A stretch of DNA of 64,000 nucleotides from Flammeovirga kamogawensis (GTDB taxonomy: Bacteria > Bacteroidota > Bacteroidia > Cytophagales > Flammeovirgaceae): the NCBI RefSeq assembly GCF_018736065.1, contig NZ_CP076130.1, positions 134,001 through 198,000 of the forward strand, given 5' to 3'. The notes beneath the pieces are model-generated. The model made no database searches and was not told the DNA's origin. It was given only the letters and a program-made list of their open reading frames with translations. Position 1 is the first letter of the stretch. Each line of letters opens with the position of its first letter. Shown here in pieces: positions 1 to 64,000 of this stretch. Position numbers and translations under genes: made by a program.

Positions 1-1
1 A

Positions 2-139
2 AGCTCAGTGGATAACAATATTACTCGACTAGTTAAAATGCAATTTGATCAAGTAAAAACTACTGGTGTTAGATTACGTCTTAAAGAAACTTGGGGCAAA
101 GAAAATATTACATTATTTGAAGTTCGTTGTTACGCATAA
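2..139 (+). CDS. C-terminal end of a gene cut by the window edge
   Basis: An open frame enters from the left edge and stops at 137-139. The 45 visible residues end in a beta-strand-rich stretch (TTGVRLRLKE, then ITLFEVRCYA). This resembles the last strands of a discoidin-like or galactose-binding domain at the end of carbohydrate-active enzymes. Only the tail is visible, so the enzyme class cannot be named. The stop codon directly abuts the ATG of the next gene, which suggests co-transcription. Confidence 0.6.
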   Translation, partial: SSVDNNITRLVKMQFDQVKTTGVRLRLKETWGKENITLFEVRCYA

Positions 140-1264
140 ATGAAAACTAGACCCTCACAAATAGCACTTATAATAGCTCTATTATTTGTAATAGTAGGCA
201 TGGGAGATATACAAGAATTGAAAGGAAAGAAAGTATATCTTAAACATCCGGGACTTACAAAAGGAGAAACGGGAGCATATTATTTAAATTCATCAAATAA
301 TGAGTTGTATTATATTGATGTAAAATCTGTGTTATGTGCAGAGAAAGTTTGTAAAGTTGTGCCTGTTAGAGTGGTCTGGAATAAATTTGGTGAATATCAA
401 GAATTTAAGATGATAAATGGAGCAACTTTAGAGAAATTAGAAAACGGTAAAGTTGTTCCATTTAACACAAGTGATTATAAATTGCTACATGAAATTTTAT
501 CAGATAAAAAATCTCCTTTTAAAAATTTGACTTATGCAGAAATTACAAAAACCTATGCACATGGCGAAGGAGATGAATTAGATGGACGTTCTGGAGCTAC
601 AGCCATAATGTTAGAAGAAGGAGAATCTATTATTGGAGCAACATGGACTTGCTACACTCTATGGCATTGGGTACACGGTGATGCTGTTGAAGAAATTAGA
701 AACTATTCCGCAGAAAATTTATCTGACGATAGGTTATTAGAGGCCTTAAAAAGTAGAAGAAGAAATCAACAAAATTATGCTATAAATGCAATAATAAATC
801 AGGAGTTGTACAGTAGTGCACTTTGGAGAGAGCTTACAACATCAATAGCATTATATACAGATGACCAAATTCGGTTATTGGTCAATTATTTAGAGAAGGC
901 AAAGCCATCTGATTTTGATATTTACTGTACAGAATGGTTTCATGAAATCACACCAGAAAAGCATATTCATTTTTTACGTAATTTGTTTAATTCAACACAT
1001 AATATCTCTTCTAAATTTGTAGCTGATTTATACATAAACCTTCCTCTCATTACAGATTATGCAGAGTTCGACGCCTTTATTCATTTACTTGATAAAAGAC
1101 AATTAGAGAGTGAGGAAATCAATGCTTATGTTGGGAGATATCTATCAAATAATACAATTTTTTCTAGGAGGGCTTACTGGTATTTACAAGACAAAAATCT
1201 AACAAAAGAGCAAATTAAATCTATGAAGAAGTATAAGAGAATAAACAAAAAAGTACTTCAATAA
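140..1264 (+). CDS. Unrecognised membrane-anchored protein with a DxxSGAT motif
   Basis: The protein has 374 residues. Residues 7-22 form a hydrophobic segment that is either an uncleaved signal or a membrane anchor, so most of the chain is probably periplasmic. I do not recognise the family. Residues 148-154 read DGRSGAT, which fits the Dxx(S/T)GAT signature where ApbE attaches FMN to threonine (known from NqrC/RnfG-type proteins). The segment after it (residues 165-182) is rich in W, Y and H. The C-terminal half from about 195 looks helical and repeat-like. Its ATG follows the upstream stop with no gap, and a sulfatase lies downstream. A flavin-carrying redox role is only a hypothesis, because no full FMN-binding domain is evident. 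Confidence 0.75.
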   Translation: MKTRPSQIALIIALLFVIVGMGDIQELKGKKVYLKHPGLTKGETGAYYLNSSNNELYYIDVKSVLCAEKVCKVVPVRVVWNKFGEYQEFKMINGATLEKLENGKVVPFNTSDYKLLHEILSDKKSPFKNLTYAEITKTYAHGEGDELDGRSGATAIMLEEGESIIGATWTCYTLWHWVHGDAVEEIRNYSAENLSDDRLLEALKSRRRNQQNYAINAIINQELYSSALWRELTTSIALYTDDQIRLLVNYLEKAKPSDFDIYCTEWFHEITPEKHIHFLRNLFNSTHNISSKFVADLYINLPLITDYAEFDAFIHLLDKRQLESEEINAYVGRYLSNNTIFSRRAYWYLQDKNLTKEQIKSMKKYKRINKKVLQ

Positions 1265-1589
1265 AATAAATATTCAAAACGTCTTTATGATGTAGTTAAC
1301 TGTAAATATCAATATCAAAATTATTTTTATTTATAGGCAACTACTAAACACTTTTTATAAAAGAAAGGTGGATATACCCAACAATACTTATTAAGAAAGT
1401 AGGTAAAATAGCCTAATGACGTGTTTTTGGAGCATTTTTCTACAAATATTTAGCACAAAATAGATATTCGCTCATTTTTGAAAATTTACTATCCTAGTTT
1501 TTTCAATGTAATCCTCTCTTTTGTAAAGAACTCCATAACATTAATCAATGGATTTTTTTAACTATCAAATAGTCTAATCTAATTTAAAA
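1265..1589. other. Intergenic region upstream of the sulfatase
   Basis: This is 325 bases of AT-rich non-coding DNA. I found no strong hairpin, no open frame of note and no clean TAnnTTTG promoter element. It presumably holds the sulfatase promoter. Confidence 0.5.
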
Positions 1590-2966
1590 ATGAAAAAATA
1601 TTTTGTACTACTAATGATGTTGGGACTTGTCCCTAATTTTATTTTCTCACAAGATAAACGACCAAATATTGTATTTCTACTTGCCGATGATTTAGGGTAT
1701 GGAGAACTTGGTTGTTATGGTCAGGAAGTGATAAAAACGCCTAATTTAGATGCTCTTGCAAAAAAGGGAATCCGTTTTACAAACTTCTATTCAGGAAGCC
1801 CAGTATGTTCGCCTTCAAGAGCAGTTTTAATGACGGGTGTAAACTCTAGTCGAAACGCAATTAGAGGGAATAATGGGTATTATATAGAAGATGATAATTT
1901 TGAGAGGGTTTCTTTATCAAAAGAAGATAAAACACTAGGTGAAGTTTTGAAAAAGGCAGGCTACCAAACGGCTTTTATTGGAAAATGGCATTTGGGTGTT
2001 CCTGAAGATTTAAGTACTTGGGCCTATGGCAGAGGTTTTGATTATGCTATTCAAGAACAATGGGGAATCTCTAACAAAGGAGAAAAATTTGACGAGCAAA
2101 TACATTGGATTAATGGAAGACAAGATTCTATTTATTATAACGAAAAAGAATGGGACTCTAAAGATGAGTTTAGATCGGAATTGGCATTTAAATATTTAGA
2201 TACAGTAGATAAAGACAAACCTTTCTTTTTATTCATGTCGTACAGAGCACCTCATGCTCATGAATTCTACATTAACAATAAAGAACTTTATGCCGATAAA
2301 GGTTGGCCAGCAGAAGAAAGAAGACACGCAGCAAAAATTACATTGTTGGATAAGCAAATTGGTAGAATGTTAACTAAACTAGAAGAAATGGGTGAATTAG
2401 AAAATACACTCATTGTTTTTACAAGTGATAACGGTCCAACTGGAGAACACCACGATTACAAATTTTTTAATAGTAATGGTGATCTGAAAGGCTATAAAAG
2501 AGATGTATACGAAGGTGGAGTACGTGTACCTACAATTATGTATTGGCCTGGTAAAACGGCTAAAGGTATAGACAATGATTTTATTGGTGGTGGAATTGAC
2601 TTTATGGCTACTTTCTCTGACGTTGCAAAAATAAAAACTCCAAAAACAAACGAGGGTATATCTCTTGTTCCTGTTTTAAAAGGTAAAAAACCTGTTGATA
2701 GAGAGTACTTAAATTGGGAGTTTCAGCGCAATGGCCGAAGTCCAAAAAACTTTAGACAAGCAGTACGTATTGGTCAGTTAAAAGCCGTTAGATACGGTGT
2801 AAATAAACCTGTAGAAATTTATAATTTAGAAGAAGATATTTCTGAGACAAAAAATATTGCAGAGCAGTATCCTGAGTTAGTGAAGAAGGTTATCAAGATC
2901 TTTGAAAACGAAAGAGAAGATAGTCCTCATTACCCCTACGGAGGATACCCACAAGAAAATAATTAA
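1590..2966 (+). CDS. Type I (formylglycine) sulfatase, family S1
   Basis: The protein has 458 residues with a cleavable signal peptide (about 1-20), so it acts in the periplasm or outside the cell. The N-terminal metal-binding motif is at 31-38 (D33, D34). The maturation motif C73-S-P-S-R77 shows a cysteine-type sulfatase activated by conversion of C73 to formylglycine. A second metal/substrate motif (SDNGP) sits in the C-terminal half, followed by a GGVRVP segment typical of the family. Its length is normal for S1 enzymes. The substrate cannot be read from sequence. Its neighbours suggest an algal polysaccharide, and it may be functionally tied to the second sulfatase at 33431. No formylglycine-generating enzyme is encoded in this window. 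Confidence 0.92.
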   Translation: MKKYFVLLMMLGLVPNFIFSQDKRPNIVFLLADDLGYGELGCYGQEVIKTPNLDALAKKGIRFTNFYSGSPVCSPSRAVLMTGVNSSRNAIRGNNGYYIEDDNFERVSLSKEDKTLGEVLKKAGYQTAFIGKWHLGVPEDLSTWAYGRGFDYAIQEQWGISNKGEKFDEQIHWINGRQDSIYYNEKEWDSKDEFRSELAFKYLDTVDKDKPFFLFMSYRAPHAHEFYINNKELYADKGWPAEERRHAAKITLLDKQIGRMLTKLEEMGELENTLIVFTSDNGPTGEHHDYKFFNSNGDLKGYKRDVYEGGVRVPTIMYWPGKTAKGIDNDFIGGGIDFMATFSDVAKIKTPKTNEGISLVPVLKGKKPVDREYLNWEFQRNGRSPKNFRQAVRIGQLKAVRYGVNKPVEIYNLEEDISETKNIAEQYPELVKKVIKIFENEREDSPHYPYGGYPQENN

Positions 2967-3118
2967 TAAATTAAGAAGTGTGCATTAGTAGTTAACTGAT
3001 GTACACTTAAATACACTATTAAATAATATGTAGTATTGATATTTACAAATAGATTTTCTTAGTTACCCTTGCAATTTTATAACACAGGTTATGTTAAATA
3101 CAATATTCTATATGAAAA

Positions 3119-3141
3119 GGATCAGTTATATAATCTGATCC
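3119..3141 (-). terminator. Hairpin terminator of lipoprotein copy 1
   Basis: GGATCAG (3119-3125) pairs with CTGATCC (3135-3141) across a 9-base loop. Read on the minus strand, the stem is followed by TTTTC. It lies just downstream of the minus-strand lipoprotein gene and recurs in copy 2 at 4939-4961. Confidence 0.6.
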
Positions 3142-3168
3142 TTCATTATCTTCTTGAGAGAAGAATGA

Positions 3169-3822
3169 TCATTTCTCAGAACAACCATAAGACCAATTCA
3201 AGACTGTATACTCTCCTTTTGCATTGAATAAAACTGTCTTAGTAGCCGGCCATCCAGTTTTTGCTCTATTTACACCACCCAATTCTCTTTCACCCATTTT
3301 CAATCTTGACCATCTTTTTTTCTTAGTTGGTCTTTGATAGACACGATTTCCAATAGCGTATTCTAAACAATTTCTGATTTTGTCTTTGTCATTTTCTGAT
3401 CGGTTTTTTCTCTTTAATATTGAAGCTTTATCCTCATAATAATAATGTATTAAATCTCCATGGAAATCTTCAATTATTGAAGAAACATCATTATATCTTT
3501 GATAATCATCTTCAATTTTAGCAGTGATATACCACTTTTCACCACCTAAACTATCAGGGTAAATGCTTATTTGTACTATTCCTCTATTGTTTCTAAATAG
3601 ATCATATTTAACAAATTCACTTATTGTTTTTCTTATCAAATTTCGTTTTGTAGTATCATCTTGTGCAAGAGTTACTATGTTACAATATTCTAGATCCTCT
3701 TTATTACTTTGTGATTTCGTACATGAAAAACCAATCAGAATAATAAATAAACAAACATATCTACTAACAATCACTATTATTTTCACAATCTTTATCCTCA
3801 GTTGAAATTGTACCATTTTCAT
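3169..3822 (-). CDS. Small hypothetical lipoprotein, copy 1
   Basis: This frame of up to 217 residues has a hydrophobic N-terminus (about residues 12-33) ending in a possible lipobox (LIGFSC), so the mature chain is probably a lipoprotein starting near C34. I do not recognise the family. The C-terminus is rich in Lys/Trp and contains a conserved-looking ELGGVNRAKTGWP stretch. The first 19 codons overlap the coding remnant that ends at 3764, so the real start may be an internal GTG about 17 codons in. A near-identical copy lies at 4989, with four residue differences (for example R/K in YQRPTK). The overlap with an upstream secreted-protein remnant resembles an effector/cognate-partner layout, but nothing proves this. 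Confidence 0.65.
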   Translation of the reverse strand: MKMVQFQLRIKIVKIIVIVSRYVCLFIILIGFSCTKSQSNKEDLEYCNIVTLAQDDTTKRNLIRKTISEFVKYDLFRNNRGIVQISIYPDSLGGEKWYITAKIEDDYQRYNDVSSIIEDFHGDLIHYYYEDKASILKRKNRSENDKDKIRNCLEYAIGNRVYQRPTKKKRWSRLKMGERELGGVNRAKTGWPATKTVLFNAKGEYTVLNWSYGCSEK

Positions 3823-4012
3823 TATTTGGTAATATAACTTTCACTCTATTATCAAGAAAGAATCCACTAACTTCATTTTTGGTTGCTTTTTGCATATTTA
3901 TCATAGTGTTTACTGCATTACATTCACCTTGAACTTCAATAACACTATTTTCAGATACACTAGCACTTTGACAATCTCCACATGAGTTTCTAAACTCACC
4001 ATCACCTACATT
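3764..4012 (-). pseudogene. C-terminal coding remnant upstream of lipoprotein copy 1
   Basis: An 82-codon frame without a good start runs leftward and stops at 3764-3766, overlapping the lipoprotein start. It contains four paired-looking cysteines (SCGDC near its beginning, CN in the middle, DC at both ends of the tail) and has real codon character. A stop lies immediately upstream in frame, so only the tail of a former gene is left. In copy 2 the same frame is broken by a one-base deletion, consistent with relaxed selection. Confidence 0.5.
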
Positions 4013-4160
4013 CTATATTGAACTCTTTTAATACTATTTTTAAAATTTCACTAAGAGACAAATATTACAAATAAAACTATGTTTAAAGAAGTGTATTGCT
4101 CTTTCGTGATAAATAATTACCTATTGTCTATTCTTTATTTAATACAATAGGGAAATATAT

Positions 4161-4216
4161 GACCAATTAATTAAAAAAATAGCTTATACCGATTTTCAAG
4201 TGATAGATATAGAAAA
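4161..4216 (+). pseudogene. Fragment of the AraC-type regulator gene
   Basis: About 56 bases here match the middle of the intact regulator gene at 6359-6416. Both share GACCAATTAATT and then ACCGATTTTCAAGTGATAGA with few differences. The match starts exactly where repeat copy 1 ends. After it, the reading frame is lost within a few codons. It is evidence of past recombination between this spot and the regulator gene. Confidence 0.75.
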
Positions 4217-4553
4217 TAGATTCATTGATGATTAATTTATGAGATTTCTATCAGAAAGTATATTCCGCAGAATTGACCAAGTGGTAAGAAGATGATAAAG
4301 ATATGAATGCATTACGACAAAAGTACAAGCTGTATAATTTCAATTTAGAACTTTTAGTTGTAGCAAGGAAGTAACAAATTGTGCAAGATCAGGTTTTTAA
4401 ATCTATGAGGAAATCTATTCCAAGAAGGAGTTGGACCCTTTGCAATATTTGAAATTTAGTTTGTAGAAATATTCAGAAAAAGATTTGTTCCTAGTTATTA
4501 AAAATGAACTATTGAGATTTAGCAATGAGTTTGGGTATTAAGCGAATTTTAAT
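4217..4553. other. Degenerate sequence between repeat copies
   Basis: This stretch holds short broken frames in several registers but no intact gene. It lies between a regulator fragment and a truncated T9SS cargo tail. I read it as decayed coding DNA and cannot say from which gene. Confidence 0.4.
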
Positions 4554-4958
4554 TTGAGTAGAGCTAATGATTATGTATTAGTTATGCTACGATTAGTTCT
4601 TAATAATGGTGTAAAAGGACCTTATATTTCTTTTTCAGTACCGGCTTCTTGTTCATCTGGGTCTGGTTCAGGTCCTGGTGGTATTGAAAATGGGGGGGGA
4701 TTTATCCCTCATTTTAGTTCATCAAGAGTAATAGGTAATAATCTTCTAGAAGATTTTACCTACCATATCTATCCTAATCCTGTAAAAGGAAAGCTAAATA
4801 TTGAAGGCAATTCTAATTTTATGAATAACATTGATGAAATTAAAATCTATGATATTAATGGTGCTTTAATAAAAACATATGAATTTATTCAGTATGAAAG
4901 TAATTCTTTTGTTTTAAATACAATATTCTATATGAAAAGGATCAGTTATATAATCTGA
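4554..4958 (+). pseudogene. Truncated tail of a T9SS-secreted protein
   Basis: The frame has no proper start. Its N-terminal part is a Ser/Gly-rich linker containing a run of eight G bases (4692-4699). From YHIYPNPVKGKLNIEG onward it matches a Por/T9SS type A sorting domain. The domain is interrupted where repeat copy 2 begins (4914). The last dozen or so residues come from repeat DNA, and the usual final strand is missing. It is therefore a dead C-terminal remnant of a secreted protein, truncated by the duplication. Confidence 0.7.
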
Positions 4959-4961
4959 TCC
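4939..4961 (-). terminator. Hairpin terminator of lipoprotein copy 2
   Basis: This is the same GGATCAG/CTGATCC stem as in copy 1, followed by TTTTC on the minus strand. Confidence 0.6.
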
Positions 4962-4988
4962 TTCATTATCTTCTTGAGAGAAGAATGA

Positions 4989-5642
4989 TCATTTCTCAGA
5001 ACAACCATAAGACCAATTCAAGACTGTATACTCTCCTTTTGCATTGAATAAAACTGTCTTAGTAGCCGGCCATCCAGTTTTTGCTCTATTTACACCACCC
5101 AATTCTCTTTCACCCATTTTCAATCTTGACCATCTTTTTTTCTTAGTTGGTTTTTGATAGACACGATTTCCAATAGCGTATTCTAAACAATTTCTGATTT
5201 TGTCTTTGTCATTTTCTGATCGGTTTTTTCTCTTTAATATTGAAGCTTTATCCTCATAATAATAATGTATTAAATCTCCATGGAAATCTTCAATTATTGA
5301 AGAAACATCATTATATCTTTGATAATCATCTTCAATTTTAGCAGTGATATACCACTTTTCACCACCTAAACTATCAGGGTAAATGCTTATTTGTACTATT
5401 CCTCTATTGTTTCTAAATAGATCATATTTAACAAATTCACTTATTGTTTTTCTTATCAAATTTCGTTTTATAGTATCATCTTGTGCAAGAGTAACTATAT
5501 TACAATATTCTAGATCCTCTTTATTACTTTGTGATTTCGTACATGAAAAACCAATCAGAAAAATAAATAAACAAACATATCTACTAACAATCACTATTAT
5601 TTTCACAATCTTTATCCTCAGTTGAAATTGTACTATTTTCAT
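4989..5642 (-). CDS. Small hypothetical lipoprotein, copy 2
   Basis: This is a 217-residue duplicate of the lipoprotein at 3169, with a possible lipobox ending at C34 and the same C-terminal motif. The two copies differ at about four residues and at a few synonymous sites, so both frames have stayed open since the duplication. The coding remnant upstream (5584-5831) is frameshifted, which leaves this copy without any intact upstream partner. The function is unknown and the start is uncertain, as for copy 1. Confidence 0.65.
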   Translation of the reverse strand: MKIVQFQLRIKIVKIIVIVSRYVCLFIFLIGFSCTKSQSNKEDLEYCNIVTLAQDDTIKRNLIRKTISEFVKYDLFRNNRGIVQISIYPDSLGGEKWYITAKIEDDYQRYNDVSSIIEDFHGDLIHYYYEDKASILKRKNRSENDKDKIRNCLEYAIGNRVYQKPTKKKRWSRLKMGERELGGVNRAKTGWPATKTVLFNAKGEYTVLNWSYGCSEK

Positions 5643-5831
5643 TATTTGGTAATATAACCATCACTCTATTATCAAGAAAGAATCCACTAACTTCATTTTT
5701 GGTTGCTTTTTGCATATTTATCATAGTGTTTACTGCATTACATTCACCTTGAACTTCAATACACTATTTTCAGATATACTAGCACTTTGACAATCTCCAT
5801 ATGAGTTTCTAAACTCACCATCACCTACATT
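5584..5831 (-). pseudogene. Frameshifted remnant upstream of lipoprotein copy 2
   Basis: This is homologous to 3764-4012. Loss of one A near 5761 shifts the frame, so translation runs into a stop about 33 codons in (ending FKVNVMQ). Confidence 0.5.
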
Positions 5832-6027
5832 CTATATCGAACTCTTTTAATACTATTTTTAAAATTTCACTAAGAGACAAATATTACAAATAAAACTATG
5901 TTTAAAGAACTGTATTGCTCTTTCGTGATAAATAATTACCTATTGTCTATTCTTTATTTAATACAATAGGGAAAGATATGACCTTTAATAACTAAAAAAT
6001 GACTACTTAATTAATAAACGTATTCTT

Positions 6028-6035
6028 TACATTTG
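6028..6035 (+). promoter_or_regulatory. Candidate -7 promoter element of the AraC-type gene
   Basis: TACATTTG matches the Bacteroidota -7 consensus TAnnTTTG and lies 38 bases before the start codon at 6074. No clear -33 TTG is seen at the usual distance. Confidence 0.45.
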
Positions 6036-6073
6036 AATAATATCCTAAATGAAGTCTCACGAATAAATTAACT

Positions 6074-6709
6074 ATGAAAAGAAATCTACTAGCAAAAAAT
6101 GTTTTTCTAAATAGGTATAATCTTCTATTTGGTTGTGTGTTATTTTTACTAATTATCCTTCTCGAATTTTATAATTTAAATACTATCGAAAGACCTAATA
6201 AGATATTTAAGTCTATTGCTTTTAACTTTTATATGAAATTATTTATCGAATTGATAGCTGTATTTATATTATCGTTATTTCCTTATAGAATTTTGTTTTT
6301 TAAAGAGAAGAAACAAGAGTTCTCATCAATTTTAGAAGATGAATTTATTAAAGATATAGACCAATTAATTTCTGAAAATATAGCTGATACCGATTTTCAA
6401 GTGATAGATATAGAACGTTCTTTGGGGTTGAGTAGACCTGTATTATTACAAAAAATTAAACAAGCAAAAGGCACTACATTAGTCAATTACATCAAATACA
6501 AACGTATTGAAAAGGCCAAGCTTTTATTAGCAACAACTACAGATAATATCTCTGAAGTAGCCTATAAAGTAGGATATGTAGACCCGAAGTATTTCAGTAA
6601 AACTTTTAAAAAACAAGAAAAGAAATCTCCAAGTCAGTATAGAAAATCTTATTATAAAAATGAAGAAATACAAAATGATAAAGATTTTGACTTTTATTTA
6701 AAAAAGTAG
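6074..6709 (+). CDS. Membrane-anchored AraC-family regulator
   Basis: The protein has 211 residues. Two hydrophobic segments (about 17-33 and 54-75) form a short membrane hairpin. A linker follows, then an AraC-type DNA-binding domain at about 92-192 with the two helix-turn-helix units. The second unit carries the usual signature (ISEVAYKVGYVDPKYFSKTFKK, given here as 160-181). It resembles the C-terminal domain of hybrid two-component regulators without propeller, kinase or receiver. The protein could be a stand-alone membrane-tethered regulator or a shortened derivative of a larger sensor. A fragment of the same gene lies at 4161. It sits directly upstream of the giant mannanase gene and could control it, which is an inference from position only. 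Confidence 0.8.
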   Translation: MKRNLLAKNVFLNRYNLLFGCVLFLLIILLEFYNLNTIERPNKIFKSIAFNFYMKLFIELIAVFILSLFPYRILFFKEKKQEFSSILEDEFIKDIDQLISENIADTDFQVIDIERSLGLSRPVLLQKIKQAKGTTLVNYIKYKRIEKAKLLLATTTDNISEVAYKVGYVDPKYFSKTFKKQEKKSPSQYRKSYYKNEEIQNDKDFDFYLKK

Positions 6710-6710
6710 C

Positions 6711-6764
6711 TTTAAAGTACTTTAAATGGCTGTAAATTAAAAGGTGGATATTTTTTTTATCCAC
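6711..6764 (+). promoter_or_regulatory. Palindrome and hairpin between regulator and mannanase genes
   Basis: TTTAAAGTACTTTAAA (6711-6726) is a perfect 16-base palindrome right after the regulator stop. It is followed by a stem GTGGATA/TATCCAC (6744-6750/6758-6764) with a T7 loop. The first could be a protein-binding site and the second a weak terminator. Neither is proven. Confidence 0.35.
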
Positions 6765-6840
6765 TAATCTTTAAAAAAACACCCCATTTGCTCCTTCAAA
6801 AGTCATGAGTTTAGCACTATAATTTTTTGCAAACTTAACT

Positions 6841-9800
6841 ATGAAGAAAAGTATGAAACAAATGAAATGGGCTTACTTTTTATCACTATGGAGCACTTTG
6901 CTCTTTGTAGTGATTTGCCTAAACACTACCAATGTTCAAGCACAAAATCCAGAGGTACCAACTGGAATTGTTTATGCTCAAGACACACTGTTTATGAGGA
7001 ATAACCAAAATGGCAGTACAGAGCCGTATTATTTTTCTGGTACGAACAACTACTACATGATGTACAAATCTATGGATATGGCAAAAGATATCTTAGATGG
7101 TATGGTTTGCTTAAACCAGAAGGTGGTAAGAATGTGGTTTTTTATGGATGGAGAAAAAGTACATGATGGCTACAGTTTCCAATCTGCTCCTTACACGTAC
7201 AACGAGGCTGGATACCAACACATGGATTCTATTATGGCAGAATTGGAAAAAAGGGACCTTAAGTGTATTCCAGTTTTTGTAAATTATTGGTCGGACTTTG
7301 GAGGTATGCAACAATACGCCAATTGGACGGGTGGTGCTGCCACAGATTTTTACACTAACCCTGAGATGAAAAACATCTATAAGAAGTATGTAGATTCTTG
7401 GTTAGAGAGAACAAACACTGTTACGGGGAGAAAGTATGCTGACGATCCTACCGTTTTTTCTTGGCAATTAACAAACGAAGCGAGGTCTACTTCTGCTACT
7501 GTTGGAGCATATGTAAATTGGGCAGACGAGATGTCTACTTATATAAAAAGTAAAGACCCATATCATATGGTAAGTATGGGAGATGAGGGGCTTTTTAATT
7601 ATTCTTATGATGAGGTAAATCAGATAAATGCAGAAAGAGAAGCCAATGGAAAGGATTTACTTACACAAGATTGGCAATATGCAGGTGGGCAAGGAGATTG
7701 GATCGGGCTAATCAACCTACCAAATATTGATTTTGGGACTATTCATAATTATGCAACAGACAATTGGAGCAAGGATTTAGAATGGGGTGAAATATGGACA
7801 GCTTACCACGTAGAAGTAGCACATGGTTTAAATAAACCTTGTATTATGGAAGAGTACGATAAAGCGTATACGGGTACTTGGGACTTAACCAAAGATCAGG
7901 AAAGAGCCGAGGTAATGAAAGCTTATACAGATATTATTAACGAAACAAATATGGCAGGGGATTGCTCGTGGATGTTAGTTGGTATTAATACATCGGCTTC
8001 AGAACCCCCAACTCCAGGTTACACCACTGTAATTGAAGGTGGCTGTGATACACAAACGCCAGTAGATGAGATTTGGTTATACCGTGTAAAGTGGCCAGGA
8101 GATGGACATCAGTATTCACGTTTTGATCCGTATACAGCACCTGTACTTACGGCTCACGGACAACGAATGTTAGAGAAAAATATCCAATCTGCACCTGGAG
8201 ATTTCGGTAAATTATCACCAACAAATTCAGCGGAAAGTGTTAGTGTAATCCCTACTTTTTCATGGGAAGGAGCTCAATTTGCTTCTAATTATACATTAAC
8301 TATTTCTACTTCGAGTAACCTAAGTAATCCTACTGTATATTCTGATATTAAAGGGACTTCATTTTCTTTAGATCAGTCAAATAAATTAGCTTACAACACT
8401 ACGTATTATTGGCAAGTAGAAGCAAGTAATTATATTGGAAATAAAGTAGCGGGTAACGTAAGTACTTTTTCTACACAAGCACCTCCACCACCAGTTGGCA
8501 TTTTTTCTCCTGTGTTACCTTTATCGAATGATGTACCTACTACGGCTACAGAATTTGCTTGGAGCACATCTGATAATGCAGAATTTTATCACTTAACTGT
8601 TTCTACATCAAGTGATTTGTCTAACCCAATTATTGATGAATTAAGTATTGATGGAACGTCGTTTGTATCTTCAAAAAAGCTGTCAAATTTCACAGCATAT
8701 TATTGGTCAGTAACTGCCTATAATTCGTTATATGAAGAAACAATTGATGGAGGAACGCAATCTTTTATCACGCAATTACCTTCGCCTATAATAGATAATT
8801 TTGAGAGTTACACATCTTCTACCATAGCAACGGCTTGGGTTCAAAATCCTAGCGGAGGTACTGTAAATGTAAGTACAGATATAAACGCTCCTTCTGAAGG
8901 TGTTCAAGGGATGAAGTTAACGTATGATTTCTCTTCATACGCAGGTATTACAAGAACAATTAATGCAAATTTATTGGGGTATGATGGTATTGGCTTTGCC
9001 TTAAAAGGTGATAACTCAAATCGTACTCTTTTACTTCAGTTTTTAGAAAGTTCTGGAGAATATTGGGAGGCTTCTGTTCAAATTCAAGGTAATGAAGACG
9101 TTTATTTACCATTCTCCAATTTTGAAAACCCAAGTTGGGGCGGTGCAATAAATGGTACAGTTGATCAAGGTTCAATTACACAAATTGCATTTTACTTTGG
9201 AGGTGAAGCAGGTAGCGGAACTATAACAATTGATAACTTAAGAGGAGTAATTACTTCTGGCGAAAATAGAGCTCCTGTAGCCAATGCTGGTATTGATTTA
9301 ATTGTAGAGGATGAAGACAAAGATGGTTTAGCTAATGTAACCCTTTCTGGTGCTGCATCTTTTGATTCGGATGGATCAATTGTAAATTATTCTTGGACAG
9401 AAAATGGTGTAGAAATCGGGATTGGAAGCACTCCTGTTTTATCACTTTCTTTAGGCGATCATTTGATTACTCTAGAAGTTACAGATAATCAAGGAGCGAC
9501 AAGTCAGGATGATATTACGGTATCTGTGGTAAATCCTGCAAATAAAATTCCAGTTGCGAGAGCTGGTGACAATCAAGTGGTTTCTGACACTGACGGAAAT
9601 GGTTTAGCAACTGTAACATTAAATGGGTCTGCTAGTAGCGATGAGGATGGCACAATTACAGATTTTACATGGATAGATGCAGGTGTAATTGTGGCAGAAG
9701 GTGAAATAGTAAACTTAGAACTTCCAGTAGGGACAACAAGTATTCAGTTGCAAGTTAGAGACGACCAAGGTGCTTCTTCTGTAGATATAGTAGAAATAAC

Positions 9801-12774
9801 GGTACAAGCAGTAGGTGTTAATTTACCTCCAATTGCAGCAACTAATGGGGTTACGGTTACAGATACAGATGAAAACGGAGAAGAAGTTATTCTCTTAGAT
9901 GCTACAAATAGTACTGATACAGATGGTCAAATAGTATCATATACTTGGTTTGAAAATGGAGTTGAAATAGCAAATGGAGCAACTGCACAAGTAGTTTTTG
10001 CAGTTGGGGTTCATGCTGTTACACTTACAGTAGTAGACAATGAGGGTAAATCAGCCTCAAAAACAGTTCAAATTATAATAAATACAACTAACCAAAAACC
10101 CTCTAGAATAGGTATACATTGGACAACATGGGATGTATCTCATTTTGAAAACTATACAGAGCATATTGGTAAAATGGAAAGTTGGGGTATTGAATATGTT
10201 TCTATTAACCTTACCTACTTTATCGATACTTATGCAGAAGGAATTATCACTACTTTAGATGGAAGAGAGAAAACACCTTCAATTGCTTTACAGAAAACGG
10301 TGATAAAATCATTAATTCAGAAAGGTTTTTATGTAAACTACCGTCCTCATGTAGACCCTATAAAATTTGCTATGCCTTTAGGTGATGCTAGAGATAATTT
10401 AAATACTATTCCTGGTGGGCAAGATTGGAGAGGGAAATTTGATCAACTAGATCCAACAGATGCAAGTATTGGTTACAAGGAGAGAATTATTTTACCTGGT
10501 TTACAAATGCTTGCAGAGTCGATTAGAGAAGCAGGTGCACCAATAACTCCAATTAGATATGATTTAGGAGCAGAATTAATGGATGCAATGCTTAACTATC
10601 CTGAACAATGGATTGCTTTAAGAGAGGAAGTGAGAACATTGTTAGCAACAGATTATGCAGATGTAGCACAACATATTACACTAGGTCATAATTTCTGTCA
10701 TCATTTTGAGTATTTGAGAAGACTTGAAAACCACGATGAATATTTACAAAGAATTACACCAAGTAACGAAGTTGAAGACCCTAATTTATTTTTAGACCGT
10801 CCGGGTGTAACAGAAACAACGCGCTTAAAAATTGGAGAATACATTGCTGGTCTTGACGAGGTGAGTATTTCTCAGTATATGCCTTTAGATATTTTATCTA
10901 CAGGGGCAACAACTCCAGCTGATGTTAAGAATGCATTGGCATTGCACGAAGAAAATTTCATTAATGAGATTTTAATGCAAGAGTTAGGAATTGCTGCACA
11001 AGATATTCCTGCACTGCATATTGGTGAATACGGAATGGGTTGGAGAGGATTAGCTGCTCCAAATGTTTGGGATGTAGATGCTTGGAATGCTGCAGGTAGA
11101 AGCGATGGAATTCTTACTGATGAGCAACAAATGGAAGATGCTAGAATTGCTATTGAAGGGATTGTTCAATACGTAAATGATACGGAGAATACAAAATTCA
11201 ACTCTTTCTTACTTTGGTTTGGAGGTGCTCCTTATGACCTTATTAATATTAATGAGTATTCTGAATGGTACAATGAACCTGCGGCAAATACTTTAGAAGC
11301 ATATTGGTCTACACACCAAGGTTTTCCAAGTATTGAAAGACCATTTGATGAAGTAATTGCACTCCGCCCAACAGCTAATGCAGGTATTGATCAAGAAATT
11401 ATTGATACTGATAAAAACGGTACTGAAACAATAGCTTTAGACGGTACATTAAGTAAAGATACAGATGGAGTAATTTCTTCTTATTCATGGGTTTTAGATA
11501 ATCTTGAAATAGGAACATCAGAAACACTATCAATAGATTTACCTGTTGGAGTACATGTAATAAACTTAACAGTAACGGACAATGATGGTCTTACAGCTAC
11601 AGATTTAGTTACAATTACTGTTATAAGTGAAGAGTTACCGCCTGTTGAATTGTTAAATATTGCATTATATAAAGATGTGGAGATATCTTCTATAGATGGT
11701 TTTGCAGGTGAAGGAACCGCAATTACTGATGGTGATTTAACTACGCGTTGGGCTAGTGCATGGGCTGATCCGCAATGGATTTATATTGATCTAGAAAATG
11801 AATATGAAATTTCTAGTGTAGTATTAAATTGGGAAAATGCTTATGCAGATCAATATAAAATAGAAGTGTCTAATGATGCTCAGAGTTGGACAGAAGTATA
11901 TCTGCAAAATGCTGGAAATGGCGGTGTAGAAACAATAACATTAAATGCTCAAGCAACCTATGTTAGAGTGTATTTTTCTAATAGAGCAACACAGTGGGGT
12001 AACTCTTTATGGGAAGTTGAAGTATATGGTACTTTAATAGAAAATGGTGATAACCCACCAGTAAATACATTACCTATTGCAGATGCTGGTGCAGATATTT
12101 CTATTGAAGATATAGATGATAATGGTACTGAAACTATTTTATTAGATGCATCTTTAAGTTCTGATAATGACGGAACTATTACAGTATATAAATGGTATGA
12201 TGGAAGTACGCTAGTAGCAGAGGGGATGACTGCAAATGTTTCTTTAACAGTAGGAGAGTATGTGATTTCTTTAGAAGTAACAGATAACGCTGGTGCTACA
12301 GCAACAGACAACATTACTATTAATGTGTTACCTAAAGAAGAAGTTACTTTACCATCTGCATGTGATGGATATGAAGAGTGGTCTAGTACTAAAGAGTATA
12401 CACAAGGAGGTATGCAAGTAGTATACAATGGAAATATTTATGAAAATAAATGGTGGACTGTTGGTACAAACCCTGCATCGAATTCTGACCAATGGGGTGT
12501 TTGGATTTTAAAAGGATCGTGTGGTAGTAATAGTAGAGCTACAACAACTACTTTAGAAGCTGCTATTACACTTTACCCTAACCCTGCTAAAGATGTTTTA
12601 AATATCTATGCTGTCGGTTTTGAAAAAGTAATAGTATATGGTATTCAAGGCAATAGGATTGAAGAATCTATTGTGCCTAAGTTACAAATTTCTGAATACG
12701 GTACGGGGATGTATATTATTCAAATTATTACTTCTGATGGAGAAAATACCATTCGCCAATTTGTAAAAGAGTAA
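6841..12774 (+). CDS. Giant secreted two-catalytic-domain mannanase (GH5 plus GH113-like) with T9SS tail
   Basis: The 1977-residue secreted enzyme has this domain order. Signal peptide 1-34. GH5 barrel of the eukaryote-like mannanase type (GH5_7) at about 40-450, with acid/base E213 (TNEA) and nucleophile E338 (EEYD). Two fibronectin-III-like domains at about 455-645. A CBM11/CBM30-like jelly roll at about 650-802. Three PKD domains at about 810-1083. A second clan GH-A barrel at about 1088-1494, with PHVDP at 1169-1173 and likely catalytic residues E1245 (GAEL) and E1396 (GEYG), best matched to GH113 mannanases. Then PKD (1510-1595), a discoidin/CBM32-like domain (1604-1731), PKD (1742-1830), a CBM5/12-like domain (1841-1894, with the WW pair at 1871-1872) and a T9SS sorting domain (1908-1977). 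It probably attacks polymeric mannan at the cell surface. The GH5 assignment is firm and GH113 is likely. Exact specificities are inferred. Confidence 0.88.
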   Translation: MKKSMKQMKWAYFLSLWSTLLFVVICLNTTNVQAQNPEVPTGIVYAQDTLFMRNNQNGSTEPYYFSGTNNYYMMYKSMDMAKDILDGMVCLNQKVVRMWFFMDGEKVHDGYSFQSAPYTYNEAGYQHMDSIMAELEKRDLKCIPVFVNYWSDFGGMQQYANWTGGAATDFYTNPEMKNIYKKYVDSWLERTNTVTGRKYADDPTVFSWQLTNEARSTSATVGAYVNWADEMSTYIKSKDPYHMVSMGDEGLFNYSYDEVNQINAEREANGKDLLTQDWQYAGGQGDWIGLINLPNIDFGTIHNYATDNWSKDLEWGEIWTAYHVEVAHGLNKPCIMEEYDKAYTGTWDLTKDQERAEVMKAYTDIINETNMAGDCSWMLVGINTSASEPPTPGYTTVIEGGCDTQTPVDEIWLYRVKWPGDGHQYSRFDPYTAPVLTAHGQRMLEKNIQSAPGDFGKLSPTNSAESVSVIPTFSWEGAQFASNYTLTISTSSNLSNPTVYSDIKGTSFSLDQSNKLAYNTTYYWQVEASNYIGNKVAGNVSTFSTQAPPPPVGIFSPVLPLSNDVPTTATEFAWSTSDNAEFYHLTVSTSSDLSNPIIDELSIDGTSFVSSKKLSNFTAYYWSVTAYNSLYEETIDGGTQSFITQLPSPIIDNFESYTSSTIATAWVQNPSGGTVNVSTDINAPSEGVQGMKLTYDFSSYAGITRTINANLLGYDGIGFALKGDNSNRTLLLQFLESSGEYWEASVQIQGNEDVYLPFSNFENPSWGGAINGTVDQGSITQIAFYFGGEAGSGTITIDNLRGVITSGENRAPVANAGIDLIVEDEDKDGLANVTLSGAASFDSDGSIVNYSWTENGVEIGIGSTPVLSLSLGDHLITLEVTDNQGATSQDDITVSVVNPANKIPVARAGDNQVVSDTDGNGLATVTLNGSASSDEDGTITDFTWIDAGVIVAEGEIVNLELPVGTTSIQLQVRDDQGASSVDIVEITVQAVGVNLPPIAATNGVTVTDTDENGEEVILLDATNSTDTDGQIVSYTWFENGVEIANGATAQVVFAVGVHAVTLTVVDNEGKSASKTVQIIINTTNQKPSRIGIHWTTWDVSHFENYTEHIGKMESWGIEYVSINLTYFIDTYAEGIITTLDGREKTPSIALQKTVIKSLIQKGFYVNYRPHVDPIKFAMPLGDARDNLNTIPGGQDWRGKFDQLDPTDASIGYKERIILPGLQMLAESIREAGAPITPIRYDLGAELMDAMLNYPEQWIALREEVRTLLATDYADVAQHITLGHNFCHHFEYLRRLENHDEYLQRITPSNEVEDPNLFLDRPGVTETTRLKIGEYIAGLDEVSISQYMPLDILSTGATTPADVKNALALHEENFINEILMQELGIAAQDIPALHIGEYGMGWRGLAAPNVWDVDAWNAAGRSDGILTDEQQMEDARIAIEGIVQYVNDTENTKFNSFLLWFGGAPYDLININEYSEWYNEPAANTLEAYWSTHQGFPSIERPFDEVIALRPTANAGIDQEIIDTDKNGTETIALDGTLSKDTDGVISSYSWVLDNLEIGTSETLSIDLPVGVHVINLTVTDNDGLTATDLVTITVISEELPPVELLNIALYKDVEISSIDGFAGEGTAITDGDLTTRWASAWADPQWIYIDLENEYEISSVVLNWENAYADQYKIEVSNDAQSWTEVYLQNAGNGGVETITLNAQATYVRVYFSNRATQWGNSLWEVEVYGTLIENGDNPPVNTLPIADAGADISIEDIDDNGTETILLDASLSSDNDGTITVYKWYDGSTLVAEGMTANVSLTVGEYVISLEVTDNAGATATDNITINVLPKEEVTLPSACDGYEEWSSTKEYTQGGMQVVYNGNIYENKWWTVGTNPASNSDQWGVWILKGSCGSNSRATTTTLEAAITLYPNPAKDVLNIYAVGFEKVIVYGIQGNRIEESIVPKLQISEYGTGMYIIQIITSDGENTIRQFVKE

Positions 12775-13179
12775 TGCTTTTATTTTAAGTAATTAAATAT
12801 AATTATTTACAGATTGCTTAAAGGTGGCATTTTGTTTTAGTTCAAAAAAATAGATTGTGTTTATTTACACACTATTTGAATTAAAATGAAATGTCACTTT
12901 TTTATATAAAATTCATGTGAAAAACTGATTTTCTCTCGAAATAAATACTGAATTACAAGAAGAACACCGTTTGTAGTATGTATATTTACAGTAGAGCCTT
13001 TTTTAATTAGTCTGTTTTGATAGACAGTCTAATTTTTAATAAAAAGCACTACTACGAACAGAATCTAAATACTTTTTTATTCAATTATTGAACACTTATT
13101 TACTTTTCGATAATTCACCAGCTACATAGATTCTTTTGAAGATAATTGACAATAATACCGACAGACAGTTTTATTTTAT
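12775..13179. other. Intergenic region between the mannanase and the hybrid regulator
   Basis: This is 405 bases of non-coding DNA. It contains one imperfect inverted repeat (13005-13034), described separately, and no credible gene. A weak stem near 12852-12880 could be a terminator for the mannanase gene. Confidence 0.45.
13005..13034. promoter_or_regulatory. Imperfect inverted repeat upstream of the hybrid regulator
   Basis: AATTAGTCTGT (13005-13015) and ACAGTCTAATT (13024-13034) pair with one mismatch across an 8-base spacer and are followed by a T-rich stretch. It could be a rho-independent terminator or an operator. Confidence 0.35.
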
Positions 13180-16100
13180 ATGAGACAATTTTTTAAATTT
13201 TATACTAGCTTACTATTAGTTTTTTTGTCATTATTTTGTTCAGCTACCCCACTTAAGTTAGCCAACTTTTCGGGGTCGGTTACAAATATTATGCAAGATT
13301 CTGAAGGCTATATTTGGTTTGCTACTTGGGATGGACTATACAAATATGACGGTTACCAACTTACTACCTTTGGTGAACGGGAATATAAACCTTTACTCGA
13401 TAAAAAGATTTCTGCAGTAATGGAACATTCAGATGGTACAATTTGGATAGGCACCGATAATAATGGCATTTTTATCTATCATAAATCATCTGACTCTTTT
13501 GAACATCTTACAGAAAAATCTGAATCAGCTCGTTCTTTAGGCATCAAAAGAATTACATCTTTTGCAGAAGATAACCTAGGTAACGTATGGATTGGTACTC
13601 AAGGAAATGGGTTGGGATATTATTCCAAGAGCGATGGGATTTTTAAAATCTACACTCGTAGAAATTTTGGGAATCATTTTAATGCACAGATTTTTCAAGA
13701 TTTAGTGTTATCTGTCCATTATGACCATAATGGGTATTTATGGTTTGGAACAATGCAAGGTTTGGCATGCTTAAACATTAAAACATTCGAACTTTCCCTA
13801 TTAACAGGTAAGCCTTTTGTAGGGGTATATAGTATTTATCAGTCAGAATCAAATGATATTTGGTGCTCTAATATGCAAGGAATCTTTATTGCTAAATTTC
13901 AAAATAAAGCACTTTCTGGTAAAGTTGTAAAAGAAATTGAGAACAACAATAAATCATATATAACACCATCTTTATCACAAAAAAATAAGTTATGGTACAT
14001 GACTTCAGAAGAGGTGTATGCAATAAATACAATCAATTATGAAGTAAATGACTTTCAGAAGTATAATTCGAAAAGTGGTTTTTCTGCAATATTAGAAGAC
14101 CGTTCAGGAACATTGTGGGTAGGTACACATTTTGGTGTTTATATGTTGGACCTTTTTCAGAAACCAATTTATCCTCTTTTCTCAGATGTAGTAGACCCTG
14201 TTGTAGCTATTGGCGAGGCCAACGATAAAGTATGGGTAGGCACAATTACTGGTAAATTATATTTTGAAACGCCTAATTATCAAAATAAAAATAAGTGGGG
14301 TAAGAGTTCGCAGAGGTTTGAACAGATTAGTGCAATAGTTGGACGAAATAATAACGTATGGGTTGCTGCAGTTGGACTGGGAATTTATAAGCTAGACAAC
14401 AGTTCTGGAAAAGTGAAAAAGTTCTATTCTCGTAGTAATGAATTAATGAACCCATACATTATGACAATGGCCTTGAATAATTACGATGGCAGTTTATGGG
14501 GCGGTTCTTGGGATGCAGGCTTAACGTATTATTCTGATAAAGATGATAGGTTTTATGATTTTAAAACGGGACTTGGAAGAGAATTATTCAATACGCCAAT
14601 AATTAAAATCCTACCTGTTAGTGATGAAGAAGTTTGGATAGGTACTCGAGGGCAGGGATTGTGGAAGTTGCAGTATAAAAAAGGGTTTGAGATTACTAAA
14701 CTAGAACAGTTTAATGTACGAACACCTACAATGAATACATCTTTAATTTCTGATATTATTGAATATGATAACAATAGTTTGTTGGTAGCAACTGAAAATG
14801 GATTGTTTAAATTTTTAAGAGATAAAAAACATTTTTCTCAGAAAGATATTCCAAATAAACTTGCTAAGGCGACAATAAGTAGTATTGAAAAAGAAAAAGA
14901 TAATACAATTTGGGGAACAACATTAACCTACGTTTTTGAATGGAAAGGTGATGAAATATATACGTACACTGAAGCAGATGGCTTATCTAATGAGAGGTAT
15001 TTTAATAATGCAAAATTATATACTTCTAAAGGTGATATCCTTTTTGGAGGGGAGAAAGGTGTTGATGTTTTAAATGTGATCAATTTTAATAAAAACCCTT
15101 ATGATGTAACGCCAATTATCACAAATTTCTATTTAAAAGATCACGTTATTCACCCTAAAGAACTGGTAAATGGACAAATTTTATTGGCAGATAGAATACA
15201 GAATCTTGAACAAATAAATTTAAAGCATGATCAAAATTCTTTCGGTTTTTCTTTAAGTAGTTTGAATTATTCTATAGGTGATAAAAAGGTTTTTACATAT
15301 AAATTAGAGGGTTTAGATAAAGATTGGATTACAGCTCCTAACGGAAAGTCATTAATAACCTACACAGGTTTGATGCCCGGAAATTACACTTTTGTAGTTA
15401 AAGCATTAAATGTTGATGGGAAAATATCGAGTAAAGAAGTAAAGTTAAAAGTAAATATTAGCCCTATTTGGTATAGAACAACTTTGGCGTATGTAATATA
15501 TACCATTTCTTTAATTGGTATTTTATTCTTGTCTATGGTTTGGTGGAGAAGAAAAGTATTACAGGCTAACAGAGATAAATATGAACATTTAAAAATTCGT
15601 GATGAGAAGATAGAATATGAGAGAAAGGTTAATTTCTTTACAAACTTATCGCATGAATTAAGAACTCCTCTAACATTGGTTTTAGGGCCTATAGAACAAA
15701 TTTCTAAGAACGAGACGGTAGATGTGGCGTTACAAGAACCTCTAGGGATTGCCTATAGAAATGCTCAAAGATTATTACGTTTAACAGACCAATTAATGTT
15801 TTTAACGAAGTCGCAACACGGGCAAATTGGTTTAAATATTAAAGAAGAAGAAATTAAATTTTTACTTAAAGATGCGACCGATGCATTTAAACATATCGCT
15901 AAACGTAAGGGTATAAATTATACTGTTCAGTTACCAATTGAAGACGAAGGAAGAAGTATTTATATTGATAAAGTAATGCTAGAAGCAGTACTGTATAATG
16001 TTTTATCAAATGCATTTAAATATAATGTTAATAATGGTGGTGTTTGGGTGAATGCAAGTTTATGTGTGTATGCAGATGTACAACCTAAGTTTGAAAGTTA

Positions 16101-17244
16101 CCAAGGTAATACGCCTTCTAAGTATTCTAAACAGTATTTATCAATAGAAATTAAAGATTCTGGAATAGGAATTAATAAGAATGATTTGGCCATTATTTTT
16201 GATCGTTTCTATCAAGTAAAATCAAAAAATGATACTGGTTCTGGAATTGGTTTGGCCTTTGCTAAATCAATTATTGAGGTAATGAACGGTATTATTTATG
16301 TGGAAAGTGAGCCATCTTTAGGATCGAAATTTACATTGTTAATTCCTGCAGATATTGATTTCTATAGTAAAGAACAGAAAGAGAAAGATAACCTAGAGGA
16401 AGTTTCTAAATTATTATATTCTACAACAGAGAAATTAGAATTTAATTCTTCAAAAGAAACAACGCAACAAGAGGAGAAAGTAGAGAAACAGGAGTTGGTT
16501 CTTATTGTAGAAAAATCGACTGATATTAAAGAATATATTGCGAGTATTTTAGGTAAGAAATATAAAATAATGTACGCAACTAATGGTTTAGAAGCGTATG
16601 AGAAAGTCTTGAAATATTTCCCTTCTTTAGTAATTGCAGAGATTTATTTGGAACAAATGGACGGTTTACAACTTTCTCAGAAGATTAAATCTGGAGAAAA
16701 AACAAAGAATATGCCCATCATTTTGCTTTCTTCTAATCCAGATACGCAAGAACGTATTAAAACGTTAGAAGCTGGTGCAGATTCATTTATTTCTAAACCT
16801 TTTACCTCTAAACATATTGAAGTTAGAGTTGAACAATTATTAAAAGTAAGAGCAAATTTATCTACAGCTGTTACCACACAAAATAAAGCAGTTGATAAAA
16901 ATAAGATGTCAGCAGGCCAGAGTGTTTCTTTTGAAGATCAGGCCAGAAAAATTGTAGAAGGAAATATCTCTGAAATTGATTTCTCAGTTCCAGAATTAGC
17001 AAAAATAATGGACATGAGTACTATTCAGCTTTATCGTAAAATGAAAACGGAAACAGGAATGCCTCCTGTAGAATTTGTGCGTAATATTAGATTGCAAAAA
17101 GCACTGGAGTTGTTAAAAACTTCGGAGTTGAATATTTCTGAAATTGCTTACGAGGTTGGCTTTAATGATCCTCAATATTTCCGTAAATCATTTAAGAAAC
17201 AATTTGGACAAACACCTACGCAATATAGAAAACCAATAAAATAA
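13180..17244 (+). CDS. Hybrid two-component system regulator (HTCS) of the mannan locus
   Basis: The protein has 1354 residues. A signal peptide is followed by a periplasmic two-bladed propeller sensor built of Reg_prop repeats (about 25-680, repeated WxGT/WIGT motifs). Then come a Y_Y_Y domain (687-758), one membrane helix (767-790), HisKA with phosphoacceptor H825 (SHELRTPL), and HATPase_c (about 925-1060, with DSGIGI and GSGIGLA). A receiver-like domain (1105-1225) and an AraC-type DNA-binding domain (1250-1354) follow. Such regulators sense an oligosaccharide and activate the neighbouring Sus-type operons. Odd point: in the receiver the usual phosphoacceptor Asp is E1154 (AEIYLEQMDG), and the acidic pocket reads E1111-K1112 in place of E/D-D. 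Phosphotransfer to this domain is therefore doubtful. Confidence 0.93.
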   Translation: MRQFFKFYTSLLLVFLSLFCSATPLKLANFSGSVTNIMQDSEGYIWFATWDGLYKYDGYQLTTFGEREYKPLLDKKISAVMEHSDGTIWIGTDNNGIFIYHKSSDSFEHLTEKSESARSLGIKRITSFAEDNLGNVWIGTQGNGLGYYSKSDGIFKIYTRRNFGNHFNAQIFQDLVLSVHYDHNGYLWFGTMQGLACLNIKTFELSLLTGKPFVGVYSIYQSESNDIWCSNMQGIFIAKFQNKALSGKVVKEIENNNKSYITPSLSQKNKLWYMTSEEVYAINTINYEVNDFQKYNSKSGFSAILEDRSGTLWVGTHFGVYMLDLFQKPIYPLFSDVVDPVVAIGEANDKVWVGTITGKLYFETPNYQNKNKWGKSSQRFEQISAIVGRNNNVWVAAVGLGIYKLDNSSGKVKKFYSRSNELMNPYIMTMALNNYDGSLWGGSWDAGLTYYSDKDDRFYDFKTGLGRELFNTPIIKILPVSDEEVWIGTRGQGLWKLQYKKGFEITKLEQFNVRTPTMNTSLISDIIEYDNNSLLVATENGLFKFLRDKKHFSQKDIPNKLAKATISSIEKEKDNTIWGTTLTYVFEWKGDEIYTYTEADGLSNERYFNNAKLYTSKGDILFGGEKGVDVLNVINFNKNPYDVTPIITNFYLKDHVIHPKELVNGQILLADRIQNLEQINLKHDQNSFGFSLSSLNYSIGDKKVFTYKLEGLDKDWITAPNGKSLITYTGLMPGNYTFVVKALNVDGKISSKEVKLKVNISPIWYRTTLAYVIYTISLIGILFLSMVWWRRKVLQANRDKYEHLKIRDEKIEYERKVNFFTNLSHELRTPLTLVLGPIEQISKNETVDVALQEPLGIAYRNAQRLLRLTDQLMFLTKSQHGQIGLNIKEEEIKFLLKDATDAFKHIAKRKGINYTVQLPIEDEGRSIYIDKVMLEAVLYNVLSNAFKYNVNNGGVWVNASLCVYADVQPKFESYQGNTPSKYSKQYLSIEIKDSGIGINKNDLAIIFDRFYQVKSKNDTGSGIGLAFAKSIIEVMNGIIYVESEPSLGSKFTLLIPADIDFYSKEQKEKDNLEEVSKLLYSTTEKLEFNSSKETTQQEEKVEKQELVLIVEKSTDIKEYIASILGKKYKIMYATNGLEAYEKVLKYFPSLVIAEIYLEQMDGLQLSQKIKSGEKTKNMPIILLSSNPDTQERIKTLEAGADSFISKPFTSKHIEVRVEQLLKVRANLSTAVTTQNKAVDKNKMSAGQSVSFEDQARKIVEGNISEIDFSVPELAKIMDMSTIQLYRKMKTETGMPPVEFVRNIRLQKALELLKTSELNISEIAYEVGFNDPQYFRKSFKKQFGQTPTQYRKPIK

Positions 17245-17322
17245 GGTTTTAAATTTTTACTGAATGAGTAGAGAGTTTATTTCTCTGTAAATGTGTTATT
17301 AGTTATATCAAATTGAAAAAAA

Positions 17323-18195
17323 ATGCTATCTAAAATTAAAGATGAAAGTAAATGTTGGTGGTGTAATTCATCTGAATATGCATTAAGTGGTGAGCATAAA
17401 ATAAAAAAAACTGATATTGAGCAACTCTTTGGAAAAGGGGATGAATTTAAAGAGCAGAAGTTTATTAAGGTAGTTGGAAATGGGATACTGAAAGGACAAA
17501 TTCAAAGCCCCTCTTCTAATATTTTAAAATTTAACAAAAAATTGTGTTCTAATTGTAACGGTTCTCGGAGTCAACAAATGGATAGGTCATATGAGAAGTT
17601 TATGAACTATTATAATGAAAATAAAGAAAAAATTAAGACTTCAAAGATATTTGATTTAGGTGAAATTTATGAAAGTAGATTCAATGAATCATATTTAAAT
17701 TTAAAACGTTATTTCATAAAACACATTTGTTGCAAAATTGTAGATGATTTGAATTTGTTACCTCCTTTGAATTTAATAAACTTCTTAAATGGAAAAGAAG
17801 AATTAAAGGATGTAAAGATTATTTTTAATATTAAACCGTATGCATTTTCTGTTAAAGACCCATTTACGACACCTTATATTTCATCATTGGATATACTAAA
17901 AGAAGAGGATAATACTATTGCAATAATTATGGGGTGGTTTACTGTTAATCAATTGTCAATTAATTATATAATCGAAAAAAACATTAATTGTGATTTAGTT
18001 GATGGAAAGATCATCGATGTTGGAGTTTTTGATTATAAGGGTCTAAAACATTGGAATGAAATTATTGATTCGTCAAAAAAACCTGAAATAAATTTTAAAC
18101 TGATCTCTGATCTTTTTGAAAATTACCCTTTTAATCAAGAAAAAAATAAGCTAGAAAAAGCATTGAAAATGTATAAACACTTAAAATATCAATAA
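17323..18195 (+). CDS. Zinc-finger protein resembling an HNH-type nuclease, function unknown
   Basis: The protein has 290 residues and no signal peptide, so it is cytoplasmic. The N-terminal 90 residues hold C11-x2-C14, then GEH with H25, then C75-x2-C78 and SRS. This is the layout of HNH-type zinc-ribbon proteins, with the histidine in the HNH-like position. The second half of the HNH core is not obvious, so activity is uncertain. The rest is mixed alpha/beta and unrecognised. It sits alone between the hybrid regulator and the leftward sus operon and has nothing in common with glycan metabolism. The AT-rich, Lys/Asn-rich coding also looks unlike its neighbours. It may be a recent arrival, perhaps a nuclease or defence-type gene. 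Confidence 0.7.
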   Translation: MLSKIKDESKCWWCNSSEYALSGEHKIKKTDIEQLFGKGDEFKEQKFIKVVGNGILKGQIQSPSSNILKFNKKLCSNCNGSRSQQMDRSYEKFMNYYNENKEKIKTSKIFDLGEIYESRFNESYLNLKRYFIKHICCKIVDDLNLLPPLNLINFLNGKEELKDVKIIFNIKPYAFSVKDPFTTPYISSLDILKEEDNTIAIIMGWFTVNQLSINYIIEKNINCDLVDGKIIDVGVFDYKGLKHWNEIIDSSKKPEINFKLISDLFENYPFNQEKNKLEKALKMYKHLKYQ

Positions 18196-18258
18196 TTATT
18201 TTATTGTATTTTGAAAATATTACTATTATTCATAAGTGAAATATATCTCAAGAAAAAA

Positions 18259-18282
18259 GGAGATACTTTTTACAGTATCTCC
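18259..18282 (-). terminator. Terminator of the susC-susD operon
   Basis: GGAGATACT (18259-18267) and AGTATCTCC (18274-18282) form a perfect 9-base stem with a 6-base loop. On the minus strand it is followed by a run of T (the A run at 18253-18258). It ends the leftward operon and may also stop transcription of the converging gene at 17323. Confidence 0.85.
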
Positions 18283-18322
18283 CAATAATTAATTAGTTTT
18301 AGTTTTGTTGGTGTGATGAAAT

Positions 18323-20035
18323 TTAGAACATTGAGCCGTCTGTTATCATAACATCATCTAGGTTAACTTCATACGTTTCTCCATCAACATTACCTGTTGA
18401 CATACCAAAGTAGAAGTAGTCTAGAACACCACCAAAATCAGGAGCTACGGCATCGCCACCCCAGTTACCCCAGTTTAATTGAGATAACCTAATAGAGTAC
18501 AATACCCATTCTCCTTTCGTATCAATTGCATAATTTTCTGTATCTATATCAGCTCCAAATTTTGTTTCATTTTGGAAGATTTCAAATTGCATATTACCTC
18601 TGTTTTCACCTGTGTTTGCCCAGAAAGAAATATGTGGATCTAGTGTTTCAGCTAAATCAATATTCTGAGAGTTAGGGAACTCTAAAGTACCTGTCCAATC
18701 CCAAGGGGTAACAGCAGCTTTTGTAATATGTAAGAATTTATCACCAACAATTGGAGCTACACTTCCACCATTAATTGCCGCAGTAGCAGAACCACTGTAG
18801 TTATGTACGTCATCTTCGAAGTTATTGAAAACATAAACCTCTTTAATCGGTCCATCGGTAATCATAATATTATCAATATTAAGTATATACGGGTTGGCAC
18901 CGTTACCTTGTTTGAATGATAACTTGACAAAGTCTAATACACCTTTAGGATTGATAGCTTCTAATCCACCGCCCCAATCTGCTAATTCAAAATCAGCTAA
19001 ACGGATAGTAACCCATTGCCATTCGTTGTTTGTAGCTCGGAATACATAATTGTCTTCGTCGTTGCCCGTAATTCCACCTTTAAAATCACCACCATTGTTC
19101 GTTCCGTCTTGACCAATTACTAATTGGAAATAACCTTGAGAAGCCTCAGAGTTAATTTGGAAAGTTAAGTGTGGGTCTGTGAATTCTACCAAATCAATTG
19201 GCTCACCATAATAGATTTCACCCATCCAAGATGTCCAACCATCTCCATCATTTTTTCTAACAGTTAAATAATGCTCACCTCTTGCTTTCGTAATGCCTTG
19301 ACCTTGGTCAATTCCACTTTGTGGCGTTACATCTCCTGGCGTGAAAGGGTTCACACCATCTTCAAAATTATAAAGTACAACAGGAGCAACCGGGTCTATA
19401 AAGTCTGATGGATCTTCTACAAAAATTTGATTAGATTCTGGAATATCGTTACCATTATAACACAATGCTTTGATAGTAACTACATCTGGTAAATCTCCAG
19501 GAGCTAAAATAGAAATTGAATTAGACGCACTATTTGCACCATTAACAGGAATAACTCTTCCATCAATTGTTACTTCGTAAATAAGGTCTACGTTTTCACC
19601 TTCAATTTTGAAAACCTGTCCACGAGTAATTCTAGCAGGCCATGTTGTTACCTGAGTTTCTGGATAAACAGGAGAGTATTCTGTTGTAGTAGAAACTTCT
19701 TGATCATATGCATTGATAACACGTAAGTTAGAAGTTTCGAAAATTCTTGGAAGCGTTGCAGTAAGTTCGTCCTCAGTCTCATTGATAGAGATGTCTGAAC
19801 AAGGCATTCCGCCAATTAATACTTTTGCATTTTTAAGGTTCTCACCTTGAATTACAAAAGGTATACCGATGTTAGTATTTTCTTGAAGAGAAGTTTCTAT
19901 AATAGTTGGTTGAGGGAAAGCAATATCGTTTGCTTTACTGAACTCTTTTTCAGATGTACATGATTGCACCCCAATCCCTACGCTAACTAAAGCAAAGGCA
20001 ACTGTAATCTTCTGTATTTTGTGAAGTATATTCAT
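18323..20035 (-). CDS. Surface glycan-binding lipoprotein (SusE/F position)
   Basis: The lipoprotein has 570 residues with lipidation at C26. The residues after it (TSEKE) are acidic, as in lipoproteins exported to the cell surface. Two IPT/TIG-like Ig domains occupy about 40-210. Two similar jelly-roll modules follow at about 215-395 and 400-570. Each ends in a matching motif (NIDNIMITDGP and NLDDVMITDGS), so they are an internal duplication. Each has a Trp-rich WGG segment likely to stack on sugar. It is the third gene of the leftward operon, 60 bases after susD, in the place of SusE/SusF or SGBP proteins. Its expected role is holding mannan at the surface. The ligand is inferred from the locus. 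Confidence 0.85.
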   Translation of the reverse strand: MNILHKIQKITVAFALVSVGIGVQSCTSEKEFSKANDIAFPQPTIIETSLQENTNIGIPFVIQGENLKNAKVLIGGMPCSDISINETEDELTATLPRIFETSNLRVINAYDQEVSTTTEYSPVYPETQVTTWPARITRGQVFKIEGENVDLIYEVTIDGRVIPVNGANSASNSISILAPGDLPDVVTIKALCYNGNDIPESNQIFVEDPSDFIDPVAPVVLYNFEDGVNPFTPGDVTPQSGIDQGQGITKARGEHYLTVRKNDGDGWTSWMGEIYYGEPIDLVEFTDPHLTFQINSEASQGYFQLVIGQDGTNNGGDFKGGITGNDEDNYVFRATNNEWQWVTIRLADFELADWGGGLEAINPKGVLDFVKLSFKQGNGANPYILNIDNIMITDGPIKEVYVFNNFEDDVHNYSGSATAAINGGSVAPIVGDKFLHITKAAVTPWDWTGTLEFPNSQNIDLAETLDPHISFWANTGENRGNMQFEIFQNETKFGADIDTENYAIDTKGEWVLYSIRLSQLNWGNWGGDAVAPDFGGVLDYFYFGMSTGNVDGETYEVNLDDVMITDGSMF

Positions 20036-20095
20036 TGTATTAATGTCTTAATGTTAGAAGAAGAGGAGAGACCTAAATCTCTCCCTTTGTAGTAT

Positions 20096-21718
20096 TTAGT
20101 AGCCAGGGTTTTGTGTAATCCCGAACGATGCTACTTCTCCTGCAGGAATAGGTAAAACCGGTACTCCATTTAATTTCTTTCCTTCCATATTGGCAACAAC
20201 GGTAGCACCTGTTATTGTAGATCTGTACCCAATATTATCTTTCTGTAATGCAGAAGTGTATTGGTCAGTTCTAAGTAAATCCCAAAGTCTTAACCCTTCT
20301 AGAGAAAGTTCTACTCTTCTTTCGTGAAGTATTGCTTCAAGAAGTTGATCTCCTGTAGCAGTAACTTCTGGTAAAGCACTAGAGTTATCACGAGCTGTGT
20401 ATGTATTAGCATTTTCTTCCCAACCTTTAGGGTAAGTCATTTTACGTGCTCTATCTCTTACTTCATTTACTCTTAAAAGGGCAGTAGCTGTATTTCCTAA
20501 ATGATAAGCCGCTTCAGCGTTCATTAATAAGACATCAGCATATCTCATTTTGCGTTGGTTTTGCGGATTATCAGATTGTTCGTTTGGTCTTAAAGCAGCA
20601 TCCATAAGCATTTTTCTAGGGAAGTATCCCGATAAAAATTCTGATGTAGCAACACCTTGTTGGATACCGTGAGCATACTGACCGTTTTGCCCTGCAGTCC
20701 ACTCCATTCTTGGATCTCCAGTTTCGAACTCATTGGCTAAATCAGTTGTTGGGTTTAAGAATCCCCATCCCCAACCTTTGATATCACCAGCACCACGAGG
20801 AGCCGTTAAGATAGGAGAAGTAGAACCTGTATTCTGATTTGCCCATCCAGTATTAGATGTTGTATGTTGTACTTCAAAAACAGAACCGACACCATTTTCA
20901 CCTTCTTTTTCAAAAACTTCTGCTAAGTTATTAGCCAAAGAATATTCTCCAGAAGTAATAACTTCGTTTGTGTAGTTGTAAACATCATTCCAAGCATCTG
21001 CACCTTTTGTTTTCCAGATACCCACTTCATACATTAAAACTCTAGCGAGGTAACCTTTAGCAGCACCAGAAGTAGCTCTACCTACTTCCATTTCACTTTT
21101 TGTTCCTAAGTTTTCGCTAGCAAATTTTAAATCAGCCTCTATCTGTGTAAGTACTTCAGCTACCGGAGTTCTTGCAATTTTTCCAATTTCATCAGGAGCT
21201 ACTGGAGTAGTAAATAAAGGAACATCACCAAATAAACGTACTAAGTAGAAATAGCTATATGCTCTAATAAAGTAAGCCTCACCTAATAATTTATTTTTGT
21301 CAGCCTCATCAAAACTACTTGCAGGTTCAATACCTTTAATAGCAGTATTTGCTCTATGAATTGCTTGATAGTATGTTTTCCAAGCTGTATGAGAAGTAGC
21401 ATTAGCATTGTTAGCATCCCACTCTTTAAGCATTTGCACGTCTTGCATATCGCCAAAGTCAGACCCACCTTTCCAGCTATTGTCAGTCATTACTTCTCCA
21501 AACATCCATTCTTGCATGTGTGCAATTACACCTTGATCTTGAGCAATAGCTTGGTAACACGCGTTTACAGCTAATGTTGCATTTTCTAAGTCATCGTAGT
21601 AGGCTGGTGTATCTACAGCTTGACCTTGTGGCTCTCTTTCTAAGAAAGAAGAACAACCGTTAGCAGCAATCAATAAGCTTGTGCATGCTAACACTTTTAT
21701 AATTTTGTTGAATTTCAT
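20096..21718 (-). CDS. susD: SusD/RagB-family outer-membrane lipoprotein
   Basis: The protein has 540 residues, with a lipobox ending at C22 (AANGC) and the SusD start SFLEREPQG. The TPR-like helical N-terminal half and the C-terminal RagB/SusD region are evident (RYADVLLMNAEAAYHLG and the closing ILHERRVELSLEGLRLWDLL, given separately). The length is typical. It caps the partner TonB-dependent transporter and captures oligosaccharide. It lies 29 bases after susC in one operon. Mannan specificity is inferred from the divergent mannanase operon. Confidence 0.95.
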   Translation of the reverse strand: MKFNKIIKVLACTSLLIAANGCSSFLEREPQGQAVDTPAYYDDLENATLAVNACYQAIAQDQGVIAHMQEWMFGEVMTDNSWKGGSDFGDMQDVQMLKEWDANNANATSHTAWKTYYQAIHRANTAIKGIEPASSFDEADKNKLLGEAYFIRAYSYFYLVRLFGDVPLFTTPVAPDEIGKIARTPVAEVLTQIEADLKFASENLGTKSEMEVGRATSGAAKGYLARVLMYEVGIWKTKGADAWNDVYNYTNEVITSGEYSLANNLAEVFEKEGENGVGSVFEVQHTTSNTGWANQNTGSTSPILTAPRGAGDIKGWGWGFLNPTTDLANEFETGDPRMEWTAGQNGQYAHGIQQGVATSEFLSGYFPRKMLMDAALRPNEQSDNPQNQRKMRYADVLLMNAEAAYHLGNTATALLRVNEVRDRARKMTYPKGWEENANTYTARDNSSALPEVTATGDQLLEAILHERRVELSLEGLRLWDLLRTDQYTSALQKDNIGYRSTITGATVVANMEGKKLNGVPVLPIPAGEVASFGITQNPGY

Positions 21719-21747
21719 TTCGTTATTTTAATTTGGTTAGCTATAGA

Positions 21748-24700
21748 TTAAAAAGTAACGTTTAAACCTAAAGAATAAGTAGTCGATTTTGGGTAGTTAC
21801 CAATATCTACACCTTGGGCAAGAGGGTCACCATAATGGTCAGAAACTTCAGGGTCATAGCCACTGTAATTAGTGAAAGTGAATAAGTTATCTGCAGAGGC
21901 AAAAATTCTTAAACGTTCTAAGTGAATTTTGCTAGCTAAATCTCTATTAAGTGTATAGCCTAGTTGTACGTTTTGAAGTCTTAAATAAGAAGCATCTTCA
22001 ATGTAACGATCTGAGAATCTTGCATTGTTATTTGGATCTCCAGATACAACCCTTGGCATTGTTCCATTAGGATTGTTATCTACATGAAATCTATTATTGA
22101 AATAGTTGCTTGTTTGATTTTTCTGAACGTTAGAGTTCTCAATCCAAAATTTTTGCACATTAGCAATTTCGTTTCCGTAAGAACCAGTAAAGAAGATGTT
22201 TAAATCAAAGCCTTTGTATTCCATTCCAAGGTTTACTGATCCTGTAAATTGAGGGATAGCTGAACCTAAATTTGTTTTGTCGTTATCGTTAATGATACCA
22301 TCACCATCACGGTCAACAAATCTAACATCACCTACACCAGCACCATCTTGTAAAGGGTTTCCTTCACTATCAACATGTGCGTCTACCTCTTCTTGTGTTT
22401 TAAAAATACCGTCTGTTTGGTAACCGTAGAAGTAGGCAATTTCTTGATTTTCTTCTGTTCTAGTTATATACCCTAACTTATCAATATATCCACCATCAAT
22501 GTGTCCAGTTTCTCCAAGATCAGTTACTTTATTGTCTATAATTGCAATGTTAGCTCCAACGTTCCATTTAAAATCGTGTTCGCTGTTTCTTACATTTATA
22601 GCAAATTCAAAACCTTTGTTCTGCATTGTACCCACGTTTACATTTGGAGAGTTAGCCCCAACATAATCAGGTACAGGCTGTGGAACAACCATATCTGTTG
22701 TGTTCTTAATAAAGTATTCAGCACTTAATGTTACCTTATCGTTTAAGAATCCAGCATCAATACCAAAGTTACTCATCTGAGCAGTTTCCCATCTTAAATT
22801 AGGGTTAGACATTGTTGTAGGAATACGACCTTCAACTACATTGCCATTTACTACATAACGTAAGTTGTTTGTAATTGTAGATAAGTAATCGTTATTACCA
22901 GCAGAAGATTGGTTACCAACTTCACCCCATCCAGCTCTTAATTTTAATTGCGAAATAGCTTCTGAAGAAGACAAGAAGTTTTCTTCTTTCATGTTCCAAC
23001 CAGCAGAGAATGAAGGGAAAATACCCCATCTATTTTCTTCGGCAAATTTAGAAGAACCATCTGCTCTAAGTGTTGCTGTAAAGAGGTACTTATTATTGTA
23101 ATTATAGTTAGCTCTTGCAAAGTAAGACATTAAAGATGATGCTCCTTGATTAGAAGTAGCAAAGAAGTCTGCACCTTTAGCAGCACCTAGATAACGCATG
23201 TTTTCGTTAAAAGGCACATCGTATCCTGTAGCAGATATATTATTAAAGCTAAAGTTTTGCATTTCCATACCGACCATTGCCCCAATGTTGTGCTGCCCGA
23301 ATGATTTAGAATAGTTTGCATAGTTAGACCATACCCAATCAAATTTATTGTTTCTATGTTCATCTAACTGAGAAGTATTTCTTTGCTCTTCGTTAGAAAC
23401 AAAGTACTGAGGTAAATAGATTTTCTGACTTTGGTTTCTGTAATCAACACCAAAGTTAGATGTTAATGTTAAATCCTTATTTACTTTAGCATTTAAAGAG
23501 AAGTTACCTACAATTCTGTTATCAAAAGATCTTTTATATTGCTCTTGTTCTGCCATTCGAGCAGGGTTGTTGTTATAAGACCATGTTGCTCTTGCATAAG
23601 AACCGTCTGGATTAAGTACAGGAGTAATTGGATCTGTCCATAATGCTTGTGTTAATGGACTTTGATAAATATCATTTAAATTAGTAAGAGAGTAGTTTGC
23701 GTGTGTGTAAGCTATATTTTGCCCAAACTCTAACCAGTTTGTAAGTTTATTGTTGTTATTAAATTTCACAAAGAACTTCTCTAAGTCAGTTCCTTTAAGA
23801 ACACCTTCATCTTTAACATAAGAAGTAGAGATGTTGTACTGATGTTTATCAGAACCACCATTAATACCCAAGTTATAGTTTTGGAAAGACCCTTGTCTTA
23901 ATAATTCATCCTGCCAGTCTGTACCAGAATAGTTTCCGTTAGCAATATAAGAGAGTTGTTCGTGTTCGTTAGAGCCATCTGCAAATCTTTGTGCTTCTAA
24001 CCCCATTTGAGCATATTGAGAAGCGTTTGCCATTTCTATAGTGTTAGCGGCTGTTTTAACACCTGTTTGTGCATTAAAAGTAAACGTTACTTTGTCACCA
24101 GCATATCCTTTTTTAGTAGCAATAATAATTACACCATTTGCTCCTCTAGACCCATATACAGCAGTTGCAGAAGCATCTTTTAGAACTTCCATAGACTCGA
24201 TATCCTGAGGTGCAATGTGAGAGATATCTTGCATTGGGAAACCATCTACTACATATAAAGGGTCTGAGTTATTAATAGTACCAATACCTCTTACTCTAAC
24301 TTTAGAGCTTCCGGCAGGATTACTAGAAGTTGTCACCTGAACACCAGGAACTCTACCTTGAAGTGCTTTATTTACATCTTCTGTAGCAACAACAGTTAAT
24401 TCATCAGAACTTACTGTAGTAACAGAACCTGTAACATCACTTTTTTTAGCAGTACCGTATCCAATTACGACTACTTCTTCAAGTTCTTCTAAATCGACAT
24501 CCATTTTGATATCAATAGTGCTTTGAGAACCAACGGTTAGTTTTTGAGTAACATAGCCAATAGATGTTATTTGTAGTATTGTATCATCTGCATCTACATT
24601 TAGTTTAAATTTTCCATCAAAATCTGTAATTGTTCCTGTGGATGTACCTTCAATGGTAATGTTAACTCCAGGAAGAGGACTATCTGTTTCATCAGTTACA

Positions 24701-24789
24701 GTACCTGTAATAGTACGCTGCTGAGCGTGGGCACTTACTGTAATTATAATAGCGATGAACAGCAGAAAAAAATTCTTAATAATCTGCAT
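21748..24789 (-). CDS. susC: SusC/RagA-family TonB-dependent transporter
   Basis: The protein has 1013 residues with a signal peptide of about 1-22. A CarboxypepD_reg-like domain (about 25-105) is followed by a plug with typical SusC motifs (VRVRGIGTINNSDPLYVVDG near 165-185 and the AVYGSRGANGVIIIATKKG block). A long outer-membrane barrel ends in an aromatic residue (LNVTF). It imports oligosaccharides across the outer membrane using TonB energy, with SusD as the lid. It is the first gene of the leftward operon, transcribed divergently from the mannan enzyme operon. A promoter-like element lies about 90 bases upstream. Confidence 0.96.
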   Translation of the reverse strand: MQIIKNFFLLFIAIIITVSAHAQQRTITGTVTDETDSPLPGVNITIEGTSTGTITDFDGKFKLNVDADDTILQITSIGYVTQKLTVGSQSTIDIKMDVDLEELEEVVVIGYGTAKKSDVTGSVTTVSSDELTVVATEDVNKALQGRVPGVQVTTSSNPAGSSKVRVRGIGTINNSDPLYVVDGFPMQDISHIAPQDIESMEVLKDASATAVYGSRGANGVIIIATKKGYAGDKVTFTFNAQTGVKTAANTIEMANASQYAQMGLEAQRFADGSNEHEQLSYIANGNYSGTDWQDELLRQGSFQNYNLGINGGSDKHQYNISTSYVKDEGVLKGTDLEKFFVKFNNNNKLTNWLEFGQNIAYTHANYSLTNLNDIYQSPLTQALWTDPITPVLNPDGSYARATWSYNNNPARMAEQEQYKRSFDNRIVGNFSLNAKVNKDLTLTSNFGVDYRNQSQKIYLPQYFVSNEEQRNTSQLDEHRNNKFDWVWSNYANYSKSFGQHNIGAMVGMEMQNFSFNNISATGYDVPFNENMRYLGAAKGADFFATSNQGASSLMSYFARANYNYNNKYLFTATLRADGSSKFAEENRWGIFPSFSAGWNMKEENFLSSSEAISQLKLRAGWGEVGNQSSAGNNDYLSTITNNLRYVVNGNVVEGRIPTTMSNPNLRWETAQMSNFGIDAGFLNDKVTLSAEYFIKNTTDMVVPQPVPDYVGANSPNVNVGTMQNKGFEFAINVRNSEHDFKWNVGANIAIIDNKVTDLGETGHIDGGYIDKLGYITRTEENQEIAYFYGYQTDGIFKTQEEVDAHVDSEGNPLQDGAGVGDVRFVDRDGDGIINDNDKTNLGSAIPQFTGSVNLGMEYKGFDLNIFFTGSYGNEIANVQKFWIENSNVQKNQTSNYFNNRFHVDNNPNGTMPRVVSGDPNNNARFSDRYIEDASYLRLQNVQLGYTLNRDLASKIHLERLRIFASADNLFTFTNYSGYDPEVSDHYGDPLAQGVDIGNYPKSTTYSLGLNVTF

Positions 24790-24877
24790 GATTAACTATT
24801 TTTTGTTTAGTTGTCATTCTATCTAATAATGAATTAGATGAATTTGAAAAAATTGAATAACCGCGGCGTTATGTTTA

Positions 24878-24885
24878 CAAATGTA
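24878..24885 (-). promoter_or_regulatory. Candidate -7 element of the susC operon
   Basis: On the minus strand this reads TACATTTG, matching TAnnTTTG. A TTTG lies further upstream but with a longer spacer than usual. The predicted leader is about 80 bases. Confidence 0.5.
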
Positions 24886-25118
24886 GCGTAGACACTAAAA
24901 AAAATGAGGTCAAATTTTGACAATTATGCGTTGAAAAAAATAAATTTTTATACCTATCAGTTTTTAAAATGTGTAAAAATCTTACATTTTTGATGAAAAA
25001 ATACCTGTCAATTTTATCCTTTATTTGATGTGCTTTTTAAAATAATTTGCGTTGCCTAGACTCTTGTTTAATAGCTGGTGAAAAGAATCTTTTTTGTAGT
25101 AAAAAATAAGTAATGAAC

Positions 25119-25184
25119 TGTAATATTTGTCTTTTTTTTATGAAAAAATTTGATGTAAAAAAATGTATAAATGTAATATTTGTC
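25119..25184. repeat. Two copies of a 13-mer, possible regulator sites
   Basis: TGTAATATTTGTC occurs at 25119-25131 and again at 25172-25184. The start-to-start distance is 53 bases, about five helical turns, so both would face the same side of the DNA. Confidence 0.5.
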
Positions 25185-25324
25185 CTTTAAAAGTAGCTTC
25201 TATTTGCTTAAAATCAATGTTTGTGTAATATAATTACCTATTATCAATTATTTGTTAATACCGTTACTCTGTAGCTGTACTTACCAAAATTTAAAATTTC
25301 CATAACAAGCCTCATACAGCTTAC

Positions 25325-25332
25325 TACATTTG
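25325..25332 (+). promoter_or_regulatory. Candidate -7 element of the mannan enzyme operon
   Basis: TACATTTG lies 41 bases before the first start codon of the operon and is identical to the octamer in front of susC. No clear -33 element is visible. Confidence 0.5.
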
Positions 25333-25373
25333 AGTATCGAAACAAGTAAAAGGCAATTCTAATCTGGCTCCTA

Positions 25374-26423
25374 ATGTGTAAATATTATACATATATAATT
25401 AAATGTATACTTCTTATTCTAAGTACTACTTCATGTGCAGTAATGCAAGAGCAGACTGTAACACAAACGGTAGTAAAACCTAGGGTAATAATAACTACAG
25501 ATATATGTAATGATAAGACAGATTCGAATGATAAACAATCATTAGGGCATCTTTTATTATACGCTAATCAGGTAGAAATTATTGCATTGATTCCTGATGA
25601 TTGTTCTGAAAAAGGACTTCTAAATATTAATGAATGTCTAACTGCTTACAGTGTAGATTTCAATAATAAAGAAAACAATTTTCAAGCTTTAGGTTTTCCT
25701 TCTCCTTCTAATTTACAAAATAGATTAATAGAGAATAAGGATAACGCAATTAAAGTACTAATTACTGAAGCAAGAAAACAAAGCGATGCTCCCTTATATG
25801 TACTTGTTTGGGGTAACATGAGAATCATTAAAGATGCTCTTTTTGCAGCCCCTGATATAGCATCAAAAATTAGGCTATTAACAGTAGGTACAAGAATTAA
25901 ATCGCCTTTTGAAGATAGATGCGGAAATTTAAATTGGAACGGATGGGGCAGAACAGAAGTTTTCTCAGATCATCGATTTAAACAAATGTGGTGGATTGAA
26001 AATGATTGGGCCAATATGGGGTTGTTGATAGGGAACGAACCTCTTGAGATAATTAATGAGATAAAGAGATTTGGAGCACTAGGTGTTTATTTAGAGAAAG
26101 TAAATGCATTAAAGCCAGGTTTTAAAATTGCAGACAGTGCAACACTTCTTTATCTATTGGATCCTACAGTTAGTAAAGATCATCCAGAGTATGGTGGTTG
26201 GGCAGGGAATTTTATAAAGCCATATCCAGTAGAACGCCCTAATTATTGGGTGGATAGGGCTAATACTAAGAAATGGAATTACCAAAACCCTTGTGATACA
26301 TGGGAGTTAGCTGAGCAAGCGTATACCGAACGTACAAATGCAGTTAAAGAAAGAAGAAAGGTAATGTATGCTCAATTAACTGTAAGAATGAAAAAACTAT
26401 ACAATCTATCACTGAATAACTAA
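25374..26423 (+). CDS. Nucleoside-hydrolase-like lipoprotein (DUF1593/Sde182 type)
   Basis: The lipoprotein has 349 residues with lipidation at C21 (STTSC). The block from 37 to 75 (PRVIITTDICND, then SLGHLLLYANQ) matches the N-terminus of DUF1593, a nucleoside-hydrolase-like fold found in the cellulose-binding protein Sde182. Acidic residues D43, D47, D50 and D53 occupy the place of the calcium-binding Asp cluster. It is shorter than typical members, ending before the C-terminal Sde182 domain. It is the first gene of the enzyme operon, 25 bases before the GH26 gene. A role in cleaving a glycosidic bond or in glycan binding is possible. The family's reaction is not established to my knowledge. 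Confidence 0.75.
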   Translation: MCKYYTYIIKCILLILSTTSCAVMQEQTVTQTVVKPRVIITTDICNDKTDSNDKQSLGHLLLYANQVEIIALIPDDCSEKGLLNINECLTAYSVDFNNKENNFQALGFPSPSNLQNRLIENKDNAIKVLITEARKQSDAPLYVLVWGNMRIIKDALFAAPDIASKIRLLTVGTRIKSPFEDRCGNLNWNGWGRTEVFSDHRFKQMWWIENDWANMGLLIGNEPLEIINEIKRFGALGVYLEKVNALKPGFKIADSATLLYLLDPTVSKDHPEYGGWAGNFIKPYPVERPNYWVDRANTKKWNYQNPCDTWELAEQAYTERTNAVKERRKVMYAQLTVRMKKLYNLSLNN

Positions 26424-26448
26424 AAATGAATTTTTTAATACTAAAGAA

Positions 26449-27588
26449 ATGAAAAAGATAATTATAAATATAACCTTACTCTTAAGTGTACTTTTTGTGC
26501 AAAACAATTATGCAGCAAAAACACAAGATGGTCAACCAACTCTAAATGATAAGAAGGCTACTACAGAAACTGTTCAGCTTTATCAAAAGTTAAAACGTAT
26601 TTCTGAAAATGAGAAAACAGTATTTGGCCATCAAGATGATTTAGCTTATGGTTACCATTGGTGGGGAAATGATTCTGACATTAAACAAGTTACAGGAGAT
26701 TACCCAGGATTATACGGATGGGACATGGGACACCTTGGTGATGAGAAAAACCTTGATGGAGTAGCTTTTTCTGATATTAAAAAATACATAGAACAAACGC
26801 ATTTAAGAGGAGGGATTACAACTTTAAGTTGGCACATGATTAATCTTAAGATGGAATCAAGCTCTTGGGATAAAACAGCAGTTGTAGACCAAATGCTTAA
26901 AGGTGGAAAATACCATAAGCAATTTTTAAAGAAACTAGATCTATTTGCTGAATTTGTAAATAGCTTAGAAGTTAACAATAAGAAAATTCCAGTTCTTTAT
27001 AGACCTTGGCATGAGCATAACGGTTCTTGGTTTTGGTGGGGAGCAGGAAACTGTTCTAAAGAGGATTATATAAAATTATGGCAATTTACCGTTAACTACC
27101 TCAGAAATAAAAAGGATGTGCATAACATTATATATGTTTACTCAACAGATGCTTTTAAATCTGAAGAGGAATATTTGGATCGCTACCCAGGAGATGACTA
27201 TGTAGATATTTTAGGTTTTGATGATTATGGTGCATTTAAACCAAATGCAACTAAAGAAAGAGAAGATTGGGTTGTAAGAGAATTAGAAACAGTAGCAAAG
27301 TTAGCTGATGCTAAAAATAAGCTATGTGCTTTTACAGAATCTGGGTTAGAAGCTGTGACTGACGATACCTTTTTTACAAAGCGTTTACTATCAAAATTAA
27401 ATTATAACGAGTGGACAAAGAAAGCTGCTTATGTAATGTTATGGAGAAATGCCAATTATGAAAAAGAGCAAAGAGATCACTTTTATGTTCCTTATAAAGG
27501 CCATTCATCTGCCGCAGATTTTATCAATTTTAAAAATGATCAGAGCATCCTTTTTGAAGCAGATCTGAAAGAATTAAAACTAAACTAA
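26449..27588 (+). CDS. GH26 beta-mannanase, periplasmic
   Basis: The protein has 379 residues with a type I signal peptide of about 1-22. A single GH26 barrel carries the family landmarks: GHQDD at 60-64, WHEHNG with acid/base E189, WFWWG at 194-198, and nucleophile E297 (FTESG). There are no accessory domains. It probably acts in the periplasm on imported manno-oligosaccharides, releasing mannobiose. In Bacteroides fragilis a GH26 enzyme plays this part next to the epimerase and GH130 genes, and the same set is present here. The stop lies 14 bases before the symporter start. Confidence 0.93.
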   Translation: MKKIIINITLLLSVLFVQNNYAAKTQDGQPTLNDKKATTETVQLYQKLKRISENEKTVFGHQDDLAYGYHWWGNDSDIKQVTGDYPGLYGWDMGHLGDEKNLDGVAFSDIKKYIEQTHLRGGITTLSWHMINLKMESSSWDKTAVVDQMLKGGKYHKQFLKKLDLFAEFVNSLEVNNKKIPVLYRPWHEHNGSWFWWGAGNCSKEDYIKLWQFTVNYLRNKKDVHNIIYVYSTDAFKSEEEYLDRYPGDDYVDILGFDDYGAFKPNATKEREDWVVRELETVAKLADAKNKLCAFTESGLEAVTDDTFFTKRLLSKLNYNEWTKKAAYVMLWRNANYEKEQRDHFYVPYKGHSSAADFINFKNDQSILFEADLKELKLN

Positions 27589-27602
27589 CAACAAACATAA
27601 TT

Positions 27603-29483
27603 ATGCAACTTGAATTATTAGACTTACTCATTATTGGGCTCTATTTAGTGTCTACAGTAGTGATAGGGATATACTTAAAGAAGCAGGCTTCCAAAAATAT
27701 GGAGTCGTATTTCTTGGGCGGTAACACATTACCGTGGTATATGTTAGGGTTATCAAATGCATCAGGAATGTTTGATATATCTGGAACAATGTGGATGGTT
27801 TATTTATGTTTTGTATACGGTTTAAAAAGTGTTTGGATTCCATGGTTATGGCCAGCATTTAATCAGATATTTTTAATGATCTATTTGTCTATTTGGCTTC
27901 GCAGATCTAATGTATTAACAGGTGCAGAGTGGATTAGAACACGTTTTGGAGATGGTACAGGTGGAAAGCTATCGCATATGGTTGTTGTTTTCTTTGCTTT
28001 ACTAAGTTGCCTAGGTTTCTTATCGTATGGGTTTATTGGAATAGGTAAATTTATAGAAATCTTTATTCCTTGGTCTGTAGTAAGTGGGTACGTTCCTTTC
28101 GAGTTAACTGCAGAACAAGTGCCTTATGCTTATGGTATATTATTTACTACAATTGCTACTTTTTATGTGGTAATGGGTGGAATGCTATCAATAGTTTGGA
28201 CCGATGTGATACAGTTTGGAATTATGACAGTATCTGCATTAGTTATAGCAGGTATAGCAATGTATAGAGTAGATGCTGAAACACTAATGGCAATGGTACC
28301 TAGTGGATGGAACTCTCCGTTTTTTGGTTATACAATTGATATGAATTGGTCGTCTTATATCCCATCAGTAAATAATAAGATTACAGACGATAGTTTTTCT
28401 CCGTTTTCTATATTTTTTATGATGATGTTGTTTAAAGGTTTCTTTGCATCAATGGCTGGTCCGGCACCAAATTTTGATATGCAGAAAATTCTTTCAACAA
28501 AATCACCAAAAGAAGCAGCTAAAATGAGTGGTTTTGTATCTGCAGTAATGTTTTTACCAAGATACTTAATGATTGGAGGGTTTACCATATTAGCAGTAGT
28601 CTATTTTAGTGGTGATATTAATATGGCAGGAGGAAATTTCGATTTTGAAAATATCCTACCAATGGCCATCAAAGAGTTTGTGCCTTCTGGATTAATGGGC
28701 TTATTATTAGCAGGTTTGCTTGCCGCATTCATGTCTACATTTGCCTCTACAGTTAATGCCGCACCTGCGTATTTAGTAAATGATATTTATTTAAGATATA
28801 TCAATCCAAATGCATCAGGAAAATTACAAATGCGTGCAAGCTATATAATTTCAGCAGCTGTAGTAGTAATATCTACGGTAATAGGTATGTATGTTCAGAA
28901 CATTAATTCTGTATTACAATGGATAGTTTCTGCACTTTACGGAGGATATATAGCTGCCAATTTCCTAAAATGGCATTGGTGGAGGTTTAACGGGCACGGG
29001 TTCTTCTTTGGGATGTCAGCAGGTATTGCAGCATCTATGATTTTCCCTCTAATTTTCAAAGAAACGTTAGAGTTGTATTATTTCCCAGTTCTATTTGCAG
29101 TATCCTTGATAGGTGCAATTTTAGGAACATTGTTAACTCCTCCTACGGAAGAGAAAACGTTAAAACAATTTTATAAAAACGTAAGACCTTGGGGTTTTTG
29201 GGGCCCAATAAAAAGAAAGGTAATGTTAGACGATCCCAACTTTGTTCCTAATAAAGATTTTGGTAAAGATATGTTTAATGTAGTGATAGGAATTACATGG
29301 CAAGCCACACTATCTATCCTCCCGCTTTACATCGTAATTAAAGAAGAAATGGGTATTGTGTCCTCGGCTGCTGTACTAGTTATTACCACATTAATACTTA
29401 AAAAGAACTGGTACGATAAGCTTCCCGAAGATACAAAACCAGTACCAAAAGTATTAATAGAAGAGGTTGTAGAAGAAGTATAA
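27603..29483 (+). CDS. Sodium:solute symporter (SSS family), likely mannobiose importer
   Basis: This is a 626-residue inner-membrane protein with about 13-14 transmembrane helices. It opens with the SSS-type first helix and the YFLGGNTLPW segment (residues 36-45), followed by SNASGMFDISGT, which lies in the sodium/substrate-site region of this family. Internal GFFASMAGPAPN and the LLAAFMSTFASTVNAAPAY stretch (about 370-388) also fit. The C-terminal extension is cytoplasmic. Its place between the mannanase and the phosphorylase/epimerase genes implies uptake of mannobiose into the cytoplasm. The substrate is inferred from context. Confidence 0.92.
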   Translation: MQLELLDLLIIGLYLVSTVVIGIYLKKQASKNMESYFLGGNTLPWYMLGLSNASGMFDISGTMWMVYLCFVYGLKSVWIPWLWPAFNQIFLMIYLSIWLRRSNVLTGAEWIRTRFGDGTGGKLSHMVVVFFALLSCLGFLSYGFIGIGKFIEIFIPWSVVSGYVPFELTAEQVPYAYGILFTTIATFYVVMGGMLSIVWTDVIQFGIMTVSALVIAGIAMYRVDAETLMAMVPSGWNSPFFGYTIDMNWSSYIPSVNNKITDDSFSPFSIFFMMMLFKGFFASMAGPAPNFDMQKILSTKSPKEAAKMSGFVSAVMFLPRYLMIGGFTILAVVYFSGDINMAGGNFDFENILPMAIKEFVPSGLMGLLLAGLLAAFMSTFASTVNAAPAYLVNDIYLRYINPNASGKLQMRASYIISAAVVVISTVIGMYVQNINSVLQWIVSALYGGYIAANFLKWHWWRFNGHGFFFGMSAGIAASMIFPLIFKETLELYYFPVLFAVSLIGAILGTLLTPPTEEKTLKQFYKNVRPWGFWGPIKRKVMLDDPNFVPNKDFGKDMFNVVIGITWQATLSILPLYIVIKEEMGIVSSAAVLVITTLILKKNWYDKLPEDTKPVPKVLIEEVVEEV

Positions 29484-29540
29484 AAAAACAATTTGAGACC
29501 AATTAGAGCATCAAATTTTAAAAATATAATTACAGTAAAT

Positions 29541-30749
29541 ATGAACTTTAAAGAGCAATTAAACAGGTTAATAACGAAACAGGAGGAACTTCTTTCAAAG
29601 TCGAATACACCTACTGATGAATACAATGGTATATATACAAAATACGAGAATCCAATTTTAACAGCAGCACATACGCCACTGTATTGGAGGTATGATTTAA
29701 ACCAAGAAACGAACCCGCTATTGCAGGAGCGTATTGGAATGAATGCAGCTTTCAATTCTGGAGCAATCCGTTTTAATGGAAAGTATGTGCTAATGGTTAG
29801 AGTAGAAGGGGTAGATAGAAAATCATTTTTTGCGGTAGCTGAATCTGAAAACGGAATAGATAATTTTAGGTTTTGGGATAAGCCTGTTTTACTTCCACAA
29901 ACAGAAGAGGAAGATACAAACGTTTATGATATGCGTTTAACTCTTCATGAAGACGGTTGGATTTATGGTATTTTTTGCTCTGAAAGAAAAGACTTGAATG
30001 CAGCTGCTGGAGATACTTCTTCTGCCGTTGCAGCTGCCGGAATAGTGCGTACAAAAGACCTTGTGAATTTTGAACGTTTACCTGATTTAATCTCTTACTC
30101 TGGGCAACAAAGAAATGTGGTTTTACACCCTGAATTTGTAGATGGAAAATACGCATTATACACTAGGCCTCAAGATGGTTTTATAGATACCGGAAACGGT
30201 GGAGGTATAGCATGGGGACTTTCTGATTCTATGGAAAAGGCAGAAGTAAAAGAGGAAACAGTTATAGAGCCTAAAATTTACCATACAATTAAAGAAGTAA
30301 AAAATGGGCAAGGACCTGCTCCAATCAAAACATCTAAAGGGTGGTTACATTTAGCACATGGAGTAAGAAATACAGCAGCAGGTTTACGCTATGTTATGTA
30401 CATGTTCATGACTTCTTTAGAAGATCCAACAAAGGTAATAGCACAGCCCGGCGGACATTTTATTGCTCCTCATGGTAGTGAGAGAGTTGGAGATGTATCT
30501 AATGTTGCTTTTGCAAATGGTTGGATTGCAGACGAAGACGGTACCGTAAAAATATATTACGCATCATCTGATACAAGAATGCACGTGGCTACATCTACCA
30601 TAGAAAGGTTAGTGGCGTATTGTATTAACACGCCAGAAGATGGATTAAGCTCCGTTAAATCTGTGCAAACCATTCATGAAATGGTAAATAAAAATGAAAA
30701 AATACTTGAGGAATTAGATATAACTATCCCTAACATTCAGACCGTTTAA
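29541..30749 (+). CDS. GH130 4-O-beta-mannosyl-glucose phosphorylase
   Basis: The protein has 402 residues from the ATG at 29541. A TTG-started form would begin at 29493 but adds 16 residues unlike the family. It is a cytoplasmic five-bladed propeller with the GH130_1 blocks [20 protein letters not shown] and [16 protein letters not shown]. The general acid is in VYDMR (D130), close to the D131 known from the B. fragilis enzyme. The length matches that subfamily. It cleaves Man-beta-1,4-Glc with phosphate to mannose 1-phosphate and glucose. It sits between the symporter and the 2-epimerase, which makes its substrate from mannobiose. Confidence 0.93.
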
Positions 30750-30757
30750 TTTATAAA

Positions 30758-30811
30758 AAGCACCTACTCAATATTGAGTGATTTTTGATAGTCAATTGCG
30801 AATAGGTGCTT
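30758..30811 (+). ncRNA. Branched RNA-like stem structure between GH130 and epimerase genes
   Basis: The outer stem AAGCACCTA/TAGGTGCTT (30758-30766/30803-30811) encloses a perfect palindrome ACTCAATATTGAGT (30766-30779) and a small TTGA/TCAA hairpin (30785-30795). Together they form a possible three-way junction. No T tract follows, so it does not look like a plain terminator. It could be an RNA-processing or stability element that adjusts expression inside the operon. Confidence 0.45.
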
Positions 30812-30875
30812 AATAAATTAAAGTATTCTTTTATCCACTTTCATCGATTTTTTTTAATCAGCAAACAGTATAATT

Positions 30876-32111
30876 ATGACTACCAGTACAGAACTCTTAA
30901 AGTTATCTCTTCAAAGTGAACTCATCAATGGCATATTGAACTATTGGATGGAGAGAACTATTGACACCAAAAATGGTGGTTTTTATGGGCAAATCAGTTA
31001 CAATAATATTATCAATGCAGAAGCTGATAAGGGAGCAATTATGCATGCAAGAATATTATGGACTTTTGCATCGGCCTATAATCTTTTAAAAGATGAGAGG
31101 TATTTAAAAATTGCTGATTATACATACGATTATATTAAAGAGCATTTTTTAGACAAAGAGTATGGCGGAGTGTTCTGGATGGTAGATTATAAAGGGAACG
31201 TTGTAGATGATAAAAAGCAGGTTTACGCCAACTCTTTTGTTATTTATGCATTTGCAGAGTATGCCAAAGCTGCAAAAACTTTAGAAGCAAAAGAACTGGC
31301 TTTAAATATCTTTGATAAAATTGAAGAATTTGCATTTGATGAAGTAAATAATGGTTACTTTGAAGCTTACTCAAGAGAATGGTTTTTATTAGATGATCTT
31401 CGGTTGAGTGCAAAGGACATGAATGAAAAAAAGACTAACAATACGCATTTACACGTATTAGAAGCCTATACAACCTTATATGAGGTGACTAAAAATGAAA
31501 AAGTAGGAAAACAGTTAAGGAATTTGATCGAACTTTTTCTCAATAAAATATTAAATCCAGGCACTTATCATTTTAAATTGTTTTTTGACGAAAACTGGAA
31601 ACTAAAATCAGATGAAATTAGCTATGGTCACGATATAGAAGGTGCTTGGTTATTACAAGAAGCAGCAATCCAATTAGGAGATCAGGAACTATTAGAGCAA
31701 GTTAAAGATGCTGCCGTAAAAATTGCTGATGTAACCATTGAAGAAGGAATTGCAAGTGATGGAGCAATTATTAATGAAGGGAACCCTAGTGGAGTAACTG
31801 ATACAGACAGACATTGGTGGCCACAGGTAGAAGCAATGGTTGGGTTTATTAATGCCTACGAAAACACCTTAGATGAGAAATACCTAGACACTGCTAAAAC
31901 ACTTTGGAATTATGCACTTATAAATATCGTTAATCACGAGTTTGGAGAATGGTGGTGGAGAGTTGATGAAAACAACCAACCTAACTTAGAAGAAGATAAA
32001 GTCGGTCCTTGGAAAGCCCCTTATCATAACGGAAGAGCATGTATTGAGGGCATAAAGAGAATAGAAAAACTAATGGTACAAGAGCAATATAAACAACATG
32101 AAACTATCTAG
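30876..32111 (+). CDS. AGE-family cellobiose/mannobiose 2-epimerase
   Basis: This is a 411-residue cytoplasmic (alpha/alpha)6 barrel with the landmarks of cellobiose 2-epimerases. These are the NTHLHVLEAY block with H191, GHDIEGAWLL with H252, RHWWPQVEAM at 312-321, and GPWKAPYHNGRACIE with H384. It converts beta-1,4-mannobiose into mannosyl-glucose, the substrate of the GH130 phosphorylase just upstream. This epimerase-phosphorylase pair is the known mannan route of B. fragilis. The last 14 bases overlap the next gene, showing tight coupling. Confidence 0.93.
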   Translation: MTTSTELLKLSLQSELINGILNYWMERTIDTKNGGFYGQISYNNIINAEADKGAIMHARILWTFASAYNLLKDERYLKIADYTYDYIKEHFLDKEYGGVFWMVDYKGNVVDDKKQVYANSFVIYAFAEYAKAAKTLEAKELALNIFDKIEEFAFDEVNNGYFEAYSREWFLLDDLRLSAKDMNEKKTNNTHLHVLEAYTTLYEVTKNEKVGKQLRNLIELFLNKILNPGTYHFKLFFDENWKLKSDEISYGHDIEGAWLLQEAAIQLGDQELLEQVKDAAVKIADVTIEEGIASDGAIINEGNPSGVTDTDRHWWPQVEAMVGFINAYENTLDEKYLDTAKTLWNYALINIVNHEFGEWWWRVDENNQPNLEEDKVGPWKAPYHNGRACIEGIKRIEKLMVQEQYKQHETI

Positions 32112-33438
32112 AATTATTACTTTATTACTGTGTGTACTGTTGTATTCATGTGCAAAGAATACAGCAGAAAATTCATCAATCCCGTCGTTTGTAAAAGTAG
32201 AAAATGGGAAATTGATGTTAGACAATCAGCCTTATTATTTTATGGGTGCCAACTATTGGTACGGGATGAATTTAGGGATGAAAGATGTAGGAAATCGCAC
32301 TCGCCTTATTAAAGAGCTTGACCAATTACAAGCAATGGGCGTAACCAATTTAAGAGTACTAGCATCTAGTGAAGGAGATAGTACACAAAAATTTCAGGTA
32401 CAGCCAACAATGCAAACTGCACCTGGAAACTATAACCAAGAAGTATTAGAGGGGTTAGATTTCTTTATGAACGAAATGAATAAAAGAAACATGAAAGCCG
32501 TGATGGTACTCAATAACTTTTGGACTTGGTCTGGTGGTATGCCACAGTATTTAGTATGGACAGGGAAAGGAGAAGTTCCATACCCACAGGTGAGTAACGA
32601 TTGGAATAAGTATACAAACTATGCAAAGACTTTTTACTCTAATCAAGAAGCGATTGAGATGTTTAATAAGCACCTACGTTTTTTAATTGGACGTACAAAT
32701 TCAGTCAATGGTTTAAAATATACAGAAGACCCTACAATAATGTCATGGCAGTTAAGCAACGAGCCAAGAGGGTACAATCAGGTACATGCGTATAGAACTT
32801 GGGTAAAGAATACCGCTCAATTAATAAAATCTATGGATGCTAATCATTTAGTCTCTATAGGTTCTGAAGGTGACTCTCCTGGTAAAGATGCAGGAATATC
32901 ACTTTTAGAAGATAACGATATAAAAGAGATTGATTATGTTACAATACATATTTGGGCACAGAACTGGGGTTGGTATAACCCTTCTACTCCAGATAAAACA
33001 ATAAATAGTACAAAAGAGAAAGTGACAGAATACCTTACTAGACATCTTAAAGATGCAAAGAAATTAGGTAAACCTGCTGTTTTAGAAGAATTTGGAATAG
33101 CAAGAGATCAAGATAGCTATCAACCAACTGCACCAACTTCTTGGAGAGACTTATATTATGGATTTGTTTTTAATGAGATTGTAGAATTAGCAAAAGAAGG
33201 CTACGCAATTCAAGGCGTAAACTTCTGGGCATATTCTGGCGAAGGAAGGCCATCTACACCCAAAGGATTTTGGCAAAAAGGAGATGATTTAATTGGAGAT
33301 CCACCTCACGAACCACAAGGTTGGTACGGTATCTACGCTACAGATAAAACAACAATAGAAGTAATAAATAGATATGCTAAAAAGATAGAAAGTATTCCAT
33401 TTAAAGCATATTCTGAAACTGTTGATACAAATGAATAA
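32098..33438 (+). CDS. GH5 (GH5_7-like) beta-mannanase lipoprotein
   Basis: The protein has 446 residues, with a lipobox ending at C18 (LLYSC). A single GH5 barrel has acid/base E222 (SNEPRG) and nucleophile E331 (LEEFG). It also has the YYFMGANYWYGMNLG start and the WTWSGGMPQYLVW segment (142-154) typical of eukaryote-like endo-mannanases. It is a sister of the GH5 domain in the giant protein at 6841 but lacks accessory domains. The residues after the lipid cysteine (AKNTAEN) are not strongly acidic, so it may face the periplasm. It overlaps the epimerase gene by 14 bases and the sulfatase gene by 8. Confidence 0.92.
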   Translation: MKLSRIITLLLCVLLYSCAKNTAENSSIPSFVKVENGKLMLDNQPYYFMGANYWYGMNLGMKDVGNRTRLIKELDQLQAMGVTNLRVLASSEGDSTQKFQVQPTMQTAPGNYNQEVLEGLDFFMNEMNKRNMKAVMVLNNFWTWSGGMPQYLVWTGKGEVPYPQVSNDWNKYTNYAKTFYSNQEAIEMFNKHLRFLIGRTNSVNGLKYTEDPTIMSWQLSNEPRGYNQVHAYRTWVKNTAQLIKSMDANHLVSIGSEGDSPGKDAGISLLEDNDIKEIDYVTIHIWAQNWGWYNPSTPDKTINSTKEKVTEYLTRHLKDAKKLGKPAVLEEFGIARDQDSYQPTAPTSWRDLYYGFVFNEIVELAKEGYAIQGVNFWAYSGEGRPSTPKGFWQKGDDLIGDPPHEPQGWYGIYATDKTTIEVINRYAKKIESIPFKAYSETVDTNE

Positions 33439-35215
33439 AGTATATTTTGTTGTGTATTTTTGTGCAGTGTTGTTAAGTTCTTGTGCTACAAAAGTAGTGC
33501 AAGAACAAACAATCAAACAACCTAACGTTATACTTATTTTAACGGATGATCAGGGTTGGGGAGACTTTTCAATTAATAGAAATAAAGTACTTAAAACACC
33601 TCATTTTGATAAAATGGCAAACAATGGAACTCTATTAGAACGCTTCTATGTGAGTCCGGTTTGTGCACCAACACGAGCAAGTTTATTAACAGGAAGGTAC
33701 CATTTAAGAACGGGAGTATCTTGGGTTACTGGGGGTAGAGAAAATATGCGTTCTGAAGAAGTGACAATAGCAGAAGTTTTAAAGGAAAATGGCTATGCTA
33801 CTGGAGCATTTGGTAAATGGCACAATGGTGCTCATTACCCAGAAAATCCTCAAGGGCAAGGGTTTGATACTTTTTTTGGATTCACTGCCGGACATTTATC
33901 AAATTATTTTGATTCAGAATTAGAATATAACGGACGCCAGGTTAGAACAGAGGGGTATATTACCGATGTGCTGACAAATGCAACATTATCATTTATAGAT
34001 CAACATAAAGATGAACCATTTTTTGCATTCGTTCCTTTTAATGCTCCTCATACACCTTATCAAGTACCTGACAAATACTATAATCAATTTAAAGATATTG
34101 ATTATGGATACGGTGAAAAGCAGAATAAAAAGATTGCAACAATCTATGGTATGTGCAAAAATATAGATGATAATTTAGGCCGTATTTTAGATCATCTTAA
34201 ACTATTGAAGATAGAAGAAAATACAATTGTATTATTCTTGTCTGACAATGGCCCGCAAGGAGCTAGATTTAATGGTGTTTGGAGAGGGGGGAAAACCTCC
34301 GTACATGAGGGAGGGTCTTTAGTGCCAATGGCTTTACAATGGAAAGGGCACATTCCTACAGGTACAAAAAATGCTCTGACAGCTCATATTGATGTGATGC
34401 CTACTTTATTAGCTTTACTAGGTATAGAACATGATGCAAAGCATTTTGATGGAATAGATATAGCGAACTATATTTTAAATAAGGAAGATAAAATTGAAGA
34501 CAGAAAGCTATACACACACATGGCTGGTTTCGAAATCACTAAAGATAGAGGTGCTGTAAGAAACAATGAGTATAGATATACAATAGAGAATGGAGTTACA
34601 GGTTTATATAATCTATCTATAGATCCATCTGAAAATGAAAATATTAAAAATATCTTCCCTAAAAAAGCTGAAGAAATGCAGCTTTCTTTTGATACATGGT
34701 ACGAAGATGTGACTTCAGCAGGTTTTGCAGATTTAAGAATACCGATTGGGTATAATGAAAGTCCAAGAACTCAATTAGCTGCACACGAAGGAGTTGGAAC
34801 AGGAAAAATTAAATACAAGGCCAACCCAAATGGATGGGCGCACGATTGGTTTGTAAGTACAGGAAATGCACAAATAACATGGCCAATAGAAATAATTTCA
34901 AAAGGAGAGTATTCTATGAAACTATTTTATACTGGAGATGCATCAATTATTGGAACTGAAATAGAGGTGTCTTGCAATAATAAGCAGCTTTCTAAAGTTA
35001 TTGAAAAAGAGTTTATTACGGAAGAATACCCAACGCCAGATCGTGTACTCAGAGAGCAAGAGGCCAAAGAACAAACTTGGGGAGAAATAGATATAGGAGC
35101 ACTATCATTTGATACAACCTTTACATCTAATCTATCCATAAAGATTAAGAATAAAAACAGCAATCCATTAGAAATCAAAGGATTGCAAATAACAAAAAGC
35201 AATAACTACAAATAA
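33431..35215 (+). CDS. Type I sulfatase lipoprotein inside the mannan operon
   Basis: The protein has 594 residues from the ATG at 33431. A TTG three codons earlier is less likely. The lipobox ends at C18 (LLSSC). The metal motif LTDDQGWGD is at about 37-45. The maturation motif C78-A-P-T-R82 makes it a cysteine-type S1 sulfatase that needs conversion of C78 to formylglycine. A second metal site lies in LSDNGPQG. Beyond the catalytic core, a C-terminal beta-sandwich of about 130 residues may bind sugar. The start overlaps the mannanase stop by 8 bases, so it belongs to the operon. This implies desulfation of a mannan. The exact position attacked cannot be told. Confidence 0.93.
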   Translation: MNKVYFVVYFCAVLLSSCATKVVQEQTIKQPNVILILTDDQGWGDFSINRNKVLKTPHFDKMANNGTLLERFYVSPVCAPTRASLLTGRYHLRTGVSWVTGGRENMRSEEVTIAEVLKENGYATGAFGKWHNGAHYPENPQGQGFDTFFGFTAGHLSNYFDSELEYNGRQVRTEGYITDVLTNATLSFIDQHKDEPFFAFVPFNAPHTPYQVPDKYYNQFKDIDYGYGEKQNKKIATIYGMCKNIDDNLGRILDHLKLLKIEENTIVLFLSDNGPQGARFNGVWRGGKTSVHEGGSLVPMALQWKGHIPTGTKNALTAHIDVMPTLLALLGIEHDAKHFDGIDIANYILNKEDKIEDRKLYTHMAGFEITKDRGAVRNNEYRYTIENGVTGLYNLSIDPSENENIKNIFPKKAEEMQLSFDTWYEDVTSAGFADLRIPIGYNESPRTQLAAHEGVGTGKIKYKANPNGWAHDWFVSTGNAQITWPIEIISKGEYSMKLFYTGDASIIGTEIEVSCNNKQLSKVIEKEFITEEYPTPDRVLREQEAKEQTWGEIDIGALSFDTTFTSNLSIKIKNKNSNPLEIKGLQITKSNNYK

Positions 35216-35219
35216 TTTT

Positions 35220-35236
35220 TTACGCTTTGAGCGTAA
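35220..35236 (+). promoter_or_regulatory. Short intercistronic hairpin
   Basis: TTACGCT (35220-35226) pairs with AGCGTAA (35230-35236) over a 3-base loop, just after the sulfatase stop. It is followed by AATTTTTTAAAAAAC. It may be a weak terminator or a processing site that separates the last two operon genes. Confidence 0.35.
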
Positions 35237-35267
35237 CTTCCAAATTTTTTAAAAAACAATTCAGAAT

Positions 35268-36944
35268 ATGAAGACTATGAATATAATAAGCATTCTACTT
35301 CTATTTTTAGCAGTATTAGGTTGCTCATCTGAGGAAACACCAAGCGCACCTACTACTACAAATGGAAAGTTATCTTTAAATGTTACCATTAATAAAGAGG
35401 TAACAGAAGTAGCGAATGCAAGAACATTAGAAGATGATGTAACCGTTGATATTTTAGATAGCAATGGAGAGGTAGCAGTTTCATACGCATCAATTTCAGC
35501 TATTCCAGAAGAAATAGAATTAGCTACAGGGGTATATACATCGGTGGCTAAAAGTACTTCTGCCTCTTTAACAGGCTTTGATACTCCTCAATATGGTGGT
35601 ATTTCAGAAAGTTATTCTATTACTACTGATGCACTCACTGCGGAAAAGTTGGACTGTACTTTACAAAATACTAAAGTTACAGTAGCTTATTCTGATGTAA
35701 TAAAGAATCAATACACAACTTATTCAACAAATGTAACTTCTGATTTTGGAGAATTAACTTTCGAAAAAGACGTAACAAGAGCGGGCTATTTTAGAGCTAC
35801 AGGTAGCCTTACTGTTGTTGCTACAATTGGTGATAATGGCCAAACAGTTGAATCAGTAATTTCTGACATTCAACCTACAACACTTTACAAAGTGACTATT
35901 ACCATTGAAGAAGGAACAGGAAAAGTAGTGATTTCTGTAGATGAGAGTGTACTTGATGGCGGAAATAAAGATATCGTAATTACTCCAGTTGAAGGAGAGG
36001 CAAGACCTGAGTACAATACATCTATTGGCTTTTTTACAAAGAATGGAAAATTGTATGATCCAAATGGTATGGAGTTCGTAGCTAGAGGAGTAAATAATGC
36101 TCATTTTTGGTTTGATAACGGAGGAAGAGATTTAGCATTAAATGCATTAAGTGCGATCAGTGCAAATTCTTCTAACATGGTACGTTTGGTATGGCAAACA
36201 GATTATAATGCTTCTAACTGGGAAAATGAAGAAGAAACAGTTCGCCTAAGAAAAATGATAAATACGTGTATTGCGAATGGTATGGTACCAATGATAGAGA
36301 TGCACGATGCAACAGGTGGCGAAAATAAAGAGCAGATAGATGCAATTGTAGCCTATTATACTCGTCCAGATATTTTAAGTGTAATGAAGGAGTTCGAAAG
36401 TATTTTACTGATAAATATTGCCAACGAATGGAGTGGTAAAAACGCAGTCTATAGAGATACTTACACAGAAGCTGTTACAAATTTAAGAAGTGCAGGATTA
36501 ATGCACACTTTAGTGATTGATGCAAGTGGATGGGGACAAGATATACAACATGTTTTTGATTATGGACAAAACATTATTGATAGTGATCCATTAAAAAATA
36601 TTCTTTTTTCTGTACATATGTACCAAAGTTTTAGAACAGAACAAAGCATTACGGCAGCATTAGAAAAAGCTGTAGAATTAAAGCTTCCATTGGTTGTTGG
36701 TGAATTTGGGTTTAAACATGGAGACCCTGAAATAGATATTCCATTCGAGCATATTTTAACTGAATGTGAACGTCTAGAAATTGGATGGTTAGCATGGTCT
36801 TGGAAAGGAAACTCTGGAGGAGTGGAATACTTAGACCTTGTAGAAGAATGGGATGGAAGTAAAGTGACACAATGGGGTACTGATATTATTACAGGTCCTT
36901 TTGGTTTACAAAACACAGCAAAGAAAGTTTCAGTTTTAAAATAA
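35268..36944 (+). CDS. DUF4493-GH5 lipoprotein (GH5_8-like mannanase)
   Basis: The protein has 558 residues, with a lipobox ending at C19. The next residues, SSEET, are acidic, as in surface-exported lipoproteins. Residues about 32-240 form a DUF4493-like beta domain of unknown role. Residues about 250-558 form a GH5 barrel of the bacterial mannanase type, with acid/base E387 (IANEWSG), nucleophile E479 (VVGEFG) and the WLAWSWKGN segment near the end. The two GH5 types in this operon, plus GH26, suggest different cutting patterns. The fusion of DUF4493 to a mannanase hints that the domain is a surface spacer or glycan-binding module. Confidence 0.88.
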   Translation: MKTMNIISILLLFLAVLGCSSEETPSAPTTTNGKLSLNVTINKEVTEVANARTLEDDVTVDILDSNGEVAVSYASISAIPEEIELATGVYTSVAKSTSASLTGFDTPQYGGISESYSITTDALTAEKLDCTLQNTKVTVAYSDVIKNQYTTYSTNVTSDFGELTFEKDVTRAGYFRATGSLTVVATIGDNGQTVESVISDIQPTTLYKVTITIEEGTGKVVISVDESVLDGGNKDIVITPVEGEARPEYNTSIGFFTKNGKLYDPNGMEFVARGVNNAHFWFDNGGRDLALNALSAISANSSNMVRLVWQTDYNASNWENEEETVRLRKMINTCIANGMVPMIEMHDATGGENKEQIDAIVAYYTRPDILSVMKEFESILLINIANEWSGKNAVYRDTYTEAVTNLRSAGLMHTLVIDASGWGQDIQHVFDYGQNIIDSDPLKNILFSVHMYQSFRTEQSITAALEKAVELKLPLVVGEFGFKHGDPEIDIPFEHILTECERLEIGWLAWSWKGNSGGVEYLDLVEEWDGSKVTQWGTDIITGPFGLQNTAKKVSVLK

Positions 36945-36950
36945 TTGACC

Positions 36951-37574
36951 ATGAAAAATATACTATCATTTATACTCCTTATTTTTATAGTAGGTTGTAC
37001 TGCAGAACAGACTCACCTACTACCAAGTAACCAGCAAGGAGAATTGCGTATTGCATTTTTTTCAAACCAAAGAACTCTCGTAGATATGAGTAATTATGGT
37101 TTAACAATTAGTGATGCAGCCGGTGACGTGATTTATGCTTTCGATAAGCTTTCTGATGTTCCTGAAACGATTACTTTAGGCGTTGGTAATTATACCGCTA
37201 GCTGTTATAGTGCATCAGAAATGACTCCCGTGACGTTTACTTCACCTTATTATTATGGTGAAGAAATGTTTACCATAGAGAGTAATAAAGAAACAGCTGT
37301 AACAATTGAATGTTTATTAAAACAAGTGATTTTAAACATTACTTTCGATACATCTGTTACAGCAGATGCAGAAGATTATTATGCAATAATAGAAACAGCA
37401 AACGGCAGTTTAGAGGTAAACGAAGCTACAGAATCTAAAGTATATGTAGAGCAATCAGCAGTTATAATAACTACTTATATCAAAAAGAAGGACGGAACTA
37501 GCAAGCAAGGAAAACAAATACTTTCATCATTAGATGAGCAGACAGAGTATAATGTATTCATTTCATTTCAATAA
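36951..37574 (+). CDS. Stand-alone DUF4493-like lipoprotein
   Basis: The protein has 207 residues from the ATG at 36951. A TTG at 36945 is also in frame. The lipobox ends at C16 (FIVGC). The mature chain resembles the N-terminal domain of the preceding gene: an RTL segment, the DAAGDVIYAF strand, the VPETITLGVGNYTASCYS turn and a final DEQTEYNVFISF strand. It looks like that domain without the catalytic part. It begins 6 bases after the preceding stop and is the last gene of the operon, followed by a terminator. It is probably a surface binding or scaffold lipoprotein. Confidence 0.8.
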   Translation: MKNILSFILLIFIVGCTAEQTHLLPSNQQGELRIAFFSNQRTLVDMSNYGLTISDAAGDVIYAFDKLSDVPETITLGVGNYTASCYSASEMTPVTFTSPYYYGEEMFTIESNKETAVTIECLLKQVILNITFDTSVTADAEDYYAIIETANGSLEVNEATESKVYVEQSAVIITTYIKKKDGTSKQGKQILSSLDEQTEYNVFISFQ

Positions 37575-37589
37575 TTTTAGATAATCACT

Positions 37590-37640
37590 TTTACAAGTGT
37601 ATTTGTAAAGAGACCTCTTTTTAAGAGGTTTCTTTCTCCT
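37590..37640 (+). terminator. Double-hairpin terminator of the mannan enzyme operon
   Basis: A TTTACAA/TTGTAAA stem (37590-37596/37603-37609) is followed by ACCTCTT/AAGAGGT (37613-37619/37623-37629) and then a pyrimidine-rich TTCTTTCTCC run. Confidence 0.7.
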
Positions 37641-37710
37641 CTTTCTTTTACCTATACAAGCATCTTTTAGAAGAAGATAGCATAACTACTTTAAAAAAAT
37701 TCCATTCAAT

Positions 37711-40700
37711 ATGAAACTACTACTGAACAGTACATTACTATTGGCCTTATTTCTTAGCATAAGAGTAATTGGGCAACACAAATCTTTTAAGCACATTCCA
37801 GAAAGTGCAGGGTTATCTAATAAAATAGCAAAAGATATTTTTAGAGATACCAAAGGATTTTTATGGATAGCTACGCAAAATGGTTTGAACCGTTATGATG
37901 GCTATGAAATGAAAGTATTTAAAAATGCAGAGACAGATACCTCTACTTTATCAAGTAATGATATTAATGTAATTTTTGAAGATTCTCGACAACATTTGTG
38001 GGTGGGTACAATAACCAATATTCATAAAATAGGAAGAGATGGCGAAAGTTTTGACCGTTTATTAAAACGTTCTCCTTTTGAAGATAATAACTTCGAATTT
38101 GAAATTACATCAATAATAGAAGATCAAGATAAAAATATTTGGGTAGGCACATCTGGAGCAGGTTTATATGTTTTTGATCTAGATGGAAACCAAATCAAGC
38201 ATTACTTTAAAGAACAACAAAGGGAAAGCTTTAATTTCGTTCATATCACTGCGTTATTTGAAGATCAAAATAGCAATATATGGATAGGGCATAAAGATTT
38301 ATCATATACTATTTTTAACCCTAGAAAGCACTCATTTAAGCACAATAAAATCTCTTTAGCATCAACTAGATTTAGAAATAATACAGGAAGTTACATTACT
38401 AATTTTGTAGAAACTGCAGATAAAGGTGTTATTGCTTCTACACTAAATAGTGGAATTCTAGCTTTCGAATCAAAGACAAATAAAATAAACTATTTACGAG
38501 GAATTAATAAAGGCTTACATCATCCTACGGTAAAAGATATGGCTGTAGATGAAGAAAAAAACTTATGGTTAGGAACGTCAGATGGGCTTCATTTTATTCC
38601 TAAATATAAAAATAAGGTACAAAAAGTTTATAAAAGTAATGACCTTAACACTAGTAGTTTAAGTGATAATGCAGTTCTTTCTTTATACTACGACCAACAA
38701 AATATTCTTTGGTGTGGTGTATGGGGTAGAGGAATTGATTATGCAGAACCAACTTTTAAAAAATTCGAGACTTTTAAGCGTGAACCAATGAAAGCAAATA
38801 GCTTAAATAATGATATGGTACAGACGATAATGGAAGATCACGAAGAGAATTTATGGTTTGGTACTAGTGGAGGTGGGGTAACGCATTACAATGTAACTAA
38901 TGATGTTTATGAACATTTTACACCTCAAAAAGGCAATAAAGAGAAGTTGCAATCTTGGTCTGTATTTTCTGTTTTTGAAGACAGTGATCACGATATTTGG
39001 GTGGGCTCTTATTTAGGTGGACTTTCTTTATTAGATAGGGAAACGAAAAAATTTAAGACATTTAAAAACATTCCTAACGATCCAACTTCTCTACCAAATG
39101 ATGATGTAAGGGCAATTTTTGAAGATGCTAACAACCAATTATGGATTGCTACGAATGGTGGTGGAATTGCAAAATTTGATAAATACTCCGAAACTTTTGA
39201 GGTCTATAAAAGAGAAGAAGCTAAAGGACAAGAAACGCTAGCAAGTAATTGGACCCTCAATATAATGGAAGACAGCAGGGGGTGGTTATGGATTGGAACT
39301 TATGGCGGTGTAAGTATTTATTATCCAGATTCTGATAAGTTTATCAGTTTTAACCATAATGATAAAGAGCAGAATTCTCTAGCTCATAATTGGGTATATT
39401 CAATTATAGAAGATAGAAATAATACTATTTGGATTGGAACAGCAGGTGGTTTAAATAAGATTGATGCCAAGTATTTAGACAAGGAAATAGAATCATATAA
39501 AAAGGATTTTATGACAAAACATACTGAAGAAAATGGGTTAATTAATAACGCAATAAATGGTATAATTGAAGACGAAGAAGGCTATTTATGGATAAGCTCT
39601 AACATGGGCTTGTCTAAGTTTAATAAAGAGAAAAATACGTTTATCCATTATAGTAAAGATGATGGATTGCAAGGAAATGAGTTTATTCCGATGGCATATT
39701 GTAAAACTGCCGAAGGAAAATTAATTTTTGGAGGTAGAAATGGAGCAAATGCTTTTTTTACATCAGACATAAATATTAATCCATTTAAACCGAATGTTTT
39801 TCTAACAAATTTCTCTCTTTTTAATAAGGAAATTTTCCCATCATCAGAAGAAAATAGCGTTTTAGTACAAAGTATTATTGATACAGAATCTATAACGCTT
39901 TTGCACGATCAGAATGTACTAACATTTGATTTTGTTGCCTTAAATATGATTTCATCTGACAATAATAAATACGCTTATAAGATGGAGGGATTTGATAAAG
40001 AATGGAATCATGTAAACAATAAAAGAGAAGCGGTATACACCAATTTAGATCCTGGCGACTACATTTTTATGGTGAAAGGAACTAATAATGACGGAATTTG
40101 GAATGAAGAAGGGAGAAACCTTTTAATAACAATTCTGCCTCCATACTGGCAAACGTGGTGGTTTAGATTATTTGTATTTATAATTTTATTAATTGCGACA
40201 ATTAGTGGCTACAAATGGAGAGTAAGAGCGTACAAAGAGGCGCAAAGAGTTTTAGAAGAAACGGTACAAGAACGCACAATAGAATTAGCAGATAAGAACA
40301 ACGACCTGCTAACAATAAACGAAGAGGTACAACAACAAGCAGAAGAATTAGAAATGCAGCGAGATCATCTAGCTGAAACGAATAATCTTATTTCTGATCA
40401 GAATAGAAATTTAAAAGAGAAGAATGAAGAAATTTCTAATTTGGTAGGGCAATTACAAGGTGCAAACGAAGAAATATCTTTAAAAAACAAGCACATTACA
40501 GATAGTATTCGTTACGCAAAAACAATGCAACAGGCCATCTTACCACTTGATGATTCTTTTGAAAGTATTTTTGCCAATCACTTTGTTTTATTTAAACCAA
40601 AAGACATTGTATCTGGAGATTTTTATTGGGTAAGTACTCGAAATAAAGATGGAAAAACTTTTGTAGCCTCTGTAGATTGTACTGGGCATGGTGTACCCGG

Positions 40701-41259
40701 AGCGTTTATGTCTATGGTTGGTATGGCTTTACTAAATAAAATTGTGAATGAAAATGGGGAAAGTAACCCTATAAAAATATTAGAAAAATTAGACGAGGGT
40801 ATTCGAGAGGCATTACGTCAGGATGAATCAAAGAATAGAGATGGAATGGATTTATCTATTGTTTGTATTGAGCAGACAAGTCCAACAGAGTTTGATTTAT
40901 TATTCTCTTCAGCAAAAAGTGTGATGTACATTTTTAAAGCTCCAAAAGGTAAAATACAAAGAATTACTGGGGATAGGATCTCTATTGGAGGGTTAAGAAG
41001 AAAGAAGAAAAAACAATTTTCTGTTCAAAAATTCTCCCTAAAAAGAGGCGATAGGTTTTACTTAACTACAGACGGTTATGTAGATCAATGCGATGAGTCT
41101 AGAAAGAAATTTGGCACAATTAAGTTCGAGAAGATTTTAGAACAAACAGTAAAATATTCTCTGGATAGTCAGTACCAAATGCTCCAAGATATTCTAAAGA
41201 TTCACCAAGGAAATGCAGAACAACGAGACGACATTACTGTAATGGGTTTTGAGGTATAA
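37711..41259 (+). CDS. Propeller sensor with SpoIIE-type protein phosphatase output
   Basis: The protein has 1182 residues. A signal peptide is followed by a long periplasmic propeller of Reg_prop repeats (about 25-735, repeated WIGT/WVGT/LWFGT), a Y_Y_Y domain (about 745-810), one membrane helix (818-838), a coiled coil (about 845-935) and a SpoIIE/PP2C-like phosphatase (about 940-1182). Metal-binding aspartates are visible: D970 (SGDFYW), D989 (DCTGHGVPGAF), D1121 (TTDGYVD) and D1173-D1174 (RDDIT). The sensor half resembles hybrid regulators but the output is a Ser/Thr phosphatase, which in other bacteria acts on anti-anti-sigma-like partners. No such partner is encoded in the window. It stands alone, between two terminators. 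Confidence 0.93.
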   Translation: MKLLLNSTLLLALFLSIRVIGQHKSFKHIPESAGLSNKIAKDIFRDTKGFLWIATQNGLNRYDGYEMKVFKNAETDTSTLSSNDINVIFEDSRQHLWVGTITNIHKIGRDGESFDRLLKRSPFEDNNFEFEITSIIEDQDKNIWVGTSGAGLYVFDLDGNQIKHYFKEQQRESFNFVHITALFEDQNSNIWIGHKDLSYTIFNPRKHSFKHNKISLASTRFRNNTGSYITNFVETADKGVIASTLNSGILAFESKTNKINYLRGINKGLHHPTVKDMAVDEEKNLWLGTSDGLHFIPKYKNKVQKVYKSNDLNTSSLSDNAVLSLYYDQQNILWCGVWGRGIDYAEPTFKKFETFKREPMKANSLNNDMVQTIMEDHEENLWFGTSGGGVTHYNVTNDVYEHFTPQKGNKEKLQSWSVFSVFEDSDHDIWVGSYLGGLSLLDRETKKFKTFKNIPNDPTSLPNDDVRAIFEDANNQLWIATNGGGIAKFDKYSETFEVYKREEAKGQETLASNWTLNIMEDSRGWLWIGTYGGVSIYYPDSDKFISFNHNDKEQNSLAHNWVYSIIEDRNNTIWIGTAGGLNKIDAKYLDKEIESYKKDFMTKHTEENGLINNAINGIIEDEEGYLWISSNMGLSKFNKEKNTFIHYSKDDGLQGNEFIPMAYCKTAEGKLIFGGRNGANAFFTSDININPFKPNVFLTNFSLFNKEIFPSSEENSVLVQSIIDTESITLLHDQNVLTFDFVALNMISSDNNKYAYKMEGFDKEWNHVNNKREAVYTNLDPGDYIFMVKGTNNDGIWNEEGRNLLITILPPYWQTWWFRLFVFIILLIATISGYKWRVRAYKEAQRVLEETVQERTIELADKNNDLLTINEEVQQQAEELEMQRDHLAETNNLISDQNRNLKEKNEEISNLVGQLQGANEEISLKNKHITDSIRYAKTMQQAILPLDDSFESIFANHFVLFKPKDIVSGDFYWVSTRNKDGKTFVASVDCTGHGVPGAFMSMVGMALLNKIVNENGESNPIKILEKLDEGIREALRQDESKNRDGMDLSIVCIEQTSPTEFDLLFSSAKSVMYIFKAPKGKIQRITGDRISIGGLRRKKKKQFSVQKFSLKRGDRFYLTTDGYVDQCDESRKKFGTIKFEKILEQTVKYSLDSQYQMLQDILKIHQGNAEQRDDITVMGFEV

Positions 41260-41281
41260 TTAAATATTGAATGGAGGAAAG

Positions 41282-41309
41282 AAGCACTTATTTTAGGTGC
41301 TTTTTTTTT
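41282..41309 (+). terminator. Terminator of the SpoIIE-sensor gene
   Basis: AAGCACTT (41282-41289) pairs with AGGTGCTT (41295-41302) with one G-U pair, followed by an unbroken T run. Confidence 0.85.
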
Positions 41310-41481
41310 ATAGAAAAAGTGGAGGAATTACAGGTTCATGTATGTACTCACCTTCAATAAGAACGATGATGATATATCAGTGTTTTGTTACAATTTGAAT
41401 GGATTAATTTAAAATTTTAATGTATTAACATGTGGAGGGAATTACCGCAAGAATCAGATTTTTTCACCCTTAACCATCGGC

Positions 41482-41489
41482 TACTTTTG
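41482..41489 (+). promoter_or_regulatory. Candidate -7 element of the NTF2-like gene
   Basis: TACTTTTG fits TAnnTTTG and lies 34 bases before the start codon at 41524. Confidence 0.45.
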
Positions 41490-41523
41490 TGATGTTGAAA
41501 TTAGTAACTAAAATAAAAATAAT

Positions 41524-41976
41524 ATGAACAATCAAGAAATTGTAGGGAAATGGTTTAATGCTGTATGGGGTGAAGAATATAACCCAGCTGTAATTGCTGA
41601 ATTAGCTAGCGAAGACATGGTAATGAAGTATCCATTACATGGTGAAAGAAGAGGGTATCAAGAGATAAAAGAGATGCTTGATGAATTGCGAACTGCCTTT
41701 CCTGACCTTAAATTTCAATGCACAGGCCTTATTGAAGATAAGAATATTGTGGCAGGAAAATGGGAAGGTGGTGGAACTCACACTGGCCCTGAATTTTCTG
41801 ATTTACCAAAAATTCCGGGTTTGCCTGCTTTAGTTTTACCAGAAAATTCTGGAAGAAGAGCAGAATGGACAGGTATGTCTTATTTTAAAATTGAAAATGG
41901 AAAGATTGTTAGTGAAATTGGTGAAGAAGATGCTTTAGGAGCAGCACTTCAATTTGGACTTCTAACGGTAAAATAA
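41524..41976 (+). CDS. NTF2-like (SnoaL-type ester cyclase family) protein
   Basis: The protein has 150 residues and is cytoplasmic. The chain follows the SnoaL-like NTF2 fold. It has an N-terminal helix pair, then MKYPLHGERRGYQEIKEML, an FPDLKFQCTGLIEDKNIVAGKW strand pair (residues about 59-80), and a final SYFKIENGKIVSEIGEED hairpin. Members are often annotated as ester cyclases but many have unknown substrates. It precedes an OsmC-like gene and an AraC-alkyltransferase gene, suggesting a small stress-response group. No specific reaction can be claimed. Confidence 0.8.
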   Translation: MNNQEIVGKWFNAVWGEEYNPAVIAELASEDMVMKYPLHGERRGYQEIKEMLDELRTAFPDLKFQCTGLIEDKNIVAGKWEGGGTHTGPEFSDLPKIPGLPALVLPENSGRRAEWTGMSYFKIENGKIVSEIGEEDALGAALQFGLLTVK

Positions 41977-41983
41977 GAACTTG

Positions 41984-42024
41984 AATAGAGTTAAGTGATT
42001 TTTTATAGGTTACTTAACTCTATT
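41984..42024 (+). promoter_or_regulatory. Long hairpin between NTF2-like and OsmC-like genes
   Basis: AATAGAGTTAAGT (41984-41996) and ACTTAACTCTATT (42012-42024) form a perfect 13-base stem around a 15-base T-rich loop. No T tract follows. It lies in the leader of the OsmC-like gene and could be a terminator, a regulator site or a processing signal. Confidence 0.55.
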
Positions 42025-42039
42025 AAAATCAATATACCA

Positions 42040-42513
42040 ATGAATAAAAATCATAATTACGAAATTCTTGTTGAGTGGACAGGAAATACAGGGGAGGGAA
42101 CAAAAAAGTACAATTCTTATACACGAGACCTTTCAATAGAAGGGAAAGGAAAGTATATGAAAATAGAAGGGTCATCTGATCCTGCCTTTTTAGGAGATAA
42201 AGAAAAATATAATCCAGAAGATTTGTTCTTAGCTTCACTATCATCATGCCATATGCTTTGGTATCTTCATTTATGTTCTGTGAATAAAATTGTTGTTCTA
42301 GAATATAAAGACAATGCGAAAGGGACTATGCTTGAGGACAAAAATGGTAGTGGACGGTTTTCAAATGTAACACTATATCCTGAGGTTACTATTGAAAATA
42401 TTGAAATGAAAGAATTAGCAGAAAAGTTACATCAAAAAGCAAATGAAATGTGTTTTATTGCCAATTCTTGTAACTTCAAAATTGATCATTCTCCAACTAT
42501 TAAACCATTATAA
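42040..42513 (+). CDS. OsmC/Ohr-family peroxide-detoxification protein
   Basis: The protein has 157 residues from the ATG at 42040. A start at 41995 would lie inside the upstream hairpin and is rejected. The OsmC fold is recognised from the N-terminal strand pair (YEILVEWTGN), the NPEDLFLASLSSCHMLWYLHLC helix (residues about 55-76) carrying the first reactive cysteine, and the second one near the end in CFIANSC. Such proteins reduce organic hydroperoxides with a Cys pair. It is followed within 8 bases by the AraC-alkyltransferase gene. Confidence 0.85.
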   Translation: MNKNHNYEILVEWTGNTGEGTKKYNSYTRDLSIEGKGKYMKIEGSSDPAFLGDKEKYNPEDLFLASLSSCHMLWYLHLCSVNKIVVLEYKDNAKGTMLEDKNGSGRFSNVTLYPEVTIENIEMKELAEKLHQKANEMCFIANSCNFKIDHSPTIKPL

Positions 42514-42521
42514 AAGGAAAA

Positions 42522-43364
42522 ATGGATGAGCAACAAAAAATGGACTATGATAGAATTGCTATAGCTATAGAGCATATTAAATCAAATTTTAAAAACCAAC
42601 CTTCTCTCGATGACTTAGCCGAGGTTGTTCATTTAAGTTCTTTTCATTTTCAGAGAATGTTTAATGATTGGGCAGGAGTTAGTCCTAAAAAATTCACACA
42701 GTATTTAACACTCGAATATGCAAAAGAATTGCTAACCAATCAGAAAATAAGTATTTCTGAAACAGCTTTTGAACTAGGTCTATCAGGAACAAGTAGATTA
42801 CATGATCTCTTTATTTCTATTGAAGGAATGACTCCGGGTGAATTTAAAAAAGGTGGGAAAGCTTTATCGATTAAATATAGTTTAACCGAAAGCCCTTTTG
42901 GGAAAATAATTGTAGCATCAACTTCAAAAGGGATTTGTCATATGGCTTTTTACACGAATAAAGAAGAGGCTATAGAAATTATGAAGAAACGCTTTCCGAA
43001 TGCCAGCTATTTGAATGAGAAAGATGGAATGCACGAGAATGCAATAGGTATTTTTTATTCAGATTGGAATAACCTCGATAAAGTTAAACTGCATTTAAAT
43101 GGTACAGATTTTCAATTGAAAGTATGGGAGTCTTTATTGAAAATTCCTTTTGGTGGAGTGAGTACTTACGGTAAAGTAGCTCAATCTATCGGAAATCCAA
43201 AAGCATCAAGAGCAGTAGGAACTGCAATTGGTAGCAACCCTGTCTCTTTTTTAATACCATGTCATAGAGTAATCCAATCTTCGGGTAATACTGGTCAGTA
43301 CATGTGGGGTGCTGTAAGGAAATCTGCAATTCTTGGTTGGGAAGCGGTGAAAATTAACTCTTAA
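42522..43364 (+). CDS. AraC-type regulator fused to O6-alkylguanine-DNA alkyltransferase (Ada-like, no zinc domain)
   Basis: The protein has 280 residues. An AraC-type DNA-binding domain (about 8-110) is followed by a methylated-DNA-protein cysteine methyltransferase domain (about 118-275). Its acceptor motif is IPCHRV with C247, and it has the conserved GxVSTYGxVA and ASRAVGxAxGxNP blocks (211-240). It removes alkyl groups from guanine in a one-shot reaction and may activate repair genes. The N-terminal Ada zinc domain that senses methylphosphotriesters is absent, so its signal is not the classical one. It is the last gene of the small stress group. Confidence 0.93.
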   Translation: MDEQQKMDYDRIAIAIEHIKSNFKNQPSLDDLAEVVHLSSFHFQRMFNDWAGVSPKKFTQYLTLEYAKELLTNQKISISETAFELGLSGTSRLHDLFISIEGMTPGEFKKGGKALSIKYSLTESPFGKIIVASTSKGICHMAFYTNKEEAIEIMKKRFPNASYLNEKDGMHENAIGIFYSDWNNLDKVKLHLNGTDFQLKVWESLLKIPFGGVSTYGKVAQSIGNPKASRAVGTAIGSNPVSFLIPCHRVIQSSGNTGQYMWGAVRKSAILGWEAVKINS

Positions 43365-43459
43365 TGGAAACACCAGTATCCTACCTCTTGGAGTTACGGG
43401 CAAGATTTTCCAATCAAAGTGATAAATTAGATAGAAACGAATGTTATTAAAATAAAGAA

Positions 43460-43485
43460 GGGTTAAGGTTCTACAACCTTAACCC
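43460..43485. terminator. Bidirectional terminator between converging genes
   Basis: GGGTTAAGGTT (43460-43470) and AACCTTAACCC (43475-43485) form a perfect 11-base stem with loop CTAC between the alkyltransferase gene and the leftward repeat-protein gene. The minus-strand side is followed by a T-rich run. Confidence 0.8.
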
Positions 43486-43519
43486 AATCTTCATTTCCAA
43501 TTCAAAATAGTGTCGTTCC

Positions 43520-46500
43520 TTATTTCTTCACAATCTTTTTCTCTATGGATAAGATTGGTGTATTTATTTTAAGGATATATAAACCAGAAGTAAGGTTTGG
43601 AAGAAGAATATTTTGTTCTCCTTCTAACTCTTTTTCTAGTACTTTTTTACCTGTAGAACTGTAGATGCTAAGCACATATTTTTCTGATGTTGGAGGAACA
43701 ATTACTGTTCTATCCTCTACCAAAGTAGGGTAGACGTTCCAAAGTGCAGCAAGTTCATCTTCTAAACCATTTACATCTTCGTCGTCCTCTTCTTCTTGTG
43801 CATCTGCAATAATTTCTTCTGTAGGGAGTGTAACTTCAACTGCTACAGATTTACCTGTTTCATCACTAGCTAGAATAATAATATCCAAATCGCTAATAAG
43901 GTCTTCCACTCTTGCTCCAGAAGGAACTTTAGAAGGATCAACAGTAAAAGTCATTGTTTCAGGATCGAAAATAATCCAATCTGGTAGAGGATCACCGTTG
44001 GCGAGCATTACTTGGTAAGTAACTTCTCCTTCCAGCTCTTCAAATACTTCAATCGCAATTTCAACAATTACAGTTCCGTCGTCTCCTTCAGTTGTTTGTA
44101 CTTCTTCTTCGGTAATTTTTTCTACCTCTTCAAAGTTATATACTACGTTAATTATTGTATTGTTTTCTGAAAGGTGATGCGAACGGTTATTACTTTCGTC
44201 TTGAGCAACAAAAGCTTCTGCAACGCCATTTACAAATAACTGATAGTAAATAATACTTTCAGGTAATGCTACAGATGTAGTGTAAATGTTAGACGAATCA
44301 CTTTTTGTAAGAACTACTTCATCAGCCCAATTATCAAAAGAACCTTTGATTGAGACAACGTCATTAGCAACATCAAAATCTGAGAAACTGATTGCTGATT
44401 GCATATTTACTTGCCAAATGGCTGTAAATCGTTCTTCTGGCATTTCATCATTAAACCAAAACGAAATGGTTTGCTGACTATTTGCTTTTACGTATGCTCT
44501 AGTTTCATTTTCTTCTGTGATATCCCATACCGTTGAATCATTTGGATATTGGTACATCACTTTGAAAGAGAATGTAGAATCTGCGTCAAATTTCTGAGTT
44601 GTAAAGCTGTACAATCCATCTTCATCTTGCAATAAAGGGTAACTAGAAAACTGTGTTCCATCAAATAACTTGATGCGTAATTCAGCTCCTTCAATTGTAG
44701 GGTCAAATTTTTCTAAAGTGATTTGATGTGCCATATTTACTTTAAAAATAACGGCAGTATTATCAACATCTTCATCATCAAAATCAAAAACTATTTGTTG
44801 TGTTTCTCCTTGTACAGGAACAATTGACCTCACTTGTCCACCTCCTGGATATTCATGCATAAGATCATTCCAAGAACCATTTATTCTTGTTTTAAATGTA
44901 ATGGTGTCTTCTGCGTGATTATAAACTTCGAAACTTCCTTGGTAAATATTGTCGTTATTATTGTCTGATAAAGTGATTGGATTTGTACTCCATTCAGTCA
45001 TTGAACCAACAATATCTAACGTATCTTTAGCTGGGTTGAAACGACCATTTTCAATCATTCCGTTCATATCAACCGTAAAAGTTAACCCTGTGTAATATTC
45101 CTCATTATTGAAATGGTGGAATAGAGTTGTGGCAGATACAACTTTATGAGCGCTGAAATTGTTTTCGAATGTTTCTGGTTCTGTATTTAATTGATATGCC
45201 AATTTATAGACATAAGAAGCATTTACTTCTTTTATCTGCGATGAAGTTCCATATACATAATCGTATTTGTTCGTTAACGCATATCCTTTGATAGGTTCTT
45301 CAGCTTGTTCATTTTCATAAACATATAGAAGTACCGCACCTTGATTCGTTAACTCATTTTCAAGTACAATTTTAGACATGTCTACCTCAAAAGAAGTGAT
45401 AGGATTGTCTATATTTTCTCTATCATAAAAGATAGCTAACGTATTTTCACCTCTTTCTAGATTTAGAAGTCTATTGTTTGTAAAACCTAATTCACTTTCG
45501 TTCCAACTATCATTTAATCTAATTTTAAATTCAGATGATAAAGTAGGAATAGAATCTATAAATACGGAATAAATAAGGTCTTGGTCGTCATCAGTCAAAA
45601 CAATATCATTTTGCCAATTCGATAGGCTTCCAATAAAGTTTACAGCATGACTATCTGGATTAAAACGATTGTTTTCTGCTGCCCAACGCATATCAACGGT
45701 AAGTTGAAGCGAATTAACAAGGGTTTCGTTATTGAAAGCAAAAGTGACTAAATTGCCAGAATCCGGAAGTACCGAATAATTTCTAAAGGCATATTCTTCT
45801 ACTTTTTTAGGAGCACTACCTTCAATTTCAGTTTCAATTACCACCTTGAAAGTGTAGGCTTCATTTACATTTTTAAGCTGAGAAGTTGCCGTATAAATAC
45901 CATTTTCTTTTAATTTTAAGAGGTATCTATGTTTAACGATAGTACTGTCTTCTCCCATTACTTTTAAATGCAAAGATTGCTTTTCATCAGTAGGGTTGTA
46001 CAATGCTGTATAGATAGCTTTTTCCATGTTTACCTCAAAAGTAGTAACAGGGTTAGAAAGCAGTTCATCATTATAAGAATAACTGATTACATTTTCCTGA
46101 TTAGGGGTGATATATTCTGTTCGGGTAAGAGCAGTACCTCCATATTCGTGACTACCAGGAACCCAAGTTCCGTTCTTTCTAGCTTTAAAATTAATGGTAT
46201 TCAATAAATCATTTTCTACTTTGATAGTATAAATACCGTCATTATTGTCATCATTTAGTTTGAATTGCTCTCCATCTCCCCATCCATTAAAATCGCCCGC
46301 TATATCAACATAATCTTCTGATGGATTAAATCTATTTTGATTAATCTCAGCGTTCATATCTACTAAAAATTCGACACTAGTAGGAAAGGTGTAATCATCA
46401 AAAGTATCAGTGATAGTATTTGTACCAGTGGCATCTACAATGTAGTTTCTGAAATCATTTTCTCTGTAGACTATTCTGCCTGTATCTAGATATTCAACAA

Positions 46501-48529
46501 TACGGTATTTATAAATATACTCTTCTGCATCGTCTAGAAGTTGAATACTTGTTGTGTACACATTACCTGTATCCGCTTTTAGTATATAATGATAAGCTTG
46601 AAAATCACTTTCTTCTTTAAAGACAATGAGATCAATTAACCTAGGAGTATCAAAATTACCATCTGCAATTTGCTTTGATAAATCGACTTTAAAAGTAGTG
46701 ATAGGGTAAGCAGAATTTTCGTCTCCATAGAAAACATCCATTACATTATGACCAGATGTTAATTGGATTTTTCGATCTAATGCTTCACCAAATTCGTGTC
46801 GTCCATGTTCCCACGAATTATTGATTTTACATTTAAATTCAAGGTCTAATTGCGAAAATCCTTCTAAATGAACCGTATAAATACCATCCTGATCAAGGTC
46901 TTGGAAGGAGATTCTATTCTCTCCATTTCCATAAGCATTAAAGTTTGAAGCAAGATCTAAAGTATCTATAGCAGGGTCAAAAATTCCTCTAGCTATAGGT
47001 AAACTCATGTCAACATTTAAATCAAGGCTATTGAAGTCATTATTAAACCATTTTTCTAAATATTGCCCATCAGCAGGTACAACAAATGTATTCCATTCAT
47101 CTTCAAAAACGACTTTATTATTCTCATCATTTTCCTTATATAAAAATGAGTAATTATAGATTTGATCTGTATTCTTAGCACGTAATTGAATACCGTATGT
47201 ATTTGCTTCTAGTTGTTCAAGTAAATAATAATTTTTGATTTTACCAGAAGAAGTAAAAATAGCCAATTCTACATGGTCTATTTCTGGATCAAAATTACCA
47301 TCTGCAATTTGCTTGTCCATATTTACGGCAAAAACCACTTCAGGATTATTGATATATTCATCGTTATAAGCAAAATCAAAGCTATAATGAATATTGTCAT
47401 CTACATAAAACGTTCTTGCACTATCTCCTCTAAATTCATGTTCTCCCCAATTCCAAGAGCGGTTCAATCTTGTTTTAAATTCAATATTGCCAATTTCGTT
47501 TGTAGAGAAATCTGCAGAATAAATTCCATCTTCATCCGTATCTACTAATAGCATAGAACCTCCCCAATTGTTAAAGTTACCAGCAACATCAAGAGAATCA
47601 GTAGCAGGGTTAAATGTACCTTTTTCAATTTGGTAATTCATATCTACATTTAAAGTAAATGTACACAGAACAAGACCTTCTGTAGCTAATGTATCCACTA
47701 TATTATTGTCACTTTCTGTAACAATATATTCTCTTATATTCTGCTCATAGTAATCTACTAAACTATACGTATAATCTATAGTGTCTTCTGCAACAAAAAG
47801 ATACGATGATATAGCGTAACTAGTATCGTCAATAGATTTTAGATCATAGGTAGTAGCTACTTGGGTTAACCTATTAGTAATAGTTACTTTTGGAGCAGTA
47901 CCCACAGGGAAATCACCAATTGAAAGAGCATCTGTGATGTCTAATTGGAACGTAACCATAGGGTTATGGAGGTTCTCATTATTGTACCAGATGTTTATGG
48001 TGTTTTCTCCAGCCTCTAGTTCAATAATTCTATTGTTTCCTCCTGGAAATTCTGCGGTATTCCAAGAGGCATTAATACGAACTTTATACTCGTACGAGTA
48101 CGCATCAAATTCTGGTACATGAGCATAGTAGATGCCATCAGAATCGGGATCTGATAAGAATAAACCACCTTGCCAATCGTTCATGCTACCTGCAATGTCT
48201 AGACTATCAGTAGAAGGATTAAAAAGACCTTCGTTAATAGCCCAGTTCATGTTTACATAAATATCTATGGTGTTACTTTGTGTAGTATCTACTGCGGCAG
48301 AAGTACTCATAAAGGCACTAGAATTTACATAATTACCACCTTGCGTTGCTAAGTTTAAGTTACCAACAGTAGCAAAATGTTGGTAATTACCACCAGTAGA
48401 AAGTGCACCCCCAATAGCTTGTGTACTATGGGTTTCTTGAATAATTTGGGCATTTGTATCGGGTAGAATACAGATGGTAAAAGTAAGTAAAAAGATAACT
48501 CTTACAGCCCTTAATATTTTATTTATCAT
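43520..48529 (-). CDS. Giant T9SS-secreted protein of alternating beta-sandwich repeats
   Basis: The 1669-residue protein has a signal peptide (about 1-27) and a short GGALSTGGNYQHFATVGN segment common at the start of T9SS cargo. Residues 88-1465 hold seven A modules, starting near 88, 288, 496, 716, 940, 1146 and 1370. Each has the pattern FNPxxDxLDIAGxFNxW, then DxDxDGIY, then FKxRxNxSW. The pattern resembles starch-binding or AMPK-type glycogen-binding (CBM20/48-like) folds. Six B modules alternate with them (TFxVDMxKxIxxGxFDP, then a YxYK-type strand). A dystroglycan/putative-Ig-like domain (about 1480-1570), an acidic linker and a T9SS sorting domain (about 1595-1669) follow. There is no catalytic domain. 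It is likely an adhesive or glycan-binding surface fibre. It starts 8 bases after the S74 protein gene. Confidence 0.85.
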   Translation of the reverse strand: MINKILRAVRVIFLLTFTICILPDTNAQIIQETHSTQAIGGALSTGGNYQHFATVGNLNLATQGGNYVNSSAFMSTSAAVDTTQSNTIDIYVNMNWAINEGLFNPSTDSLDIAGSMNDWQGGLFLSDPDSDGIYYAHVPEFDAYSYEYKVRINASWNTAEFPGGNNRIIELEAGENTINIWYNNENLHNPMVTFQLDITDALSIGDFPVGTAPKVTITNRLTQVATTYDLKSIDDTSYAISSYLFVAEDTIDYTYSLVDYYEQNIREYIVTESDNNIVDTLATEGLVLCTFTLNVDMNYQIEKGTFNPATDSLDVAGNFNNWGGSMLLVDTDEDGIYSADFSTNEIGNIEFKTRLNRSWNWGEHEFRGDSARTFYVDDNIHYSFDFAYNDEYINNPEVVFAVNMDKQIADGNFDPEIDHVELAIFTSSGKIKNYYLLEQLEANTYGIQLRAKNTDQIYNYSFLYKENDENNKVVFEDEWNTFVVPADGQYLEKWFNNDFNSLDLNVDMSLPIARGIFDPAIDTLDLASNFNAYGNGENRISFQDLDQDGIYTVHLEGFSQLDLEFKCKINNSWEHGRHEFGEALDRKIQLTSGHNVMDVFYGDENSAYPITTFKVDLSKQIADGNFDTPRLIDLIVFKEESDFQAYHYILKADTGNVYTTSIQLLDDAEEYIYKYRIVEYLDTGRIVYRENDFRNYIVDATGTNTITDTFDDYTFPTSVEFLVDMNAEINQNRFNPSEDYVDIAGDFNGWGDGEQFKLNDDNNDGIYTIKVENDLLNTINFKARKNGTWVPGSHEYGGTALTRTEYITPNQENVISYSYNDELLSNPVTTFEVNMEKAIYTALYNPTDEKQSLHLKVMGEDSTIVKHRYLLKLKENGIYTATSQLKNVNEAYTFKVVIETEIEGSAPKKVEEYAFRNYSVLPDSGNLVTFAFNNETLVNSLQLTVDMRWAAENNRFNPDSHAVNFIGSLSNWQNDIVLTDDDQDLIYSVFIDSIPTLSSEFKIRLNDSWNESELGFTNNRLLNLERGENTLAIFYDRENIDNPITSFEVDMSKIVLENELTNQGAVLLYVYENEQAEEPIKGYALTNKYDYVYGTSSQIKEVNASYVYKLAYQLNTEPETFENNFSAHKVVSATTLFHHFNNEEYYTGLTFTVDMNGMIENGRFNPAKDTLDIVGSMTEWSTNPITLSDNNNDNIYQGSFEVYNHAEDTITFKTRINGSWNDLMHEYPGGGQVRSIVPVQGETQQIVFDFDDEDVDNTAVIFKVNMAHQITLEKFDPTIEGAELRIKLFDGTQFSSYPLLQDEDGLYSFTTQKFDADSTFSFKVMYQYPNDSTVWDITEENETRAYVKANSQQTISFWFNDEMPEERFTAIWQVNMQSAISFSDFDVANDVVSIKGSFDNWADEVVLTKSDSSNIYTTSVALPESIIYYQLFVNGVAEAFVAQDESNNRSHHLSENNTIINVVYNFEEVEKITEEEVQTTEGDDGTVIVEIAIEVFEELEGEVTYQVMLANGDPLPDWIIFDPETMTFTVDPSKVPSGARVEDLISDLDIIILASDETGKSVAVEVTLPTEEIIADAQEEEDDEDVNGLEDELAALWNVYPTLVEDRTVIVPPTSEKYVLSIYSSTGKKVLEKELEGEQNILLPNLTSGLYILKINTPILSIEKKIVKK

Positions 48530-48537
48530 AAGGGTAA

Positions 48538-50424
48538 TTATTTAGATTGAACCTCTGAAAGTAATTGGAGCATTTGTGCTTGTAATACTTTAATTTGAGC
48601 TGAATTTGTTTGAGCTGTTTCTAAATTAGCTTTTAAAGAAGCATTTTCTGCTGTTAAAGCTTCAACTTTTTGATTTAACTCTTTGATTGCTTCTATAAGA
48701 ACAGCAACGGTTTGTGCATAATGCACAGCTTTGTAACCATCTTTATCTGTTTTTACTAACTCAGGTAAAACCTCTTCAACCTCTTGAGCAATAAGCCCAA
48801 TTTGAAGGTCTGTATCAAATGATTTTTTAGGAAATTGATCTGCTTTGTAGAAGTAAGATACCCCTTTTAATTGCATCACTTTTTCTAAGCTATTTTGCAA
48901 AGGATTAATGTTTGATTTATAACGACGGTCTGAAGAAATTGTAGTGAAATCTGTAGAAGTGTTTAGAATTAATTCTCCGCCATTTTGATCCCATAAAATT
49001 ACTTCACCTCTGTCTGTTCCATTCTCATTTACAGTAGATATTTTAGCCATTTCTCCATTAGTAGTATTAAAAATAATATGTTCTTTAGAGAAAGTAGCAC
49101 TACCATTTGAGCTGTTGAAATCTATAACATCTTTATTAATATTGATTGATGTATTTAGTGTATCTCTAAATTCTAAATGATCGTGAGTAAACTGTGTAAA
49201 TAAGTCAGCATTAATATTGTGGAGGTCAATACTTGGGTATTCAGTGCCTTCCCAATCTTTATTGATTTGTACTTGAAGAATTGGCCAAGTAGCTGTTGAA
49301 GTTTGTGATAATTCGAAAATAGGCAAATCATTGTCCCAATTTTTTCCGTATAAATTTATGCCGCTTCCATTTGCCCCACTATGCCATAATCCAAAGGCCG
49401 ATATTTGTGTTTTTTGATTGTCAGAATTCCCTGCAGAAAGCAACAGATCACCATATTCAGCAGCTTTACCATGATCAAAATTTACAGATAAATTAGCCAT
49501 TGACTTGTACCATTCCCCACCATCAGATGTTTCTCCAAAAAGTTGTAGCATAGGGCGGTTAATATTATCCCAAGATTGTCCCATAAATTGGAAATTCGGA
49601 GTATTGTGTCCCCATAAAAACATTTCTGCCGCGAATTGATCGCCATTATTATTTGGTTTGACACTTAGATCAAAACCTCCCTGGGAATCTGTAGATGATT
49701 GTAATTTTAGGGAACCACTTTCTGCTATTTTTCCACCAGTATTATCATGAACTTCATTAATTTGTAATTCAACAAGTGGTTTATGCTCTACGTCATACCC
49801 TTCTAAATGGAAGAACGGTAAACCATTTTCTTCCCAAGTTCTAAAACCAGTACCAACCCAAGCACCATTATTCCCATACATAGATAACATTCCTCCAGTA
49901 TTTTCTCCATTTCCATAAGGAAATAGCCATGCTTTATTAGCTCCAGCATTGTCATAAATAGAGATGCCTCCACCTCCATATTGATTGATATCTAGAGATA
50001 CTTTTTTACGTCCATCTTCACTATAAAGATTAACATTATTGGCATCGACTAATGTACCAATACTATCATTGGCGTGTTTAAACTTCATTTCTGAAGGCAT
50101 CAATTGTGGTTTCACGATTGGCGCATACAATGTTATATCATCTAATTTTACATCCTCAATTTCTATAGATAATGTTGCTTCTCCAGCTTCATTGTATATA
50201 TCACCTTCAATAGGCGTGATTGACCCAAGGACAACAGCATAAAAACCATCAGTAATTTGGACATTTTCATGAGTTTCTGTCCAGTTAGAAATAGAAAATG
50301 TAATATTTTTAGTAGTAGTCAGCACAGTTCCATTCTCGGTTAGTTTGCCTTGAAATGGTATTTTTTGGGCATGAAGAGAAAGGGCAAAAAATGCCATAAA
50401 TAACACAGAATAAATAAGTTTCAT
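48538..50424 (-). CDS. Secreted protein with C-terminal peptidase S74 intramolecular chaperone
   Basis: The protein has 628 residues from the ATG at 50424, where a good signal peptide begins (MKLIYSVLFMAFFALSLHAQ). The longer frame from 50514 adds a non-signal stretch. After an N-terminal beta domain (PFQGKLTENG) comes a Gly/Asn/Trp-rich beta-helix-like region to about 470. A peptidase S74 domain follows, with the putative self-cleavage pair S498 and K503 (SDRRYK) and the IGLIAQEVEEVLPELV block. A long C-terminal coiled coil of about 60 residues closes the protein. S74 domains help trimers of phage tail spikes fold, then cut themselves off. Here it sits in a cellular secreted protein. It is first in an operon with the giant repeat protein. 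Confidence 0.88.
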   Translation of the reverse strand: MKLIYSVLFMAFFALSLHAQKIPFQGKLTENGTVLTTTKNITFSISNWTETHENVQITDGFYAVVLGSITPIEGDIYNEAGEATLSIEIEDVKLDDITLYAPIVKPQLMPSEMKFKHANDSIGTLVDANNVNLYSEDGRKKVSLDINQYGGGGISIYDNAGANKAWLFPYGNGENTGGMLSMYGNNGAWVGTGFRTWEENGLPFFHLEGYDVEHKPLVELQINEVHDNTGGKIAESGSLKLQSSTDSQGGFDLSVKPNNNGDQFAAEMFLWGHNTPNFQFMGQSWDNINRPMLQLFGETSDGGEWYKSMANLSVNFDHGKAAEYGDLLLSAGNSDNQKTQISAFGLWHSGANGSGINLYGKNWDNDLPIFELSQTSTATWPILQVQINKDWEGTEYPSIDLHNINADLFTQFTHDHLEFRDTLNTSININKDVIDFNSSNGSATFSKEHIIFNTTNGEMAKISTVNENGTDRGEVILWDQNGGELILNTSTDFTTISSDRRYKSNINPLQNSLEKVMQLKGVSYFYKADQFPKKSFDTDLQIGLIAQEVEEVLPELVKTDKDGYKAVHYAQTVAVLIEAIKELNQKVEALTAENASLKANLETAQTNSAQIKVLQAQMLQLLSEVQSK

Positions 50425-50511
50425 CTTAGTATTAGATATATAGTAAAAGGTAAATTTGTCTAATGATAATAAACTAGAGAAACAGCGCTGATTAACTTTT
50501 ATTAACCACAA

Positions 50512-50519
50512 CAAATATA
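50512..50519 (-). promoter_or_regulatory. Candidate -7 element of the S74 operon
   Basis: Read on the minus strand this is TATATTTG, matching TAnnTTTG, about 88 bases before the preferred start at 50424. It also supports the shorter start, because the longer frame (50514) would begin inside the promoter. Confidence 0.5.
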
Positions 50520-50952
50520 ATAATGTGTTGTTTGGTTTTTGCTACCCTTAGGGGTAGTTTACCACCAAATAAGTGTATTTGACCATTTTTACTCGTTAAA
50601 AGTCATTTTTCATATTTATAAAATCTAGCCTTATTTTTAGTTCGTTTAGTTAATTAGCTCTTTAAAATGATATAACAAATAGCTTCCTGATTTTATAAAT
50701 TTTATTTTAAAAACGTTAATAAATAATAATTTTTATTTTTTTGTAACATAATGTTCATGCAAGAATCCTATTGCTAATAATAGTTAACCATAATCCAATT
50801 ATTGTTAATTACGAGATAAGGCAAAATGATTTATTTTGTTTTAACATTAATCCCTAATTTAATTTTAAAGCTTCCCTTTTCTATTCATCACTAAGAAATG
50901 AACAATAAGTGAACTTTGATTCACAATTATTAAAAAGACGAATTTATTGAGA

Positions 50953-50960
50953 TATATTTG
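50953..50960 (+). promoter_or_regulatory. Candidate -7 element of the nuclease locus
   Basis: TATATTTG matches TAnnTTTG and lies 46 bases before the start codon at 51007. Confidence 0.5.
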
Positions 50961-51006
50961 AGCCACGTTAAAGAAAGATTTATTATCTGACAGTATAAAT
51001 TTTCAA

Positions 51007-51924
51007 ATGAGTAGCAAACAACTCAATATAGTAGTTCTATTATTTATCTTCTTCTTTATTAATGCATGTAACACTTCAGTAGAGTTGCCTGGTTTAAAAG
51101 AAGACATTGAGATAGACGATACTTTTACGGCTTGCCTACTTGGAGACGAATCCCAAGATTATTTAGAGGTAGTAACTTGGAATATTGAGCATTTTCCAAA
51201 GCATGCCGAAACACTTTCTTTTGTAGCAGGTACAATTGTAAATAGTTCTTATGACCTATGGGGCGTACAAGAAGTAGAAGAAATTAATGATCTGAAAAAG
51301 ATTACAAAAATTGACCCTCGTTATTCTGTAATTGTTGATAATGATGTAGCAAAAGGTGTAAATGGAAATTACCATTTAGCCTACGTATATAGAAATGATC
51401 ATTTAGAAATTATTGATCAAAAGATATTATCTGCAGGAGAGTTTGATGGCTACTACTTTCCTAGAAGACCTTTGTGGGTGAAATTTAAAAATAAAATTAA
51501 TAATGAAGAGTTTGTAGTTATCAACCTTCATTTAAAGTGTTGTGGCGGTTCTCAAAATAGCATGAGAAGAACAGAGGCAGGGCTAATACTAAAGCGTTTT
51601 CTTGATAAGGAACACAGTGCTGATAAAGTGATTGTATTAGGTGATTACAATACTGTAATTGCCCCTTATACAGATTCGGATATGCAGCACTTTTTAATAG
51701 ATAATCAAAATTATAAATTTTCAGATCAACTACTAGCAGATTCGAATGAGCCACATCAGTGGTCTTATCCAAATTGGCCAAGCCACATTGATCATATCTT
51801 AATGACAAACGAATTGTTTTCTCAATTTAAAGAAGCAATTACATTACCTCTAGATAATTGTTCTGGGTACTATGATGCTAAAGTTAGTGATCATCGGCCG
51901 GTATTGAGCATTTTCCGGAACTAA
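51007..51924 (+). CDS. Endonuclease/exonuclease/phosphatase-family lipoprotein
   Basis: The lipoprotein has 305 residues with lipidation at about C21 (FINAC). The EEP-fold motifs are in order: TWNIEHFP (first metal ligand Asn), VQEVEE (metal Glu), INLHLKC, GDYNT (catalytic Asp/Asn), HIDHI and the closing SDHRPV. It therefore cleaves a phosphodiester or phosphomonoester outside the cytoplasm. It is the first gene of a nuclease-rich rightward series, 21 bases before a second EEP gene. The two are divergent in sequence and probably have different substrates (for example polynucleotide versus nucleotide). Confidence 0.88.
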   Translation: MSSKQLNIVVLLFIFFFINACNTSVELPGLKEDIEIDDTFTACLLGDESQDYLEVVTWNIEHFPKHAETLSFVAGTIVNSSYDLWGVQEVEEINDLKKITKIDPRYSVIVDNDVAKGVNGNYHLAYVYRNDHLEIIDQKILSAGEFDGYYFPRRPLWVKFKNKINNEEFVVINLHLKCCGGSQNSMRRTEAGLILKRFLDKEHSADKVIVLGDYNTVIAPYTDSDMQHFLIDNQNYKFSDQLLADSNEPHQWSYPNWPSHIDHILMTNELFSQFKEAITLPLDNCSGYYDAKVSDHRPVLSIFRN

Positions 51925-51945
51925 TACTTTATTTACCAACTTATT

Positions 51946-52992
51946 ATGACTTCTTCTTTTAAACTTCTGATTATAACTATCACACTTACTTTTTTAACTA
52001 ATGTCTCTTTTGCACAAACAGAGAATTACGAAGTGTATAGTATCGCTTTTTATAACTTAGAGAATCTATTTGACACATTAGATACTCCTGGTAAAAATGA
52101 TAAAGATTTTTTACCCAATGGCTCTTATAAGTGGACAGGTAAAAGATATTTAGAAAAGCAAGATAGAATGGCTTCTATTGTTGCAAAACTTGGTGCAGAA
52201 CTTACAAAAACAGCCCCAACAGTAGTAGGGTTTAGCGAAATAGAAAATGCTGCAGTTTTGGAGGATCTTATTAAGCAAGATGCACTAAAAAAGTATAACT
52301 ATGGTATTTGCCACATAGAATCTCCCGATAAGCGTGGAGTAGATGTTGGACTTATTTATAGAAAAGAGTTTGTTGATATAAAAAAGGTGTCAGCTAGAGA
52401 TTTAAGAATAAAAGAAACTTATGCTGGAGATAATTGGGAATTTGCAACAAGGAATCAATTGATTGTAGAAGCTACTTTAAAAGGTGAAGACTTTGCATTT
52501 TTAGTAAATCACTGGCCTTCTAGAAGAGCAAAATCTCCTTACAGAGAAGCAGCAGGAACATTAAATAGATCAATCATTGATTCTCTGAGAAGTGATCATC
52601 CAGGTTTACACTGTATCACCATGGGAGATTTAAATGATGACCCTACAAATAAAAGCGTTTCAAAGTCGTTAGGCGCAATCGGAGATGCTAAAAAACTATC
52701 AGATAAAAACTATCTATATAATCCTTGGTATAACATGTACAAAAAGGGTTTAGGTACATTAGCTTATAGAGATAGTTGGAATTTATTTGATCAGATAATT
52801 CTTACAAAAGAACTAAAATTAGACAAAAAAGACCTCTTTTTTTACAAAGCTGAAATCTGTAATTTCCCTGAATTAAAAAATAAAGAAGGGCGTTACAAGG
52901 GCTATCCATTTAGAACTTATTCTGGTGGTAATTATTCGGGTGGTTATTCAGACCACTTTCCTGTTGTTATCTATCTATTGAAAAAAATATAA
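51946..52992 (+). CDS. Second endonuclease/exonuclease/phosphatase-family secreted protein
   Basis: The protein has 348 residues with a cleavable signal peptide of about 1-24, so it is periplasmic or secreted. EEP motifs are FYNLENLFDTLD, GFSEIEN (metal Glu), RGVDVGLIY, LVNHWPSR (catalytic His), MGDLNDDP and the C-terminal YSDHFPVV. This type is common in marine Bacteroidota next to TonB-dependent receptors. It follows the first EEP gene by 21 bases and precedes a TonB-dependent receptor by 28. A role in breaking down nucleic acid or its fragments is inferred from these neighbours. Confidence 0.88.
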   Translation: MTSSFKLLIITITLTFLTNVSFAQTENYEVYSIAFYNLENLFDTLDTPGKNDKDFLPNGSYKWTGKRYLEKQDRMASIVAKLGAELTKTAPTVVGFSEIENAAVLEDLIKQDALKKYNYGICHIESPDKRGVDVGLIYRKEFVDIKKVSARDLRIKETYAGDNWEFATRNQLIVEATLKGEDFAFLVNHWPSRRAKSPYREAAGTLNRSIIDSLRSDHPGLHCITMGDLNDDPTNKSVSKSLGAIGDAKKLSDKNYLYNPWYNMYKKGLGTLAYRDSWNLFDQIILTKELKLDKKDLFFYKAEICNFPELKNKEGRYKGYPFRTYSGGNYSGGYSDHFPVVIYLLKKI

Positions 52993-53020
52993 AGCACTTT
53001 ATTCCTCTTTTTATTTAATT

Positions 53021-55741
53021 ATGAAACATCTATTTACTATACTTCTTCTTTTCTCACAACTACTTGCATTTTCGCAAGGTAAGTTTCAGAAAGGAACTGT
53101 TTTGCTATCAGGATCAGAGCAACCAGTTGTTGCTCTCCAAGTAGCAGTAGACGGTAACTTGTACCTTACAAACGAAAACGGTGAATTTAGAATTCCAGAA
53201 AGTGAAGTGACACCTTCCTCTATGGTTCATATTTCTACCGATGGATTTGAACAAATTGATCTACCATTTTCTAACGGTATGATTGTTCATTTACAATCGG
53301 AAGTTGATGAGGCAAGTACTATTGCTTTATCATTAACTGATTTGGATGGAGGTGATGGTGATACACAATCGACACCAGGCTTACTATTTTCTTCTGGAGA
53401 TGCTTATAGTTCAATTGCAGGTTATGCATGGGGACCTTATTGGTTTAGAGCTCGTGGTTACCAATCTAATTATATGAACATATTTTTTGATGGGATTAAC
53501 ATGGCCTCACCAGAAAGAGGCTATGCTTCTTGGTCACTTTGGGGTGGTTTAAATGATGTAACTAGAAATAAAGAAGTTACTTACAATATGGCTCCAACTA
53601 ATTTTACTTTTGGTAATATTGGCGGAGCAACAAATATTATTACTGATCCCTCTCAGCAACGCCCTGGTTTTAAAGGGAGTTATTCTTTAAGTAATTCAAG
53701 CTACCAAAATAGAGTAATGCTTACCTATTCTACTGGTTTACTAGAAAATGGTTGGGCATTTACGGTTTCTGGCTCAAGAAGATGGGCTCAAGAAGGCTAT
53801 GTAGATGGTACAACATATGATGCATGGGCTGGATTTGTAAGTGTTGAGAAACAATTTTCGGATAAGCATAAAATGGTTTTAACAGCTTTTGCAGCACCAT
53901 CAACTCGTGGTCAGCAAGGAGCAACCGTTCAAGAAGCTTATGACCTTAAAGGTTCAAATTATTATAATCCGTATTGGGGTTATCAAGAAGGTGAAAAAAG
54001 AAATAGCCGTGAAAAAACAGTAACATCTCCTCAATTTATCTTGAAAGATAAGTGGAAGATCAACGAGAAGTTATCTTTAAGTACTTCTGTAGGTTATACA
54101 TTAGGGAAAGAAACAAGAACAGCTTTAAATTGGTACGACGCCCCAGACCCTCGCCCAGATTATTATAGAAATATGCCTTCATATCAGTACGATCAGGGTA
54201 ACGATACTGCTGGTAATATGTTAACAGATCTATGGACTTCTGATGGTTATGGACAAGTAAATTGGGACTTCTTTTATAAAACAAATAGAACAAACCCAGA
54301 AACTGTTCCTGTAGATTGGACAGACCCAACTGGAGAAACTATTACAGGAAATAGAGCACACTATATTGTCGAAAAGAGAAATTTAGATTCTCATCGTATT
54401 GATATTAATCCAACTTTAACATGGGATATTAATCCAACTTTAAAGGTCAATACAGGTATTCAATACCAATATTATGTTGGTAATAATTACAATACTGTAG
54501 GAGATTTATTAGGTGGCGACTTTTGGGTAGATATTGATAATTTTGCAGATAGAGATTTTCCTGATCCATTATTAGCAATCAATGATCTTAATAATCCGAA
54601 TGTAATTAAAGGAGAAGGCGATAGAATTGGTCATGATTATGATGCAAATATGCAAACTGCAAATTGGTGGGGCCAAGTAAGGAAATCTTTTACTAAAGGA
54701 TCTGTTTATGCAGGTGTTAATCTTACAAACACTACAATGTATCGTTTTGGCAATAGAAGAAAAGGTCTTTTCCCTGATGATTCATATGGAAAATCTGATG
54801 TTTTAGATTTCCTAGATTATGGTGTTAAGCTAGGTGGAGAATATTTTGTAACAGGCAGAAATGTACTTACAGCAAATGCTTCTTATTTTACAAAAGCACC
54901 TTATTTTGTAGATAGCTTTACATCTTTAAGAACAAGAAATGAAACGGTAGATGACTTAGTATCATCAAATGTTTTCTCTACTGATATTAATTATTACTAT
55001 AGAGGAGAGCGTTTAAAAGTAAGAGCTTCAGCTTTCTATACAACTATTTCTGACCAAACAGATGTTATTAGTTATTATGATGATGCTTACCAAAACTTTG
55101 TCAATTATATTCTTACTGGGCAAGGTCAAGAGAATAAAGGATTGGAGCTAGGCTTACAATATAATATTACTTCAGAGTTAAGATTAAAAGCTGCGGGTAC
55201 TTATGCTAGCTATATGTATAACGCCAACCCTTATGCTACAACAACTGTAGATAACAGTTCTGCAATTTTAAGTGATAATGAGAAAGTCTATTATGATGGC
55301 AGACATGTTGGAGGTTCGCCAGAAGTAGCGGGTTCAATTGGTTTAGAATACTGGTCTAGAAATTATTGGTTTATTGGAATACAAGGCAATTTCCTTGGCG
55401 ATAGATATGTAACTTTAAACCCTGCAAGGTATACAGATCGTGCTATAGAAGAACCAGGTGTAGAGTATGGATCTGATCAATACTATGCTATTCTTAATCA
55501 AGAAAAAATGCAAGATTCTTTCACGTTAGATCTTTCTGGTGGTAAAAGCTGGAAAATTAAGGATTACTTATTAAGAGTAAACTTAAACGTGAATAATATT
55601 CTTAACAATCAAAATATAGCAACTACAGGTTTCCAACAATATCGCTTTGATTTTGTAGATGGTAACCCAGAAAAATTCGCAAATAAATATTATTACGCCC
55701 AAGGAATTAGAGCTTTTTTAAATGTAGGATTAAGCTTCTAG
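53021..55741 (+). CDS. TonB-dependent outer-membrane receptor of the nuclease locus
   Basis: The protein has 906 residues with a signal peptide of about 1-19. A carboxypeptidase-regulatory-like domain (about 22-95) is followed by a plug with YQSNYMNIFFDGINM and FGNIGGATNIITDPS, then a 22-strand-type barrel ending in an aromatic residue (NVGLSF). It is not a SusC-type receptor, and no SusD partner is adjacent. It should import a product of the neighbouring nucleases, such as oligonucleotides, nucleotides or nucleosides. The substrate is an inference from gene order only. Confidence 0.9.
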   Translation: MKHLFTILLLFSQLLAFSQGKFQKGTVLLSGSEQPVVALQVAVDGNLYLTNENGEFRIPESEVTPSSMVHISTDGFEQIDLPFSNGMIVHLQSEVDEASTIALSLTDLDGGDGDTQSTPGLLFSSGDAYSSIAGYAWGPYWFRARGYQSNYMNIFFDGINMASPERGYASWSLWGGLNDVTRNKEVTYNMAPTNFTFGNIGGATNIITDPSQQRPGFKGSYSLSNSSYQNRVMLTYSTGLLENGWAFTVSGSRRWAQEGYVDGTTYDAWAGFVSVEKQFSDKHKMVLTAFAAPSTRGQQGATVQEAYDLKGSNYYNPYWGYQEGEKRNSREKTVTSPQFILKDKWKINEKLSLSTSVGYTLGKETRTALNWYDAPDPRPDYYRNMPSYQYDQGNDTAGNMLTDLWTSDGYGQVNWDFFYKTNRTNPETVPVDWTDPTGETITGNRAHYIVEKRNLDSHRIDINPTLTWDINPTLKVNTGIQYQYYVGNNYNTVGDLLGGDFWVDIDNFADRDFPDPLLAINDLNNPNVIKGEGDRIGHDYDANMQTANWWGQVRKSFTKGSVYAGVNLTNTTMYRFGNRRKGLFPDDSYGKSDVLDFLDYGVKLGGEYFVTGRNVLTANASYFTKAPYFVDSFTSLRTRNETVDDLVSSNVFSTDINYYYRGERLKVRASAFYTTISDQTDVISYYDDAYQNFVNYILTGQGQENKGLELGLQYNITSELRLKAAGTYASYMYNANPYATTTVDNSSAILSDNEKVYYDGRHVGGSPEVAGSIGLEYWSRNYWFIGIQGNFLGDRYVTLNPARYTDRAIEEPGVEYGSDQYYAILNQEKMQDSFTLDLSGGKSWKIKDYLLRVNLNVNNILNNQNIATTGFQQYRFDFVDGNPEKFANKYYYAQGIRAFLNVGLSF

Positions 55742-55801
55742 GGTAAAAATTACAAACAATTCATTTATTCAGTTTCGTGTTCTTTTAAACTTCTTCGAAC
55801 C

Positions 55802-58800
55802 ATGAAAAACAAACAATTATTTGTCTTCTTAAAGCTATTAATAGCAACTTCATTTCTAGGTTTTATTATCTCGTCTTGTAATAAAGATGAACCAGAAGGT
55901 CCAGGTAATCCTGGTACTGATCCGGAAAACCCTATAGAAATGGAAACAACACATACTATCATGCAATTACAAGAAATGTATGATGGTTCTGATTTATTTG
56001 ATATTACTGAAGATGTAGTCATCGGAGGTGTTTTATCTTCGTCAGATTCTACAGGTAATGTATACAAGTCACTTTTTATTCAAGATGATAGTGGGTACGG
56101 TATACAACTTAAAGTAAACAAAACAGATCTTTATGCTGACTACAGTATTGGTCAAACTATTTATGTAAAATGTAATGGTTTGATGATGGGACAGTACGGA
56201 GGACTTATCCAATTAGGTGGAGAGTATGAAGGCAAAATTGGTAATATCGAAGAAGATGTAATCGAAGATCATATTTTTGGAGGTGCTAAAGGTGCTGCTC
56301 CAACAGCGGTTACACTTGATTTAGATAACAAACCTTCGGCTATCGAAGCATTATATAGTACTTGGGTTTCTATCCCTAACGTTCAATTTGTTGATGTAGA
56401 TTCTACTTTTACAAATGGAACTTTTACAACAAATAGAAATGTAACTACTGCAGAAGGAAATACAGTAACAGTAAGAACATCTAACTATGCAACTTTTGCT
56501 AACGAAGTTTTACCTTCAAAAAGTGGTGTTATAGAAGGTGTTTTAACTGCTTATAATGGTACTTTACAATTAACAATTAACGAAGTAGCAGATATTAATT
56601 TCACGGGAGATCGTTTTGAAATTACTGCAGGTGAAGGCGAAGGAACATTGGCTAACCCTTTTGATTTAGAAGCTGCTGCTGCACGTTTAGGTCAAACAGG
56701 TGTTTGGGTAAAAGGTTACATTATTGGTTCTGTAAACGGAGTATCTTTAGAAGATGACTTTGTAGCTGGAGCGAGTGGAGAATCTTCTGCATCAAATTTT
56801 GTAATTGCTACTTCAGCAACAGAGACAGATCCAACAAAAGGAATGCCTGTACAATTAACTACTGGTTTTGTACGTGATGGTTTAAACTTAAAAGAGAATC
56901 CAACATTAATTGGTAAAGCAGTTTGGGTAAAAGGTGATATCCAAAATTATTTCAATATTCCTGGTGTTAAAAATGTAGTTTCTTACTCTTTAGATGGTAC
57001 TACAGAGCCAGATGCTCCTGAAGGATTAATTGGTCAAGGTGAAGATATCATGGGTGATCAGTTAACAAATACTACACTTAATTTTTCTACTTGGAATGAA
57101 GTGAAGTCATTGGCAATGTGGGAAGCAAAAGACATGTCAGCTGCTGTTAATGCATATGGTAAAGGAGCTACAATTTCTTGGATGGTTTCTAAAACAGCTA
57201 TTGATTTCTCATCAGTTGCAGATGCTCGTTTAATTGTAACAGAAGAGTTGAAATTCTTTACAGGTTTTAGTGATATTCAGGTATTAGCTTCATCGGATTA
57301 TTCTGGAAGTGGAGATCCTACTACTGCTACATGGACTGCTTTAGAAGTTGATGGTACTCGTGCTGAAACGGGTGTAATTGAAACGCAATTTAAGGGGACA
57401 GGTACTGTATATATTGCTTTTAAATACACAGCAACTGATGAAGCTTCGATGTCTTGGACTATTGAAACAGTAAAATTTGATCAAAAAGAGGTTGAAGTTC
57501 CTGCTGAAGGTGATGGTACTTTAACGAATGCTTATAATGTTCCTGCAATTAGAGCAAATCAAGGTGATAAGGACAATAAGGATTACAAATGGGTGAAAGG
57601 AAAAATTGTAGGTTATATAAAAAGTAATAAGTTTGTTCCTGGAGCTACAGATGCTGAATTAACAAACCTAGCAATTGCAATTGATAGCGATGAAACATCT
57701 GCTTCTAAAATAATTACTGTTCAATTGCCTTCTGGTTACATTAGAGATGCATTAAACCTAGGAGAGAACCCAGCAATGCTTAATAAAGATGTTTGGTTAA
57801 ATGGGTCTTTAGAAACTTACTATGGTTTTGCAGGGGTTAAATATTTACAATCTTATTCATTGGATGGGGTTACGGAAGAAGGTGACGCAACTCCTCCTCC
57901 TACTGGAATTGTAGGTCAGGGTGAGCCAATTGCCGGTACTGCTTTAACTGGAACTTCAATTAACTTTACAACTTATAATGTTGTAGAATCTGCAGAAATT
58001 TGGAAAGCATCTGCTGGTAAAGCAAGTATTAATGGCTATAATAACGGTGCAAATACATCGTGGTTGATAACTGCTTCTACTGTAGACTTCTCTGGTTTTA
58101 CTGCTGCAAGTCTAATCGTTAAAGAAAATATCAATTATGGAAAAGGTTTAGATAAGGTAATGGTAAAGTATTCTTCTGACTATACAGGGACAGGAGACCC
58201 AGCAGCAGCTAATTGGACAGCAATGCCAGTTTATGGTGATAGAGCTGATGGTGGTGCAACAACAACTCAATTTGATGGTAGTTCTTTAGGAGCTGTTTAT
58301 GTTGCGTTTATCTATACAAACAATGATAATACTGATGCATCTTCTTGGAGTATTGAATCTGTAGTTGCAGGTGAGAAAGAAGAGGATACTACACCCCCTG
58401 TAGATCCAAACCCAGAAGGTATAAACCTAGGAGATAACGCAGTATCTGGATTTAGTGACTTAATTATTTCTGAATATGTAGAAGGTTCTTCTTATAATAA
58501 GTTTATTGAGATCTTTAATGGGACAGGTTCTGAAATAGATTTATCAGATTATTCTTTATCAAAAGATTCTAATGGGAGTGATGTATTTACTAAAGTAGCA
58601 TTAGAAGGTACTTTACCAAATGGAGCTACTCTTTTATTATCGAATAGCCAAGCAGATTTAACATTACTTCCTAATGGAGTTACGTCTAGAAATTCTTCTG
58701 CTGTTAATTTTAATGGAGATGATCAAGTGGCTCTATTTAAGGGAGATGTTGAAATAGATAGAATTGGTATTGCTGGAGATATTTCTTTTGGAATAGACGT

Positions 58801-58927
58801 TACTTTTAGAAGAGCAGTATCTATAAGGGCTCCTAAGCCTGGAGAAAATGATCCAAGAGATAATGGTGAATGGGATAGCTATCCTAAAAATACAACTGAG
58901 GACCTTGGGTCTCATACTATTAATTAA
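55802..58927 (+). CDS. Large surface lipoprotein with DUF5689, OB-like repeats and a lamin-tail domain
   Basis: The protein has 1041 residues, with a lipobox ending at C26. The next residues, NKDEPE, form an acidic lipoprotein export signal, so surface exposure is likely. DUF5689 spans about 50-265. A duplicated block follows: an OB-fold-like unit (DUF6359-like; GTLANPFDL... and GTLTNAYNV..., with VKGYIIG/VKGKIVG) plus a choice-of-anchor-J-type jelly roll, at about 275-560 and 570-865. A lamin-tail domain ends the chain (about 885-1035, SDLIISEYVEGSSYNKFIEI). OB and lamin-tail domains in bacteria are often linked to extracellular nucleases. It has no catalytic motif and is probably the nucleic-acid-binding component. 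Confidence 0.85.
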   Translation: MKNKQLFVFLKLLIATSFLGFIISSCNKDEPEGPGNPGTDPENPIEMETTHTIMQLQEMYDGSDLFDITEDVVIGGVLSSSDSTGNVYKSLFIQDDSGYGIQLKVNKTDLYADYSIGQTIYVKCNGLMMGQYGGLIQLGGEYEGKIGNIEEDVIEDHIFGGAKGAAPTAVTLDLDNKPSAIEALYSTWVSIPNVQFVDVDSTFTNGTFTTNRNVTTAEGNTVTVRTSNYATFANEVLPSKSGVIEGVLTAYNGTLQLTINEVADINFTGDRFEITAGEGEGTLANPFDLEAAAARLGQTGVWVKGYIIGSVNGVSLEDDFVAGASGESSASNFVIATSATETDPTKGMPVQLTTGFVRDGLNLKENPTLIGKAVWVKGDIQNYFNIPGVKNVVSYSLDGTTEPDAPEGLIGQGEDIMGDQLTNTTLNFSTWNEVKSLAMWEAKDMSAAVNAYGKGATISWMVSKTAIDFSSVADARLIVTEELKFFTGFSDIQVLASSDYSGSGDPTTATWTALEVDGTRAETGVIETQFKGTGTVYIAFKYTATDEASMSWTIETVKFDQKEVEVPAEGDGTLTNAYNVPAIRANQGDKDNKDYKWVKGKIVGYIKSNKFVPGATDAELTNLAIAIDSDETSASKIITVQLPSGYIRDALNLGENPAMLNKDVWLNGSLETYYGFAGVKYLQSYSLDGVTEEGDATPPPTGIVGQGEPIAGTALTGTSINFTTYNVVESAEIWKASAGKASINGYNNGANTSWLITASTVDFSGFTAASLIVKENINYGKGLDKVMVKYSSDYTGTGDPAAANWTAMPVYGDRADGGATTTQFDGSSLGAVYVAFIYTNNDNTDASSWSIESVVAGEKEEDTTPPVDPNPEGINLGDNAVSGFSDLIISEYVEGSSYNKFIEIFNGTGSEIDLSDYSLSKDSNGSDVFTKVALEGTLPNGATLLLSNSQADLTLLPNGVTSRNSSAVNFNGDDQVALFKGDVEIDRIGIAGDISFGIDVTFRRAVSIRAPKPGENDPRDNGEWDSYPKNTTEDLGSHTIN

Positions 58928-58965
58928 TCCCAATAAATAATTGGTGGCTTAATCAATAAGTCAAT

Positions 58966-58993
58966 CCCCATGAAAGTTGATTCTTTCATGGGG
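58966..58993 (+). terminator. Strong hairpin between lamin-tail and endonuclease genes
   Basis: CCCCATGAAAG (58966-58976) and CTTTCATGGGG (58983-58993) form a perfect 11-base stem with a 6-base loop. No T tract follows, so it may be a partial terminator or a stabilising 3-prime hairpin that tunes expression of the next gene. Confidence 0.6.
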
Positions 58994-59039
58994 AACTAAA
59001 CAACTTCCATCAGAAATAAAATCGTAAAAGATATTTCCT

Positions 59040-61235
59040 ATGCATCGTTTTATAATAAATAAAAGAATTTTAGTATTTCTACTAGGAGCTATATTTTTCT
59101 CTTGTGTAGATACAGACTATAAAACACCTCAAGAGGTATCCCCAGAACCGATAGCTCCCGGTACAGCTACTATTAGCATTGCAGATTTAAAAGCAATGCA
59201 TAATGGAAGAGATAATGACACTACATCAATTCCAGACAATACTGTTATTGTTGGTCAAGTAGTATCTTCTGACAGAGATGGTAACATCTATAAAGAAATT
59301 TATTTACAAGATAGTACGGCAGGTATTCTAATTCGTGTTGATGCTGCTCCTTTGTATACACAATTTCAAATGGGACAGCAAGTTGCCATTGTTTGTGATG
59401 ATTTCGTTTTAGGTTCTTATGCATCTATGGTGCAATTGGGTATTCCATCTTTGTACAATGGAACTCCAGCTGCAGGTAGAATTCCAGCTCCAATTGTTGG
59501 ACAGTACTTTGTAACAGGAACTTTGGATTCTGTTGTTGTTGCAGAAGTATCTGTAAAAGAATTACAAGAAAATTTAGATACTTACGCTGGTAAAAGAGTT
59601 AAGATTGCTAACATTCAAGTGAGTAAGAGCGATGAAGGAAAAACCTATGCAGATGCAGAAAAAGAACTTACTCAAAATAGATATTTTAATGATGGCTCTA
59701 CAACTCAAGACATCATTTTAAGAACCTCAGGATATTCTGATTTTGCAGGTGATACTCTTCCTTATGGTATGGGTACAATGTATGGTGTTGTATCTCGTTT
59801 TCGTGATGATGCACAAATATACATCAATACACCCGAGACAGATATGGTCAATTTCACGGTCATTGATGGAGGTACACCAGATGATAGTACTGTTGTAACC
59901 CCTCCTACGGTTGTAGATTTTATCAATGAAAGTTTTAATGGAACAAAATATGATGAAATTGTTTTAGAAGGTTGGAATAACATAATTGAAACAGGTACTA
60001 AGGCTTGGTTCTATAATGAATACCAAGGTAATGCTTATGCCAATTTATCAGTTTTTAAAGCAGGTGAGGCTAGAAAAGTTTGGTTAATAACACCTGTATT
60101 GAATGTACTTGGAGCTGAAAATAAAACAATTTCATTTAAATCAAGATCTGAATACTTAAAAACAGCAACATTAAAAGTAATGGTTTCTGCAGATTATGAC
60201 GGGGCTTTGGCACCATCAGAATATTCTTGGACAGAAATAAACCCTACAATTGGAACAGGTAACGAAGACGGTTATGGACCTTGGACTTCTTCTGGAGATT
60301 TTGATATTTCATCTTACGGAAATGTTGTCGTAGCATTTTTATATGATGGGGAAGAGGGAGTTGAAGATGGAGGATTTTCGATAGACGATTTTAAATTTAA
60401 TGAAGGTCATTCAGGAGGAGAAGTTGACCCTACAGAATATTACAATGCTGTTGATGGGTTAACAGGTTATACTCTTAAAACAGGATTGTATCAAATCATT
60501 TCATCAAATACAACAGTGTTAGAATATACTCCAGGTGTATGGGAAGCGTATGCTACAACTGATGACAAATATGGTCAAGGACAAATAATCTGGGACATGT
60601 ATAGTGATATTCCTGATCCAAATAACCCTTCAGTTCCTGATGCTGCACAACCAAATGAATATGAGTATGATTATGGTCAAGGCGGAGATCAGTGTACAAA
60701 TACCCCAGGATATGAAGAAGGTTGTTATAATAGAGAACACTCATTTCCTAAAAGTTGGTTTGATGATGGCTACCCAATGTATACAGATATTCATCATGTT
60801 GTACCTTCAGATTCTTACGTAAATACAAGAAGAAGTAATTATCCTTACGGTGAAGTTGGAAATGCCACATGGACATCTACAAACGGAAGTAAATTAGGTA
60901 GTGCAGTTTCAGGATTAGGCTACTCGGGTACAGTTTTCGAACCGATTGATGAATATAAAGGTGATTTTGCAAGAATCTATTTTTACATGGCCACTCGATA
61001 CGAAAATGTCATCGATGGTTGGGATAGAAATAGTAGCAGTGCAGATGATGTATTGAATGGTACTTCAAATCAGGTATACGAAACTTGGTATTTAAATTTA
61101 ATGAAGAAATGGCATACAAATGATCCAGTTTCACAAAAAGAAATTGAAAGAAATGAAGCCATTTTCTTAATCCAAGGAAATAGAAATCCATTTATTGATC
61201 ACCCAGAATATGTTACAGAAATTTGGGGGAATTAA
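59040..61235 (+). CDS. Endonuclease I-family lipoprotein with DUF5689
   Basis: The protein has 731 residues, with a lipobox ending at C22 (FFSC). A DUF5689 domain (about 45-265) is shared with the preceding gene. A choice-of-anchor-J-like jelly roll (about 290-450) and an endonuclease I domain (about 465-731) follow. The nuclease shows the His-Me finger layout: NREHSFPKSWF with likely catalytic H567, then DIHHVVPSD and the TRRSNYPYGEV segment. Such enzymes cut DNA and RNA without base specificity and need a divalent metal. Its lipid anchor and DUF5689 suggest it works on the cell surface together with the lamin-tail protein. Confidence 0.92.
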   Translation: MHRFIINKRILVFLLGAIFFSCVDTDYKTPQEVSPEPIAPGTATISIADLKAMHNGRDNDTTSIPDNTVIVGQVVSSDRDGNIYKEIYLQDSTAGILIRVDAAPLYTQFQMGQQVAIVCDDFVLGSYASMVQLGIPSLYNGTPAAGRIPAPIVGQYFVTGTLDSVVVAEVSVKELQENLDTYAGKRVKIANIQVSKSDEGKTYADAEKELTQNRYFNDGSTTQDIILRTSGYSDFAGDTLPYGMGTMYGVVSRFRDDAQIYINTPETDMVNFTVIDGGTPDDSTVVTPPTVVDFINESFNGTKYDEIVLEGWNNIIETGTKAWFYNEYQGNAYANLSVFKAGEARKVWLITPVLNVLGAENKTISFKSRSEYLKTATLKVMVSADYDGALAPSEYSWTEINPTIGTGNEDGYGPWTSSGDFDISSYGNVVVAFLYDGEEGVEDGGFSIDDFKFNEGHSGGEVDPTEYYNAVDGLTGYTLKTGLYQIISSNTTVLEYTPGVWEAYATTDDKYGQGQIIWDMYSDIPDPNNPSVPDAAQPNEYEYDYGQGGDQCTNTPGYEEGCYNREHSFPKSWFDDGYPMYTDIHHVVPSDSYVNTRRSNYPYGEVGNATWTSTNGSKLGSAVSGLGYSGTVFEPIDEYKGDFARIYFYMATRYENVIDGWDRNSSSADDVLNGTSNQVYETWYLNLMKKWHTNDPVSQKEIERNEAIFLIQGNRNPFIDHPEYVTEIWGN

Positions 61236-61256
61236 TATCAACTTCAAATAAAAAAA

Positions 61257-61288
61257 AGAGCCATTTCTACTAAGGAATGGCTCTTTTT
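61257..61288 (+). terminator. Terminator of the nuclease locus
   Basis: AGAGCCATT (61257-61265) pairs with AATGGCTCT (61276-61284), followed by a T run and preceded by an A run, so it may work in both directions. Confidence 0.85.
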
Positions 61289-61441
61289 GTATCTAATAGC
61301 TAAAGTTTTTTTTTAACATAAAATGGAAATATTATCGACGACAACAGTAGGAAGAAAGCCTTTTTTACATAGTGCCGCTTAGATCTTTTTGATAGAAATG
61401 CGATGTTTTAAATTATAGCATCATAGATTATTTATTTCTTA

Positions 61442-61449
61442 TAGATTTG
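61442..61449 (+). promoter_or_regulatory. Candidate -7 element of the ABC/GntR operon
   Basis: TAGATTTG fits TAnnTTTG. It lies 29 bases upstream of a perfect palindrome and 73 bases before the first start codon. Confidence 0.45.
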
Positions 61450-61478
61450 GAATTCAAAAAAAATAACACCACTTTTAC

Positions 61479-61502
61479 AGTGCACTATATAGGTAGTGCA
61501 CT
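61479..61502. promoter_or_regulatory. Palindromic operator for the GntR (YtrA-type) regulator
   Basis: AGTGCACTA (61479-61487) and TAGTGCACT (61494-61502) form a perfect inverted repeat with a 6-base centre, 20 bases before the ABC transporter start. YtrA-type GntR proteins are known to bind AGTGTA-like dyads before their own ABC operons. Binding by the regulator at 63148 is therefore a strong inference. Confidence 0.7.
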
Positions 61503-61522
61503 TGAAATAACTATTAAATATT

Positions 61523-62341
61523 ATGGTGTCAATTAATAATCTTCAATTTAGTTACTCTAAAAAAACAACTACTCTCGATCAACTTCAGCTAGAATTAGAT
61601 GCTGGTAAAATTGTTGGTGTATTAGGTAAAAATGGGGCAGGGAAAAGCACTTTTTTTAAACTCATGAGTGGTTTACTACAGCCTAATGCAGGTACTATTG
61701 ATGTTCTCGGAGAGCAGCCTTTTTCTAGGTATCCTTCTTTTTTATCAAAGCTCTTTTTTGTTCCTGAAGAATTTGAATTACCTCCTATTCCAATCAGAAC
61801 ATTTATAAAAAGCACATCAAAATTCTATCCTCGTTTTGACCATCGTTTAGTGCATGAGCTATTAGAGAAATTTGATCTGGATGATAGCCTAAATCTAAAA
61901 GGATTATCCTATGGACAGAAGAAAAAAGTAATTATTGCTTTTGCTTTGTCAACCAAGGCCGAACTCATTTTAATGGATGAACCTACAAATGGACTAGATA
62001 TTCCTTCTAAAGATATATTTAGAAAAATCATGGCCGGGCATTTTGAAGACGATCAGTTGATCATGATTTCTACGCATCAAGTAAGAGATATAGATACAAT
62101 AATAGATCATTTGATTGTTATCGATAATGGTGGTGTAATTTACAATGAATCTATTTTTGAGCTAACACAGAAATATGATTTCTTGAAAGTGCAACAATTG
62201 AAAATTGCAGATACACTTTATGCAGAACCAATACTAGGAGGTTACAAAACAATTTCTCCTAAACAAGAACAGGAAGATACTCAAGTAGACCTTGAACTAT
62301 TTTTCAATGCTTTAATCAATGACTATAAAAAATTTATATAA
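61523..62341 (+). CDS. ABC transporter ATP-binding protein
   Basis: The protein has 272 residues. Walker A is at GKNGAGKST (35-43, K41), the signature at LSYGQKKK, and Walker B at LILMDEP, followed by a switch His (STHQ). It is the nucleotide-binding subunit of a two-gene exporter-type ABC system, like YtrB. The next gene starts one base after its stop. The regulator of the same operon is a YtrA-type GntR protein. The substrate is unknown; in Firmicutes such systems respond to cell-envelope stress. Confidence 0.92.
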   Translation: MVSINNLQFSYSKKTTTLDQLQLELDAGKIVGVLGKNGAGKSTFFKLMSGLLQPNAGTIDVLGEQPFSRYPSFLSKLFFVPEEFELPPIPIRTFIKSTSKFYPRFDHRLVHELLEKFDLDDSLNLKGLSYGQKKKVIIAFALSTKAELILMDEPTNGLDIPSKDIFRKIMAGHFEDDQLIMISTHQVRDIDTIIDHLIVIDNGGVIYNESIFELTQKYDFLKVQQLKIADTLYAEPILGGYKTISPKQEQEDTQVDLELFFNALINDYKKFI

Positions 62342-62342
62342 G

Positions 62343-63146
62343 ATGGATAATATATTTAATGCACAAAGGTTTAAACAGTATCTTTCATTAGAATTTACAT
62401 ATCAGAAACAGTTAATCTATTATAGTATTTCTTCTGTAATTTTATTTATTGGTTTAGGTTTGTTCTTTATAAGATTTGTGAACGATGAACCAATAACAGA
62501 AGATGATTTATTTGGACTTTTTTTAGTTTCTTATGTCATTTTAGCGATAGTAGTTGTAAATCGTTCATTTTTAGCTTTTCGTACTCCAAATCAACTGATT
62601 ACGTATTTAACTTTCCCTGTATCTCAGTTTGAAAAGTTTTTATTAGAATATATATCAACTGTAATTGTAGCGGCTTTTTTTGTTCCTGCTTTGATACTTT
62701 TTGCCTATATGGTTGAAGGTGAAATTCACCAACTTTTAAACCCGAATATAGGCTATACAGGGTTAGATTTTTTAACCAATGTGATAAAGAAAGGAATGGT
62801 TTCACATTCAGAAAGCGAAGCACAAGTAAAAAATGTAGTAGCATTTATTTTATGCCTACTTCCATTAAGTTTAAGCAATGTTATATTTACAGGTAACTCA
62901 TTCTTTAAAAAGCTACCTCTAATTAAATCTATTGTATTTACAGGGCTCTATATCACCTTTCATGTTTTCCTTATCTACTTCATTTTTGAAAAAATGAATG
63001 TAGGAGATTATGTTACTAATGATCATCCTCTTTTCTTTTTTAATACTGCTTATTCTGCTGCAATTTTTATCGCAGTATACGTGGTCATTGCTAACGCAGT
63101 GTTTATCTGTAGTAGTTTTTTAAAGTTGAAAGAAAAAGAAATATAA
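62343..63146 (+). CDS. ABC transporter permease-like membrane protein
   Basis: The protein has 267 residues from the ATG at 62343. An ATG at 62319 lies inside the ATPase gene and is less likely. About six hydrophobic segments are visible, in two groups of three separated by a loop of about 40 residues (roughly 115-155). There is no strongly conserved motif, as usual for this permease class. It is coupled to the ATPase upstream and the GntR gene 1 base downstream. Confidence 0.82.
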   Translation: MDNIFNAQRFKQYLSLEFTYQKQLIYYSISSVILFIGLGLFFIRFVNDEPITEDDLFGLFLVSYVILAIVVVNRSFLAFRTPNQLITYLTFPVSQFEKFLLEYISTVIVAAFFVPALILFAYMVEGEIHQLLNPNIGYTGLDFLTNVIKKGMVSHSESEAQVKNVVAFILCLLPLSLSNVIFTGNSFFKKLPLIKSIVFTGLYITFHVFLIYFIFEKMNVGDYVTNDHPLFFFNTAYSAAIFIAVYVVIANAVFICSSFLKLKEKEI

Positions 63147-63147
63147 G

Positions 63148-63516
63148 ATGGAGTTTAAAAACACAAAAAGCATTTTCACCCAAATAGGTGATGATGTAAA
63201 AGATAAAATTATGGAAGGGGAATATAAAGAATCAGGTAAAATACCTTCAACAAGAGAATTGGCAGGGATAGTTGGAGTAAATCCAAATACAACAATAAAA
63301 GCTTATTCGGTATTACAACAAGAAGGTATTATTTACACCCAAAGAGGAAAAGGATACTTTGTAAGTGAAGGTGCCAAAAACATAATTTTAAAAACAAAAA
63401 AAGAGGAGTTTTTTACCGATACTCTACCAGAAACAGTAGAAACTGCCAATAAACTAGGGATATCATTTAATGAACTTCAAAACTATTTAAAAGATTTATA
63501 CCATGAAGAAAAGTAA
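63148..63516 (+). CDS. GntR-family regulator, YtrA type
   Basis: The protein has 122 residues. The N-terminal winged helix (about 8-75) shows the GntR pattern IPSTRELAGIVGVNPNTTIKAY and the RGKGYFV wing. A short C-terminal helical tail replaces the large ligand domain, which defines the YtrA type. It probably represses its own operon through the palindrome at 61479. Its stop overlaps the start of the next gene by 14 bases. Confidence 0.92.
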   Translation: MEFKNTKSIFTQIGDDVKDKIMEGEYKESGKIPSTRELAGIVGVNPNTTIKAYSVLQQEGIIYTQRGKGYFVSEGAKNIILKTKKEEFFTDTLPETVETANKLGISFNELQNYLKDLYHEEK

Positions 63517-64000
63517 TATATACCTGCTCTCAATATTATGTAGCGTTACTTTATTTATTATATCTGGAGCCTTAGTTTCTATTGCAAGAGGAAAGAAAAG
63601 TACAAATGAAAATACTTCCCTTTCATCAGTTCCAGCTTATTCACATATTGTTCTAGAAAATACAAACTATATCATTATTGTGAAAACAGCAGAGAAATTT
63701 GAAATGAAATTAAGTTTAAAAAGTAATACAGAAAATTTTACTATACCTTTTGATATAAAGGGGGATACTTTGTATTTAACCAATATTCCTTCAAACCAAA
63801 AAGATAAAATAAAGTTTGTAGAATTAACTATTCCAATTGATGATCTAGCTATTGAAGCACATAATTCAAGAGTAGATTTAGATAATTATTTAGGGAAATC
63901 GTTACAAATAGAACTAGATCAAGCTGAATTAAATATTTTTAATGCTAGAAAAAAGGGCTTTTCGTCTATAGATATTCAATGTATAAATGGGTCTAGATTT
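63503..64000 (+). CDS. Secreted adhesin-head-like protein, cut by the window edge
   Basis: The 166 visible residues start at an ATG that overlaps the GntR stop by 14 bases. A hydrophobic anchor lies at about 6-28. The rest is strand-rich with alternating patterns (VELTIPIDDLAIEAHNSRVDL and LQIELDQAELNIF, positions about 106-150). It resembles the DUF2807-type head domain found with envelope-stress regulators. The end lies outside the window. Co-transcription with a YtrA-type system supports an envelope role. Confidence 0.65.
   Translation, partial: MKKSNIYLLSILCSVTLFIISGALVSIARGKKSTNENTSLSSVPAYSHIVLENTNYIIIVKTAEKFEMKLSLKSNTENFTIPFDIKGDTLYLTNIPSNQKDKIKFVELTIPIDDLAIEAHNSRVDLDNYLGKSLQIELDQAELNIFNARKKGFSSIDIQCINGSRF

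What the first reader, a model, noticed from the sequence alone, without database searches (positions are those of the whole stretch)
51007..61235. Candidate extracellular nucleic-acid utilisation locus
Two EEP hydrolases, a non-SusC TonB receptor, an OB-like/lamin-tail surface lipoprotein and an endonuclease I lipoprotein lie in one direction. DUF5689 is shared by the last two. The set reads like a PUL analogue for DNA or RNA: a surface nuclease, a surface binder, phosphodiesterases and an importer. No characterised system with this composition is known to me.
Basis: inference. Interest (0 to 1): 0.75.

Follow-up and report, generated by a model that had tools for sequence, protein, structure and literature searches.

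The report
Nuclease-armed bacterial DNA-uptake gene cluster
Five neighbouring genes look like a cell-surface device that grabs, cuts and imports DNA, and its core is related to an outer-membrane pair that another bacterium of the phylum needs for genetic transformation, which makes DNA entry in these bacteria directly testable.

Summary
The receptor (53021-55741) and the DUF5689 lipoproteins are homologues (27-36%) of a Riemerella anatipestifer pair, RA0C_RS04915/RS04920 by gene order; each is essential for natural transformation by markerless deletion (PMC8459023). In named R. anatipestifer DNA the order is ComEC, two genes, EEP3, receptor, DUF5689 lipoprotein. EEP3-receptor-lipoprotein recurs across Bacteroidia, usually with no Endonuclease I or DRGH-type nuclease nearby. 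The window's family carries such nucleases: Endonuclease I here, an unrelated DRGH nuclease in a paralogous locus of the same genome. Two other families have a nuclease gene beside the triad. Nucleic acid as ligand is well supported, most likely DNA. Whether it is food (as with Vibrio Dns/Xds) or genetic material is open; I favour scavenging of extracellular DNA by a modified uptake machine. New variant of a known kind.

The parts
51007..51924 (+). EEP1: DNase I-like (endonuclease/exonuclease/phosphatase) lipoprotein, 305 aa
   Evidence: PF03372 40.9 bits; lipobox-like INAC and motifs GDYN, SDHRP present (motif meaning recalled); weak match to ExeM/NucH model, 39 bits against cut-off 300
51946..52992 (+). 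EEP3: secreted or periplasmic EEP hydrolase, 348 aa; conserved partner of the receptor
   Evidence: PF19580 352.5 bits; GDLN and SDHFP motifs; 37% identity to the R. anatipestifer neighbour gene
53021..55741 (+). TonB-dependent outer-membrane receptor, 906 aa; homologue of the R. anatipestifer receptor taken as RA0C_RS04915
   Evidence: 31% identity over 838 aa, E 6e-126; AlphaFold/Foldseek to TonB transporters; CarboxypepD_reg and Plug in aligned relatives, not in the window protein itself
55802..58927 (+). LipoA: surface-type lipoprotein, DUF5689 - 2x DUF6359 - lamin tail domain, 1041 aa
   Evidence: Pfam; mature N-terminus CNKDEP resembles the lipoprotein export signal of Bacteroidota (recalled)
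55946..56596 (+). DUF5689 of LipoA
   Evidence: residues 49-265, 195.5 bits
58448..58771 (+). Lamin tail domain of LipoA; LipoA residues 885-1038 also match the exonuclease ExeM model
   Evidence: PF00932 60.7 bits; NF033680 86.7 bits against cut-off 1300
59040..61235 (+). LipoB: lipoprotein, DUF5689 - choice-of-anchor J - Endonuclease I, 731 aa; its first half is a homologue of the R. anatipestifer lipoprotein taken as RA0C_RS04920
   Evidence: Pfam and NCBIfam; 27% over 432 aa, E 5e-27
59163..59834 (+). DUF5689 of LipoB
   Evidence: residues 42-265, 192 bits; AlphaFold pLDDT 82.6 for residues 22-465
59922..60395 (+). choice-of-anchor J domain of LipoB
   Evidence: NF038128 58.2 bits over cut-off 30; MAM-like folds among Foldseek matches
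60462..61208 (+). Endonuclease I domain of LipoB with REHSFP and NTRRSN motifs
   Evidence: PF04231 290.3 bits; solved Endonuclease I relatives such as 2pu3 and 1oup; motifs

Best explanation
The locus encodes a surface DNA capture, cutting and outer-membrane import complex. It is a nuclease-armed derivative of the module that R. anatipestifer needs for natural transformation. Proposed order: the DUF5689 lipoproteins LipoA and LipoB bind extracellular DNA at the surface; the Endonuclease I head of LipoB cuts it; the TonB-dependent receptor passes the fragments through the outer membrane; EEP1 and EEP3 trim them to oligo- or mononucleotides and phosphate. The main use is probably scavenging of extracellular DNA, with transformation possible as a shared or ancestral function. 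Shown: gene content, homology to the Riemerella pair, conservation of the triad, repeated association with nucleases. Inferred: DNA binding, the import step, TonB energy, location of each enzyme, and the final fate of the DNA.
For: Receptor and lipoprotein are homologous to proteins of named R. anatipestifer DNA whose gene order fits RA0C_RS04895 (ComEC) to RS04920. Markerless deletion of RS04915 or RS04920 drops transformation below detection, wild type 5.4x10^-5 (PMC8459023, section 18). EEP3 lies within 1 kb of the receptor in 22 of 26, 18 of 20, 61 of 64, 11 of 11 and 7 of 10 loci of five overlapping sets, though PF19580 gives only 1-3 matches per genome in 20 of 20 genomes. Nuclease swap: the paralogous locus carries Endonuclease_NS where the window has Endonuclease I. 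Separate nuclease genes sit beside the triad in family f12 (Endonuclease_NS - EEP3 - receptor - DUF5689, one strand) and f62 (Endonuclease I after the lipoprotein). V. cholerae needs its extracellular nucleases Dns and Xds to use DNA as phosphate source (PMC3212620 passages); Shewanella ExeM combines LTD, OB-like and EEP parts and its EndA serves use of DNA phosphorus (PMC6085458 passages); that Dns and EndA are of the Endonuclease I family is recalled.
Against: Identity to the Riemerella proteins is 27-37%, so function may have changed. No paper or result seen here shows DNA binding or transport by any member; the Riemerella uptake model is called speculative by its authors. The OB-fold reading of DUF5689 is below threshold, and the Foldseek list shows MAM/jelly-roll folds, not OB folds, among its top matches. 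No nucleoside transporter or nucleotidase is recognised among the five genes. Flavobacterium johnsoniae has the homologues but was not competent under the conditions tested. ComEC and DprA matches in the genome say little, since 10 and 11 of 14 control genomes have them.
Confidence: 0.6

Rival explanations
1. It is primarily the natural-transformation outer-membrane apparatus of this bacterium; the nucleases only nick or trim DNA to start uptake, as proposed for surface nucleases in other competent bacteria (recalled: pneumococcal EndA, Bacillus NucA).
For: Homology to the essential Riemerella pair; all four DUF5689 copies detected in the genome lie in the two nuclease-bearing loci, so no plain copy is left for transformation; ComEC, DprA and DUF1343 matches are present; ComEC lies near the module (two genes beyond EEP3) in 3 of the 6 genus g123 loci read (L116-L118 yes; L114, L115, L119 no).
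Against: The extracellular nuclease Dns hinders transformation in V. cholerae (passage). Most receptor loci outside the window's family show no Endonuclease I or DRGH nuclease relative within 6.5 kb, so surface cutting is not needed for the basic function. ComEC is found in 10 of 14 and DprA in 11 of 14 control genomes.
Confidence: 0.25
2. Biofilm remodelling or nuclease defence: the surface nucleases degrade extracellular DNA to detach cells, and the receptor serves as anchor or imports something else.
For: Dns/Xds and ExeM act on biofilm DNA (passages).
Against: The receptor is the kept partner and TonB transporters import; the form without such a nuclease nearby is the commoner one in the loci read. 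No PADLOC match for any of the five.
Confidence: 0.1
3. The receptor imports an unrelated nutrient and the nucleases are chance neighbours.
For: The receptor has no solved close relative by sequence; its model resembles siderophore, copper and PQQ transporters about equally.
Against: Conserved adjacency in five locus sets, two different nuclease families on the same scaffold, and the transformation phenotype of the homologous receptor.
Confidence: 0.05

Closest known systems
RA0C_RS04915/RA0C_RS04920 natural-transformation pair of Riemerella anatipestifer (PMC8459023)
   Same: Homologous outer-membrane receptor followed by a DUF5689 lipoprotein, EEP3 as neighbour
   Different: Riemerella lipoprotein is 469 aa with DUF5689 as its only Pfam match; no second DUF5689 protein or EEP1 found in the stretch held, EEP3 is divergent, ComEC is nearby
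Dns and Xds of Vibrio cholerae; EndA and ExeM of Shewanella oneidensis
   Same: Extracellular nucleases for use of DNA phosphate; ExeM has LTD, OB-like and EEP parts (passages); Dns and EndA as Endonuclease I family is recalled
   Different: In ExeM the LTD, OB-like and EEP parts form one protein; here they are split over separate genes with a dedicated outer-membrane receptor
Putative DNA-degradation loci of Candidatus Izemoplasmatales (PMC8289736)
   Same: Clustered DNA-degrading genes, a protein with nuclease and lamin tail domains and transporters, compared by the authors with PULs (passages)
   Different: Not Bacteroidota; ABC transporters; no TonB receptor or DUF5689 in the passages seen
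SusC/SusD polysaccharide utilisation loci (recalled)
   Same: Surface lipoproteins, hydrolases and a TonB receptor in one cluster
   Different: No SusD match and no SusC-type model match in the five proteins at E<=0.1

Membership tests
Riemerella-type transformation module | Homologous receptor (RA0C_RS04915) | tested here: met
   31% over 838 aa, E 6e-126; same 69-row side of a branch with SH-aLRT 100, midpoint root. The tag is assigned by gene order and description, not by sequence
Riemerella-type transformation module | DUF5689 lipoprotein immediately downstream on the same strand | tested here: met
   an NF052645 match lies downstream in 38 of 39 receptor genomes of the phylum sample
Riemerella-type transformation module | Needed for natural transformation | not testable with these tools
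   Deletions reported for R. anatipestifer (PMC8459023)
SusC/SusD PUL | SusD-like lipoprotein paired with a SusC-type receptor | tested here: not met
   No SusD or SusC match among the five at E<=0.1
ExeM/Xds nuclease | Full-length ExeM/NucH model match | tested here: not met
   39.2 bits against cut-off 300 for EEP1; 86.7 against 1300 for LipoA
M949_1556 lipoprotein (NF052645) | Score over the curated cut-off of 475 bits | tested here: not met
   169.3 and 177.1 bits: related, outside the named family
Endonuclease I (PF04231) | Domain match over cut-off with catalytic motifs | tested here: met
   290.3 bits; REHSFP and NTRRSN (catalytic role recalled)
TonB-dependent receptor | Plug plus beta-barrel | tested here: met
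   Fold; Plug in 8 of 24 aligned members at E<=1, not in the window protein itself

The most novel reading that the evidence does not exclude
A TonB-dependent receptor imports DNA polymer or fragments across the outer membrane. In this lineage a transformation importer has been turned into a DNA-feeding locus by fusing interchangeable surface nucleases to its DNA-binding lipoprotein: a true utilisation locus for DNA in Bacteroidota.
Probability: 0.35. Interest if true: 0.85.

Novelty: new variant of a known kind. Interest (0 to 1): 0.62.

Why it matters
How DNA crosses the outer membrane in Bacteroidota is unsettled; in the papers seen here the Riemerella pair is known by transformation-null mutants. 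This locus links that pair to nucleases by gene fusion and by repeated association, which points to nucleic acid as the direct ligand. It also adds EEP3 as a third conserved partner; in the Riemerella paper the matching gene RA0C_RS04910 is mentioned once, as the upstream gene, and is not in the table of deletion mutants. Together this gives a testable route for DNA import and for recycling of extracellular DNA.

Tried and rejected
Chance neighbours: rejected by conservation and copy number. Defence system: no PADLOC match. SusC/SusD PUL: no such domains. DUF5689 as a proven OB fold: not established; the model has a strand-helix order compatible with OB barrels (my reading), but the top 50 Foldseek matches are mostly MAM/jelly-roll-like, which I ascribe to the choice-of-anchor J part although no aligned ranges are shown, and OB matches in Pfam stay below cut-off (one of 29 members matches an OB family at E 0.02). 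ComEC beside the module as a general rule: rejected; among the loci it was found only in L116, L117/L135 and L118. Promoter and terminator scan: 44 against 47.9 and 7 against 4.9 expected, no signal. Literature, held open-access library only: DUF6359 no paper, DUF5689 one, RA0C_RS04915/RS04920 one; by titles and abstract beginnings, the listings held no paper on a TonB-linked DNA utilisation locus in Bacteroidota.
Full report
What is there. Five + strand genes with gaps of 21 to 112 bp: an EEP lipoprotein, a second EEP hydrolase (PF19580, here EEP3), a TonB-dependent receptor, LipoA (DUF5689, two DUF6359, lamin tail) and LipoB (DUF5689, choice-of-anchor J, Endonuclease I). The receptor has no Pfam match of its own; at E<=1 its aligned relatives carry the carboxypeptidase regulatory-like domain (21 of 24) and the Plug (8 of 24). 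Its model (pLDDT 69, pTM 0.71) matches TonB transporters at E down to 2e-25. Catalytic-type motifs are present in both EEPs and in the Endonuclease I domain (their meaning is recalled).

A second locus in the same genome. DUF5689 was found four times in the genome, twice here and twice in a locus on contig C2. That locus has EEP3 (79% identity), receptor (77%), LipoA (52%) and LipoB (59% over 454 aa) and no EEP1 match, and its LipoB ends in a DNA/RNA non-specific endonuclease with a DRGH motif. Two unrelated nuclease families on one scaffold argue that the scaffold handles nucleic acid.

Link to natural transformation. The only paper in the held library that names DUF5689 is a transposon screen in R. 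anatipestifer. RA0C_RS04920 (DUF5689) and RA0C_RS04915 (outer membrane, carboxypeptidase regulatory-like domain) are adjacent; markerless deletion of either gives transformation below detection against 5.4x10^-5 in wild type (PMC8459023; I read sections 18, 20 and 21 and passages). A scan of named genomes gave L135, R. anatipestifer CCUG25054, whose 18,805 bases are identical to part of L117. The order there is ComEC, two genes, EEP3, receptor, DUF5689 lipoprotein. This fits tags RS04895 (ComEC) to RS04915/RS04920, so EEP3 would be RS04910, which the paper calls the upstream gene. The assignment rests on order and description; no tool gave the tagged sequences. Window against L135: receptor 31% over 838 aa (E 6e-126), EEP3 37%, LipoA 36% over 216 aa, LipoB 27% over 432 aa. 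In the same species tonBA or tonBB mutation lowers transformation; the authors ascribe the tonBB effect to iron (PMC8383284, passages).

How widely the module is kept. In 247 genomes drawn over the phylum, 41 match the receptor profile at E<=1e-40. By my reading of that table 39 match over most of its length (E<=1e-160; G222 in two pieces with stops); G162 and G005 match in part. In 38 of the 39 an NF052645 lipoprotein match lies just downstream on the same strand; the exception is G017. In the family of G012, 143 of 148 genomes match the receptor at E<=1e-60.

Counts in fetched loci. Set A: 26 of the 38 other receptor genomes of the phylum sample (27 loci; L057 of G017 holds no receptor). Set B: 20 loci that I chose from the 143 genomes. 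Set C: 64 named loci. Set D: 11 loci of the window's family, without the window itself. Set E: 10 loci that I chose from 16 matching genomes of other families in the order. EEP3 within 1 kb: 22 of 26, 18 of 20, 61 of 64 (two of the three misses, L179 and L196, are short contigs that begin inside the receptor gene), 11 of 11, 7 of 10. Lipoprotein within 1 kb on the same strand: 26 of 26 (set A was fetched by that match, so this figure is by selection), 20 of 20, 64 of 64, 11 of 11, 9 of 10. The sets overlap (for example L117 and L135, L126 and L178, L044 and L151). Left out were 11 fetched loci (L069-L072, L075-L081) around weak NF052645 matches, mostly to the C-terminal part of the model; of these only L071 showed a receptor relative, at 25%. 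PF19580 gives 1 to 3 matches per genome in 20 of 20 genomes; with some thousands of genes per genome, chance adjacency would be well under 1% (my estimate). In L241 the divergent neighbour is another EEP with a T9SS tail (24.2 bits, cut-off 24.5).

The nuclease-armed form. In the window's order 26 of 291 genomes match the receptor at E<=1e-50, including all nine listed members of the window's genus and one of nine listed same-family genomes of other genera. Ten loci from nine of these genomes were read: nine carry Endonuclease I with EEP3, receptor, LipoA and LipoB, and eight of the nine have EEP1 (not L234). The tenth, G421, has the non-specific endonuclease form, without EEP1. In L227, L229, L230 and L232 the DUF5689 lipoprotein and the Endonuclease I lipoprotein are separate genes. 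Flanking genes vary between members. In 11 genomes picked because they hold the locus (10 of the family plus G479), Endonuclease I lies in it in 10, and in 6 it is the only copy. The 12 family receptors form one group (SH-aLRT 100) on the 69-row side (100) that holds Riemerella (quick tree of 79 receptors, midpoint root, L240 not included).

Nucleases elsewhere. Relatives of the two nuclease domains lie within 6.5 kb of the receptor in 3 of 26, 0 of 20, 0 of 64, 11 of 11 and 1 of 10 loci; other nuclease families were not looked for. The four outside the family are G230 and G238 (non-specific endonuclease lipoprotein, EEP3, receptor, DUF5689 lipoprotein on one strand, gaps 7 to 22 bp), G479 (Endonuclease I gene after the lipoprotein; its receptor frame is broken), and G103 (an Endonuclease I relative, 32%, beyond EEP3), which may be chance.

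Mechanism. Shown: the homologies, the conserved neighbourhood and the nuclease exchange. Inferred: the lipoproteins bind DNA at the surface; the nuclease head cuts; the receptor imports; EEPs trim. V. cholerae uses DNA as phosphate source through Dns and Xds (PMC3212620, passages). In Shewanella EndA is the nuclease mainly needed for that, and ExeM, with LTD, OB-like and EEP parts, adds little in the supernatant (PMC6085458, passages). That Dns and EndA are Endonuclease I proteins is recalled. The V. cholerae paper says that Dns hinders transformation, which is why I lean towards feeding for the armed form. Bacteroidota are reported DNA degraders in marine sediment (PMC8289736, passages). Against a simple transformation reading, F. 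johnsoniae has the homologues but was not competent under the conditions tested (PMC8459023 section 21, PMC7965970 abstract).

Weak points. DUF5689 as an OB-fold DNA binder is a guess supported by sub-threshold matches and strand order. The identities to Riemerella are low. No promoter or terminator signal rose over shuffles. The genome has ComEC, DprA and DUF1343 matches; these occur in 10, 11 and 3 of 14 control genomes.

Verdict. It is a new variant of a known kind: a nuclease-armed form of the Riemerella-type DNA-uptake module.

Noticed in passing
window 43520-48529 (-): 1669-aa protein with pullulanase X25, CBM48 and AMPK1-CBM-like modules and a T9SS tail; probably a multi-domain glucan-binding surface protein.
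   Followed up: no
window 48538-50514 (-): 658-aa protein with a C-terminal Peptidase_S74 chaperone domain, divergent to the locus; phage genes around it were not looked for.
   Followed up: no
L073 and L074, 9205-15253: One-strand run: non-specific endonuclease lipoprotein, EEP3, receptor, DUF5689 lipoprotein, in genus g36 of family f12; a separate association of nuclease and uptake module.
   Followed up: partly
L231 and L232 (G461): Two tandem copies of the locus; one LipoA is 1763 aa with five DUF6359 stretches, so binding-domain number varies.
   Followed up: no
L240 8861-11599; G222 C19:401312-404102; L184 7926-10872: Receptor genes in pieces; whether decay or assembly error was not tested.
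   Followed up: no
L082 and L083 (own genome): Three more distant receptor relatives with no DUF5689 or EEP3 relative in the 20-kb stretches; two of them are in the tree, outside the uptake group. Substrate unknown.
   Followed up: no
L064 9468-11495: Lipoprotein with two DUF5689 stretches and a lamin tail domain beside a receptor: LTD also joins the module outside the window's family.
   Followed up: no
L228 5536-8595 (G500): LipoA homologue that ends in a CBM_4_9-type domain where the window's LipoA has a lamin tail.
   Followed up: no
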